Origin: Owenia fusiformis | Taxonomy: Eukaryota > Annelida > Polychaeta > Sabellida > Oweniidae | Direction of reading: 5' to 3' | DNA length: 64,000 nucleotides | Assembly (NCBI GenBank): GCA_903813345.2 | Contig: CAIIXF020000011.1 | Location: 27,210,166-27,274,165, forward strand | Shown: piece after piece, positions 1 to 64,000 of the stretch | Layout of the letters: each line of letters opens with the position of its first letter | How positions within the stretch are numbered: the stretch's first letter is position 1 | Notes under the pieces: model-generated | Seen by the model: the letters and a program-made list of their open reading frames with translations, nothing else | Told to the model about the DNA's origin: nothing | Database searches by the model: none | Program-made: the position numbers and the translations under genes

Positions 1-1400
1 TTGGGCATAATTTCGGTAGAAATGTGTATTTTACGACGTTATATGCATGGTTGAATCCAAAAAGTAACGTCATTCAGAAAATTATCATGTGTGCGTAAAA
101 GCATGTGGATATTTCATTTTGAGTAACTGAATTATCAAATTGACATATATATTGTCTTTGGAACATCACCTTTACACAGAATTATTTTCATAATGATTGC
201 TCGTTTTGTTCCATGATAAAATGCAATTTTAGACCTGCAGCTGACTCATATCAAAAATTATTTAGCAATGAGTTCAGGCTCACTGATTTTTAAGATAGAT
301 GAAATGAACAAAAAGGTAAAGGGTTATTTGTGCGGTAAAGCATGTGGATATTAAACTTTCAATAAATGAATTACAATTTTGATGTTTATATGATCTGAAG
401 AACATCACCTTTACACATAATTATTTTTATAATAATTGTTCGATTTCTTTTATGATAAACTGCAATTTTAGACCCGACATGTATTAAAGAAGTATCGGAC
501 AATGTATTAAGGCTCACTGATTTTTAGGATGAATAAAATGAGCAAAAGGAGAAAAGGTCACGTGTGCGTAAAAGCGTGTCAGTATTTGGATTTGAAGAAA
601 TGAATTGAAGTTTTGACATTAATATTATTTGTGAAGCATCACCTTTACATAGAATTATTTTTATAATTTTTGCTTGGTTCCTTCCATGAGAAAATGCAAT
701 TATAGACCTGGCACACGTATCAAGGATGTATATAGCAATTGCGTTTGGTCTCCTTGGTTTTCAAGGTAAATGAAATGAGCAAAACTGGAAAAGGTCATGT
801 GTGCTTAAAAGCGTGTGAGTATTTAATTTTTGATAATTTTTTGACATTTTTGACATTTATTATATCTATGGGGAATCATCTTTACACAGAATTATTTTTT
901 GATTCAAATTTAGTCCCTTCTGTTAGAAAGGCATGGCTAAGATTGGTTCATATGTATAACTGTAATGAGATTTTTATGTTTGAATCGCACAAAAAGAGAT
1001 AATGTCACATTTGCGTGAATGCATGTCAATATCTTATTTTAAAAACTGAATTATGATTTTGACATTTTCATAAGCTTTAAACCATTGCCTTTCCACATAT
1101 TTATTTTCTTAACATGAGAACTTTAAACACGTTCTAAATAAGAAAGGCCAATGTGAGTTGAATTAAAATTAAAAAAATATCAATTATCTGCGCATTTTCG
1201 TTATATTACGTCATACGGGATTTCGTGCTTTAAGTGGGCTGAAGATGAAGAATGGCACGTGTACGAAAACGTTTGTTACCAATTCATCTTTCAAAACACA
1301 TTTTTATTTTTTACATATCTATGATCTATGATATATAACCTATGTAAAGAATTATTTTCAAATTAATTGCTAGGTTAATTCAATAAGCAATTCTGAGGTA
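1..1400. repeat. degenerate tandem array, unit about 235 bp
   Basis: A recurrent block with the core GTGTGCGTAAAAGCRTGT followed about 75 bp later by CATCACCTTTACACA and about 130 bp later by a conserved TGCAATTTTAGACC segment recurs near 90, 330, 562, 798, 1008 and, weaker, 1258. Spacing is about 210-250 bp and copies are strongly diverged with indels, so this is an old tandem array. The 87-codon open frame starting at 739 is merely one repeat copy and is not a gene. The left end runs off the window. Confidence 0.8.
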
Positions 1401-3600
1401 TATTTGAACTTTAATTCCATAGCAGATGTAATTCGGACAAAGGTTTTGTAATTCAAGAATAGATTAAATCAATCAAAATAAATCTTATGATTCAACTGAG
1501 TCGACAATACTTGGTTCAGTTCTTTCATTTTCAATCATACCATGGTCATAGATTAACATAAGTGACCGTTCAAAAACATACCATTTTTGTAGAAAATGAA
1601 AGAAAATCGCGTTATAACGTGTATCGAGTCATTGCCAAGTTTACGTCTTAAATTTGATGTGGTAAACAGCATTCTTCATTAAGTCACACATATAAGTTAA
1701 TGGAAGCAAAAAATCATTTTAAAAATGAAACATATCAATAGATATTTTTAACATTGAAATACTTTTAGAAAGTAAGCTTCTACTAGTAGATTTGCAAGAA
1801 CTAGCTGTTTGGAATTCATCAACTTTTCTCCACAGGATCATTTCGTAGTACAAATGCAGGTCATTCAAAGGAAATGTAGGTTTCAACATCCCCGTCTATG
1901 AATATTGATCTTTTTCAGACAGCAAAGGTAAGTTTAAAACAGAAATACTTCTTACGAATCCAAATTACATATTAAACTTAGAATTGTGATCTACGATCTT
2001 ATGGGTATGTCACAAATTTGATTAGATACATTCGCTCAGCACACCGTTAATTAAACATATAATTAACTTTACAAGCGTAACTATAGGTAACTTCGATTTT
2101 AGCATGTTCAAGTTCTGTAGTCTCGAGAGTCAAACGATTATCATAGTTTATTTGGCCTGCATTTAGAATTGGGAAAACAAAGGCAATGTTTATGTTTTAT
2201 GAACATTCTGATTTGATAGCAAACTTTATTTTTGAGTGTATTAAATCAAATAAAGCTTATTGCGTCGGGACCTGTACGTTCGCCCAATTAAAGGCAAATG
2301 TGCCGTCAATTAAAGAAACATGCACAGTGGTACACCGTTTTTGGAAAACATAACACTGATAATAGAAATTCATCAATTGTTATGAAATTTGCACCATCAT
2401 TAAAAGGAATCTCGAATTTCATGATGACAAAATATTGGATAAATATGACAAGAAATAAAAATTTGTTACATTTTTTCCCAAAAAGTTGTAAAATAAAAAA
2501 AAACTAAAAAAATAATATTTTCACGACAAAAAAAATAGTTCAACTGTTTTGATTCTACATGACGTTTTCAAAGAGTAGAGAGCTAGATTCAAACCACCGT
2601 TCCTGCAAGTTTCAAATGAAAATATTAAAAACTGCGCGAGTAAGAGGACCGCAACTTTTTATGTCTACACTGACAAAAACTTGAATTCCCGTTGTAAAGA
2701 TATAGTCCCACGCGGAAGTGCACGTCATAAAGCTGATGGGTTAAGGCAATGTGCCGTCCAACTGGATAAAGATTTGTGATATCACATAATGGGATAAATG
2801 ATATAGACAGCCTGAATTTTGGAATGTGTGTATATTGTTTAAAGTCTAAGCACCGGACAAAATGTTAATCATCCCAACGAACGAAGTTCAGTTGGGATAT
2901 AGTAAAGCCCTTCGTCCGAAAGGCAATTTAGTATCGTTTTTCTGATTCGGGTCTCTTATAATTCAAAATAGCCGCCTAATTTGGGATTTCGCAATTAATT
3001 TCTGATCTGTTAAAAGTATGGCTACATTATACTGAAATTGAAGGAATTTCAGAGTAGATCACAATTATGGTATTGTTTTTCTGATTTGTGCCTCAGACAA
3101 TTCAATATTACATTGTGAATGTACAGATTCATGATTTATATAGTGTTCATTGGGATTTGCTACTCCGTGGAATTGCTGTTTTCTAATTGTCGCTTGCCTT
3201 GAACTAATGCTGAAGGTCTATGGTTATTTTTGCTGTTTCTCTTGTGTCAAAGGACTCTCAAGAACTCGGGATTTATTTGAAAAAGATATTCAGCATATTT
3301 GTTGAAGATTCTGAAATATAATTGTCGGAGATATACCACGAGTGATACCTTAGATTAAGGACGATATAAAGATACAGTAGCGTAGTTTATACAAAGAAGA
3401 TGTAGAGACTCGTTACACTGTCTTCTTTCTATAATTCATTCTATGACACAAAGCCTATAGGAGTGAAGCGTGCGACGTTTACATTCAAGGTTAGAATTCA
3501 CTGGGGATCACCGTGTATATTTGTAATATGCCAAGGAATAACCAGTTGGGTAAACAGAAGGGGACAATTATGATGGGGACAGTTGGACAGTAAATCTTGA
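1401..3600. other. non-coding AT-rich stretch, nothing recognised
   Basis: I see no frame resembling a known protein, no splice-framed exon and no clear repeat here. The longest frame (2298-2507) is low-complexity, Asn/Lys-rich and unsupported. Confidence 0.5.
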
Positions 3601-5596
3601 ACCAACACCTCGTCACCCACAGGCATTACATACAACACAAACAGCACATATTTTAATAATCATGTATTTATCTATACAACTTGCAAGGTATTGCATACAA
3701 CAAAGCTTCAATAGTACATTTGCATTAGTTCATTTACAATTATGAGACATATTCCTTTCACAGTATTGCACATATCGGTTAATCAGAACTTTCACCATCA
3801 ACTAACATTTAGTTTAGATCATAGAAAACAGACTGATAGCTTTGATTTCCATGGAGATTATAAAATATTTTAAGACCTCCATGGAAACCACCACACTCTT
3901 CTACTATAATTGCAACCTGAACTTGATGTCTACTGTATGCATAGACCCTGAATGGTTGGACTCGTGTATATTGTGCCAGTCAAAAGCTCAATTTAGCACT
4001 TAACCGAAACACTGTATTTTGTGCATATTTACCAAACATAAGTGTTATCAACTGCCACTACTTCTAAACATTACTGTACCTATCACTACCTGTCACAATA
4101 ATGTCAAGAGACCAAGACTCTTCCCAGTACACTTCATAGAGGAACTAAAGGTGCTTGGGTTATAAGCCCTCCTGTGGCATTTGAGAAAAATACATAACGT
4201 ACCATAAAGGATGTTGAACATCTTGAATTATATTTCAAACCATCACCAAAATATTGATATCAATAGAGAAACAGTAATTATTTCCAATTATTCTTGGAAC
4301 AAACTATTTGAGACATTCCAATGCTCTTTCAGGGGGAGGTTGGTGGAACAGCTTAAAAGCAATCTCCCGTAAGCATGTGAAAATAATTAATGTTTTCCAC
4401 TGGTATCTTAAAACCAAAATAAAACTAAAAAGAATATTTGCATTTTCTTAATGCAAAACAAACATTGGCCCATGGTTCTCTGGTCCTGCAGCTGCAACCA
4501 ATCAGACTGCCACACTCCACAATGAAACAATGTTATTCGCTATGAGATGTACATTTTGGTACATGAACATTTTGGTAATGTAATATTCTTATTAACAGGA
4601 AGTTGTTTAGTTTGATTCATTCAGTATGACGATAATATGATAACAATTACATAACATTACATTCTACATATAAAATAAAGAACATAAATAAAAAATAAAA
4701 AAGCTGAGTTTTGACTGACAATGGTTTTAAATAACTTGATAAATGGTTAAAAAACTATACATTGTAAAATTTGAAAATATTTGGTTTAGCCTATTTCAAA
4801 CTTGTGTTGTCAAAGCGTTTACAAGAAACTGTGACAAATCTCACTCGACACTTAGCTAGAAACAACCAAGAATTCATACATACTCCAGAAATGAATATAT
4901 TCATTTGCTCTGTTGTATCAAAAACAAAATGTATGTATAAATTCAAAGTTCAGTTTTGTTCAGTTCATGAATCAAATGACCACATTTTTAAATAATTTCA
5001 ATTGAAACAGTCAATTTCAATTGAAACAATCAATTTTACCCTTTAAATATGTTAATGGAAGACTTAAATCAGTAAAGATTATCAGGTATTCTTTAAGTGT
5101 CGAATTAGGGACTTGCTACAGTTCCAAAGCTTTTGCCATACTTGTGTTGTTTTTGTTTCCATACTTGTGTTGTCATAGCGATAAAAAATTATTTAACCAT
5201 ACTTGTGTTGTTGTTTTATTTTAATTGATATAAATTATTACCATACTCGTGTTGTCTGTTTTTCCATACTCATGTTTTCATATATAGTTCAACTGTGGCC
5301 ACCAGAATGACTGTGAGATCATAGTATCTGAGAGAACCTGTAACCACATCTGAGGATCATTCTGTTACCCACAGTCGACACTAGTAATTTGTTATAAACC
5401 TATGCCATACTTTTGTTATCATTTACAGCATTACATGCTTTATTAGTGTGGATTCATTCCAAATTATTGTTTCCAGTTTTTCACAGGATTTTAATGTTCA
5501 GATATTCCTGTACACAGTTTTAAGGTTTTGTTTCCAATAAAGTTTGAATTCTAGATATAACTTGTGTTGTCTCATCATGGTTGTCATGGCAGCATC
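3601..5596 (-). other. 3' flank and probable 3' UTR of SND1
   Basis: This lies directly downstream of the SND1 stop codon. On the minus strand an AATAAA hexamer (plus-strand TTTATT at 5439-5444) lies about 155 nt after the stop and another at 5215-5220, so the mRNA could end near either. No coding potential was recognised. A 19-bp tandem pair built on the palindrome TTTCAATTGAAA occurs at 4994-5031. Confidence 0.45.
4798..5575 (-). repeat. scattered short repeat ACAACACAAGTATGG
   Basis: On the plus strand the 15-mer CCATACTTGTGTTGT, or a close variant, occurs near 5137, 5159, 5194, 5241 and 5263, with shorter matches near 4800, 5404 and 5561. All are in the same orientation, within the likely SND1 3' UTR. 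They are irregularly spaced, so this is not a clean tandem repeat. Confidence 0.6.
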
Positions 5597-5668
5597 TTAT
5601 GTTGTCTTCTTGTAGCCAAACTCTGCAGCCTCATCTTCACGGAAGTCACCATAGCGCCACAAGTTGAG
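5597..5668 (-). CDS. SND1: SND1 coding exon 19 and stop
   Basis: Residues 884-906 and TAA (5597-5599): [12 protein letters not shown] then EFGYKK, matching the family C-terminus; acceptor TTTTAG. Confidence 0.96.
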   Translation of the reverse strand, partial: LNLWRYGDFREDEAAEFGYKKTT

Positions 5669-8600
5669 CTAAAACAGATCAATTACATTTATGAAAACAG
5701 ACAAACGTAAATCCAAACACACAATATACTGGATTTGTACTTGTAGGTCACTAAGTACAAAGCTTCCTAAATAGCTTATGAATGTCAGATGGCTCTGAAA
5801 TATTTCAGACACATACTTGAACTTTGTAAGACGAGGGAGTATCCCCAGAATTCAGAGATGAATATCCATGTAAAGTTGAACCTCTAAAAATTCATCTCTA
5901 CATGGCCATTAAATTCTGGAGTATTTCATCCACTTCGCCATGTATTTGAATGTCAACTCTGTAGGCATGCATAATATCATTCTACTTTGTATATGTGACA
6001 CGCTGGTTTCCCCAGCATTGAAGCAATCAGGGGATGCCCTCATTAATTTTGATATAATTATATCATAAATACATTTGAATTATGCACCACATTCATATCT
6101 GAAACCATGAATCAAAACCTTAATGAAACTCCTATTAAAATGACTTTTTGAAATTAAAAAAAAGTTTCACACATATTTTATTAACATTTGGAAAGACTAC
6201 AACATGTGTTTTAAACTTTTGCTGGGGCCTTTAACGTACCCTTTCTGCCTTGGCTTTATCTTGTGCCTTCCTGTAATCAGAGACCATCTTGGCAAATCTC
6301 TTCTCTCTACGTGCTTCGAGGATCAGGAGACCTTCTGCTATGAGGCTCTTTGCGACATCTTCCTGGGAGTCTGCATACTGCAGACTGACAGCATCAGGGG
6401 TGCCTCTGTACTCTATGTTCAGCTGGAGGGTCTTGTTCAGGATGTCATTATAGAGAGCATCTATGGCATCATTCTTAGCCTCACCCTGAATATGATTAAC
6501 ATTTGGCATATATATTGGCTATTTCTATTTAGATTTAATCTTTAATTCTAATGCAGTTCATTAATCCAGGTTTAATCTCTATAATATCTGTTTTTAAAAC
6601 CAATTTTATTGAAAACTAATATTTGATGTTTTGGGCATTCAGCATCTGAAGCCACGTGGAAATATGTAAAATTCAAATTTCATTGTTTCAGTTCCTACCA
6701 TGCGATTGGTCAAACATTGGCAATGTTATGTAAAATAGAAAAGTAAGAGATATAATTTGTCTGTCATGTACATCAAATGTATGCGCAATAATAACATCTA
6801 GGGATACATTTGAAATAAATGAGAAGAACAACAGCAATGTATCAGAAAACAATATAAGAACAGCATGAAACTCACATCTTCAGGAACAGAGACACAAGCC
6901 AAGGAATATTCTTGTGCTTGAGCAGGGAGGCTGTGGAAGGTAGGGGGCAGAACAGCCAAACTAGCAGATCCAGTAATCTCCCTCTGAAAGTGCATTTTTA
7001 TGTTTAAAATGTATTTCATTTAAAAGAATATAATAGCAACTAGAAAATGCTACAATTTAAAGAAATTGAAGAAAGAAGTATGTTCAATTTTTTATAAGAG
7101 AAAATCATGGAACTTGATGATAAAAAAGAGAAAGTGTACTTACATTACCAAAGTCAATGTACAAGACGTGAACTTTATTTTGGCCCTCAACTTTTGTAAC
7201 CTTAGCTCTGTACCATTCACCATCAGTGAACTTGGCGGCACAGAGGTCTCCCTTCTTTGGGATGTAAGAGCCAGGGAGTGGTGGATTGTCAGATAGCTCT
7301 TGACGGAGCTGCTCCATCATCTTCTCTACTTGTGGGCCTATAAAAGAAGAGACACATTTCGGGATATGGAATATTTCACTTGAATCATAACTATGTGGAT
7401 TTACTATTATATGGAACAGCACAATCTAATATTTTTCCCAGTTGGTTTAAAAAGCACTCTGAAAGACTGTATAAAATACATTGTTTGAGGAGCAAGGGCT
7501 GATCTACTAGTCATTTTAGTTCGAGATGAGCTGATGCTATCATTAGGTATTGGAAAATACCATTGCAACTGGTCAGTAATGACAAGATGGCCAGGTACGA
7601 TAATATAGATGTTGCCTTGTTGAGGAAAGAAGTAGGACTAAGCACTGGACTATGGATTCAAAATCAGGCCACTTAACCTCAGAAAGACAGTTCTAACATA
7701 GAAAACCCATAAGTCAATAAAAGAGTATACAAAGTCAATTGTGACGCACCATTGTCTACGCTCTGTGCGAAGAAATGCAAATCTTCAGTGACTTCAGTGA
7801 CAACAACATTCTGGTAGTTGACCTTTCTCTCTGTGGGTTCTTCCTTCACCTCAACCTCTACACTCTCCTTGAAATCCTTCCAGATCTGAAGGCAACAATT
7901 AGTATATACAAATTACAACCATGGCGCTTATCACAGTTTAATGGCTTAATCACCAAGTTGGTGTAAAACATGACTTAATTGTTTGATTCAGTATCGAATG
8001 GATTAGCAATTTGTTTATTTGTCAATGTTATAATGTCACAATATCAAGGTTTACATTATTTCTGGCATATTATAAACTAGAAATCGGCAGCTCCACAGAG
8101 TAGGAAATCCTAACGGAAAGTTTTCACTAATCTCTATATATGTCCATATGTTGTATTTACCATCTACTCTACCCATTGTTTACAGAGTATTTAAAAAACA
8201 GAAATCACACATTAGGTGGCCATTTTGAATTTCCTGAGGCACAAATTATAAAATAATTCTTCCTTGATATTAAAGAGAGAATCAGATCTAGCGAGTAGCC
8301 CAACAAAAAATTGTTTCAATTTTAGAATATTTCTGGCTCATGTCATTCCTTTTCATGTCTATTTTCTTAAAATTATCAAAGGACATACTTTATTTCAGGA
8401 AAACTAAAGATATTTACAATAACGTATTATTTTTCTATAAGTATGGTTATTCTTATTATTTGGGAGAATTTAAACATTTTTCACTCATTTTTGCACTTTG
8501 AATCCATTATAACTTCACCAATTTATAACATAGCGTGAATCTTTTGGGAGATATTGTATTTGAAATTGTAAGGAATAGAATGGTAGGTCAATTGTACACA

Positions 8601-11600
8601 TTGCTTGTAATTTTTTCACCCCCATAGATCTGATTCTGCCTTTAATGACACTTACATTTTTCTTCTTAGTCTTGGCTTGTTCCTCTGCCACTTGGAGTGC
8701 CCTGTAGTAGTTGGTTCTCTCTGCAGTGAAGTGCATCTTTGACAGTCCAGCCTCTACCAAAGCAACAGACATGTTGACGCCATCAACATAGCTGAAATAT
8801 GAATACAATTTTGAAAAACATTGGAAACTTGACATATTTCCAAATTATGTTATTTCAAAGTATGACACCATCATTGTCATGGCTACAATAGTGACTTCTA
8901 TAATCTCTTGGTTTAAAAACATCTCAAAAAGTCTCCCCATCTTCCTGCTCTATGACTAGCCACTAACAGCCATACATATTATCCCACCTTAATTCTAGTA
9001 AAGCTACTTTCAGCCATACATATTTTCCCACCTTAATTCTAGTACAGCTAAATACAGCCATCCAATCTTCCCACTTTAATTCTAGTAAAGCTACTTACAG
9101 CCATCCAATCTTCCCACCTTTATTCTAGTAAAGCTACTTACAGCCATCCAATCTTCCCTCCTTAATTCAAGTTAAGCTACTTACAGCCATCCAATCTTCC
9201 CTCCTTAATTCAAGTTAAGCTACTTACAGCCATCCAATCTTCCAACCTTAATTCTAGTTAAGCTACTTACAGCCATCCAATCTTCCCTCCTTAATTCAAG
9301 TTAAGCTACTTACAGCCATCCAATCTTCCAACCTTAATTCTAGTAAAGCTTCACTTACAACCACCCAATCTTCCCACCTTAATTCTAGTTAAGCTACTTA
9401 CAGCCATCCAATCTTCCCTCCTTAATTCAAGTTAAGCTACTTACAGCCATCCAATCTTCCCACCTTTATTCTAGTAAAGCTACTTACAGCCATCAAATAT
9501 TCCCACCTTAATTCTAGTAAAGCTACTTACAGCCATCCAATCTTCCCACCTTAATTCTAGTTAAGCTACTTACAGCCATCCTATCTTCCCACCTTAATTC
9601 TAGTAAAGCTACTCACAGCCATCCTATCTTCGCGCCTTAATTCTAGTAGAGCTACACTTACAGCCACCCAATCTTCCCATCTTAATTCTAGTAAAGCTAC
9701 TTACAGCCATCCAATCTTCCAACCTTAATTCTAGTAGAGCTTCACTTACAACCACCCAATCTTCCCACTTTAATTCTAGTTAAGCTACTTACAGCCATCC
9801 AATGTTTCCACCTTAATTCTAGTCAAGCTACTTACAGCCATCCAATGAAGTTGCCTCCTTTATCAGTGGCCTCCACCTCAACTTCTACTTCTCTTTGAAG
9901 ACACATCTCCTTGGTCAGCTGGAGGGCCTCCTCCCCATAGGCATCTCCTGGGATGATACCTCCCTGACCCCCAGGCACAGGACGGGGACCACGAGGACAT
10001 TCGATACCTGGAAAATACAGAAGAAATAAACTGTTAGAGACACCTTATTTTCTTTAAAATAAAAACAAGGAACATGACATAAACATAATCACATAACATC
10101 AAAATCACCAAACAATCACCCAAAAGTTATTAAACTATAGAACTTGATACTCTCGAGCATGTGTACCAAAATACAAAATAGTGAAAGCATATTAAAATGT
10201 CCATAAGTAAACTGAAATGAATAACACTAAAACTAAAAAATACCAACATTGCAAAGACCTTGTGCAATATTTCTTATCAAAACACTGCAATATTTATTGT
10301 ACTAGTTAACCTCAATGTCAAATATCTCTTACATTGCATTATCAGAGAGTATATGATGTTCTATGTCCAGTGTGCACTTAATAACCTTCAAATCATGATA
10401 ATGACCACTTTATCCATCATATTTAAAGTACATGTACTTTTCTACATCTTAAAACATTAATAATTTGTTCCATCGGGAACCCAAATTATTTTTTTTCAGA
10501 AAATAAAATCCAGATTATAAGGGCAACACTGACATGATTTTTGAAATGCTGTTCTTTTATACCCATTTGGCTCCACATTTCTCCCAAATATTCAAGATGA
10601 TTTTTATAAAATTTTACACTAGAAAAAAGTGATAAATAATTGTCTCCTGTCTACAAAAATCGCATTATCATTTGCCAAGACACCAACAAACTATTAATGC
10701 AAATTTATTTACGTTTTTTACTGTAACTTCAAAAAAGAAATTTTTGTACCAAAATTAAAGTATACGAATAGAAAAAACTTTATTCAAAATCACCTGATAG
10801 AGACCATGCAGGTGGGAATTTAAAGGATATGAACTTTAGATCCAAAGTCAATGACACTATGTTCAATATAAATATATCACACTGATAAAAAATTAATTTA
10901 CTCATTTATTAAGCTCAAGTACAACATAAGATAACACATTAACATTGCACCATACTGTACATATACAGCAAAATTTGAGCTAACATTTTTGGTGAATAAA
11001 AATTTCAATTGAGACGTTCAATCATGGGAGACAATAGAGAAGATCCAAAGACTTTAGAAAATGGTAATTTGGATATGAAAAATGTGAACGTAAAACTTGA
11101 TGACTTGAATGGTGAAATCCCAGTAAAACCTGGGCTCCCATCTGTAGATATTTCAACGATTGATCAACAGCTGAAAGATGATGTTAAAGACACTGAATCC
11201 AATCCTCCTGTTGATGAATCTGGTGCTGAGGAGAATCATTTCACAAAAGGCGCAATGTATTTAAACATGGCTATCCTATCGATAGGAATGATGTGTACCT
11301 TCATACCGTTCATGGCTCTCCAGAACCTCCAGAGCACATTGAATAGCCACCAGGGGGGAATAGGACGTGTCGTTCTGAGTGTTGGATATTTCTGTACAAT
11401 ATTTTCAACAGCCCTAGCACCATTACAGATTCGTATTTTGGGCAATAAAGGAGTACTAGTCGCCAGTGCATTTGGAACAATGTTATACACAGCATCCAAT
11501 TTCTTCCCATATTACTATGTTATGATCCCCGTCATACTGTTAACAGGCTTCCTGGGAGCTGGGGGCTTCCTAATCAAAGATATCTATGCAACTACATTTG

Positions 11601-14600
11601 CCACTAGACTGCAAAGGGACACTGGCAAAGAAAACGTTCATATGGCCTCAAGCTTTCAGTCAATCGTCTTCTTCTTCATCTCATCAGGAAAGATAATTGG
11701 GGATTTCATCTCATCAGGCGTTTTAGGCATACAGCCTGCTGACACAACGCTTAGGAACAGCACTATTGACAGAAAATGTGGCGCAAGATTTTGTCCTCTG
11801 GACCAGAATCTCACAAGTGATCCCCGGAATAGACCGCCATTAGAACGGGTAAGAAATAAGATAACTCTAAAGCTATCTCTGTTTTTTGTCTTTGATTATA
11901 TTAACAAGAAACTATATAGTAACTTGACTTAATCAAATATTGAGCTCAAATGACCATACTAAAAAATTCAACCGTTCAGAAAAACAAACCCAATCGTTGC
12001 TTTAGCTCAGTGACTTCTTATTTTCAGATCCACCTGTTGCTGATCATATTCTTATGTATCTCAGCAGTAGGCTGTATCTCTGTGTTCCTGTTCCTGAAAC
12101 CACTCTTCAAAAAACCACCCGAGCAAGATAATGTCACTTGTAAAGGTAGGCTTATCATGTTATATGCATATCTGCAGTACTAAAGCAATAGAGAAGTTTC
12201 TATATACTTAAAGTAGCTTTTAAAATCTTACTAGTTCTCTATTTTTGGGGGGGAATTTAGGAGATTTCTTTAATGACCTATGAGATTCAAAGTGTCAATT
12301 TGGTAGTAGCTGCCTCAAAGAAACAATTTCCTGTCTTATGTTTCAATATAGCCATAACCTAATCTCTGTACCATTATCATGTATGAATTAATCCCTAAAA
12401 ATAATTATATTGAGCAAAATAATATAAAAGTTGTTTTAACAATATATGTGAAAATCTAAAATGTTACAGTATTATCATTTTTCAGATGTTGTAATGAAAC
12501 TGACTTCTGTAATACGAATGCTTAAAGACTATAAGTATGTGATGTTCATGCCAATATTTCTCTTTTGGGGCTTCAAAAATGCTCTAATCTACGGCGATTT
12601 CACACAGGTACACTTTCTATTAGTCACATGGTGGGTAAAAATGGAATATTTCATTTTTCAGATGTTGTTTTGAAACTGACTTCTGTAATACGAATGCTTA
12701 AAGACTATAAATATGTGATGTTTATGCCAGTATTTATCTTTTGGGGCTTCAAGAGTGCTCTAATCTATGGAGATTTTACGCAGGTAAATCTTCCACCAGT
12801 CACATTTTTTGGACCCAGATTTTTATTTTGAACCATCATCATATGCCTTTGTAAGCATGAATATTTACGAGACTTGCTTGGGGTTTTCTGAAACCTGAGA
12901 TAATATTGCATCAAAATCTGAGAAAAGTACAAACAAACAAATTAACAATACAGGAAAAATTTCATAGCACAAACTTAGTTATTATTTTGTTATTTCAGTC
13001 TATCGTTAGCTGTGAGCTGGGTGTCGGATGGGTTGGCTATACTATGTTAACAGTGGGTGTCTCAAATTGTGTGTTAGTTTTACCAGTTGGCATTCTTGCC
13101 AAATATGTCCCAAGACCATTCCTAATGGGGATAGCATTTACAATCTATATGGCATGTTACTTGACCATGTTGCTATGGAAACCATCAGCCAATCAGCTTG
13201 CAGTATTCTTCATTATCCCATTTTCATGGGGCTGTGCAGATTCCATCATGCAGACTCAGCTAACACGTAAGTCAAGATGGGAAAAAATCATCAGTGAATG
13301 TTCTCGAGAAATTTCATTTTCATTTTTCATTCAAAAATACTGAAGGGAGTTCCCAAAGTTCATTACGACACAAAACTGGAGCATCAATGAGCTTGAAATG
13401 TTGACTATCATTGTAGCTTTAAAATTATGGGCTTGCAATCAAACTGTGACAACAATACGTCTGTACTAGCTTTAAACTCTGGCAGAACTAAATCCATTAT
13501 TATGCAGAGTACAAGCTGGTGGCTTGTAAAAAAATTCAAATTCAAATTCAACAATAAAGAAGTCTACTTTTATTGAAAATAACATGAAACTATAAATATT
13601 AACCCATTTACTTAGTATACTGTTTTGAGAGAGATAAGAATCAAACTTTAATGGAATGGTGATGGAATGGTTTGATTATTGAATGATGAAAAACTAGACA
13701 TTAATTGTTTTGTACTAGTATATTTTGTATCAAATTTCTTATTAGGGAGTCCAGAAGTTCCTAATGGTTTGGAAACTTAAATATTACATAATGTACAAAT
13801 TATGCATTGTGATTTTCAGCAATGGTGGGTCAGCTTTTCAACAATAATATGGCAGCATTTGCTGGCATCCCTTTGTTTTTGGGTATAGGAGGTGGAGTCT
13901 CCTTTGCCATAAGTGCAGCATTATGCATGGGGACAAAGGTAAGGATGTTCATGAATAGATTAGCACTGCAGCTATAGTTATATCATAGGTTAAGATAAAA
14001 TATATCCAGCTACATATCAGTGCCATACTGTTATCAAATAAAATCAAAATCATACTCCTTTTAAAATCACGTGCAAATCATATTCATCCCTGACAGTAAT
14101 CAAGGACTGAAAAAAAAGAACCCAGATTAGTTTAACTTTAATATTCCACTGTTTTTTCCAGGTGTACATCAATATAGGAGTGTTGATTTTGGCTATAGTG
14201 TGTTACTCATCTGCAGAGATACTGGCAACATGTGCATTCAGTCAGTCCGTCAACCTGGACCATAACACAGAATCTAATGACAAGGACCATAAAGGACTGC
14301 AGAGGAAGGAATCTTTCCAATATTTAAACTTGGCATACATTGACACCTAGACTTGGCAGACAATGAGAGCCACTTAAACCTGGCACATTCTCAAATACTT
14401 TAACTCAGTGGCATAAACTGAATTGTGACACTTGGTCTTGGCATATCATGCAACTGAAACATGGCATATCCTAACATATAAATTATAAAAAGAATTTAGT
14501 AATGAATGAATGAAAATAATAAAAATAAAAAAAATATATATAAAATTGACATCAAGACACATTTTGTACAATATATATCAACTGGTCGATGTGTGGTGTA

Positions 14601-17600
14601 TACCATGTATATACTTCCTGTGCAACAATTGGACATTATGGAAAAAACTTGCAGTACGGCTTGAGAAATAAATGAACTGGATGAATACGAGACAGGCCCA
14701 TCTCTACAAAGTATCATGTCATGTACTTGTGCATTGCAACCCATAAGTTATAAGTAGACCAATGACTTTGCAAATAATTTAATATAAAATTCAAAGTTCA
14801 ATTCCTATACCTATATATTCACTATAGTACTTCAACATCCTATAAGTTCAATTCCTATACCTATATATTCACTATAGCACTTCAACATCCTATAAGTGCT
14901 AACAGATACATACACTGTGTGTTATAATTAATTGGTTTGAAGTCGTCCTATGAGTATGACATTCTTTATGAAGCAATCAGTTAATATCTGTTTTTGATAA
15001 GGCTTGGGTAAAATAAATAATAAACTTAGCATATCATTTATCCTCTAATAAGATCAGAAAATCAGATTGTGAAATCCTGACATCTATTTGAAAAAATATC
15101 AATCTGATCATACTTTTTCTATCTTACTTCACCCATTCCATTTTTGTAACACATCTCCATCAAAAACAAAGGTAGCAATCTCAAACAATCTCGAATAATC
15201 TTGTTTTTATTCAATTTACCTGATAGAAGGATTGTGATGAGACATGTGTCTCTTGGAATGAAGACTCGTACTCTGGACCCGCTTGCAACAAACTCTACAA
15301 TAGCTTCTGATCTCCCTGCTCTCTGAAGGAATGGCAGGAACTGTTTGGCTTTAGTGGCATCCTGCAGTTGAAAGGAAAGCATTCAGCATTTTGGCATAAT
15401 GAACGTAAAATTGAGAGTTCATGTAGAATTTTTATTGATAATGCAGAGAAGTACATTTTGGTATAATGATCAGAGTTTAGAGTTTATGTTAAAATCTGAT
15501 TGTTATGTTTGGTATTTTGAAAACTATCACAGAGAACAGCATTTCAGTATAAGTTGCTGATAAACAACTACGTACACTTTAATTTACTTGCATTCACACA
15601 GAGAAGTAAACCTTGATACACTGTACTGAAAATTGATGAAGAGAAGTGCATTAGGGAAGTAGACCTACCCCAGAGACATCTGCGACTCTGTGAATTGGTG
15701 GCTCCTTCTTGCTGTGTAGACCAACAGCCTTCTTCTTGGCACGCTCTTCAGCAGCCAGAAGCTCATCATAGTGGGCAGATCTCTGGTCATCATCCTGGCG
15801 ATACCTGATTACAGTTGCTAGACCTTTAAATAGAGATACACACAAAATATATTAAGGCATCATCATGGTATTACCAAAGGGTGCATATTATGTTTTATAA
15901 AACAGTAGGCCATGCCTAAACTAGATATTGGCAATTTTGTGAGCAATCTTAGGATTCATATAAATTTTGATTGGAATGGGTTTGTGTGTCGAATTGGTAT
16001 CTTTGTATTTCTATTTCTTTTGTAATAACGGCTCACAGCAAATCACTTGTATCCTGTCTTGTGTAATGAAAATGTATATTGAGAAAAAAATAAACAAAAA
16101 AAAAATATATATATAAATTTTGAAAATCTGTTGTTAGTACATAATTTTGGACATGACAAAGGAAGGTGAATTTCCATTCTTAAAATCTGAGGGAGCAAAC
16201 GTTAGCTAGTCACAGTCATATCAAATAAAGTGAGAATAGTTCCAAGTGCCAATTAAGGCATTTATTATTCTATACCTTTAGAGATGAGTGCCTCGGCTAC
16301 ATTGATGTCATTAATGGTGACTGTGCAGCATGTCTTCTCTGGGTATCCCTGGGCAGGGGGCTGGATGTAGTCTATCTGGATGTTTACCTTAAGTGATAAT
16401 AACAAAAGTGGAATTAACGAATAAAATATGATTGGTGTTTGAAAGGTGGATAGAATTTAAATTATTATTGAACCACAATTTCGAAAAAACTCTTGAACAA
16501 AATACTTCAGTTGTTTTCACTGTAGAAGTAGATCCAAAGATCTTCAAGATTTTTGTAATTTTTGAGTCAAATCGGATTTTGTTCAATGAGTGAGTTGAAC
16601 CCTCCCAAGATTGGGCTATGGCTCGTCAAGAGAAACTTGACCATATTTGGCATGATAGTAACAAAAGGAGATATCATTTACCTCTAGGGGTGAGATGACA
16701 ACCCGATGAGTCGAGGACTCGCGGGTTTGGGGCTTCGAGTCGAGTCGAATCGAGTCGAAGTTGATGAATCGAATCATTTTCGAGTTGAGAAAAAAATTCG
16801 AAAAAATAAAAAAAATTCAGAAAAATACTGTCAATATGCATGTTTTTACTCGATATTGCGTTGAATATATAAGTTTCAATGACTTGGATATGCTTGTATT
16901 AAATTATTATATTGTATGTACACATAAATGAAAGAATATATGTAATAAAATCAGAATAAACTTACGACGAATTGTGTTTGTTTATATTTCCGGCTTTCCA
17001 CCATTGACGCATTAAAAATACGAACGGTCAAAAGCGATGTTGTTCGCACTTTCGCGACTCGAAACGGATTCGAAACTCGAATCGTCATTTTCTGACTCGA
17101 ATCGGATTCGACTCGAATCGGATTTTTTCGACTCGTCTCACCCCTATTTACCTCCATGAATATCAGTATTACCTTCTCAAAAAACATTTACCTTCTTGTT
17201 GATGAGTTTCTTCCTCAGAAATTCTCTGGCCTCCAACATGTATGGTATGTCATATAGAGGGCGTGTGCGTGCCTTTGATACTGGTTTCTTCTCTTCTGTT
17301 TCCTCTTGTTGTACTGGTCTGGAATTACAACAATACATTTTCTGTTCTTTTGTTTCAATTAGTTAATAATCATATGAATGTCTCCTGTATAAGAAAGCAG
17401 AGTTTACATCAGAAGTACTTCATACACATTCTGTCATTAACTCAAAATTGTTGTTTTTATTCATTATTCTCCAAATCCCTGGACAAAAATACACTCCCTG
17501 CCACATACAATAGAGCACTAACTGATAAAATACACTTCTTTACGTTTCATTTATTTTTTAGAAAATTATCCCAAATGATTACCTTGGTGGTCTAAGACTG

Positions 17601-20600
17601 GCTAAGAAGATCTTTCTGTACTTGTCTCCTTGCTTCACAACAAGGGAATCTCCATTCACTACTTCTACAACCTAAAATGAATTAATTTGTCAATGGGCTG
17701 CTCTGATATTCCTCACAATTATTACAGTGTGAATAGCTTGCAAATTGAGAGATTTGAAAAATGGGAATTTGAAAAAATATGTATCACTGATTGGTCATTG
17801 AAAATGCAATCTATAAGCAATTGGATTCATATGAAGTCTCTTTCAGACTTATTCTAAACTGAGTGAGAATTTCCTCATACAAATTCTGACCAGATGAAGA
17901 CTGTAGTACTTTACAGTTTCCAAATTCACAATTGAATGTACGTAAATTATTTTTATGGTAACTGCAATTGTGATTCCCATGCAGCAGATTATGGTGTGCT
18001 CATTTTCAAAGGGACATCATATTACCTCTACTTTTGAATTTTATTTAAGTAGTGTGAAGCTAATGCACAGTTCAGTATTTAATACCTTTCCGGTGAAATT
18101 CTTGTCTTTAATATCCATAGTGGCGGTGGTTGATGGTTTATAATCGATCCAGAGTCGTTTCTTCTCATCTTTAGCTGCCTTCTCTGCGGCTCTTAGCTTG
18201 TCTGCCCCCTGGGTGACAACCCCCATACTCCAGTCTACACACTTTGCAAACCCTTCCCTCAAGAGCAACTCTGCAATGTTTCCTTTCTAAAAAAATCAAT
18301 AATATATTTTTTTAAATTCTATTTAAAATATATTCAGATGCATTGTTGATTATTATACTCTGACTTCTTTGGAAATGAAAAACTCTGCAATGTTACCTTT
18401 CTAAAAACATATGAAGTTCTTTATAAATTTTCTGTATACAATATATTCAAATGCATTGTTGATCGTTATACTTAGACTTCTTTGTTAATGAAAAACTATG
18501 TATAGTAAACTCATATGGATGTGTTTCACTTATGGAAGAAGTGTTCCACTTAATATATTTTACTTATAATCACAACACAATTAATTGGATCGAACGAGAC
18601 CTCTATGACATACTACAGACCTACAAATCACATGATTTATGTATACTACTGAAAACTTGCATACAAAAAACATATCATTTAAAACAGCTTCCAAGTAAAG
18701 TACTCACGGGATGAATAATTGTTCCCAAGATGTTCTGATTGGACACACCCTCTAGGATGACCTTGACCTCTCTGTGGAGCAGACGTGATTCTGTGAAGTA
18801 TTTGCACTCCACTGCAAAAGGCTCTGGAACCTGCTTAGTGTCTTCAAGTTTGAACATGGGACACTGAAACGTGAATTGTATATGTACAATAGAACTGTAC
18901 AATATAACTGAAAATGGCAACTTAGATAGCTTAGAAATCCCGTATTAGAGCCTTTTATATTTAACCATTCACTTCAATTTTCTCCTCTTTGTCACATGTT
19001 TCAAATCTGTGTATAACTTTTATATTTTTTTCTAAATGAACTTAGATTTGCATGGTGATTTTCTTGTATTAAATTTCCCAGGATTTAGGCAAGGATCAAA
19101 CACTCATGCTAAAGCTGATGCTGTACATTAACTAGTTGATTAAAAAAACAATACACTGCATTATAATGATTTAGAAAAGCATAATGATTTGAGGCTGTGT
19201 AAACTATTAAACTATCTTGTTGATTACAGAATAAGAACTATTACAACGATTTAGAAACATTTTGCAACTTAACTGATTGTGAGGCTTCAGGCTATACAAA
19301 AATTAATTTATTAATAAGTTGATTACATATAACAATGCAGGATAATGATTAGAAAAATAAAAAAATTACTAAATTATATTTCCCCATTATGGGAAATTTA
19401 AGGTATCAAGCTGCCCATTAAACAAACTATGTTAGTTGATTGAAGACTTACTTTAATACCAGACATCATAATTGTCACATGGTGGTTTGTAGGTAGAAGG
19501 AATGCCCTCACTGTGCACCCATCTCTCACATGCTCTATTATAGCTGAAATCAAAGAAATCGACATTTCAGCTGCAATACTCTGTAAATTGTGATTGATGA
19601 AATATTACAAAGAGAGTTAAAGTAATTAAAGTAAATAACAATAATGAGTTAAAGTAAACATCAGTGACCTCACAGAACACTATATCAAGTTGAAAATGCC
19701 TCATGACTAAGACATGGTTCAAGGACTTTGTCGTAAGATGTAAATAACTTGTGCCTTCCATGAACTCATTGGAAAAAGTAATATATGCTGATTTGCAATA
19801 TGATATTCAATAAATGTTAAAACAGTCAGATATATCTTGGGTGGAGTGCTTTGAACTTACCATCCACTGGTTTCTGATGATGGGAGTCAACAAAGTGACG
19901 TGGATTCTCCAAATTCCAAATGACATCACGTACATGAGCCTGTGGGTCAGGACCCCATCGTCCTTTCCCAGCAGCCTTTGCAGCATCCTCCAGTTCGCAT
20001 AATCTTTGTTGATTTTCATCATTAAGTTTGAGGCCACCGCGGCGTACCTCCACTAGCCCCTCTGCTACCATAGACTCTGTCATATTTTCACATGTGGTGT
20101 CTTTGCCTGCATATATGCAACCATACTCGCGGCTGGCTGTACCAAACTCACGGCTGGATGTGCCTGAAAGACAAATTTATTTTCTACAATAAAACCTTTA
20201 CATCCAAATACTCTCAATATAAACACAAAATGTGAACCATTAGTCTTGTTAATTATTAACTATAAGCAATCGTCTAGATCATGTGATCATATTATGTTAA
20301 CACACCTGGTGGGCTGTACTCTATAGTGAATGAAACTTCTTTTCCGATCAACTTCTTGCGCATAAACTCTCTGGCTTCCCAGGCCCATGGCTGAAAAACA
20401 AAACCAAATTAAGACACTCTACATAAGTATATGGGACTTATTTGGTAAGGTTTAAAATAATGTTCAACTGAATAAATGTTTATTGTCAAACTTGTTTCAA
20501 ATAGGTTGATACACATGTACCTTTGGAGTTGTCAATAGACAGATACAAACTGATCCAAAATTATAGAGGAAACTTAAAATCTTACCTCATCCTTAGTTTC

Positions 20601-22396
20601 AACAGATTCCTTGAGATTGGGGTTGGCTCGACGTGCCAATCTGGGGGCAGTTACATTTGAGAGGCATATGGTTTTCTCTAGGGGTGGGCCTCCTTTAGGT
20701 TGTCCGCGCACAACAACAGCATCCCCAGACTGGATCTATAAGTAAACATTCACAAGATATGGTCCAAATGTAAAACCAATCAACAAAACAACAATTCAAA
20801 ATACAGAGACCTAGAATCTAGACTTAAGTAAACAAAGTATGGCCCTTTTAGTGAGGAAACATTGTAACAGAGGGGAAGGCTAAGGTCTGTTTTGACTGCC
20901 ATATTGACAGAAATTCAACTCGAAAGACTAAAAAACTTTTTCTAACAGTTAACTGTTAGTCCAACTCATAAAAACTGGGGCATCGCCATCTAAGGGGAAT
21001 TATAATAGATAGAAGAAGTGTCCCTATGATTTTTCCAAGGGGCTATGTCTAGACTATAATATATCCTCTACTAGTCTGAAATTGTTTTGAAATTTGGAAT
21101 GAAAATATTCAGACTATAGCCCACATATGTTAAAATTTGGGATTAAAAATTATTTGTTTACATAGGAAGTGCCACTCAAAATGGCCGATTGGGTAAATTA
21201 ATTTGCATATTTGTTACTTCCTCTATGTTTATTTCCATTTAACAATATGATGTGTTACTTTTAATAGCATTTAATTGTACCTTTCTACTCAATTGAATTG
21301 TTATAATGCTTATTTTTTGGAAGTGAAGTTTCCTAAAATTGATAATTGTGTGCAGGAAATTTCCTGTTTTTTCCCACAGGAGGGACATAATGGTCAATAA
21401 AGTCAGTCTATTGGATATAGACTAAAGTCCATTTCACTGTTTTACTTCGTCAGTAAAAGCTAAAAAATAAGAAATCAAAATATCATTTTGCAATAATATA
21501 TAGAAAAATATATTCCTATTGTACATGAATGACATTTGTATATCTTGGATTGCTTCTAGTTTAGCTTATGAAGTGTGTGGCCTCTTATATTTGGATGCTT
21601 CTCTGCCATGTTATTTTCAATAAGATTAACATGGCTGAAATTCTTCAAATTACAAGACGGCACAGGCTTATTGCACAAAAAACTAAAAAATCTGAAATAT
21701 ACAAATGTCATTCATGTACATTATGAATATACTTTTTCATATACTATTGCACAATGGTCTCCCAATTTCTTATTTTTGCCGTTCTACTGACGAAATGAAG
21801 CAGTGAAATGGACTTTAGGTTACGTCTACGTCTAAACCTCTCCATCATCATAGCTTATAACTTGCAGCTAAAGCCTCAGCTTCTCCCAACACTTTCACCA
21901 GAGCACATAATTCTCATCTTCGTCTTTGCGTCTCAGTTACATGTATGAAATTCGTTTTGATTGGCTCGAAAACAGGGGTGAAGTGGCACCAACCCCCCCC
22001 CCCCCCCACACACTTTCGGACTCCCAAACAGACAGATTATTCCAATAATGTTATATTTTAAAATTGAAATTTACGCACTGATCATCATCAATTCATGAAT
22101 ATGTTACAATTCAAGATGAAAAGAACACGGCATTGCATGTAATACTGCTAACCTTATTCCAGGAAATCATCCTTCCTTTCGATGAATCGTTGAAACTTGA
22201 TTTTTAATGAAAGGCAAAAATAATGAAACATATGGAATATTTCAAAGTCAATATCTTCAAAAGTAAAACAACAAAAGTCACTAAACATCGCTAACATGTG
22301 CTTGAATACTTCATGAATACATTGGATTAGAGAATAAAGTCAAAAACTTACCTGTTTTACTATACCGCGGAGAACAATAGGCTGTGGTGCTGACAT
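5597..22396 (-). CDS. SND1: SND1 / Tudor-SN (staphylococcal nuclease domain-containing protein 1), complete 19-exon CDS
   Basis: Exons, in transcript order: 22352-22396, 20586-20735, 20306-20390, 19861-20163, 19452-19543, 18708-18863, 18086-18286, 17583-17671, 17192-17318, 16276-16387, 15669-15823, 15220-15361, 9836-10007, 8656-8791, 7750-7885, 7144-7337, 6876-6983, 6240-6485, 5597-5668. All introns are GT-AG and the phases join to 2721 nt, 906 residues, against about 910 in vertebrates. Order: SN1 (about 8-160), SN2 (190-330), SN3 (345-500), SN4 (520-660), Tudor (720-780) inserted in the split SN5 (to 906). Signatures include [48 protein letters not shown] and the C-terminus [10 protein letters not shown]. 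Known role of the family: RISC-associated RNA-binding protein acting in RNA degradation, splicing and co-activation, nuclear and cytoplasmic. The start at 22396 gives the family N-terminus. Intron 12 contains an antisense gene. Identity is very secure. Confidence 0.97.
6240..6485 (-). CDS. SND1: SND1 coding exon 18
   Basis: Residues 802-883, most of SN5 ([20 protein letters not shown]); 82 codons, donor GTACGT. The plus-strand open frame over this exon is a shadow. Confidence 0.95.
6876..6983 (-). CDS. SND1: SND1 coding exon 17
   Basis: Residues 766-801, end of Tudor and return to SN5 ([18 protein letters not shown]); phase 0 at both ends. Confidence 0.94.
7144..7337 (-). CDS. SND1: SND1 coding exon 16 (Tudor)
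   Basis: Residues 701-765 with the Tudor barrel. Residues in the positions of the methyl-arginine cage are F737, Y743, Y760 and F763; the last is Tyr in vertebrates (IDYGN there, IDFGN here). Confidence 0.96.
7750..7885 (-). CDS. SND1: SND1 coding exon 15
   Basis: Residues 656-701, acidic linker then [13 protein letters not shown], where the second half of the protein (Tudor plus split SN5) starts; donor GTGCGT. Confidence 0.94.
8656..8791 (-). CDS. SND1: SND1 coding exon 14
   Basis: Residues 610-655, end of SN4 ([28 protein letters not shown]) with a lysine-rich end; phase 2 in, phase 0 out. Confidence 0.95.
8960..9835 (-). repeat. 43-bp tandem array containing copies of the SND1 exon-13 5' splice site
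   Basis: Twenty intronic units of 43-45 bp lie immediately downstream (in transcript sense) of SND1 exon 13. In transcript sense each unit reads about GATTGGATGGCT then GTAAGTAGCTT then AGAATTAAGGTGGGAA. Its start equals the last 11 nt of the exon and its middle equals the true donor. By eye 16 intronic units keep GTAAGT, one has GTGAGT and the three farthest have lost it. Units are 85-100 percent alike, suggesting recent unequal exchange or slippage. Retaining intron past the true donor puts TAA directly after TGG CTG, so use of any decoy would give a truncated product. Confidence 0.95.
9836..10007 (-). CDS. SND1: SND1 coding exon 13
   Basis: Residues 553-610 of SN4, from [10 protein letters not shown] to NFIGW and two bases of the next codon. 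Its last 11 nt and GTAAGT donor form the first copy of the 43-bp intronic tandem array. The vertebrate exon ends at the equivalent point in GW-L, so 9836 is the genuine donor boundary. Confidence 0.95.
10008..11023. other. part of SND1 intron 12, upstream of the UNC93A-like gene
   Basis: AT-rich DNA between SND1 exon 13 and the UNC93A-like ATG. It must carry the 5' region of that gene, but I see no clear TATA box, initiator or upstream exon. Confidence 0.4.
11024..11848 (+). CDS. UNC93A-like exon 1
   Basis: Residues 1-275, phase 0 out, donor GTAAGA. It contains the N-terminal tail, about the first five membrane segments and the start of the large polar loop with two sequons. The longer open frame past 11848 is intron read-through. 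Confidence 0.9.
11024..14350 (+). CDS. UNC93A-like membrane protein, complete CDS nested antisense in SND1 intron 12
   Basis: Exons: 11024-11848, 12028-12145, 12486-12607 or 12662-12783 (alternative copies), 12999-13266, 13820-13938, 14162-14350. With one alternative exon the phases join to 1641 nt, 546 residues. An acidic hydrophilic N-terminus (1-74) precedes many hydrophobic segments: residues 76-98, 115-137, 144-158, 164-186 and 212-234 in exon 1, and more in each later exon. Family signatures: [10 protein letters not shown] (98-107), [30 protein letters not shown]-glycosylation sequons NST (245) and NLT (262) lie in the large loop. UNC93 proteins are MFS-fold membrane proteins; vertebrate UNC93A's substrate is unclear, C. 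elegans UNC-93 regulates a potassium channel and UNC93B1 traffics Toll-like receptors. The length and lack of B1-specific features favour UNC93A. An in-frame TTG at 11009 is not a likely start. Confidence 0.9.
12028..12145 (+). CDS. UNC93A-like exon 2
   Basis: Residues 276-314: one hydrophobic segment ([20 protein letters not shown]) followed by a basic stretch; acceptor TTTTCAG, leaves phase 1, donor GTAGGC. Confidence 0.9.
12486..12607 (+). CDS. UNC93A-like exon 3a (first of a duplicated, probably mutually exclusive pair)
   Basis: Encodes residues 315-355 ending in ALIYGDFTQ, a conserved UNC93 membrane segment. Length is 122 nt (phase 1 in, phase 0 out). Both splice sites are intact: TTTTTCAG and GTACAC. 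It differs from copy 3b by four residues, with Met, Ile, Leu and Asn where 3b has Leu, Val, Ile and Ser. Including both copies would shift the frame. Confidence 0.88.
12662..12783 (+). CDS. UNC93A-like exon 3b (second of the duplicated pair)
   Basis: Also 122 nt with intact TTTTTCAG acceptor and GTAAAT donor. It is separated from 3a by only 54 nt. The duplicated segment includes flanking intron (12486-12661 against 12662 to about 12810), so it arose as a tandem DNA duplication. Synonymous changes outnumber amino-acid changes, implying selection on both copies. Confidence 0.88.
12999..13266 (+). CDS. UNC93A-like exon 4
   Basis: Residues 356-444, about three membrane segments including [14 protein letters not shown] and the [11 protein letters not shown] motif; acceptor TATTTCAG, donor GTAAGT, leaves phase 1. 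Confidence 0.9.
13820..13938 (+). CDS. UNC93A-like exon 5
   Basis: Residues 445-484: [20 protein letters not shown] membrane segment; acceptor ATTTTCAG, donor GTAAGG, phase 0 out. Confidence 0.9.
14162..14350 (+). CDS. UNC93A-like exon 6 and stop
   Basis: Residues 485-546: last hydrophobic segment ([19 protein letters not shown]) and a 40-residue charged cytosolic tail, stop TAG at 14348-14350; acceptor TTTTTTCCAG. Confidence 0.9.
   Translation: MYINIGVLILAIVCYSSAEILATCAFSQSVNLDHNTESNDKDHKGLQRKESFQYLNLAYIDT
14518..14672 (+). terminator. candidate polyadenylation signals of the UNC93A-like gene
   Basis: AATAAA occurs at 14518-14523, again three bases on (14524-14529), and at 14667-14672, all 170-320 nt after the stop. 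Which one is used cannot be told. Confidence 0.4.
14797..14896. repeat. two tandem 50-bp copies
   Basis: A 50-bp unit beginning GTTCAATTCCTATACC is repeated directly with a single clear difference (TAGTAC against TAGCAC). It is a recent local duplication in SND1 intron 12, just downstream of the UNC93A-like gene. Confidence 0.9.
15220..15361 (-). CDS. SND1: SND1 coding exon 12
   Basis: Residues 506-553, start of SN4 ([17 protein letters not shown]). The following intron (10008-15219) holds the antisense UNC93A-like gene. Confidence 0.96.
15669..15823 (-). CDS. SND1: SND1 coding exon 11
   Basis: Residues 454-505, end of SN3; almost identical to vertebrates across [15 protein letters not shown] and HYDELLAAE; donor GTAGGT. 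Confidence 0.96.
16276..16387 (-). CDS. SND1: SND1 coding exon 10
   Basis: Residues 417-454 of SN3 ([22 protein letters not shown]); phase 0 in, phase 1 out. Confidence 0.94.
16685..17146. mobile_element. hAT-type non-autonomous DNA transposon (MITE), 462 bp, in SND1 intron 9
   Basis: The ends are a perfect 11-bp inverted repeat TAGGGGTGAGA (16685-16695 and 17136-17146). Flanks are an exact 8-bp target duplication TTTACCTC (16677-16684 and 17147-17154). An 8-bp duplication with T/CAGGGG termini is the hAT superfamily signature. Subterminal regions are packed with GACTCGAAT-type motifs in both orientations, plausible transposase-binding repeats. No transposase frame is present. Confidence 0.9.
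17192..17318 (-). CDS. SND1: SND1 coding exon 9
   Basis: Residues 374-416. A charged variable loop is followed by the conserved [20 protein letters not shown] of SN3. Confidence 0.95.
17583..17671 (-). CDS. SND1: SND1 coding exon 8
   Basis: Residues 345-374, first strands of SN3 ([18 protein letters not shown]); leaves phase 2. Confidence 0.93.
18086..18286 (-). CDS. SND1: SND1 coding exon 7
   Basis: Residues 278-344, end of SN2 ([15 protein letters not shown]) and linker to SN3; acceptor is an A/T-rich TTTTTTTAG. Confidence 0.95.
18708..18863 (-). CDS. SND1: SND1 coding exon 6
   Basis: Residues 226-277 of SN2, with [16 protein letters not shown] and [11 protein letters not shown]; 52 codons, phase 0, donor GTGAGT. 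Confidence 0.95.
19452..19543 (-). CDS. SND1: SND1 coding exon 5
   Basis: Residues 195-225, start of SN2 (IIEHVRDG); ends GIK before donor GTAAGT, phase 0. Confidence 0.95.
19861..20163 (-). CDS. SND1: SND1 coding exon 4
   Basis: Residues 94-195, the remainder of SN1 through [14 protein letters not shown]. Its first 42 nt are two tandem 21-nt copies (TSSREFG then TASREYG), giving about seven more residues than the vertebrate protein here. Confidence 0.95.
20306..20390 (-). CDS. SND1: SND1 coding exon 3
   Basis: Residues 66-94, with the conserved [14 protein letters not shown] core of SN1; leaves phase 1, donor GTGTGT. Confidence 0.95.
20586..20735 (-). CDS. SND1: SND1 coding exon 2
   Basis: Residues 16-65, start of SN1 with the conserved [12 protein letters not shown] stretch; phase 0 at both ends, donor GTAAGA. 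Confidence 0.95.
20880..21412. other. part of SND1 intron 1, nothing recognised
   Basis: AT-rich intronic DNA with scattered GTCTAGACTATA and CAGACTATAGCC-like motifs that may be decayed transposon sequence; no exon seen. Confidence 0.3.
21423..21816. mobile_element. foldback MITE-like element in SND1 intron 1
   Basis: TAAAGTCCATTTCACTG at 21423 is inverted at 21800-21816, ACTTCGTCAG has an inverted CTGACGAAATG partner near 21786, and GTACATGAATGACATTTGTA (21521-21540) is inverted at 21701-21720. The arms are about 130 bp with gaps around a central 150 bp. Target duplications are not resolved. Confidence 0.6.
22352..22396 (-). CDS. SND1: SND1 coding exon 1
   Basis: Residues 1-15, from the ATG at 22394-22396 to donor GTAAGT. 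The short RGIVKQ stretch matches the family N-terminus. A pyrimidine tract ending TTTTTTAG lies 24 nt upstream of the ATG and could be an acceptor, so a further 5' UTR exon is possible. Confidence 0.9.
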
Positions 22397-24742
22397 GTTT
22401 CCTCTGTGAAAGTGGAGGCTAAAAAAGGAAGTACTTTGTCACGTGACTTTTAAGAATGAATCTCGTTTAGGTAAACACATTGAACAACTATTATACGAGC
22501 AGAGAAAAGTGTATAGACAACACTAATGATAAAAGACATATGAATATGTGCACTGCGATATCTCATATTATTATAGGAAAGCATAATTGAGCCCTGATTA
22601 CCATAATATTTTCACTCTCGAGAAATCTCATCTGATGATGTGGATTTTTTCGAGAATGCAATCTTCTTAGCATTTCGTTTAGTACGAACCTCTCCATCAA
22701 CGATTCCCCGGGTCTCTATCCGTTGCCGACATCATTCATCAATCGATCAATGTAGCCATGGGCTTTCAAGAGATGATGATGATGATGTAACTAGAAAAGA
22801 GAATTATTTCGAGTTATTTCAAAAATATATGTCTCGGATCAGATATAATAAAAGACATATGAATATATGGATTGCCAGGATTGTATGCTTAATACATGCA
22901 TTTTGAGCCAGGATTTCTCATGCAATATTGGGGTTCTATTTTACTAACTGAGTCCGGCAATAGACTCCCTAGAATTGACTAATTGACTTAATTATCATTG
23001 TATATATTTTTCTTTATGATAATGAATGGATCCAAGAAATATGCCTGTCTTCATGATCAGAAAATAGGAATTCGAGTTATGACCGTCTGGTGATCTTTTC
23101 ACGGTTTGGACAGTAGTCAGTACGCCATGGACTTCTAATCATTGTAAAGCGGCTTTTTGTCACTAGTTTGCCCTTGTGACCCAAATAAAAATTGACTCAG
23201 CACGATTAAATCCGGGGATTAAATAGTTAATCATAAAAGTATATAACTTTCCTATTTCTTCTTTTCTTCATCCTAGCTGAGAACATAAAGAGTATATTCG
23301 TCTCAGAACTTACATAAACGATTCCATTCTGTTACTATTGAACCGGCATATTTTATTTGAGATTTAGCTTAGTAGTAATAGGCCTGCAACTTATATTGAA
23401 ATATTGATTTGCGTCATCATTTTGAAATCGTAAAATAAAAATCTTATTTTGTTTGAGATTTAAATTTTAAAAATACACTTCATAAAACATTGATTCTAGA
23501 AGAACACCGATGCGTCATTGCGAATTCCTAACTTACCAGAATTTTTTTTATTACGGAGTCAATTTAAATGGCCAATTGTTTTATGTCATCAACCTGATGA
23601 ATAATTTTGCTTCTACCGCAGACCGTAGACATACCATTATGATACTCAGACCACCTCTGCTATGCACTAGAAGGAAACTGAGAGAAGGCTGTGATATCTC
23701 ACGATGTAGACATACCACATGATAGCAAGACCATACGCAACATGATATATGAATCGTAGTCAATATTTGAATTTCATCTAATCTTATTAATGAATTTGGG
23801 GGAGGTTTTGACCAGGGGAACCTCGAGGCCCCCGGTATCTCATCCTTCTTCAAAGGACTTCAGTCATGCATAAATCCACCCCTTCGTTTGGGCCAGGTAG
23901 TTTCATTTTAGGGTAATGAATAAGCTGAGGTGCTCATTGGTGGAAGAAATAAACGCTTTTTCGGCTTTCTCCAATCACAATGCCCCATATTCCGAAAATT
24001 AACATTCCCATCCTTTGATATCAGCCATGACCAACAATTTGTCCAAGTGGTAATTCAACAGATCCCCTGCAATGCTTTCTCGATCAGCTGAATTGTCATT
24101 CCCCGGGTATTATTTGTATTATCACCTTGACTTGGCCCATGGCTATGGGGATATGGATGAGAAGGTACATGTAATGGTGAGCATCGTTGTTGATTAAAAT
24201 TGTTTGTACAAGACTGACTTTTTTAATACCATTGATCAAAAAACGAAATGATCTACCCCCTCCTCCTTGCGACTTAATGTTATAAAAATGTTGCAGAGAC
24301 ATTCGAGTTAATGGTACGAAAGTGACAGAATATGGCCATCGTATTGTCAGCCCAATGAACTTGAGGAATGCAAGCTGGCCCTCAATGATGCCCGAGATGA
24401 GTCCAAGTACCATTCTAGGATTTTCAAACAATTTTACAATCAGCAGCGTTTAAAGACAGTCAAGTACAATAGCCCCCCGGGAATAGCCCCGAGTGTATGA
24501 GACGAAGATCACAAACTCCAAACGTTCAAAGGCCAAAAAAAAGATTTAGTAAAGACTAGATCAATAAAATTAAAGACAATATTTGCGTGACATTAAATAA
24601 TACTCAAAAATACTACGTCTGCACCCTGAATAAATATAATTTATTCTATTTCTCTATTTCTCTATTCTATGTTATCTATATTTATTTTATCTGAGAGATA
24701 AATTAAGTGAAATGCACCTGCATTATTGCACCTCCACCCTAT
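22397..24742. other. SND1 upstream intergenic region
   Basis: Left part of the head-to-head spacer between SND1 and the SAMD5-like gene. A 19-bp motif ATAAAAGACATATGAATAT occurs at about 22530 and 22848. No coding exon recognised; the open frames at 23581-23853 and 24096-24431 have no family resemblance. Confidence 0.45.
22438..22447. promoter_or_regulatory. palindromic E-box GTCACGTGAC near SND1 start
   Basis: A perfect 10-bp palindrome with the CACGTG core (USF/MITF/TFEB-type bHLH-ZIP site) lies 42 bp upstream of the SND1 ATG, in the likely core promoter. No TATA box is visible. Confidence 0.5.
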
Positions 24743-25256
24743 GCAGACAGAGCCTGTGGGAAATATTGGGTGTGGCGCAAATGAGCGGAGGGTGTGGAGC
24801 TAACGGTCATTTTTGAATTTAAAATTGGGATATTTCTGAAACTAAGCCGTTTTGGGACTTAAAATATACCAAGATATGTGTATTTGACACCAAATATCAA
24901 TAAAATTGTGAAAATAGTAGTGCAATTCATTTTATAGCGACGCAGTATGCCTTAAACATTTCCCAGACCTATATATTTTGAGACTATCCTTTTAATACTG
25001 CGTCCCCAGCATTCATAAAAAATGGTGTTCAAGATACACTACCCATGCAAATTATTTTTGCATCTTGGAAGCCAGGCAGTATCTGTGATTTTATAAAAAT
25101 TCGGAAATGTTCTTCAGATATGAGCCCCCTCTAAATATTGGGTGCGGAGGTACGTTTATGGAGCTCCTCCGCACCCAATATTTAAAAAATGACCGTTAGC
25201 TCCGCACCCTCCGCTCATTTGCTCCGCACCCAATATTTCCCACAGGCTCTGTCTGC
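24743..25256. mobile_element. 514-bp element with long inverted termini
   Basis: The first about 70 bp (from GCAGACAGAGCCTGTGGGAA, through ATTGGGTG and GAGCGGAGGGTG, to CTAACGGTCATTTTT) are inverted at 25183-25256. A second nested hairpin at 25133-25184 pairs AAATATTGGGTGCGGAGG with its complement. No protein frame. AT flanks both ends, but a target duplication is not certain, so the superfamily is unassigned. Confidence 0.75.
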
Positions 25257-25339
25257 ATTGGGTGACCTCTGGGTCTTTATTTGTATATCTGAGACTTATC
25301 ACTGCCCCGAAGTGTAAGGTCAATCCTCCGATAGTCAAA

Positions 25340-25500
25340 ATCACGACATCAAACGTGCACAAGTCGATGTTTTTGCTTATAATTCAAGCAACAATGAATG
25401 CTATACACGACCTGTAATAAATACTTTTAAGTGACGTTATCATAACTAATATAAGTTTCCAAACGTTACGTATATAAAAATAATCGAAGATAATTATTGA
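25340..25500. mobile_element. solo partial copy of the 1-kb foldback element family
   Basis: The segment with TTTTTGCTTATAATTCAAGC, ACGACCTGTAATAAATACTT and TAATCGAAGATAAT parallels the arm of the foldback element at about 60220-60385 with many substitutions and a roughly 20-bp deletion. No second arm is present here. Confidence 0.65.
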
Positions 25501-25620
25501 GCTTCTGATCTTACTAGGCCTACAAAAGAATCCGTGGAACACCGACAGCTAATATTTTACCATACCGTGCACCAAATCCATGGAAAAGGGACAATCACCC
25601 CCACTGCCCCACACTCAAGG

Positions 25621-25874
25621 GGCGGATCTAGGAACCAACAAAGGGGGGGGGGGGCAAATTTCAGGTCGGAGAAAAAAATGTGGGTCCCTAAAACCCAAAA
25701 GTGGGCCCAAATTTTGAGGCCCATTTTCCTCAAAATTTGGCCTGAAATTAAAAAATAAGGTCTCAAAGGGCCCAGTGATGACCAAAAAGGCCCACTTTTT
25801 GGGGCCTTAAGGCTTTTTTCTGGGCCAACCCAAGGGGGCCCCCAGCCCCCCCCCCCCCCCCCCCCAGATCCGCC
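25621..25874. mobile_element. short transposon-like element with GGCGGATCT termini and G/C tracts
   Basis: GGCGGATCT at 25621-25629 is inverted at 25866-25874. Inside, G-rich and C-rich tracts (G11 near 25646, C22 near 25845) sit beside each end, and GGCCCA-type repeats fill the centre. It looks like a degenerate MITE; the target duplication is unclear. Confidence 0.5.
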
Positions 25875-26093
25875 AGTGCCCTCTTCAAGTCGGAACGGAC
25901 CTGAGGTACCTAGAAAACGTTTACATTTTTCGAGTCAAGCCAAGCAATAGAGGATCAACTTCGTCTAAATTTCGAAATTGATATTTTAAGCTGTATTTTT
26001 AGACTTTTCCTTGAGCACTATCCGTGTAAGAAATGAAAATAAGTCCCATAAACTTTTATAGATGTCGTAGCTGAACTAAAAGGATTTCTCAAA

Positions 26094-26134
26094 GGGGAAA
26101 CCCCTTAGACGTCATTTTTGTTCGGTCACGTGAT
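26094..26134 (+). promoter_or_regulatory. candidate promoter sites of the SAMD5-like gene
   Basis: Within 185 bp upstream of the ATG are a palindromic GGGGAAACCCC (26094-26104, kappa-B-like), GACGTCAT (26109-26116, CRE-like) and GTCACGTGAT (26125-26134, E-box). These are motif matches only. No TATA box seen. Confidence 0.35.
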
Positions 26135-26148
26135 CATCACAAACCACG

Positions 26149-26229
26149 ATGGGAGAGCTGCAAAATTTCAGTCGTCTTGTTAAATCAGTTGATTTCTTCA
26201 AATGCAGAGCTCAAAATACAAGGAATTGA
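26149..26229 (+). other. upstream open reading frame, 26 codons
   Basis: An ATG at 26149 opens a 26-codon frame that stops at 26227-26229. A second ATG at 26202 opens a 27-codon frame whose TAA (26283-26285) overlaps the main start codon. Both matter only if transcription starts upstream of 26149. Confidence 0.35.
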
Positions 26230-26277
26230 TAGCAGGCAACATTTTTGATGTATATTCTTGCAATACAACAAATTTAA

Positions 26278-26724
26278 ATGGCGGATAACATTCTACACGA
26301 GTGGTTAAAATCGTTGAAACTTGGTCATCATATTCAAGCTTTCGTCGATAACGGGTATGATAATTTGGAAATTTGTAAACACATTGGCGAACCAGATTTG
26401 GATGCAATAGGAGTTGTTATACCATCTGAAAGGAAAGATATATTATCTGCAGTCAAAAGTCTTCGTGAAAATGGGGCGGCTCCGATATATTTTACACTTG
26501 AACCGGAGATAGAGGATGCAGAAGCCAACGCTCCGATTTACTCATCTCCACAAAATAACCAAAATGATGAGGATCTTCAAAACGCTTGCAATGTTAGTTT
26601 GGATGGCTATGACGAAGGAAAACAGGCAGTTGTTGATTTCCCAAAGCTGCAGTTATTTGCAATCATTCGTGATAGGCTTTTAGCTGATAGCATTGACCTT
26701 GTTAAAGAACCATACACTAAAAAG
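26278..26724 (+). CDS. SAMD5-like exon 1 (SAM domain)
   Basis: 149 codons from the ATG at 26278 to a strong GTGAGT donor, phase 0. The open frame beyond 26724 is intron. SAM domain and YFTLEPE motif are near-identical in order to vertebrate SAMD5. Confidence 0.9.
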
Positions 26725-29700
26725 GTGAGTGAAAATGAACCAAATCACACCAGATCTAGCAACAATTGTTTTTCACTAAATGACAGATTATTGTAGCATA
26801 TTGTCAGTAGAGATTGAACTCCACATCTAAAGCGTAAATGAAAGACAAATGAAAACTCTGAACTGTGATGTATGTTCTCATATTGGTAAATCTTATTTTC
26901 ATCTATTGGCTCTATTACGTCACTCCTAATGCCACAGACTTACAGAAATTCTGTATTGCAGATCTCTACCTACCCCCATAAATGTGGGGTTGATTTTTCA
27001 AATCACATAGTTTTAAAATGTTGTCAGTAGTTGACATCAAGCTAAATTTGATCTATATAACCATACTAAGCTAGCTTATTTTCAACCCCAAGATTTCCAT
27101 TCACAAGCAGTTGTTTGGGGGGGATTTGAAAAATCAACCCCACATTTATAGGGGTAATCTCTACCTAAAGCAAAATCCCCACAAAAGATTTCAGAAATAA
27201 CTTTCCAGAATCTCTAATCAGATAATAACACATGTAAACATAATCAGAATTTAGGGAGCAGTACTGGCGTCTGATTGTTGTAGACCTACTTGTTCTAAGC
27301 TTATGAGCAAATTGGGATATAATAGTCTTAGGCATTGTGCAAGTCGTCTTAATTATGACAATTTTTGATAGTCTTGCATCAAGTTTTTTCACTCTCTTCT
27401 TTCCCACATACTATAGGTTGAGGATATATACAAGGGTTGGCAACCATTTCTAATTAGATCTTTCAGTTATGTTTAATTGTTAAACTTTCTTTGCTGGATT
27501 AGTAAGTCATTCTATGCTTCACATTCTATGAAAAATTCATTAGAATATATTAAAATTAAAGAAATTAAAAAGATATTATGAGAACTAATTGATCAACCCT
27601 CGATCACTTCACCTGCTTGTTATTATAAAATCAAGTGGTGTCTTTATCTGATCATCCACTGTAAAAGGTCTATATAAACATTACATCAGATCAAGTTATA
27701 ATCCTAATTGGTTTGAAACAGAGCATTGTTTTTTCCTTTGTTTAAATATATTTTGGTTCACTTAAATTTCTGAACAAATATCATAAGTCGCTACCTGGTA
27801 GTTTTAAATATCTGGTCAGAGTGACCCTGAGGAAATCAGATTTCTATGAGCGAAGTCCCAGGTGTTTCTAAGAGGGGGTGGCTACTTTATAATTATGATT
27901 TAAAGTGGACCAAATGTTCCTTTACTTTTGTAATTAAAGAGTATAATTGTATGTTTGAAAAATACGTTTAATACATCTCCTGAAATAGCTACAAACTCTT
28001 ATTATATCATTGTCATTTTAAGTCAGTCGTGTGGAATTAATTTTTCAATTGAAATTAGGTGCTTAGAATATTGAAACCATTTATTCTAAGGTAGACACTT
28101 CTGCAGTGACACCCACATGTATTTCTGGAAAAACATATACTGTTTACCATCTGGACAATTAGTACATTTTGCCCAGGGTATCTATCATGACATAAATGAC
28201 ACATGGCCATTTTCTCAATGCACTCAATAGCATATTCAAATTATTGCACTTCACAAAAATGTAATTATCATTAATAATTTCAATATAATTTTATAATTGA
28301 TGGTTAGATCCTTTGTGGTTGGCATTAAATTGAGAAAGACTAAGTCCATATTTCACATGTCTCTGATTAGTTCAAGTTTGTACAGAAATATTTTGCCTGT
28401 GGTGTATATTCCTTAATCATTAATTTAAAATATCATGATTGTAATAATTTGATAAATATTATAGCCCTCCCGCTGACATCATCAAGGATCATACATGTTT
28501 ATCAAAATTAGATGGCTCACCACCGCTTTCAGCAACCACCATCATTATTTTTGGGATAAAAAGTACTTGTTTTTATAGTGTCATATATTGATGTATAGCT
28601 GCTTACAGGGGTGTATATTTGTGTTATTGATAAGTTAAGAGTGTGATATCACTTTGATGCTGTATTAATTGATACTTCAACACAAGTTCAAGTGGGAATT
28701 GAGATCTCAATGGGCTACAGATAATTTATGAGTTTAGTAAAGGTTTGAGTTGAACTGTTTGCATCAGAGATACTTCTCCATTCTTTAGATCAATCAATTT
28801 CACTCGTTTTTCTCATGCATGTAGTCTGGAATACTAATTCTTGAATAGAGAGTATAGATTTCCAACTGAGTTCTTTTCTAGTGTCTAGATCATCTAATAT
28901 CTAATCTGCAAGAATTTATGATGAGCTAAGTTATGATATTTTTAGAAATTTTTGTCAATTATGTTCTCAAAACTTGTCTTGGCCAACAAATGACATGGTT
29001 GAACAAAGCTATTGCCCCTGGAGTCACTATTGCCTGATTGGCATTACATTATGCCAGTTTGCAAGTATATTCCCAGCAGTGAAATCTCCAGGACATTTCC
29101 CTGTTTCAAGTTAAAGGGGATGTACAGTCTGATGTTAAACACATGGTCATTACAGGAAGGATAATGTTGCCTCTATGAAGTGTGGTCATAATTATACCCT
29201 GCTGTAAAGTAAACAAACTCATGTTAGAGACCTGACCAAAATCATCTTGGAAATCCTGAAAACAGAAATTCTCAGATTAAGTATCAAAATTATTGATTTT
29301 AACAGATTTCTTTATAAGTAGACCCACAGCATAACTTTTCTTGTTGTCACATTTCTTTTGCAATTGACTTTTAATTTGTTTGTTGATAGAAAACATGACT
29401 GGGCCACCCTGTAGATAAATGGAAATGTTATGACTGTCACTTTTATTGTCATGTTGTTTCTGGAAATCTCAGAACTTTGTCAACATTCTTACTCCAAGTC
29501 TGATGTTTCAATCTAGTTAATCTGCCTTATCTCCGTGACTCAAATCTGTGCAATTACAAATATTGCCCTTTGTGTTTTTCATCTTGTATTCAGAAAAAGA
29601 CAAGATGGACAGTTTAAATCTGATGACTAATTGAGTTGAGTGATTTTGAGGTGTATCTATTAGGTGTAACTTTAATTAATTTATCTCTGAGTGCCTTCAT

Positions 29701-32700
29701 TTTATTTGTTTGCTATCATAACCAATAGGTAATTAACTTAGCTAGTTGATTGGTCTAAATATTCAATAGATCTGAGATGTATTACTTTCATTATATAATG
29801 TTGATGGACTTAATTAGGAGGTTTGTGTTATCACATTAGCTCAGTGTGTTTCACACTGACTTACTTACCTTGGCTACTCTAGTGAGTAATTAATTGAAGA
29901 TAGTTTAATTAACATAGAACTGTAAGGCATTTGCATTGAGGGGTTGGGTATGTCGATACTGATCACATGTGAGAGTTATGAACAATATCATATTAGTCAT
30001 CTCAGTTAGTTGGCATCATAAATCATCATGCTTTTGATTGAATTGAATTTTTTGTGCAAAAAGTATGTATTTGCTCAAAAGTCATGGGTTACCATTTAAA
30101 AAAATGTTAAACTAGATCAACAAAATAATTATGAGGGAGAATATAGCAAGAGATGGTCAAGGGGGATGTATAAGGGCAGATGTAAGGCACATGTACCAGT
30201 ACATATGTTATATCCTAAAATCCAAGTCTCAAATCCATGTTGTGTCTCCTTCCTTCATTCTAGGGTCACTAATAACATATGTGGGCAAGAGGACATCTTA
30301 TACACTTGTCTGATTCAAATTCTGAACTTTGCAATCTGAAATGCCGGTAATATTTTACCTTTGGCATTTGAATTGGGTAGTTTGTGGCAGTGACACGTAA
30401 AAATAAATGCTATTAAATTTTGGCCTGAAGCAAATCTGATATTTAAAGCTTAATATGTTGACCACCAAAGACCATGGAATGTTTGCTATCCATAATGTTT
30501 ATTAGATGCTTTGTGTTATGACTTCTTCTAATTTTCTCAATTTTCCTGGATTTTGTAGGTGAAATTGTCTTTAAATATGCCAAAATGAAAAGATGCATAT
30601 TGCTGATATACTGAAAAATTCTTTTGAGTAATCTGTAAGGTCATGTTGAACAGCCATATCTGACTATTAACTAAAGTTCTTGCCTTTTTTAATTCTTCAT
30701 AATTTTCCGAACCTAAGGAAAAATCAACTTGAAATCATAGAATGAAATAAGAAAATTGTTGGATCTATTCTCTGATTTTATTATTTGAAACATATTCAAT
30801 CTAATTTTATTATCATGAACTTTCATTTGTAAGATGGCCTTCAGCAAAGATGCACAGCAGGGACTTATTTAGTTTGTAGTTATTTACATAGGCAAACAGA
30901 GATAAATGCATGTGTTTGTTTAGAAATAAAGCTCCTAGTGTTTTTACATTTGTCTGATCTAACTTTTTTTAGATTTGGTTAGTTTTATATCAAGCCTCTG
31001 AACACCCCCCCCCCCCTTCCCCCTTCCCCCTCTCCAATATATGTCCCCTCCAGTAAATGATAATACTTTTTGACTTTTAACAAATGCTAAAGTTTGAACT
31101 AAAGTTATTCAAGATGTTAAAAGGTCAAAGTGCCTTATTTATCTTCCCCTATTAACATTTTACAATCATTTTCTTTGATTACATGTCAGATTGAAAAATG
31201 ACAGTTGTAGGCGTAACATTATTATGCATTTGTTAGGTTTGTCATCACTTCCGTATTCATTCAGTCTTCAAAATAATTTCAGTTTTATCAAAAATGGTAA
31301 GGATCATTCAGAATCATTGAAAAAGTACAATCATTTACTTGCATATGATTCCAAAGCTACCTGGTTGCTAATTAAAATCTATTAGCTAAACTAATACACA
31401 TTCATGATCTGTGTAAGATTAGCTAAGTTCTACATACCTTCCTTAAGGATTATGTAGAGCGAGTGAAGAGTCAAAGCTAGCTAAGTGAATTTCATACATA
31501 AACTTGTAGATATAAATGTTCTACTCATCAATTGTTTGTGTCAGGCTACTTTTGAGAAAGCACAAGGTGCAACCCGAGGAAAACACTACTGTTTTTGTTA
31601 TTTTTCAATGTGATAACTCAGAGATGAACAGATTCAAGACCAATTTCTTTACCCCATAACATGTACATCATCATTAAATGTGACATATTCTGATGTATTA
31701 TTGTAATATGACAGACATTTAAACTGGTACAACTATTTATTTACAACCTGGCTTTTGCTTCAAAGATATATGACTCAAACCTTAGTTATTACTGTTTTTG
31801 CTGACAAACTTAGTCAAATTACTTTGTTTTTATTTTTTCAATAGATGAACCTTGAACATATAGTATCATATGACCAGTTGCCATGGTTATTTTAACTATA
31901 TCATGATTAAATATTTTCAAGATCCTGGTCATTTGTCTTCTTAATGGCTACCCCACATTTTTTGATCTTATATTTCAAGGGAGGTTTCAAATCAACACTT
32001 TGTCAACGTGTGAACATTTTTGAAACCCACTGGGAAAATTAAACCTTCTCTGGCCAGTGTTTGAAATGTAACTCAGTTTAGGACACAGCTACAAAAATTG
32101 AACTTACAGTTTCTTTATTTACATGGGTCAATATTGTATCTTCAGCTACATTTTTGAACTGTGCACTAAACTGAGGCAACCTATCATTAATCATGTCAAA
32201 AATTATATTGAGATATAATGAAAAACATTCATAATTATAATTTATGTTTTGACCCCTGTGTACCTTTTGATTTCATTCCTGTAATTTTACCTTATGTTTT
32301 ACTTTGATCTTACAGGTAAACCTTTGATGTGATAAAACATCAAACCTGATTTGATTACAAAACAATATGTTATCTCCCACCTGTCATTATTATAAGCAAA
32401 ATAAAATACAGTCAGAGGAACAGACTAGAGAAAATATGACTAATTGGAATATTGGAGCATGTAGATTGTATTGAGGATTAGCTGAGATTATGTGCCACTT
32501 CTTTAGACTGAATATTTTATCAGTTGGGTTGAGAAGTTAAGGTTTACTTTCATATGTCTAAGATAAGATTGTTCTGTCATTGTAGTATGTACTTCACTGG
32601 TCAAGGTGTTAGTTAGGAGTCCAGTATTGATAATGTCCTCTTTGATTTGATTTTACTTTATTATAGGTCCGAGTATTAGGCTTTATATAGATATTTTTGT

Positions 32701-35700
32701 TGTCTTTCAGTTTTTTTGGAAATAGACCTTAGTTTGTCTTCAGATGAATTATTTTATTGATTCTAATTGTAGTTGGAATCCTATTTTTTAATCTAACACT
32801 TTGATGGATTGTAATTCCATGTCTGTATATTTGAATGGTCATAAAATGATGAATTATATCATCTCTGAAGGATTTAGCAAGATGGGGTTGTTGTTGTTCA
32901 AATCCCTGTACTGCAATCAAGTTCACCAGGGACTTCAGTGTGTGATCACTGATCTTGTGTTGATAGGTAGACATGCCTATCTTTCCAGTGGTGCCATTTA
33001 TTACAATGTTATCACTTAGGCCACCAACATTGCAGTCCTGGACTCACCCACTCATGGTATCCCTAATGTCACCATTACATACTAGTTAGTCATGGACATC
33101 CTGGGAAAAAGAAGCCCTAGAAACAGTCTTGCATATAAGTCTAAAAAAGAGCTCTTGGTATGAGCTTGTCATTTATAGGCAGGTCAGTTTCAAAAAGCCC
33201 AGTAAACCATTTGTATAATGCCAATGCACAGGGGCAAAATTACAAAATCATGAAAATTGCAAAAATGTGTATATTGAACGTTGCACGTTGACAAGGATTA
33301 TTTATAACATCCTTTCAGATCTCTAGACCTATTATATACTGCATGTTTTTCAAACCCAAAACATAAAATGATTTCTTGTTCTTGTTGCTAGCCTGCTACA
33401 TTCCAATGGTGCTCTGTCATGCCATATTTACAGACTTGCTACTGTCTTCATGCTGATGGGATGATTTATGTATCTATCCTTGCTGTCTGATAGTAAAGCA
33501 CTGTCTTGCCCATGAACCCCAAGAAATGTTTCATTAAGTTTGGGGAATATTGTGTTAACCCATAAAAAATGCAGCATTTTTATTACCTACCAAATAAAAC
33601 TAGCTTGAAACGAAGTTCGATTTTGCATGATGTGCGTGCGTATCAACTAGCCCCATTGCAGTGACAATGTGAACTTGTATATATTTAACATTTGATATGA
33701 ACACTTTTTCTTTTAAGGGCCTGTGCTACTTAATACTGGAGTAGACAAAAAATATACTACATTCAATTTTTATTGACACATAGTAACATCTAATCGTAAC
33801 ATGATTAGATGGGAAAATGGGAGATTAACTAAGATGCATCTCCTTTGAGAGATGACAGGATACAAAAAACATAGGAAGTCATGAAAAAGTTTATTTTCAA
33901 TCTCATGATGACTGCTGATAATTGCTTGATTTATGTTTACAGTAAAGTGAAATTCATGAGCTTGTGGCGAAAAAGGTTACAATTTTATCATGATATTGTA
34001 TGAATCAGCTCACTTTGACATTTAGTAGAAACCCTAAGCCTGTGGTCATATTTACACAATTACTCTGATTATTTTCAACCCCAGGGAATAAATTAAGATA
34101 TTTTGGGTTTTTCTAAATAACATATGTATTTTGTGAAAATGTTAGTTTGTTTTACACATACTCCTTATCATAATGTTGCATACTCGTATGTCTTCACTTT
34201 TCTCAGAAAGCAGAATTATTTGTAAAACCTTTCAAATCTTTGCAGCAACTACAGCAACAAAATACAAATTATAAGTAAACAACTGGTTTGATTGTTAAAA
34301 TAGATTTGTAAAAATAGACAAGGCATGTGTTATGTCATTTTCCCTTTGGAATAGCTAATCTGACTTAGAAGTTGTAATTGTCAGTTCGCGATACTTGATT
34401 GAAAATTGTATTGAAAGGTAGAACGGTTAAGTTTGCTAATAGAGAAACTGAATTTATTTATAACTTATCCACTCTTCATGTTGACATTCTATGTTACTCT
34501 TGATTCTTCCGTTACTATGGCAACATATTATTTTTTGTTCCCTGCAACAGGAATGATCCTCTACTATAGGTAGATGTTTCTGGAACCCTTACCATGATTC
34601 CCGTGGGTTCATGATTGGCAGAAGGTGATATATCATACAATGGCGGAGATAAATTATAGTAGAAATGTAATATTATGACAGTATGGTTGTTATTTGATTG
34701 AAGATGAGAGGTTTATGTTTAGACTAGGTAAAGAGATAGTGTTACTCCCATCAGCTCCTAAAGGAGCAGCTTCCCTGATTAGCTTCCCTGATTGCCATCT
34801 CTCATTATAATGAACCATGGTTTCAACTCATTATAACTCTGTCCTGTAATAATGTTGCAAGAAACAAAAACATTTTTGATTTAGTTTCAAAATGGTCACC
34901 TCCATTTCAGAGGTTTTTTCTTAATCAGTTAGGAGGCATGAATCTTTAATAACCCAAGGCATGTGATATATCCATATGCAACCAGTCTTATATCAGTTTT
35001 TCCCCCCTCCCTCCCTCATACCTCTCACATTTAAAAATCTGTTTGTTACAGAATATATCTGAGGGAGCCACAGGGGGTTGATTCAAGACATATTTAACCA
35101 TTTTAACTACTGTCATTGCAAAGTGAAAAGTCAATGTTACCACAGCACGAAGATGCTGCCTCTCCTCTTTGATATCTTGGATATTCAGGCAGTACACACC
35201 TATAATTACTGTAGGAACAAAAACATCTGTCTTGATAATGAATTCACTGATGAGGCAGTTTATTGCAGATTTACTGCACACATGGGTGGCATATAAAAGT
35301 GAATTGATACAGCTCACCCAATGCAATTTAGAGATCAGCTTTCAATTTCAACATTTCCACTGTTTTTTCTGCTTCTGTGGTTTCTTGAAGAAGTTAGTTG
35401 GAATTGGTGTTACTGATGAGGTTTTGGGGAAATTTTAGAAAAACATGTATATATTTTGCTGTATATTGTTTATAGGGCTTTCTACATACAATATGCAGAA
35501 TAGATATATGAATAGAGGCATCATCTCACAATGGATGCATAATTACGGGTTTGACTTGTGTTCTTCAATGTTGCCCAGTGTGATTCCTAAATGTAATTGA
35601 ATTTGATTCGGTCTTACTGGATTTATAATTTGAAATATCAAAGGGTGAGTACGTAGCTTATATATCGAACGTATGGGGAGACAGGATAAGGGCATTATGC

Positions 35701-38700
35701 AAGTCAACAGATTCAACAGGAAGCACGATTGAAAAATCAATCAATCTCTTTAATACTGTTGTAGTGTTATTCTATTTAGTTATTTAGTTAATTCATAATC
35801 AAATCATAACACTTCTTAGAAATAATCTTGCCAGGCCAAGTGTTAATGTAAATGGACTGAAGGCCTTTCTGTATTTATTCATATTGACCATCCCTCATCA
35901 ATAAGGCTACTGTTAGGACCACTATGGAATATGAACATGTTTTCTGCTCCATAAAAGCCATATACAAAAATAACATGAGCTCAGAGGTAAAAACAACAAC
36001 ATTTAAAATCTTGTTTATTCTCATGAATTTAGGATAAAATCAAACCATTCATATCGACTACAACTCATTCAGATTTGACTACTGAATAACAGTACAATGA
36101 TTTGATAAACCAAAATGTGGAAGAATTGTGGCGACAATTTCAAGAGTCGGTCTTTCACATTTGTTTATACATTTACAAAGGTTTTTGAAGAAAAAGCAAA
36201 TCTGGACAAATTTTTTCATGCATTGATTAGGTGTCAAAATGTTTAATATTTGTATTTTCTTGATTGCTGTTTTTAGATTTTATTTAATTTGTTGACAGTA
36301 ATCCTGTGAAAATAATGCCAACTTTGATTGGAAAATTATCATTGTTTTGTTTTGTAAGACGTCTCTGACACTTTGTTATTGTTTCTCGTCTTGTAAAGGT
36401 GGAGAGGTCTAAATGTCACCGGGACCTTTAGAAATAATATTTTGAATGCAGATTTTTGATCACCTCGATTTGCAATGAAAAAACAGCAACAAAACAGTTT
36501 CCTCAATCATGTTCATTTTTTCATATTTTAGGTACCATACATGTAGTTAATATGGGGTCAATAGGGTAAAAGGATTTCCAGGGACCTATTACCCTCAAAT
36601 CCTGGGTAAAAGGAACCCAAATACAAAGGCATCTCAAACCCATGTATTAACTCCCAAAAAAAGAAAAGAAATGAGTCATTCAAAGTTTGCGTTATTTGAA
36701 ACCTTAATAAAAAAGAACTCCCCTACAACAATGTCATTTATAATCTAGCACTTGATATTATGATCTCATTCTCTTCCAGGCATCCTGTTTTTACGCTGAC
36801 AGCCAGATTTTTAGGCAATTATTTAAAGTGGCCAATTAAACAAAGGTTAATTATTTTTTCTGATCTTTTGTATTAATATTGTCATTAGAACTTGTGTCAA
36901 ACTTATGTTAATTGTCACATGTTGGTATGTGTAGATAACTTGGGCAAATTATGTGTTTATGATATGGTGAAAGGCATCATGCAAATATGTATTAAATCAT
37001 CAGGCCCATAGCCAGCTTTTGCCAAGGGGGTTAACTCTTCAGAAAAAATTCAGGGGGATTCACTTGGCCCAAAATCAAATGCTCAGAATCATGAAAAACT
37101 GCATGAATTTGAAAGAATTTTCGAACCCCCTCCCCCAGGCCAAAAATTCCTGATCATTAATAAAGTGCCACACCCTTATTCAGTCTATGGTCGCAAAAAT
37201 GACTCCTCTTGAGTAGTTGGAAGTTTTCATATTTAGATAAAATGTTAAAATGTATCTTAAAATATAACTCATGTGGTCTAATTAAACTTAAAGTCTGATT
37301 TATAATTGGATTTGCAAGGTAATATAGTGAACCATGGTGAATCAAGAAACTTAAACCTATTTGCATTTTATTTTCTGGTAACTGTAAAGTGAACTGTACA
37401 ATACTCTCAATTTCAATCATTAATTTAGTCCAAAGTTAATTCATTTATACGAACCATCTATAAACTACCAATATTCCCCTAGCAGCTGTGTACCAAACTG
37501 GTAGTACTTGTAATATTGCCCTATACTCTTAATTCAATCACAATTCAGTACTTATTTCACGAAGAGCAAATATATTAATTATTAGTAATTGTTGACTAAT
37601 CGCAGCATTACAATAGTACAAATCACTTCAGATGTAATTGCATAACTAGAATCTATAATTTTATAATGTTAGATTACTTTACACTTAGATCTCTAAGGAC
37701 TTCAATTCCTCAAGTTTCATTCAATAAAGTTCATTGAGAACTTGGTTGTTTGATTAAATAATCTCAAGTTTTATGATTCAGGCTTTATTTAAAATGAACA
37801 TCTAATCAATTAATTCGTCTCATTAATATTTTTAGAGCCACCATTTTTAGTGACAGGCATTTGGCTTTCAGTTTTGGTATATGTAACAATTGTTATAAAT
37901 TGTAACCATTGCTAGTTACATATTGTAACCATTTGTTGCTAGTAGTCTTGTACCAGGCCTCCTATGCCCTTTCTTATATATTCCCTAATACCCAGAAGGT
38001 GCACAAATACTATGAAGCAGGGATATTATAAAGGGTTGATATGAGACTTTATTTTCCTGTTTTAGCCAAGAATTGGTTAAATAGTGCTATAAACTACATA
38101 TTCAAAATGGGACTATTACAATCATAAATGGTAAAATGCCATAAAGGTTGTGTCCAATGTGATCCCCCCCCCCCTATTCTACATAGCTCAAATTGTGGAC
38201 GAGGTAGTCCTTAGGGGAGGGAGGGCTCCATAGGCTTGGCACAAGACTATATTTTTTCATAGTTTGGAAATATAATATGGGAATAATCCAGGGTATTGTA
38301 ATCAACTGATAGCTTTAATATTGTGGTGATCATCTGTCCATAGTTATAAACAAACCCATTGTTATACACTCCAGGAAATTAACATCTCAGCTTACAATTT
38401 ATGTCAACTTTTGAAGGAAACTGGTGAGAACTGATAGCTATTGAACATAGAAAGAGGATGGAATTTGTGATATAAAATTTTAAATGGATGTGGGAGAGTT
38501 CTTTCTCTCATGGTAAGGTCAGGAAGGTGAGGCTATTGTAATTTATAGAATATAAAAATTTATTTGTGGGTTTTCAAGAGATTTCTTCATTGTAAGGAAT
38601 TTTGCTGGCAATATCTTGTATCATGCCCCTATAGACCCCCTCCCTCTATCATTCTTCCAAACTCATACAATAAGAGAAGGTGGGAGTTATGGGGCCTTAC

Positions 38701-41700
38701 AACTCACTTTTATTCAATCGATGCAACAATATTTGATCCATTGAATTTCACTTCACATAATATGAAAATGTTCTGAATGAGAAAGTGAGTAGGAAGGACC
38801 TCTGCAATCCATGGTCTCTAAGTTTCCTTGGTTACCAGAGTTCAGTAACCAAGCAGCCAATAATTGCAAGAAATGTTTGACATGATGTCGAATTACAATC
38901 CGTCAAAATATTCTTTGATCTAGCACAGGTGAAACAGCTTTTCAAACATTCTAACAGTTCAATGTATATCTTCACTCAATGGTCAGATGTATGTTTACTA
39001 GACTTAGAGATAAAGATGTGAAATCCTGTTTTCCTAATTCCTCATTCCTAGTTCAAATCTAAAACATTCAGAGTAATGAAAAATATTACCAAAACCATAT
39101 GTTTTCTAAACCATTGTCTGTTTTTTCATTGTTACCATCATTGTTTAGAGTAAAAAAGAACAATTTTTTGCAAGGGTTATTTTGCCAGATAAAATGGACC
39201 AGACTCATTAGATAGTGATCCCTTACAAAAAGATTCAGACTTAACATTAGTTTTTAACTATATATCTCTATTTTGATCAGGCCACCAGCCCTCCCCTCCC
39301 TCAGGACCATAACCCTGTACCCTAAGCAAACTGTTTCTTGTATGTCTTTACTGAGTCTAGAAATGCTGAGATATTTGATTGGTCTACCAATCCAGGTATC
39401 CCAATCAATGTTACCCGTTACACCTTACTAAAGTCTAAACAAAGCTACATAATAGTGTATCACATAAACAACCAGGTTATCTCCTATATGAACTAATAGC
39501 CCAGTATTTACCTTATCTCTACTCTGTAATTATACATTAATCATGGTTTTGTGGGGTTTGTTTTGCTTAGGGGGATTTTGTCTGAGCTTCTAAGTACATA
39601 ATTGATAAAATAACATTTGATAGCAAAACAAGGAAGTGGGAGCAAGAAATCCAAGATGTTTTTATCTCTTTGATTCTTGGACCAGAAGGAAGAAAAACAG
39701 AATATGAAGTAGAAAATGAGGCTATCATGCTGTATATGATAGTCTTGATTTACTTTTGTTTGGTAACTTCTAATGCCAATATCATGTTCTTCATCCAATA
39801 CCTTTTTGAAACACATGGCAAAGATAACAAATTTGCATGACATGTATACTGCACAGATGAGCCTTTAACTCCAAATTAAATACTGAGTCATCTATATGCC
39901 AACCCCACAAATGTTAAAGTCTCCAAGTTTTTGTAGACAGTGTTTGGCATTTGGTTGGTGGTGGTCAGTGTTTGGGGTCTATAACAAATGGCAGGTGATA
40001 ATATTTTTTTCAGCTAACATTTTTTGTAACCAGTGTTTCACATTTTTGTAACAAGCTGTTACTCTATTATAATTACAACCTACCCTTTTAATGTTTTCTT
40101 TGTTTATTGTGAATATGAGCCTTTAACAGGAGTATACATGACTTCTTTTTTGTTATTTATGAGTTGCAGGTTTGGGGTCAGATTTCAGTTGTTTTGGGAT
40201 GTAAATATTTGGCCTAGGACAGAAGCTGTCATATGTTATCTTGATATGTCTTCACATGTTAGGGGTACACTTATTCAAAGCAAACTGAAATTTTTTGCTG
40301 TTATAATCCAGGTCTTTCCATATAAAACATATGTATAGTCCTGATGAATCATTTATTTCAAGTCATTCTTTTCATTTTATCTTTTGTGTTAAGGTAGGTA
40401 AGTTTATTTGTAATTCAGAATCTAACAAACTCAGACATTTTGCGTGGGTCTTGCATACTTTCTGATAATGCATCTATTTTGAAAAAATATTTTAAGTGTT
40501 GGAAAATGTGTTTTGAATTGATTTTATTGGGACAATATGTTGTAAATAGAATAGTTAATTGTCACAACTGTTTTGAACATTTATCTTAACAGAACAAATT
40601 ACAATTTGAAAACTAAATGATATACTAACTATATTAGCTTTGGCCATTGTAGCAAGTAGCCGCTGCACCTACTTGAGATTTTTAAGAATAGGCCTGCAAC
40701 CACCTTTTTGCACCCATTTAAAAATGAGAAAAAAGCGTAAAACAGCACGTGCACCTATTTTGAACAATTGAGATGTACGTGTAATTGTGAGGATAAGTTT
40801 TTGAAACAATTTAGGAAAAAAAACTTGGGGTGAACACTGGGACCCCCATTGTGATTAATACAAAAATTGACCATGCCATTATTGTCATATGTTTCTTCTG
40901 TTTTTGCCAAGTTTTATCACATAATCTAACAAAGTTAGATTGCATGCAATATAATGAAATCTGAGTTAATTGTAACAGTTATATACTGTAATAACTGAAA
41001 TTGTTGTTTGACATGAAATAGTTAATTTATGATATTTAAAAATTATTGAATCTTATGTCCAATTTTAGGTGGTCTTTGTCCTGGTGGACTATTCGCTCAT
41101 TTTAAGCCATTTAAAGTGGCGTTATGCCTTCTGTAAGAAATCAAAACAAAAGTAACAACACATGTCTAAATATATATATGAATAGCTACCTACATCCTTG
41201 TGCACTCAGATATTTGATATTATTTGTAAACGTAAGCACAATGACCTGGGTTCATTTGTATTATGTTGAGTGCATCTAGGTGTTCTAACATGCAAACATA
41301 TTTTAATCCATTTAATTGTGTAGAAATCAATTCTGTCAACATTTTAGTCAACACATAAATATAAATAAACCTATTTGATTCTGAGTTCTATGGGAAAAGT
41401 ATCGTATTTCTATTATTTTCAGACTCAGACTTTCAGCTCTTGTTTTTGTACTCATGTTTCCATTTTCTAGTATAGCTAAAAGCCCTTGTGACCCCCCCCC
41501 CAGAGAGGGTTTTTAGTAACTAGATAGGGGGGGTCACAGAGGCTAGTAGCTAGACTACCCATTTTCAAACATCACAAGAATTGCACCTCCCTGTCATGAT
41601 AAACAATGGCATCTCAATTCTTCTCAGCCCTGTTTCAGGTGAAACAGAAAGATGCGATGAGTATCAGAATGGCACCTCCCCCATACCTATCATCATTATA

Positions 41701-44700
41701 AACCATGACATCTCAGTTCTTCTCAGCCCTGAGATGTTTCAGGTGAAACAGAAAGATGCGATGAGCATCAGAATGGCACCTCCCCCATACTTATCATCAT
41801 GATAAACCATGACATCTCAGTTCTTATCAGCCTGGTGAAACAGTAAGATGCATAACTATTAATTAATCCTGGAGACTCAAGATGACAACAAGAAAAACAA
41901 GTGATTGATGATGATCAGCCATGAATGATGTTATGATTGAAGTTTTGCCTGCTCAAGAGATGAAACATTAATATTATATGATTATACATGTTTGTGTCAA
42001 AACTAAGCCATGAAATTTTAATGAGCGGATTAAAAGTGACACTAATCCTTAGGTCTCTATGAAATGTTAGTCTTGTTTCAAGACCCCCCCTAATTCAACA
42101 ACTGTTGAGAGAGAAAGAGGGGGTAAACAGGTACCCTGCGTGTAGAGTCTAGTTAAACTAAAGACGAAGCTCTCTTTTAAGAAGTGAAGTCAAACGAATG
42201 CAAAGAGTAGTAAACAGGGGGTTGATGTAAGGACTATTTCAACCGCAAATCATCCTAGTGAATCTGGGATGTTTCTTGAAAATCTCTTTTATGATTTGCT
42301 CTCTATTATCTAACAATACAATCAGTACCTTTATATCATCACTGGATTTCTCTCTATTTTCAAAGAATACCCCCTCAGAATTTAGGGCTTTAGACATCAC
42401 CATGCATATGTGTCATCTGTCTTGTGTTGAGAAGGTATGATCTTGAGGATAACATCTGGAGCTCTGCATTTGAAACATCAAAGAATGCCTCCTTGGAACA
42501 TAATCCATGAACTTGTCTCTTCTGTTAATACATAGTTGATATTTTGATGGATTATAAGGTGTGTTTGGGATTTTTGCAAATGTTGCTCTTTGTCTTCTTT
42601 GCTTTTTCTCATATGGAGGTTTGTTTAACGATTAGTATTCCTCCTAATGTGGAATTTAATGAAGATGATCTAAAAAACAAATAATAAAATATTTGATAAT
42701 TATATGGTGCGTTTGTTTTTTCAAATATTGCCTGGGCCTTTTCTGATATCTTCCTCCCCCCCAGGTTTATTAAACTGAAAGTCAATATTGAACATAATAG
42801 AGGTGCGAGACTGGTACAGCTTTAATCCAATAACAAATAATATCTACAGATTCATAAAAAATTACTCTCTGAAAAGAAGCAATAATTTCATGGTGAGATT
42901 AAAGGAAAACATACTGGGATATAAGAGTATAATCAATCTGTGTTTTTATAAAGAACTTTATTGCCTTATTGTGTTGATATACTGAATGGGCAACCCATAC
43001 TCAATAGATAGCCCTAGTAAATAATCATAGAATTTTTTTTCCGTTAACCCCAGAATCAACTTGGATATAAACTCAAAATATACTTTGGATTGTTTCTGAA
43101 CAGTTTAGAGTAGAAAATTCCTCATTTCCATGATGAATTATAATTTTGTTTTCTTACACTGATAAATGGTTAGAAGGATAAGAAGGGAGACCTGGTTTAA
43201 CACGTATTGATCCAAGTTCCTGGCTTAACTAAGAATCAATAGAAATATCACCAGATTAAAAGAGCAACTTTAATAAATGTGTTTTCAAGCAATGTATGTA
43301 AATAGATGACTAAATAAATCTGTCCATTAGTACAATTCAAAGAAAGGTGCTAGGAATTAAGCTCAGAATTATTAAATATATCATTTTTATATCTATCATT
43401 AGTCTACTTCATTTTAGTCATTAGAGCAATCCACATAGGTTCAAGAACATAATGAATCTACAATGGTAACCACTCAGTCTCAAATGAATACTTGTGTAGT
43501 ACAATTCTCATGTAGGAGTTTTGTTGCAAAAATTGTGCAAACTAAAGATTCTCCAGAAATCCATAAGAAAAAGACTGAGAGTTCTAGTGTTGAACAGGGT
43601 GACTCTAAATATGCAACTCTCTTATTTTTGAAAATTTTTCACAATTTGCGAAGAAATATACCCCTGTTCGCTAGATTGAACACTATCTACGCAAGAAGAT
43701 TTTACCTGAATTGAAAAAATGTTCCAAAGAGAGGTTGCATTTTGGGAGGCCAACCTGTAGATTATATTTAGTTGTACACTGATGTAGATCTAGGAATGGT
43801 TTCACTTTACTAAATGTTTTCCTCTGGGGTGTTTTCCTGAGTGCTAACTTTCATAAATAATATATCAAAATACTTCATATTCAAGAAACCCAGCCCCTGT
43901 AAATAAAAAAACAATACTTAACATTTTAAGGTTTTGGTTATCATTCATTCGGGTTTTAAAGTCAAACTCAATATTCAAGTTTTATTTATATATAACATAT
44001 GTTCTATAGAATACATTGATATACATTTAGGTTAAATACCAAAAACAACAACATAAATTCTTTAGTTCCATGGTGTTTTCACAATCATAGGTGAGTGGTA
44101 GATTTCACCTTTGGATTAACAGGTATATAAGAGCTGGATTATCCCCAATTTAAAGATCAATTGTAAGCCATAAGCTTTAAGGATGTGCCATGTAATTTTA
44201 CATCATTTTTCTCAATCTTTGAACAAGTCCCAGTTGGGTCCCAGTAGAGGTAAATTGGCTTATTTTGAGGCTGTTAAACAATAATTTAATTTCTTTGTGA
44301 AGTGCATGTTGTATGTGTATAAACAAAAATCAAGAAACATACTGGTTCATGAATTTTAACAGTATGATGTTTGACTAGTGAATATGTAACTCTTTAAGAT
44401 CAAGGAATTATAACAGAAAGGATATTTTAAAGTATATACAGCCCCAGATCAAAACTTTTTGTCAGTTCTAATATATTTAACCATACACTCCCCTCCATAA
44501 CTTTGGCAACTGAACGTTTTCATTTCACGGTGTGTTAAAGGCTCAGGATCTTTACTATGTTCCTTCATAACAATAATTCAGAAAAAGCCAAATTTGTTAA
44601 ATTTTTCAAATCGCCAAACATAAAAATGCTTTATTGCTATCCCATTGCAATAGCAATCACTATGCATTGCAATTTTTGTGAATAAGGCCTCAGAAGGAGG

Positions 44701-47700
44701 GTGACTTTACTTTACTTATGGATGGGAGTGTACATTAGTACATAAGACAGATTTTCCTGCACTTATATATTGTATCAGTCCAAAGTGGGATCCCATCATT
44801 GCTGACCTTACATCAAAGGTTGCCTACAAAGCATCTACAGACAAATACTGGCCTCCTCTTAAAATAACATTTCAAAATAAATCAGAGAAATTTTTGAAAA
44901 TAATCTGGCTGAAATGCAAGTTGTGGTGGCCATGTGTTAAACATGTACACAGCTGGCTAGTTGGGGGTTCTGGCTTGAGCAGAATGTTTGTTTTTCTATA
45001 CTTTTGATATATTAGTGTTGATGGGTGTTTTTGCTTTATGTTTTTGTAAATGAAGATTCACTGAGACAATTAGGTAATATTCAATAATTGGGTCAACAAA
45101 CTGGCATATAAAGACTTTTGCCTTTGGGGATCCTATTCACAATTTTTTTAGTTCATATCTATTAGTAGGTCATCATGGAATCTTTAAATTGGTATGTATT
45201 TTTTCAGGTGACTGTCATCATTGTGTATGTCTAGTATTACCATGGTAACCATAAATCCAGGTTGTTAAGTAGTTGTCAAGGTAGCATCTGGTGTTTGCAC
45301 TACTGAGTGGTTGCAAGAATGATTCAAGATGTGTTTGTAAAGTTAGTTGACTGTCATTGTTTCTACAGCTTTCATTTCCTTGAAGTCAAAGGGATTCAAT
45401 TACCATGGTAACCAGTAGTTAGTTGTCAAGGAATTGACATCTGCATATCATATTGAAAGTATTACCTGCTAATACTGATCAGTGGTCTGTGGTCAGCCAC
45501 AAATTAGGGAATATCTTAATACTTCCGTATCAGAATGTAACATGAATAGATAATATGTAAAAGCTCTCTGTCTGTTCTGGTATTTTGCTTGTTTAATCTA
45601 ATCTTTCAATATTTCTCATCACAACTGTTTATAATTCTGATGTTTTATCATGGCATATCACAGCAATTCCATTAGAGATTTTGCATTGTTAGATGTGAGG
45701 CACAATGAGTTTCAGAGTAGAATGACATTTAGTCTGAAGAAAATCTTGAATTTTCCTGATGGCAGTGCCAGTTGCTTCTTTATAAAGGATAGAAATTAGT
45801 AACATATTTCAAAAGTGCAAAATGTTAAATAAAAAGATTTGTCATATGAATTTTGACTAACAGCCCGTATAAAAAGAGATTTTGTGTAGGATAACTGATT
45901 TGACTTGTGTAACCAAGGCAACATATCATGAAGTATCTGTAACATCAGAAATTTGTACTAAATTAAATCTTTTGAATTTTCACAAAAACATTTTACGTTT
46001 GATTTCACAACTGGCGTCAGGTTTAAGTGGAGTCTCCATCCCCTGGCAACTCCTTAAACCCTTGTTCAGTGATCTTATCTTGCAACATTATGCTTTTTTA
46101 ATAAAACACAGTTGTTACAACTAGTTAACAAAACATGAAATATTCATAATGTCAAAAATGAGTATTTTGAGAATATAAATGATAAAGAAGATCATTTGTT
46201 TGATTTCGCTGCAGTGTATGATAAATTGGTAAACTGAAGCATGATAATATGCCACATGTTGAAGTTAATGAGAAGGAAAGGTGTATTGTTGATGGTGAAG
46301 TCACCTGTGAATTGATAGGTCTCTCAAGTGGTAATGTCGCCTCTCTATGGAGATACAGTACATCCTGAAGAGTCTGATAGACATGCAGACTACACTACAA
46401 GTCCTTCAGAGTGATATACTAAATCAACCCATCAATGTGATCAGAGGATACATAATACCCTGAGGCACTCAGCCTAGCAGTAAATATCTAAATACTCTGT
46501 ATAGGACACATACATATGAAAGGTCAGAAAATTAATTTATATACACTGAAGGCTAAAATATGAGACTTATAAAGAGACTATTTGGTATGTGTGAAGCCTA
46601 TGATTTGCCTCCCTACTATATCATATTCTTTTCCATCAAAATTTAATGAAGAAAAAAACATGGATAAGGGTGGCAAGACAAATTCTGACTGGGGAAATAT
46701 AGAGATAAAGAGAGGCTTGATTTATATAAAACAGATCTTTCACATATAGACAAGATTTTCCAACCTTATATGGAATTCCAATACTGAGAATCTATTTGAC
46801 AGGATGTTATCAGACTATTAATTAATGTTGTAAAGATCACATTGACAGAGGGTGATGAGCACTATTGATTTTCTTATTTTAGGAATAGCTTGAGAACCAT
46901 ATTCCATAACCCATTGAAACTAATCTTGAATATATAAGGTATAAGTCAGGTTATCAAGAAAATTGGACTGAGTTTATAAACAATCCATATTTCTAAGAAA
47001 TGTGGGCAAGAAATAGAAAGGAGTGATATAGGAGAGAAGATGTGAAAATTCCAAGCGTTTTAGTTTTTGCAGATTGCAGCTACTGTGGTTTCTGCTAAAA
47101 AGATCAATAATGTGACATGGTTTCACATTATGGAGGGTATCAAGCTATATTTATCATACATACTCTCTGAATGGAGAAATTCCATTGACTGTGAAGTGAC
47201 TTTCTGTATAGTCTTGTATAGTCTCTCATATGTAAGCCTGGAATAGTGCTCAGATGTGAATTTCTTCAGAAGGTCAGCTTATTTACAAAATGCTATGTTT
47301 TTTGGCTTAAATGCAAGACTATGCAGATGCATGCTGTTTTTACTGCAGAGGAGGGAATGTTTTTGATGAGTTTATGGTCTAGAACATTAAGACACTATTA
47401 AATGGAGTCAAAACTGTTTTGCCCATATTAATGAGCAGAGCATGACCATCACCATAACCAATAATTAAGAATTTTGCATGAATTGCCAAAATTGCCAAAT
47501 GATCATTAATTTTGACCAAAATCTATTATTTTTAGTGAAAGAAAACATTTAGAGAAATATTTATTTTCTGTTTGGAAGGGATGGGGGCTGGATATATCCA
47601 TAAACCCCAACTCTAACTTAAGGGACTGTGGGGCATCTTGTAATATATAGGACCGTGTCAGAAACTGATTCTTATAATCATAGTATACCATGTCCATTTC

Positions 47701-50700
47701 TTCTTTTATTACCCATACATGTAGAATATCAACTGTAGGAGATGGGATGAGAATCCAGATTCCCTAATATGTAGATTTGATTAATAGATGTATGACACAT
47801 TCTGAAAACTACATCAATGTTAGTCGGTTACTTTAATAATAATACCAAAAATTATCTTACATTTTGACAACCCAAAGATCTGTTTCCTGTGAAGGACAAG
47901 CAGTTAAGTGTTCCCAGTACTGGCTTTAATTTAATCATTTTCTATAGTATGAAATTGAGTGTCTGGAAATGCATGTGTAATGTATTTTCAAGTAACCCTT
48001 TGAGGGTTCCAAATGAGAGGTGTCATCCCATGTTGAGTCTTAACATGTCATGTGATCTGTATGAACCAATTAGATGTTTTGTTTTGAGAATTGGGAGTCA
48101 ATTTTGATTGTATTGATGTGTCATCTCCTGGGATTAGAGGCGTTATTAGCATGACAATAGAATTTGAGATTTCTAGCATTCATTGATAGCTATTGATATT
48201 TATTGAGGCTGCATCTTTGCTAATTGTTTTGCCTAATGGTAACTTTCATTTAGTTTTCCTTTTAATGTTTCCTCATCTACTGAGCCTGTCTACTTATTAG
48301 GAGGCCCCATCGGGGGGCCTCCTATCAATTTTGTAGATATTATTCTTTATTATTATTAGGAGGCCCCATCGGGGGGCCTCCTATCAATTTTGTAGATATT
48401 ATTATTCTTTATTCTTTATTCTTTATTATTTATTCTTCCTCCCTCTTTTTCTCCTACTTCCAACTAACTTTTAACTAGCTACTACATAGTCCTACTAGGG
48501 ACCTGGGCTGAACTTGGCGGGAAAGGAATTTTTATCTAGGTCAAGGTCAAAGGTCAAAATCTAGGTCAAATCTAAGTTTTTTTCAAGTTTCTCAAATCCT
48601 GACACTACACTTCAATATTTTTGGCTGAATTTTTGCATACAGATAGATATTAGTATTCTTTTAGTCTTAGCCTTTTGCCGTCTAGAGAAATTTTGCCTAT
48701 ATTTTGAGATATTGAAGGTCAAAAAAAGGTCAAAAAAGGTCTTTTTTCAACTTGCTTCAAATTGACCAAATTTTTTTTTAAAACTCATCTACAAGTTCTC
48801 AGAATTCTAAATCTGACCTTACTTTTGACCTTTGACCTTTCGTTGACCTTCAGTGACCTCCGAAAGGTCAAAAAAGTTGATTTTTCAAATCGTTTTTCTG
48901 GATTCAAATTTAGGTATATTTATTCACAAAAGACCTTCTAAGGTGTAAAAAAGTAAAATTTGCAAGGTCAAAGGTCAAGGTCATCAAACGAAATCACAAA
49001 CTGTGTTTTCTAAGTTTCTCAAAATTGGAGACTACAAATCAATTTTTTTTACTGAAAGTCAGAATATATATTCCTCTAAAGGTTCTACACATATTAGCAA
49101 TTGACTATTCATTAAAATTTTGCTTCAGTTTTGAGATATTAGAACTCAAAAACAGAAAAAGGTCAAATTTCCAAATTTTTCAAGGTCAAATTTTAACTTG
49201 CTCTAAATTGACCAAACTTTTTTTTAAAAAGCATCTACAAGATCTCAGGAACTCAAATCTGACCTTAATTTTGACCTATGACCTTTAGTTGACCTTCAGT
49301 GACCTTCGAAAGGTCAAAAAAGTTGATTTTTCAAATTGATTTTCTGGATTCAAATCTAGATTTATTCAATCAGAAAAGATATACTGAGGTCTGAAAAAGT
49401 AAAATTTTCAAGGTCAAAGGTCAAGGTAATCAAACAAGATCACAAACTGTGTTTTCTAAGTTTCTCAAAGTTTGTGACTACAAATCAATATTTTTGAATT
49501 AAAGTCAGGATATATATTCCTCTAAAGGTTTTACACGTATTAACAATTGATTATCTATTAAAATTCTGCACCAGTTTTGAGATATTGGACCTCAAAAACT
49601 GAAAAAGGTCTAATGTTGAAATTTTTCAAGGTCAAATTTCACATTGCTTCAAATTGACCAAACTTTTTTTTAAAAATCATCTACAAGATGCCTGGAGTTC
49701 ATATATGTCCTTGTATTTAAGATTTGACCTTTGGCTGACCTTTAAATGTTCAAAAAAGCCTACGGGGCCTCCGTAAGATTGCTTGCAATCTTCTAGTTAT
49801 TATTCTTTATTATTATTTATTCTTCCTCCCTCTTTTTCTCCTACTTCCAACTACCTTTTAACTAGGTACTACATAGTCCTACTAGGGACCTGGGCTGAAC
49901 TTGGCAGGAAAGGAATTTTTATCTAGGTCAAGGTCAAAGGTCAAAATCTAGGTCAAATCTAAGTTTTTTTCAAGTTTCTCAAATCCTGACACTACACTTA
50001 AATATTTTTGGCTGAATTTTTGCACACAGATAGATATTAGTATTCTATTAGTCTTAGAATTTTGCCGTCTAGAGAAATTTTGCCTAGATTTTGAGATATT
50101 GAAGGTCAAAAAAAGGTCAAAAAAGGTCTTTTTTCAACTTGCTTCAAATTGACCAAATTTTTTTTTAAAACTCATCTACAAGTTCTCAAGATTCCAAATC
50201 TGACCTTACTTTTGACCTTTGACCTTTGGTTGACCTTCAGTGACCTCCGAAAGGTCAAAAAAGTTGATTTTTCAAATCGATTTTCTGGATTCAAATTTAG
50301 GTATATTTATTCACAAAAGATCTTCTGAGGTCTAAAAAAGTAAAATTTGCAAGGTCAAAGGTCAAGGTCATCAAACGAAATCACAAACTGTGTTTTCTAA
50401 GTTTCTCAAAATTGGAGACTACAAATCAATTTTTTTTACTGAAAGTCAGAATATATATTCCTCTAAAGGTTCTACACATATTAGCAATTGACTATTTATT
50501 AAAATTTTGCTCCAGTTTTGAGATATTAGAACTCAAAAACTGAAAAAAGGTCAAATTTCAAAATTTTCAAGGTCAAATTTCAACTTGCTCTAAATTGACC
50601 AAACTTTTTTTTAAAAAGCATCTACAAGATCTCAGGAACTCAAATCTGACCTTAGTTTTGAATTATGACCTTTAGTTGACCTTCATTGACCTTCAAAAGG

Positions 50701-53700
50701 TCAAAAAAGTTGATTTTTCAGATTGATTTTCTGGATTCAAATTTAGGTTTCTTCAATCAGAAAAGATATACTGAGGTCTAAAAAAGTAAAACCTGTAAGG
50801 TCAAAGGTCAAGGTCATCAAACAAGATCACAAACTGTTTTTTCTAAGTTTCTCAAAGTTTGTGACTACAAATCAATATTTTTGAATTAAAGTCAGGATAT
50901 ATATTCCTCTAAAGGTTTAACACATAATAACAATTGATTATCTATTAAAATTCTGCACCAGTTTTGAGATATTGGACCTCAAAAACTGAAAAAGGTCTAA
51001 TGTTGAAATTTTTCAAGGTCAAATTTCACATTGCTTCAAATTGACCAAACTTTTTTTTAAAAATCATCTACAAGATGCCTGGAGTTCATATATGTCCTTG
51101 TATTTAAGATTTGACCTTTGGCTGACCTTTAAATGTTCAAAAAAGCCTACGGGGCCTCCGTAAGATTGCTTGCAATCTTCTAGTTTTGATAAAATATTTA
51201 ATGCTTGTATCAATTTTGAAAAAAAGATGTCCCTCATTGAGTGCATTTGGAGTGAAACCTCTTCAAGTATACATGTATTTCGAAAAAATTTCAGTCTATC
51301 ACATAAATTGATTATTTGGGATATCTCAAAAAGCTCATATTACATCAAAAAGTATCTCATGTTTCTAACGTATTCAAAAATTTACCTACTTCCTGGCATT
51401 ACCAAAAAAGAAATGACAGGTTTACTAGCTTAGAAAAACTTAAGTAATTAAACATTTTTTTAATCATAGCCCTGAGCTCATAGTTCGAGTACAACTTTAA
51501 TTAAATCAGTTCAGTTATTTCATTGTGATATGATTGATTGCTCATTTGCTAAAGATTAAAACTGTATCATAAAAGTCATAATATAGAATAATTCATCTTT
51601 AACACCTCTTAATCCTTCCTAGCTTTGATTTATCAGGTTTTATTCATGAACTGAATAGGATTGTAATATACTGCATATATCCCGCATTGTGGATTTCGCT
51701 CATTTGTTTGTTGATGAAGTATTAGCTCTTTTATGGAGATCGTTTGTCATAACAAATATTTTATTTCTGAGTAATGAAGAGATAATGTCTCTAGTAACCT
51801 TTTAATGTGTCTTCCTCTCTTTTTGTGAATTATTTTATGAGGTAGTAAATTTGGCTTGTATGACTCTTACCTTATTGTGATGTGCAAAGTCTTAAATGCC
51901 TCTTGAAGAAAGCAGCATTGTGAAAAACAGAGATGTGATGAGTATCAGAATCTAAAGAGACTAGCTTTAGCAAGAGTTAGATAAAGAGGGACATTTCTGG
52001 GATATAATGTCCTTGTAGTTCTTTATGTCACTTTCACAAGTGTGGCATATTGTTATAATGTCGAACCTTTTCATTGATTGTGTTCGGCAGTTGGTTGGTG
52101 GTACACACTGAAAATAATGCCATCTATACACATTGGACAAAACATCATCTACATGTATATACATTGTACATGTACTTTCAGGATGGCAGCAGAGGTTCAG
52201 GTATTGACCAATTAGCAGTGAAATATTCCCGAGATCTCAACACACATTTCCAACACGTCTCCCTACAGTTAGAACAATTGCGTCAGCTGGAAGTCAACCC
52301 AAGTGAAACCTTAAAGGTAAAATTCCTCATAAGTAATACATGATACTGTTGCATTGTTGTATTTTAAAGTGAATACAGGCTATATCACTTTTTAGTATCA
52401 TTGAATATTTATGAGCATGAATTGTTTTTATGTCACCACCAGAAGGGGTGACGCATTGTTAATAGTCTCTACATTTTTTATTGATGTTGTTTGTTGGTTC
52501 GTGTTTGGCAGTCAGCGGTTGGTGTTCTACATTTGGCATCTGTAACAAATGGCAGGTGGTGACATTTTGCATGTTAATGCCTTGTTTTACTGGGAAAAGA
52601 CATTATTTAATTTTGATATTTACCAGGGAAATGGCAATTTTACAGTATATTATGTTGCTATATTTTTTTGAATATTTGCTTTATTGTTTGATTATAATGT
52701 ATCTAAGACTAAGACAAAATATCGACTTGTCTCATATACTAACACGAAGAGGACAAACATTGTCCTTTTTTCTGTTACCACAACAGAAATTTTGTATCTA
52801 AAATTTTGTCACCACAATGTTAATTGGTGACATATTATAATAACTAACATTTTTCTGTAAGTTCAGCATCCAGCATCTGAAATTGGCATCTGTAACACCT
52901 TGATACGCTTATGGCCTAGTCACATAGCCCGGCCGATGAGGTTACGATGAGCCAGCGATGCAATTTTCACCGAATTTGGCCGGACACCGGCCGGACATCC
53001 GTGGCGTTTGTTGCTTAAAACCGCATCGGTGGTAGCTCTGTGAAATTTTAACTTCGGAGTTAAATTTCACCGGGCTCTCACCGAGCTCCCTCATCATGTC
53101 ATCGCAGCCCCATCGTAACCACATCGGAAAACACGTCGGCCGGAGTATCGGCCGGTGTCCCGTGCATCTGAGACAACCAGAGGACGAGGTTTTTTAACGG
53201 ACAGCGGCCGAGCTCCGACCGAGCTCCGGCCGATGTGGGACAGAGCATCGGCCGGTCACTGTTCAAAGCCTGTTAACAACCCGGCCGGCGATCGCACGGT
53301 GTCCTGTTACCTGCTCGGGTACTGGCCGTATTCCTTCCGATGTCCGGCCGACCTCCGGCCGGTAGTTGCTGCCACATCGGCAGAAAAAAACTACCATTTT
53401 GAGACAGACTCCATACGGTCACCGGCCGGTGTTCGGTCGGTCGCCTGAAGATGTTCGGACGGAGTCCGTTCACGTCACCGAGCTCTGCTTCCGATGAGGA
53501 GAGCTCGGTGGCACCAAAAAAATCCACCGAGCTCTACCGATGCCAGACATCGGCCGGGCTATGTGACTAGGCCATTATACACCATTTGTAGGTTGTGCAC
53601 ATATGTGACATTTTGTTCAGTTAAATGCTTTGTTTTATATTTATTTAAACTGCTTACATGTTTTAATTTGCTTCATTACTTTTTAGTCTCCTGCATTATG

Positions 53701-55189
53701 GAAGGGTACATTGGGGAGACATTGCGATTGTGTTTTACAAGGGAGTCCACCCCCCTTGCCTTCATGCCCCCCTGTAAGTCAATAGAATAGTAAATAATCA
53801 TAAGAACATAAGCTGCTAGATCATTATATATACATTGAACACTCACACAGCTAAAAAAGTTGTTGTTCGGTTTATTTCTCTCTATTGAAATTTCGGCCAT
53901 CATATTTATCTTTTGTCATTTTTGTCCTCATTGCTATGTTCATAATGTTATACTGCTGATTTGCATACTGTAAAACATGTGTCAGTCATACATCGAGTTT
54001 AATGAGCTCTTGATTTTTTAGTGTTGAGCTTCTGCATTATGAATCATATTTCAAAGCCATGTCTATTAGTATGATGGGTTGATGCAACTTTATTAAATTG
54101 ATAAAATGTGACCATAAGCAATTATTTTAGCCCGAATTCACCACAAATCATTGTACATATACCGTATTCTCTCCAATAAACGCACAGTGCGTCTCCCAAA
54201 TTCTCCTGGAGGAGCAGATGTCTCAAATGACAAAATCCCCGGGGATTTGTGAAAAAAAAATTGGGCGATAATAGGGTGTTTTATGATTTTCCTCTTTAAA
54301 ACTAGACTCACTCCAGCTAGATAACATATTATCATACCTCAATGTTTTCCTCATGCATTTATCAATCTGCTGAATGTGTTTCCGTGGGTTAATTGGCATT
54401 ATGATACGCATCAATATTGATGATAAACATCCACTCCAATTGCTCCGAGCAGGCCGCCATTTTGGAAATTGACACCGATACCTGAGTCAAAATCTAAAGG
54501 CTTCTTCTATCTGAATGGTCTTCATAGTTGGTGAAAATATGTTTTATATCCATATAATGCTACTTAACATTTATAAAGGATTGAATATTTGTTTGTGGGA
54601 AAGGGCAGCGAATATTTATAGATCGGAACTCCCATGATGCACTGCGAGTTTGAGTAATGGCGACGGGCCCGAATTAACGTTCATTGTAGCTTTTAACTCA
54701 TCACTATAAGGTTATCATGAACGTAGTTATAGCTCATAAGGTTCCTTAGACACATCTGTAACAGCATTATACTCACAAACGGCTCTATCGATAGCGGTAA
54801 GTGAATAATTCAATATTACCCTATTATCGCCCGCTCGAATAAATCATATTTTTTCTTGATTTTTGTTTTTCAAGTTGCCAGTCTTTCTTGGAAAAGTCGG
54901 GTGTGCGTTTATTGGAGTGTGTGCGTTTATTAGAGATAATACGGTATATAAGTCTACCAAGATGCACATATAGAAACATAATGGTACATGTGCATTTTTA
55001 CTTGTATTTAATAAGAACACATTTATTCCAATTGTGATAACAAATAACAACCAAATAACCAAATATGTGTTCAATGTTTAATATGTACATGTATAACATT
55101 ATTCACCTCATAAACTCCTTTCCTCTCCAGCCCTCTGGCAGCCATACAGACTTTGTCCACAATGATGGGGATTGGGGATCACCTGTCAG
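26278..55189 (+). CDS. SAMD5/SASH-family SAM-domain adaptor, 5' part of gene (exons 26278-26724, 52182-52316, probably 53687-53773 and 55131-55189)
   Basis: Exon 1 encodes 149 residues. A SAM domain spans about 5-65 (EWLKSLKLGHHIQAFVDNGY, DLDAIGV), then YFTLEPE and the PKLQLFAIIRDRLLADSIDL segment. This order is that of vertebrate SAMD5. Exon 2 continues in phase 0 with GSGIDQLAVKYSRDL, resembling the region after LTEEPYSDK in SASH1. Two further exons are open in the same phase with good splice sites and add a proline-rich stretch (GSPPPLPSCPP then PSGSHTDF). The last ends in phase 2, so at least one more exon follows. SAM proteins of this kind are cytoplasmic scaffolds that oligomerise or bind other SAM domains and SH3/Eph partners. 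The 25.5-kb intron 1 is the main gene body in this window. Homology of exons 1-2 is secure; membership of exons 3-4 is inferred from phase. Confidence 0.75.
26971..27156. mobile_element. MULE-type MITE, 186 bp, in SAMD5-like intron 1
   Basis: The ends are inverted over about 34 bp with one mismatch (TACCCCYATAAATGTGGGG, then TTGATTTTTCAAATC). Flanks are an exact 9-bp duplication ATCTCTACC (26962-26970 and 27157-27165). A 9-bp target duplication with long inverted ends fits Mutator-like elements. No coding capacity. Confidence 0.85.
27168..36999. other. SAMD5-like intron 1, left part
   Basis: AT-rich intronic DNA with no recognised exon or nested gene on either strand. The open frames here (for example 31191-31385, 32729-32974, 34988-35326) lack family resemblance and splice support. 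A polypyrimidine C/T tract lies at 31004-31036. Confidence 0.5.
37001..37165. mobile_element. truncated MITE related to the element at 55254
   Basis: Starts CAGGCCCATAGCCAG, then TTTTGCCAAGGGGG and GAAAAACTGCATGA, in the same order as in the 55254-55456 element. The matching right terminus is not present, so this copy looks 3'-truncated or decayed. Confidence 0.6.
37943..38249. mobile_element. MITE-like element with TAGTCTTGTRCCA termini
   Basis: TAGTCTTGTACCAGGCCTCC at the left (from 37943) is inverted, imperfectly, at 38224-38249 (transcribed as TAGTCTTGTGCCAAGCCTATGG). It is about 307 bp with no protein frame; no target duplication could be assigned. Confidence 0.55.
38250..41465. other. 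SAMD5-like intron 1, central part
   Basis: No exon recognised. A stretch at about 39945-40060 (GTTTGGGGTCTATAACAAATG and following) matches a dispersed repeat seen again at 52495-52570. Confidence 0.45.
41475..41560. repeat. short imperfect palindrome with C/G tracts
   Basis: TAGCTAAAAGCCCTTGTGACC followed by a C9 run is inverted as a G7 run with GTCACAGAGGCTAGTAGCTA. The hairpin is about 80 bp. Possibly a tiny MITE. Confidence 0.5.
41583..41850. repeat. tandem repeat of about 90-105 bp, 2.5 copies
   Basis: Blocks containing GCACCTCCC, AAACCATGACATCTCAGTTC, GTGAAACAGAAAGATGCGATG and ATCAGAATG recur from 41583, 41672 and 41776. Copies differ by small insertions such as CTGAGATGTTTCAG. The 73-codon open frame over it is a product of the repeat. 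Confidence 0.8.
41851..48298. other. SAMD5-like intron 1, right part
   Basis: AT-rich intronic DNA with no gene, exon or structured repeat that I can support. The open frames at 43463-43714 and 45882-46124 have no recognised relatives. Confidence 0.45.
48299..51183. repeat. 2.9-kb higher-order repeat packed with AGGTCA hexamers
   Basis: Two copies of a 1387-bp unit (TATTCTTCCTCCCTC at 48431 and 49818; CCTACGGGGCCTCCG at 49759 and 51146) follow two copies of a 59-bp head with the hairpin AGGAGGCCCC-ATCGG-GGGGCCTCCT (48299 and 48358). Each unit contains three diverged subrepeats of about 447 bp, marked by CATCTACAAG near 48787, 49232 and 49679. By eye about 55 exact AGGTCA/TGACCT hexamers occur. 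Eight form AGGTCAAAGGTCA (DR1): 48544, 48965, 49411, 49931, 50352 and 50798 forward, 48836 and 50213 inverted. Each unit ends in hairpins and CTAGTT. No coding frame. Confidence 0.9.
51184..52181. other. end of SAMD5-like intron 1
   Basis: Ordinary AT-rich intron running into the exon-2 acceptor at 52181; nothing else recognised. Confidence 0.4.
52182..52316 (+). CDS. SAMD5/SASH-like exon 2
   Basis: 135 nt, 45 codons, acceptor TACTTTCAG, donor GTAAAA, phase 0 at both ends. The peptide (GIDQLAVKYSRDL, LQLEQLRQLE) is helical and resembles the SASH1 segment that follows the EPYSDK motif, which is exactly where exon 1 ends (EPYTKK). That makes the 25-kb join convincing. Confidence 0.75.
52430..52911. 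repeat. dispersed repeat interrupted by the GC-rich transposon
   Basis: GTTGGTGTTCTACATTTGGC and CATCTGTAACAAATGGCAGG near 52515-52560 match about 39950-40005. A related segment (CAGCATCTGAAATTGGCATC) precedes the transposon at 52912 and further matching text resumes after 53577, so the transposon inserted into an older repeat. Confidence 0.55.
52912..53574. mobile_element. 663-bp GC-rich PIF/Harbinger-like MITE
   Basis: The ends are a perfect 27-bp inverted repeat beginning TGGCCTAGTCACATAGCC (52912-52938 and 53548-53574). Flanks are the 3-bp duplication TTA (52909-52911 and 53575-53577), fitting the TWA target of PIF/Harbinger elements. The interior is strikingly GC- and CpG-rich compared with the AT-rich flanks and full of CCGGCCG, GAGCTC and CCGATG motifs. 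The open frames inside (53155-53448, 53273-53527) are by-products of base composition. Confidence 0.88.
53687..53773 (+). CDS. candidate exon 3, proline-rich
   Basis: 87 nt, 29 codons, open in phase 0; acceptor ATTACTTTTTAG and donor GTAAGT. The peptide ends GSPPPLPSCPP, a possible SH3 ligand. No homologue recognised; it could be chance, but phase and splice sites fit both neighbours. Confidence 0.45.
54160..54946. mobile_element. 787-bp TA-flanked DNA transposon, non-autonomous
   Basis: The ends pair TACCGTATT and AATAAACGCAC over 26 bp with two mismatches; TA flanks both sides (54158-54159, 54947-54948), suggesting a Tc1/mariner-like target. The right end repeats the AATAAACGCAC motif once more. 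A subterminal inverted pair GGGCGATAATAGGGT lies at 54263-54277 and 54818-54832. No transposase frame. Confidence 0.75.
55131..55189 (+). CDS. candidate exon 4
   Basis: 59 nt between a strong TTTCCTCTCCAG acceptor and GTAAGC donor; phase 0 in, encodes PSGSHTDFVHNDGDWGSPV, phase 2 out. No homology recognised. Confidence 0.5.
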
Positions 55190-55253
55190 GTAAGCTACAT
55201 GTAGTAATATCAAAATTCTTGTACAAGCCCCTATATCTGAATAGGGGGTAGAG

Positions 55254-55456
55254 CAGGCCCGAAGCCAGGATTTACCTGGGGGGGGGGGGTGTTACCAAGG
55301 GGGAGCTTTTGCCAAGGGGGAGGAAGCTCTTTGACAGTTTTTGGCAGAAAATCACGCGAAATGTGCTGAGAATGGTGAAAAACTGCATGATTTTGGAAGA
55401 AATTTTGGCCAGGGGGGAGTGGTCGCTTCCTACGCTCCTTCCTGGCTTCGGGCCTG
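55254..55456. mobile_element. 203-bp MITE with perfect 17-bp inverted ends
   Basis: CAGGCCCGAAGCCAGGA (55254-55270) is exactly inverted at 55440-55456. A G12 run follows the left end. The interior GAAAAACTGCATGA links it to the copy at 37001. No clear target duplication. Confidence 0.8.
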
Positions 55457-56488
55457 TAAAGGGGTTTAATATAAGACTTTACTTTCTAGACTTGTAATTG
55501 TACAGTTATGTATATAATCAACATTTTATTTTTTAATTCGAACATGATATCACAACATAACAGCATGATAAGAGAGGAAACAACACAATATAACATACAT
55601 TATCACAACACAATACAAACTCATGTAACAGAATCCAAATTATATTAAAATGTTACCTTAGCCACAAGATTTTGAAAGTACCAGTTAAAATCTGACACAC
55701 AAGAAAGTTTTTCCAGGGTTGTGCAAAGGATGCAATATAAAAATGATGTCTCTTGACATCATGTCAGGAAGATGTCACACATGCAGCCATTCAACCTTTT
55801 TCTGGTCTCTGTCTTGTCAGCTGAAGCTTATCAAATGCCTTTTTCTAAAGTTAATACATCTGAACAAGAGCTTGCAGTGATTTTTTCTACGAGGGTAGAC
55901 TGACTTTTTCACATCGGCGCTCAACGCAGAATTTGATTCTGAGCTTTTCATTAACCAATACATCTGAACAGGAGTTTGCAGTTATTTTTTGTGCAAGTAT
56001 ATTTTATTAATAGTGGATGTACAATTTTTGGCCTGTCATGGTTTAACAACACTGCTTGAATTATTACAATATGTGAAAATAGTAATTTTGAAGTGGTTGG
56101 AGCTAGCATATTTCCATTTTTGTATTACTTCCTAGAAATAGGCAAAGGAAAATTATATTTTATTGAAACCAAAAATATCTGTGATTCTTTAAATGATACT
56201 TATTGTAAGTTTAGTATTGTAATTATCAAACAGTATCACGCAAACCAGTCATCAGCCAAAAAGTTGTTAAAAATGATATTTAAAATAATATTTGTATCAG
56301 TAGTTGCCAAGGCACAATGTATGCCATTATGCACGTTCATTCTCATTCCATAGAGTTCATTTTATAAAAACCTCTAAAGTACCATAATTCAAATAGATAA
56401 TCTCCAAACTACTAGTTCATTTTTTAAGTTCATATCCAAAGAAATGAGACCATAAACTCATTGTAAAGCTTATATAACCATATATCAG
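55457..56488. other. region between candidate exon 4 and the YHYH-like gene
   Basis: Nothing coding recognised. It includes the 3' flank of the minus-strand YHYH-like gene; plus-strand TTTATT (minus AATAAA) occurs near 56160 and 56005. Confidence 0.4.
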
Positions 56489-57580
56489 TTAGTAAAACTT
56501 GACCATGGCAAAGTATATGATACTGACTCTGATGCCCCAGTTCATGGCCACTTCTTTTGCACCTGCATTATTTGGTATCTCGGAAAGGTCATTGCCTGCT
56601 CTATTGTCAACAGTTCTGTTACATTCTGAGTTAATTTGTGCTTTACTCGGACATTGAAGCCTATCTATCCTCATCCTTACCTGTATTGGTTCCTTCCTGA
56701 CAACTAGGCCACTTTCCATAGAAGAAATCAGCCTGGTTCCATTTTCATTGTCAGTGCCATTAATAATTTCGACCCCTTGCACGCTCCTTTTTACATTGCC
56801 ATGGTTATGTTCATCATCTTGCGTCGCATTTTCCAGTAGTTCTGCAGTTGTTGTTTCGATTGTTTGGTTTTCTTCTATGGGTAAGACCATATGATTTGAC
56901 ATAGGTGGCAAAAACATATGATTTTCAATCGGTAATTGTGGTAGTGGTGGAGGATCATATATTTCAATCGCAGACTTGTATGTAGAACCCACAAAGCAAC
57001 CGATCATGAATGGAAAGTTCTTTGTTACCGTATAGCCATACTCGTTACCTCTAATACCTCCATTGCATTCATCAGCTTTTCCACCATCATCATATATTAC
57101 ATGTCCATCTAAGGCTAAACCAATGATGTTAGTATTGTTAGTATAGATATTGAAACAGGGGGCAACAAACTTTCCCTCCATCTGACAACCAGTGTCATAC
57201 GCACATCCATTATTATCGAATGGTTTGTAGATAAGAATACCAGTTATGGTAACACCGATTACACCATCAAACTCTTCACCACCTGTTGTGTTTGCATTGA
57301 TGCAGCTAGGGGCATGGACGCTGTCACTGTCATCATATATAGGCCTTATAGGGACTGTAAGTTTTACATTCCTCTCTCCGACTCCTTCTCTGCCACTTAT
57401 TTCCCCTGCAGTGAATGTCACTGTATCATCAGCATTTAACTGTCTATCTCGATTGTAGCCATAGTGATGAAACAACCCCAAAGCTTGTTCAAGTTGATGG
57501 CTCATTTGTTGACCACTGGCCAGAACTTGGAATGGATTTCCCATTAGCACCAACAGGCATAGAAACATAGGCCTATCCAT
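56489..57580 (-). CDS. secreted YHYH-like glycoprotein, single coding exon
   Basis: 363 residues from the ATG at 57578-57580. This start was chosen because TTATTCATATTATAG directly before it (AG at 57583-57584) is a good acceptor for the upstream non-coding exon; a Met eight codons earlier lies inside that acceptor. Residues 1-22 are a signal peptide (hydrophobic CLLVLMG). Residues about 105-198 resemble the YHYH domain: GVTITGILIYKPFD, GLALDGHVIYDD, DECNGG, YGYTVTKNFPFMIGCF; the motif itself reads YGYT. There are several cysteines and at least six N-glycosylation sequons. A Pro-rich then acidic region follows, with a KR site (VKRS), and a hydrophobic C-terminus (IRVSIIYFAMV) that could be a GPI signal or short anchor. 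Function is unknown. Composition and length are convincing for a real gene; family assignment is moderate. Confidence 0.72.
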   Translation of the reverse strand: MDRPMFLCLLVLMGNPFQVLASGQQMSHQLEQALGLFHHYGYNRDRQLNADDTVTFTAGEISGREGVGERNVKLTVPIRPIYDDSDSVHAPSCINANTTGGEEFDGVIGVTITGILIYKPFDNNGCAYDTGCQMEGKFVAPCFNIYTNNTNIIGLALDGHVIYDDGGKADECNGGIRGNEYGYTVTKNFPFMIGCFVGSTYKSAIEIYDPPPLPQLPIENHMFLPPMSNHMVLPIEENQTIETTTAELLENATQDDEHNHGNVKRSVQGVEIINGTDNENGTRLISSMESGLVVRKEPIQVRMRIDRLQCPSKAQINSECNRTVDNRAGNDLSEIPNNAGAKEVAMNWGIRVSIIYFAMVKFY

Positions 57581-58460
57581 TCCTATAATATGAATAAATC
57601 TCATACAGATGATGTAGTGAGGAGATATGTTAGTGTAAATGGAAGACTGAAAGGTATCAAAAAGAAGGAAAAGAAGCCCAAAAAAGAAAAAGAAAAATCC
57701 AAATTATGCAACTGCGTTAAAAAAATATATACTGTAAAAAGCCTTCTTAAATTTTGTGGTCATAATCACTGACCCCATCCTACCATATGTACCTCTATTA
57801 TTGGTATGGGTGATTTTAAACTTTTTTGAGTGTTTTTTAAGTTAAAATATTATTTACCTAATAATTGTGAAGATTATAAAGCATTGAAACATCAGGTGAG
57901 ATATTCTTTGAGAAAAGACTAAGTTATGCAAAAGTTATGCACTGATAAATGAATTATGCTGCATTTTTAAAAGTTCAAAAGTATGCAACATAAAATGCAC
58001 CATGTAGACACATAATTCTGAGAGGTCTGTATTATGTATATATTTACTAATCAGAGATCAAACTGCTCACGAAATGCCAAATGTAATAGGTACTTTGGAA
58101 AAAACATCACAAGAAATATAAGAGAAGCTCAATACAATTTTGATATTCAAATGATTCTTAAGGCAGTAAAATACTACTGGAACAATTTGGAATTGTGGCT
58201 CAAGTTATTCTCAAAAAAAACATTCTTTTCTAGTTATTAGAGTTTGCTAAGTCTTTTTTTTATTACTTGTCTATATATGATAAATTGACTGTGAAACTCC
58301 AGTCTGAAACATGGCCAACAATTGAAATATAACATCTTCAAAATCAGAAAGTTCGCCATACTGCTTTGTCTACTCCGCCTACCTAAAGGCTGAGGATCAG
58401 ATACTCTGTTTAGAATTTATTTCAAATTAAATTTTTTGAATTATAATTTTACAAACTTAC

Positions 58461-58519
58461 CTCTTTTCTGGAGAGGCTGCTTCAGAATATATCAGTCCTG
58501 TCCAAATTCTACTCCTAAT
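58461..58519 (-). other. predicted non-coding exon 1 of the YHYH-like gene
   Basis: Begins about 27 bp downstream of the TATA box (initiator-like TCATTA) and ends AAAAGAG before donor GTAAGT (58455-58460). It contains no ATG. Splicing to the acceptor at 57583 removes about 880 nt. Confidence 0.6.
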
Positions 58520-58537
58520 GACAGTTTGAAATATCCA

Positions 58538-58546
58538 CCTTTTATA
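58538..58546 (-). promoter_or_regulatory. TATA box TATAAAAGG
   Basis: A consensus TATA box on the minus strand, correctly spaced from an initiator-like site and a strong first-exon donor, upstream of the YHYH-like coding exon. Confidence 0.7.
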
Positions 58547-58595
58547 CTCACAACAATCTCATTGATCCTCAATGAATGATTGGGATGTCTGTTGA

Positions 58596-58655
58596 GAACA
58601 ACCAATCAAGTTATGGAACAACCAATCAACTCAGGGAACAACCATTCAAGTAATG
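58596..58655 (-). promoter_or_regulatory. three tandem 20-bp repeats with CCAAT boxes
   Basis: GAACAACCAATCAAGTTATG and two variants follow each other at exactly 20 bp, about 50-110 bp upstream of the TATA box. Two copies carry CCAAT (ATTGG in transcript sense), the third CCATT. The position fits NF-Y-type promoter sites. Confidence 0.65.
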
Positions 58656-58659
58656 GGAT

Positions 58660-59990
58660 GTTTCTTGTTTATTTTCAATAGATAGGATTACTTGAATATG
58701 AGATAAACCAATTTATTTTTTTGAACATTAAATGATAATAGATGAAAGATGTCCTTTTTATCATGTTGTTGTTTTTGTTTTGAATTACAAGAAGCAATCT
58801 AAGAATTAGACCCGTATCAAGGATTTAACCTACAGCACTAGAAGTTAGAAATTCACCATGGATGATATATCATCTTTGAATGCATAACATCATCCTTGAA
58901 AGCTTGATTAGGTTCTGTTTGCTTACTGCTGTAAAGCTTGGTGTCATCTTTGAATAGCTGTGTCATCCTTTAGTAATGATAAAGCCATGGGTGATTGATG
59001 TCATCTTTGAATGCATACCATCATCCATGAAAGCTTGATGTTATATTTAGACTTTGGGGCATTCTTAAATATCAGCTTTAATTATCTAGTATCTATTGAT
59101 ATGTTTTGGAAGACGAATCAATTGAGTCTGCAATTTTAGCCATTATCAAGCTTGTTGGCTAAATGCTACAAGTAATCTGAACTCTGAGAGCTCACTCATG
59201 TGAAGTTATTTGCTTCTCACTTGCAGGCAGTTCAATTAATATTTTGTAATACATAGGGCTGAAGTAAGTTAATCAATCCATCACAGAGTTATTCAATACA
59301 CTGCTTGATGTGAAGATGAGCTACTATGTATATGTTATAATTATAAACACTCAAATGAATACTAACTTAGATCAGGTGATCATATTTTATTTAAAAAACA
59401 AGGGTGTCTTTAATCATCAATTTTCTATTATAATGTTCGAATCAAAAATTGTTTTATCAATGTTTGCACAATTCAGGTTGAGTTTAACAAAATCGAGGTT
59501 GAGTATATCTGCCAGTTCCTTCATGTACATAAATGGTTCTCATTATTTCTCATCATGGATTTTGTTTTTTCTTCCTTTTCTCAATATAGTTTATGTTTAT
59601 GTTTGTGTGGCCTCACTTATTGTACTTAGCCAAATAATACTCTTTGTGTTTTAAGGATATCTTAACTAAGTAATTACAGTTTAGGGGTTGATTTGTATAA
59701 ATATAAATAGCTATACAGTAATTACCCTGTCAGATAGGTAGTTAGTAAAAAATAGATGCATCTGAGGTATTTGCTCATCAGGTCATTTTAGACCTATAGT
59801 TCAGTCTAGCACATAGCTCCAAAAACATTATATATGTACATTGTTGATTGTTCCATCGAGGACCATCTCTTGTTGGTGTAAATTATGTGGCTCTGCACCA
59901 GACTGTGAAAAGCAGACAGGTATTTTGTTATACATTTTTCAGTCTGTGCATGTCGCTGATGGTTTGTGAATACATCATACCATAACATAG
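58660..59990. other. non-coding stretch
   Basis: No gene recognised. The 114-codon hydrophobic frame at 59310-59654 has no splice support or family resemblance. A short motif GTCATCTTTGAATGCATA recurs near 58869 and 59009. Confidence 0.4.
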
Positions 59991-59994
59991 ACAT

Positions 59995-61013
59995 CACGCT
60001 CGGTGATCGTGAATATGGGACGGAGGGGGGGAGCAGGCAATTTCTGCTAGGAAATTCAACAAATCTTGAAGATTTATTTTTTCAAGAAAAAGTTTACTAT
60101 TGAATTGCTAAATGGATAGGCGCACGGTATGGTAGAATATGTTAGGTTTTCTGGGATTTTTTCTGAAACGATACGCATCTAAGGTATGAGATCTATTAAA
60201 AAAGGCGCAAGGCCATCAACAGGCACAAATCAACGTTTTTGCTATAAATCAAGCAACAATGGTCTGGACGACCTGTAATAAATACTTGTAAGTGATGTTA
60301 TCATAACTAAATTAATGTCATTGCTGAATTTATAAAATAAGTTTCCATATGTGAAATAAAAAATAATCGAAAATAATGAATTTGGGACGGAGGGGGGAGG
60401 GGACGGAGGGGGGGAGCAATATGTATATAAGACATGATTAGAGATGTTTCGCGACTTTAAGTCCTTTTACTCCAAATGTCCCCATTTTTCAGTCTCCAGG
60501 GGTATATCATCCAGTTTCTTACTAAGTTAATGAGTTCATTTTTCAAATACAAGAATTCGTGTGAAGTTGTTTCACTTTATAGAATTATTACTCCCCCACT
60601 CCGTCCCCTCCCCCCCTCCGTCCCATTTTAATTATTTTCGATTATTTTTTATTTTACGTATGAAAACTTATTTTATAAATTCAGCAATGACATTAATTTA
60701 GTTATGATAACATCACTTACAATTATTTATTACAGGTCGTGTAGTCCATTGTTGCTTGATTTATAGCAAAAAACGTTGATTTGTGCCTGTTGATGGCCTT
60801 GCGCCTTTTTTAATAGATCTCATACCTTAGATGCGTATCGTTTCAGAAAAAATCCCAGAAAACCTAACATATTCTACCATACCGTGCGCCTATCCATTTA
60901 GCAAGCCAATTGTAAACTTTTTCTTGAAAAAATAAATCTTCCAGATTTGTTGAATTTCCTAGCAGAAATTGCCTGCTCCCCCCTCCGTCCCATATTCACG
61001 ATCACCGGGCGTG
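59995..61013. mobile_element. 1019-bp foldback DNA transposon
   Basis: Two arms of about 420 bp (59995 to about 60415 and about 60592-61013) are inverted copies with few differences, around a 176-bp unique centre. Ends read CACGCYCGGTGATCGTGAA. Flanks are the 5-bp duplication GACAT (59990-59994 and 61014-61018). Each arm has G-rich GGGACGGAGGGG blocks at both its ends. No transposase frame. A partial relative is at 25340-25500. Confidence 0.88.
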
Positions 61014-61018
61014 GACAT

Positions 61019-62300
61019 GGGACAACACTATGATTAATTTTTGCCTTGTTATTATATCCAGGAAAGAAAATAAGCGAATCCTTATGTTCAAAGTTTGCTG
61101 TTTTGCCAGTTTGTTTGGTATGGTTGTTTAGAATGCTCTTTTAGTTTGGCAAATCAAGTGAAAAATATATCATCAGATTACATAACTCTAGATTTATAAT
61201 TCAACTATCAATCATCATAATGTTTCTAAAAATTCATAAAATGCAAGTTGTAGGTTTTCTAATAGCAAAGATGGAATATAAATTACAATGCCTCTACTGG
61301 AGTTTGCCAGCTGCTCTACTTTAATAGAATAAGTGAGCCCAATATGTAAGAAAGATGCAATAAAAGAGATTGATAGCAGCTTAACACTGACATTTGCAAA
61401 ATGAAGATGTATAACATTGTCTTTTGCATATACCTGTGTGCTAAAACACAACTGTTACAGTATTAAAAGTCCAGTTTTTATCATATGCTACCATTTATAT
61501 TCTTCTAGGACAGATATTTCCAGTGATAGCCCTATCAGTATAAACCTAGTAGAAGTTTTATAATGTATTACAACATGTATACAATCATATTTTTAAATAA
61601 TCCATGGGTGATAATGTGGAAAGAGTATTGCTAAACCTAGACATCCAAGAGTTGTTTTCATTTATAAACCCATGGGGAATTAAACTGGTATAAAATGATA
61701 GGTGAGTGTACATTATATTACAGTGACAAAGCAGCATTATTTCTAGATTTTAATTGTCCTTTTATAGACTTAGACATTTGATCAAATCAATGGAAGGAAA
61801 CGAACTGCAATTAACGATCATGAAAAACAAACAATTGCACATCAATATATTAGTTTTTATAGCATTTATGGCAAAATGGTCTAATTTGTCATGTTTTTCA
61901 TGCTGATTTATGTTAGTTTAGTATTTGTCTGCTGGTAATAGTTCCAAAATCCATAAGTTTATTCCTTTCCATATTGAATTTGGTCTCTATTAATTTGCTC
62001 GTCTGACTTATATTACATTTTTTTAGATATGTCATCTGATTGGTTGATACCTGGCACATGAAACTCATAATGAATTGTGGGAACATGCCTCTCCCTAGGA
62101 ATGTATTGACACGATTTGGACACCTCTGGAATATATTTTCTTGGGAGCATCTTCATAAGCTCTGATTGGTCAATACATGTGTTGTGGTGCATTATGGGTA
62201 TATACCTTCATTAGCTACAACAAAGAATCGCAATTAGTCATGCATGACAGTGACTGGTAGCAATGCTGTTCCAAGGAGAATGGTCATTGATACATTCAGA
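61019..62300. other. non-coding stretch with a possible terminal exon
   Basis: Nothing certain. A weakly supported frame at 61509-61562 (acceptor ATTCTTCTAG) would continue candidate exon 4 in phase and stop after 18 residues; see findings. Confidence 0.3.
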
Positions 62301-62309
62301 AGTTTATTG

Positions 62310-62470
62310 ACATATAAAAGTGCATTGACATATGCATACAATGCATGGTCAACTTAAAAGTGCATATGTATATGTTTATATGCATATGCATGTTATATGC
62401 ATATGTTTGCTCACAATGCATGATCTATTTATAAATGCATCGACATAAGCATATAATGCATGGTCGATTG
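62310..62470. repeat. low-complexity ATGCAT/CATATG-rich region
   Basis: TGCAT, GCATATGCAT and ATGCATGGTC motifs recur irregularly, giving a chain of small palindromes. It is probably a decayed satellite or transposon end. Confidence 0.6.
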
Positions 62471-62481
62471 TTTATAATTAA

Positions 62482-62640
62482 GGAATAAATAATGATAGGC
62501 CATTCAATATGGTGAAATTCAGCACGAGTTGGACAGAATGTTGTACAAAGCACGAACCAAAGGTGAGTGCATTTGTACTAACATTCTGTCCAACGAGTGC
62601 TGAATTTCACCATATTGAATGGCCTATCATTATTTATTCC
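62482..62640. repeat. near-perfect hairpin, stem about 60 bp
   Basis: GGAATAAATAATGATAGGCC through GTGAAATTCAGCAC and TTGGACAGAATGTT is inverted immediately after a roughly 35-nt loop that is itself bounded by GTACAAA/TTTGTAC. Only one or two positions are unpaired (GAG against GAGT near the middle). Confidence 0.92.
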
Positions 62641-62881
62641 GATTCAAACATAAAAATTAGTAAAAGCCGTGGCTGTGGAACGGGCATGAAGGAACAGCTA
62701 TCCTCGGACAGAGCCCCAGATGTGCAGCTGGGATGTGACGTCACTCAAAACAATGCAAATTGCAGATTGAATAGAGCATGGTCGTGCATCTATGGAGAAT
62801 TAGAGAACGTTCTATATTGGCTATGCTGCATTCTGATTGGTTGAGAAATTCGAATAGAGCACGGTCATGTTTGAATTTAAT
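62641..62881. mobile_element. possible MITE next to the hairpin
   Basis: GATTCAAACAT right after the hairpin is inverted as ATGTTTGAATTT near 62866. The interior has GAATAGAGCAYGGTC twice (62768 and 62854). The boundary with the hairpin is unclear and they may be one compound element. Confidence 0.4.
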
Positions 62882-64000
62882 ATCCATTCATAAGTGACAT
62901 TGTGGTATACCCAGAAACCAACATATGAGGGCTCAAATATAGCAAATATATTACTATGCTTTACATGGCCTGCTGTTAGATGTTCATTGATCATGATTTG
63001 TTCAGTTGGATCCTCTGAGGCCAGTCTGACAAGATATTAATCTTCACAAGAAATATAGAAAATGATTTCATATTTTAGTTTGACATCTCACTCTGGCTCT
63101 GGACGCTTCTGAATAAAAAAATTTCATTTTGTCTATAATTATTGATTTCGATTAAATGTAGAAGACAGTTGAATGTTATTTACTCCTGGTTGAAAATATT
63201 AAAGATTGGAATTATTTGAGATTTAACTCGAAACTTGATTAATGCTCAATTGAGGAAAAACTGAAATTATGTCATTGGTCTTCATTATCAAAGGTCTGAT
63301 TGAACAGAATGGTCTGAACCGACCTGATTGATATAAATTGGCGAAAAGAGTGAATGAGATGCTCTTTTTCCTGACATTACGTTCCAGCGGTCACTGGGAA
63401 TTAATAGTTTCCTCGATGTCCTTTAATCTGCTAGCAGAGTAAAGACACAGATTATTGATCTGGAGTTTACTTAACATTAAACGCTGCTCCATACAACTTC
63501 AGTACAGTTAATAACGCTATAGACTTTTTACTTGGAATTAAAGTGGGACATCTCTGGAAATGGAACACCTCCATATATGGAACACTTTCCAGTTTTTTCT
63601 TATTATTGTTATCTATTAACTGAGGTTATCTGAACCTCTTTGAGGAACAGAGTGTCCCTCGGTAGACCAATATTTTGAGATACCAAATGTGTTCCACTTG
63701 TAGAGGTTTCGCTGTATTTAGGTTGTAAGAATCTTCCCTAGCGCTTCTAGGTCCATGACTGTCCCTTTGTGATTCAGCTCACAATAGGGAAAATATTATG
63801 TGATCGTTCAGGATTGATTTTTGTGAAATATTATCTTTTTGCTCAGAAGCTTTCAGATCATAATCATGTTATAAAATAAATACAGTAAAACCTGTGTTAG
63901 TGGAATGATTTTGGCAACTTAAGATAATATCTATTAGGGAGGTCTTCTATTTACAGGTGTAGAATTCACATTTAGTTCATGGGTAGCATGACTTTTAGTT
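62882..64000. other. right end of window, no gene recognised
   Basis: Apart from the transposon fragments near 63540-63720 and 63880 I see no coding exon or structured repeat. If the SAMD5-like gene continues, its later exons lie beyond the window. Confidence 0.35.
63540..63720 (-). mobile_element. fragment resembling a mariner/pogo-type MITE end
   Basis: In minus sense the segment starts TACAGCGAAACCTCTACAAG, a common terminus type of TA-targeting elements, and continues with repeated GGAACAC blocks. A second, forward TACAGTAAAACCTGTGTTAG starts at 63880. No full element can be delimited. Confidence 0.4.

Follow-up and report, generated by a model that had tools for sequence, protein, structure and literature searches.

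The window analysed here, a 64,000-nt stretch of DNA from Owenia fusiformis, carries the SND1 (Tudor-SN) gene on its minus strand. Using the sequence and its alignment with human SND1, we located a 172-nt exon (9836-10007, minus strand) whose 3' terminus reads ...GGCAACTTCATTGGATGGCT and is followed directly by GTAAGT; this 3' end seeds a tandem array. The 5' splice site adjoining the exon occupies 9830-9835 in phase 2, and the non-repeated rest of the intron (8792-8957, 166 nt) runs to an acceptor CAG. The next SND1 exon starts at 8791, where a C completes the codon CTC and is followed by TAT GTT GAT GGC; we list it as 8515-8791, with 8515 marking the end of the open frame and not a mapped exon end. 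When the exon end at 9836 was joined to the start at 8791, the resulting peptide aligned to human SND1 (PDB 3bdl) with E = 4.4e-33 and was gapless at the junction. Because coding is continuous with the human protein, the exon-adjacent donor is the real SND1 donor, in agreement with the initial annotation of this DNA. A retrocopy (fossil cDNA) of SND1 was also considered and set aside, as a genome search with a 97-aa stretch returned only the window's own copy, a missing match not being the same as absence.

Other repeated features lie elsewhere in the window. The gene neighbouring SND1 encodes a multi-span membrane protein that is UNC93-like by eye, and two neighbouring reading frames gave no Pfam match. 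This gene contains two tandem 122-nt exon-like blocks on the plus strand (12486-12607 and 12662-12783), which lie 54 nt apart, are identical at 110 of 122 nt and each carry an acceptor and a donor. They are candidates for mutually exclusive exons, and inclusion of both would shift the frame. A 446-bp tandem repeat with 5.2 copies and internal GACCTT repeats is found at 48745-51129.

The SND1 array spans 8958-9846 on the minus strand and contains about 21 copies of a 43-45-bp unit. TRF assigned it a period of 43 with 20.5 copies, 89% matches and a score of 1342; a 303-bp (7-unit) period over the identical span scored slightly higher (1385), and the identity between copies showed no rise at 7-unit distance. 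The 43-bp unit consists of 11 exonic nt (ATTGGATGGCT), GTAAGT and 26 intronic nt, which confirms that the donor has been copied into the intron. Most intervals between units are 43 bp, as originally described, and three are 45 bp. In transcript order, the true donor at 9835 is followed by 17 decoys (9093-9792, minus strand), the last intact one at 9098; 16 of them read GTAAGT and one, at 9616, reads GTGAGT, exactly as had been counted. The three copies most distant from the exon (8958-9055) have broken donors (GTATTT, GAAAGT and GTTAGT) and lower identity. Copies 10, 13, 15 and 16 are identical to one another. The comparison covered 20 of the 21 copies; the last two of these had a mean identity of 0.71 versus 0.82-0.91 in the others, a low value that arises partly from unit 20 having been cut one base off register. 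No such degeneracy is seen at the exon-side edge (0.86). A whole-genome search with the array found the window's own copy as its sole match, although a missing match is not proof of absence.

Use of a decoy in SND1 would carry the frame straight past the junction as ...TGG CTG TAA, and the immediate in-frame stop predicted in the initial annotation is therefore correct. The decoys had also been described as equivalent to the true donor, and this is borne out by their pairing with U1. The 5' end of the U1 gene in this genome, read from one of 42 matches, is the usual ATACTTACCTG. A single 11-mer that pairs with it at -7.0 kcal/mol is common to 14 of the 18 intact SND1 donors, the true one included, and the remaining four pair at between -6.2 and -7.3 kcal/mol. 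We thus rejected U1 strength as the selector. RNA structure was rejected as well, since in local folding the true donor had an accessibility of 0.005 versus a decoy mean of 0.009 and is no more accessible than its copies. Given equal U1 pairing and no extra accessibility, selection must come from context. The U1 genes themselves show a tandem arrangement, with 34 of the 42 genomic matches in one U1 snRNA array (G000 C9:23745153-23771556), mostly about 750 bp apart.

We searched the 498-Mb genome for sets of three AGGTAAGT spaced as in an array. The first 100 places per search yielded the 28 distinct array loci examined, a non-random sample; two further listed loci with the L016 unit were left out. 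Nine of the 28 arrays start where an exon ends, and the significant homology of these exons extends to the donor or stops within a few residues of it. The genes concerned encode NCS1 (L008), an I-set Ig protein (L009), Rab27A (L010), UGDH (L013, G000 C2:33702000-33706200), a kringle protein (L015, G000 C6), BLOC1S5/Muted (L024), an NLI-interacting phosphatase (L026), an HSP110-type chaperone (L030) and a Cys-loop receptor (L032). Joining the exons over the array gave an ungapped alignment for Rab27A (E = 2.8e-53) and a match with E = 7.9e-30 for NCS1, and the kringle domain was completed across its array with E = 6e-19. Exon-like scores without a homology match were obtained for L011, L012, L014, L018, L029, L033 and L034; L023 also scores as an exon and resembles a tetraspanin (E = 0.058), and L016 scores as an exon only with a variant donor. 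L012, which had no match in Pfam or PDB, is presumably a DIP2-like gene. The codon score was below zero for L017, L020, L025, L031 and L035, and no exon was found upstream of the first AGGTAAGT at L019, L021, L022, L027 and L028. The array in SND1 is one among several to many such arrays in this genome. As a separate observation, the units of L015 and L016 (both on G000 C6) end with a pyrimidine-rich AG right before GTAAGT, and their boundaries could in principle act as both acceptor and donor.

Acceptors have been copied in the same way. UGDH contains at least 7 copies of an acceptor plus exon start, about 130 bp apart, and the last of these holds the full exon. The donor array of this gene comprises about 12 copies of 45 bp, and its next acceptor is present in at least 4 copies of 91 bp ahead of the following exon, at which the retrieved sequence stops. 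Two acceptor copies each were found beside the donor arrays of the DIP2-like and tetraspanin-like genes. Among donor copies, the coding one comes first in SND1, NCS1, Rab27A, the kringle gene and UGDH, whereas in the two genes judged on the acceptor side the coding copy is the last and adjoins the exon (UGDH, of at least 7; the DIP2-like gene, of 2). Because the acceptor-side coding copy is the last in these two genes, we reword the earlier proposal that the first site wins to say that the site adjoining the exon body wins. Judging from the positions of the coding copies, the common rule across both sides appears to be nearness to the exon body, as exon definition predicts.

We also considered whether splice sites are unusually prone to form arrays. 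Genome-wide, GTAAGT ladders were found at 3544 + 3360 = 6904 places and ladders of the reversed word at 3301 + 3223 = 6524. The GTAAGT ladder was accordingly rejected as a special motif, being hardly commoner than its control. Per occurrence, AGGTAAGT ladders with a period of 20-50 differed little from those of the reversed word (238/19109 versus 352/33902). At periods of 51-81 there was an excess (670/19109 versus 370/33902), but these places overlap and are non-independent. The exons ahead of the 28 arrays were then compared with those ahead of isolated AGGTAAGT sites, using a codon score whose training set excluded the donor-array exons being scored. Forty controls were drawn over C1-C9 as the first 41 of 66 places minus one near-duplicate, and another 29 isolated sites, taken at the beginning of C1, brought the set to 69. 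Scores above zero were obtained for 17/28 arrays versus 11/40 (p = 0.012) or 17/69 (p = 0.0011) isolated sites, scores above the 99% null for 13/28 versus 11/40 (p = 0.13) or 15/69 (p = 0.025), and scores above 5 for 8/28 versus 8/40 (p = 0.56) or 10/69 (p = 0.15). Pfam matches at E <= 1e-3 were found for 8/28 arrays versus 3/40 (p = 0.041) or 4/69 (p = 0.0043) isolated sites; the exon peptides searched came from 17 of 28 arrays and from 15 of 69 isolated sites, all others counting as misses, and some array peptides were longer than the stretch scored, which favours the arrays. Together, these results show that arrays at exon ends are not depleted relative to isolated AGGTAAGT and are suggestively, perhaps, enriched. 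It is possible, if somewhat doubtful, that splice junctions are preferred seeds for arrays here, such that many conserved genes carry decoy ladders flanking an exon on one side or both, ignored since the site touching the exon body wins. If so, the Owenia genome would be a natural library for the problem of splice-site choice.

To assess selection on the decoy donors, we counted mismatches to the within-array consensus over 13 arrays, 12 of which had been found via the donor motif, with a slight bias to intact donors, and one (SND1) otherwise. Mismatches amounted to 86/1783 (4.8%) in the donor hexamer, 289/8037 (3.6%) in exon-derived columns and 210/3493 (6.0%) in the others, and to 22/596 at the donor GT alone. 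When all windows of a unit were ranked, the donor window averaged 0.51. Mutation in the donor hexamer is thus about as rapid as elsewhere in the unit, and the decoys, taken as a set, appear to be neither maintained nor eliminated. In SND1 alone, mismatches were 5/126 in the donor, 10/220 in exon-derived and 37/524 in intronic columns, with a window rank of 0.29; here the donor columns are a little more conserved than the others, which is compatible with weak maintenance. Exchange between copies can mask selection in either direction. Decoy use means a stop or frameshift in 11 of the 13 arrays, and decoys that were often used should therefore be purged. The frame stays open in the other two. 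It extends 510 nt past the true donor in L018 (G000 C6:7468000-7472000, minus strand; 42-bp unit) and 996 nt in L023 (G000 C1:442200-444200; 54-bp unit), where decoy use would add 14-aa and 18-aa repeats, respectively, with no stop.

We consider it very likely that the SND1 array is a neutral minisatellite of the mirage type, the decoys being ignored as the site adjoining the exon body wins through exon definition. A short tandem duplication would once have crossed the exon-intron junction, and the array would then have expanded, probably through unequal exchange, so that the intron may have grown from about 200 nt to 1,044 nt. Splicing most likely takes the donor copy adjoining the exon body, presumably by exon definition, that is, exon enhancers, pairing with the upstream acceptor and the shortest exon. 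Because exon definition favours the adjoining copy, the other copies would be silent and evolve neutrally. One classical rule points the other way: if both donors are occupied by U1, the intron-proximal one wins. This rule predicts use of a distal copy and therefore counts against our explanation. Exon definition may also be unnecessary if the first-transcribed donor is committed before the decoys appear, and the coding copy is indeed transcribed first on the donor side in SND1, NCS1, Rab27A, the kringle gene and UGDH. On the acceptor side, however, the coding copy is transcribed last in UGDH and the DIP2-like gene, and first-come choice alone is insufficient there; we regard this kinetic rule as a serious but unlikely alternative.

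Neutrality was one of three functional readings originally offered for the array, together with a U1 sink and a regulated poison extension, and it is the one best supported by the donor columns and ladder counts; the other two found no positive support. With 17 intact strong decoy donors and an immediate stop, part of the SND1 transcripts could take a decoy, meet the TAA and be destroyed, which would tune the level of SND1, and the stops and frameshifts in 11 of 13 arrays fit such a role. The donor columns nevertheless show no extra conservation across the 13 arrays, and the SND1 stop lies within GTAA itself and is an automatic consequence of having such a unit in this phase, so that regulation of this kind is improbable. 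Still less probable is that U1 snRNP collects on the ladder and thereby strengthens the exon, slows the polymerase or suppresses premature polyadenylation (telescripting). U1 pairing of the 17 decoys, at -6.2 to -7.3 kcal/mol, does resemble that of the true site, but ladders of GTAAGT barely outnumber those of the reversed word and the donor hexamer is neutral within arrays. Titration of U1 likewise seems unlikely because the genome holds no fewer than 42 U1 matches, of which 34 lie in a single array. The copy number rests on a single assembly, and a short repeat can be falsely expanded or collapsed; many SND1 copies nonetheless bear their own variants, the array lies in one contig between non-repeated flanks, and several unrelated genes have comparable arrays, all of which makes an assembly artefact extremely improbable.

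How a cell chooses among identical donors is an old question that has been studied with artificial duplications. Up to dozens of near-identical donors, and also acceptors, in conserved genes offer a direct test of exon definition versus transcription order. The part of this work worth following is the genome-wide set of arrays, as a natural test of splice-site choice.

The initial annotation knew of no standard class for this arrangement, which was wrong, since one exists in the mirages of lancelets. These are minisatellite-like repeats across exon-intron boundaries of Adh3, globin, TnC and PGBD5 genes, with units of 10-72 bp in Adh3 and about 150-160 bp in the globins; they affect both 5' and 3' boundaries and are reported without disturbance of the normal mRNA (PMC3087553, PMC3902484). 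Their middle copies are described as homogenised and the cluster edges as not (PMC3087553). The array in SND1 is a mirage-type minisatellite: the repeat unit crosses the exon-intron boundary, with the junction placed by coding continuity; the copies bear splice signals, GTRAGT being kept in 17 of 20 intronic copies; and the middle is more uniform while the far edge is degenerate. The lancelet mirages resemble the SND1 array in leaving the coding exon intact (PMC3087553, PMC3902484). The globin genes with mirages named there are BflGb6 and BflGb9, and two BflGb6 haplotypes have 6 and 3 units, compared with about 21 copies in SND1. Splicing was judged by RT-PCR in lancelets, whereas in SND1 we judged it from coding continuity. 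The present arrays lie in several genes of one non-lancelet genome, whereas the known mirages in the literature found are all from lancelets; our literature search, with the original Adh3 mirage paper beyond its reach, returned no mirage report outside that group. We also looked at Hox-like loci of the genome, and nine of the ten fetched gave a readable homeodomain. In L106 the homeodomain is followed by KLTGP, and L108 and L109 encode Ubd-A-like peptides. We take KLTGP at this position to be a Lox5 signature, which speaks against a lancelet genome. Twelve large contigs hold at least 464 of the 498 Mb, compared with the 19 or more chromosome pairs of lancelets. Mirages are thereby extended past lancelets, which bears on the spread of intron growth and possibly on intron gain.

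Two further phenomena invite comparison. Introns are said to be born by tandem duplication of AG/GT sites (the Rogers model; Zhuo et al. 2007; Hellsten et al.), and such introns likewise involve tandem copies of a splice site within a gene. They represent intron gain, however, whereas the SND1 repeats add length to an intron whose junction is verified by coding. De Grassi and Ciccarelli reportedly described, in 2009, variable internal tandem repeats at human exon-intron boundaries. These are likewise minisatellite expansions at exon-intron boundaries, but they belong to recent segmental-duplication paralogues, and half or more of them alter the coding sequence (PMC2812944).
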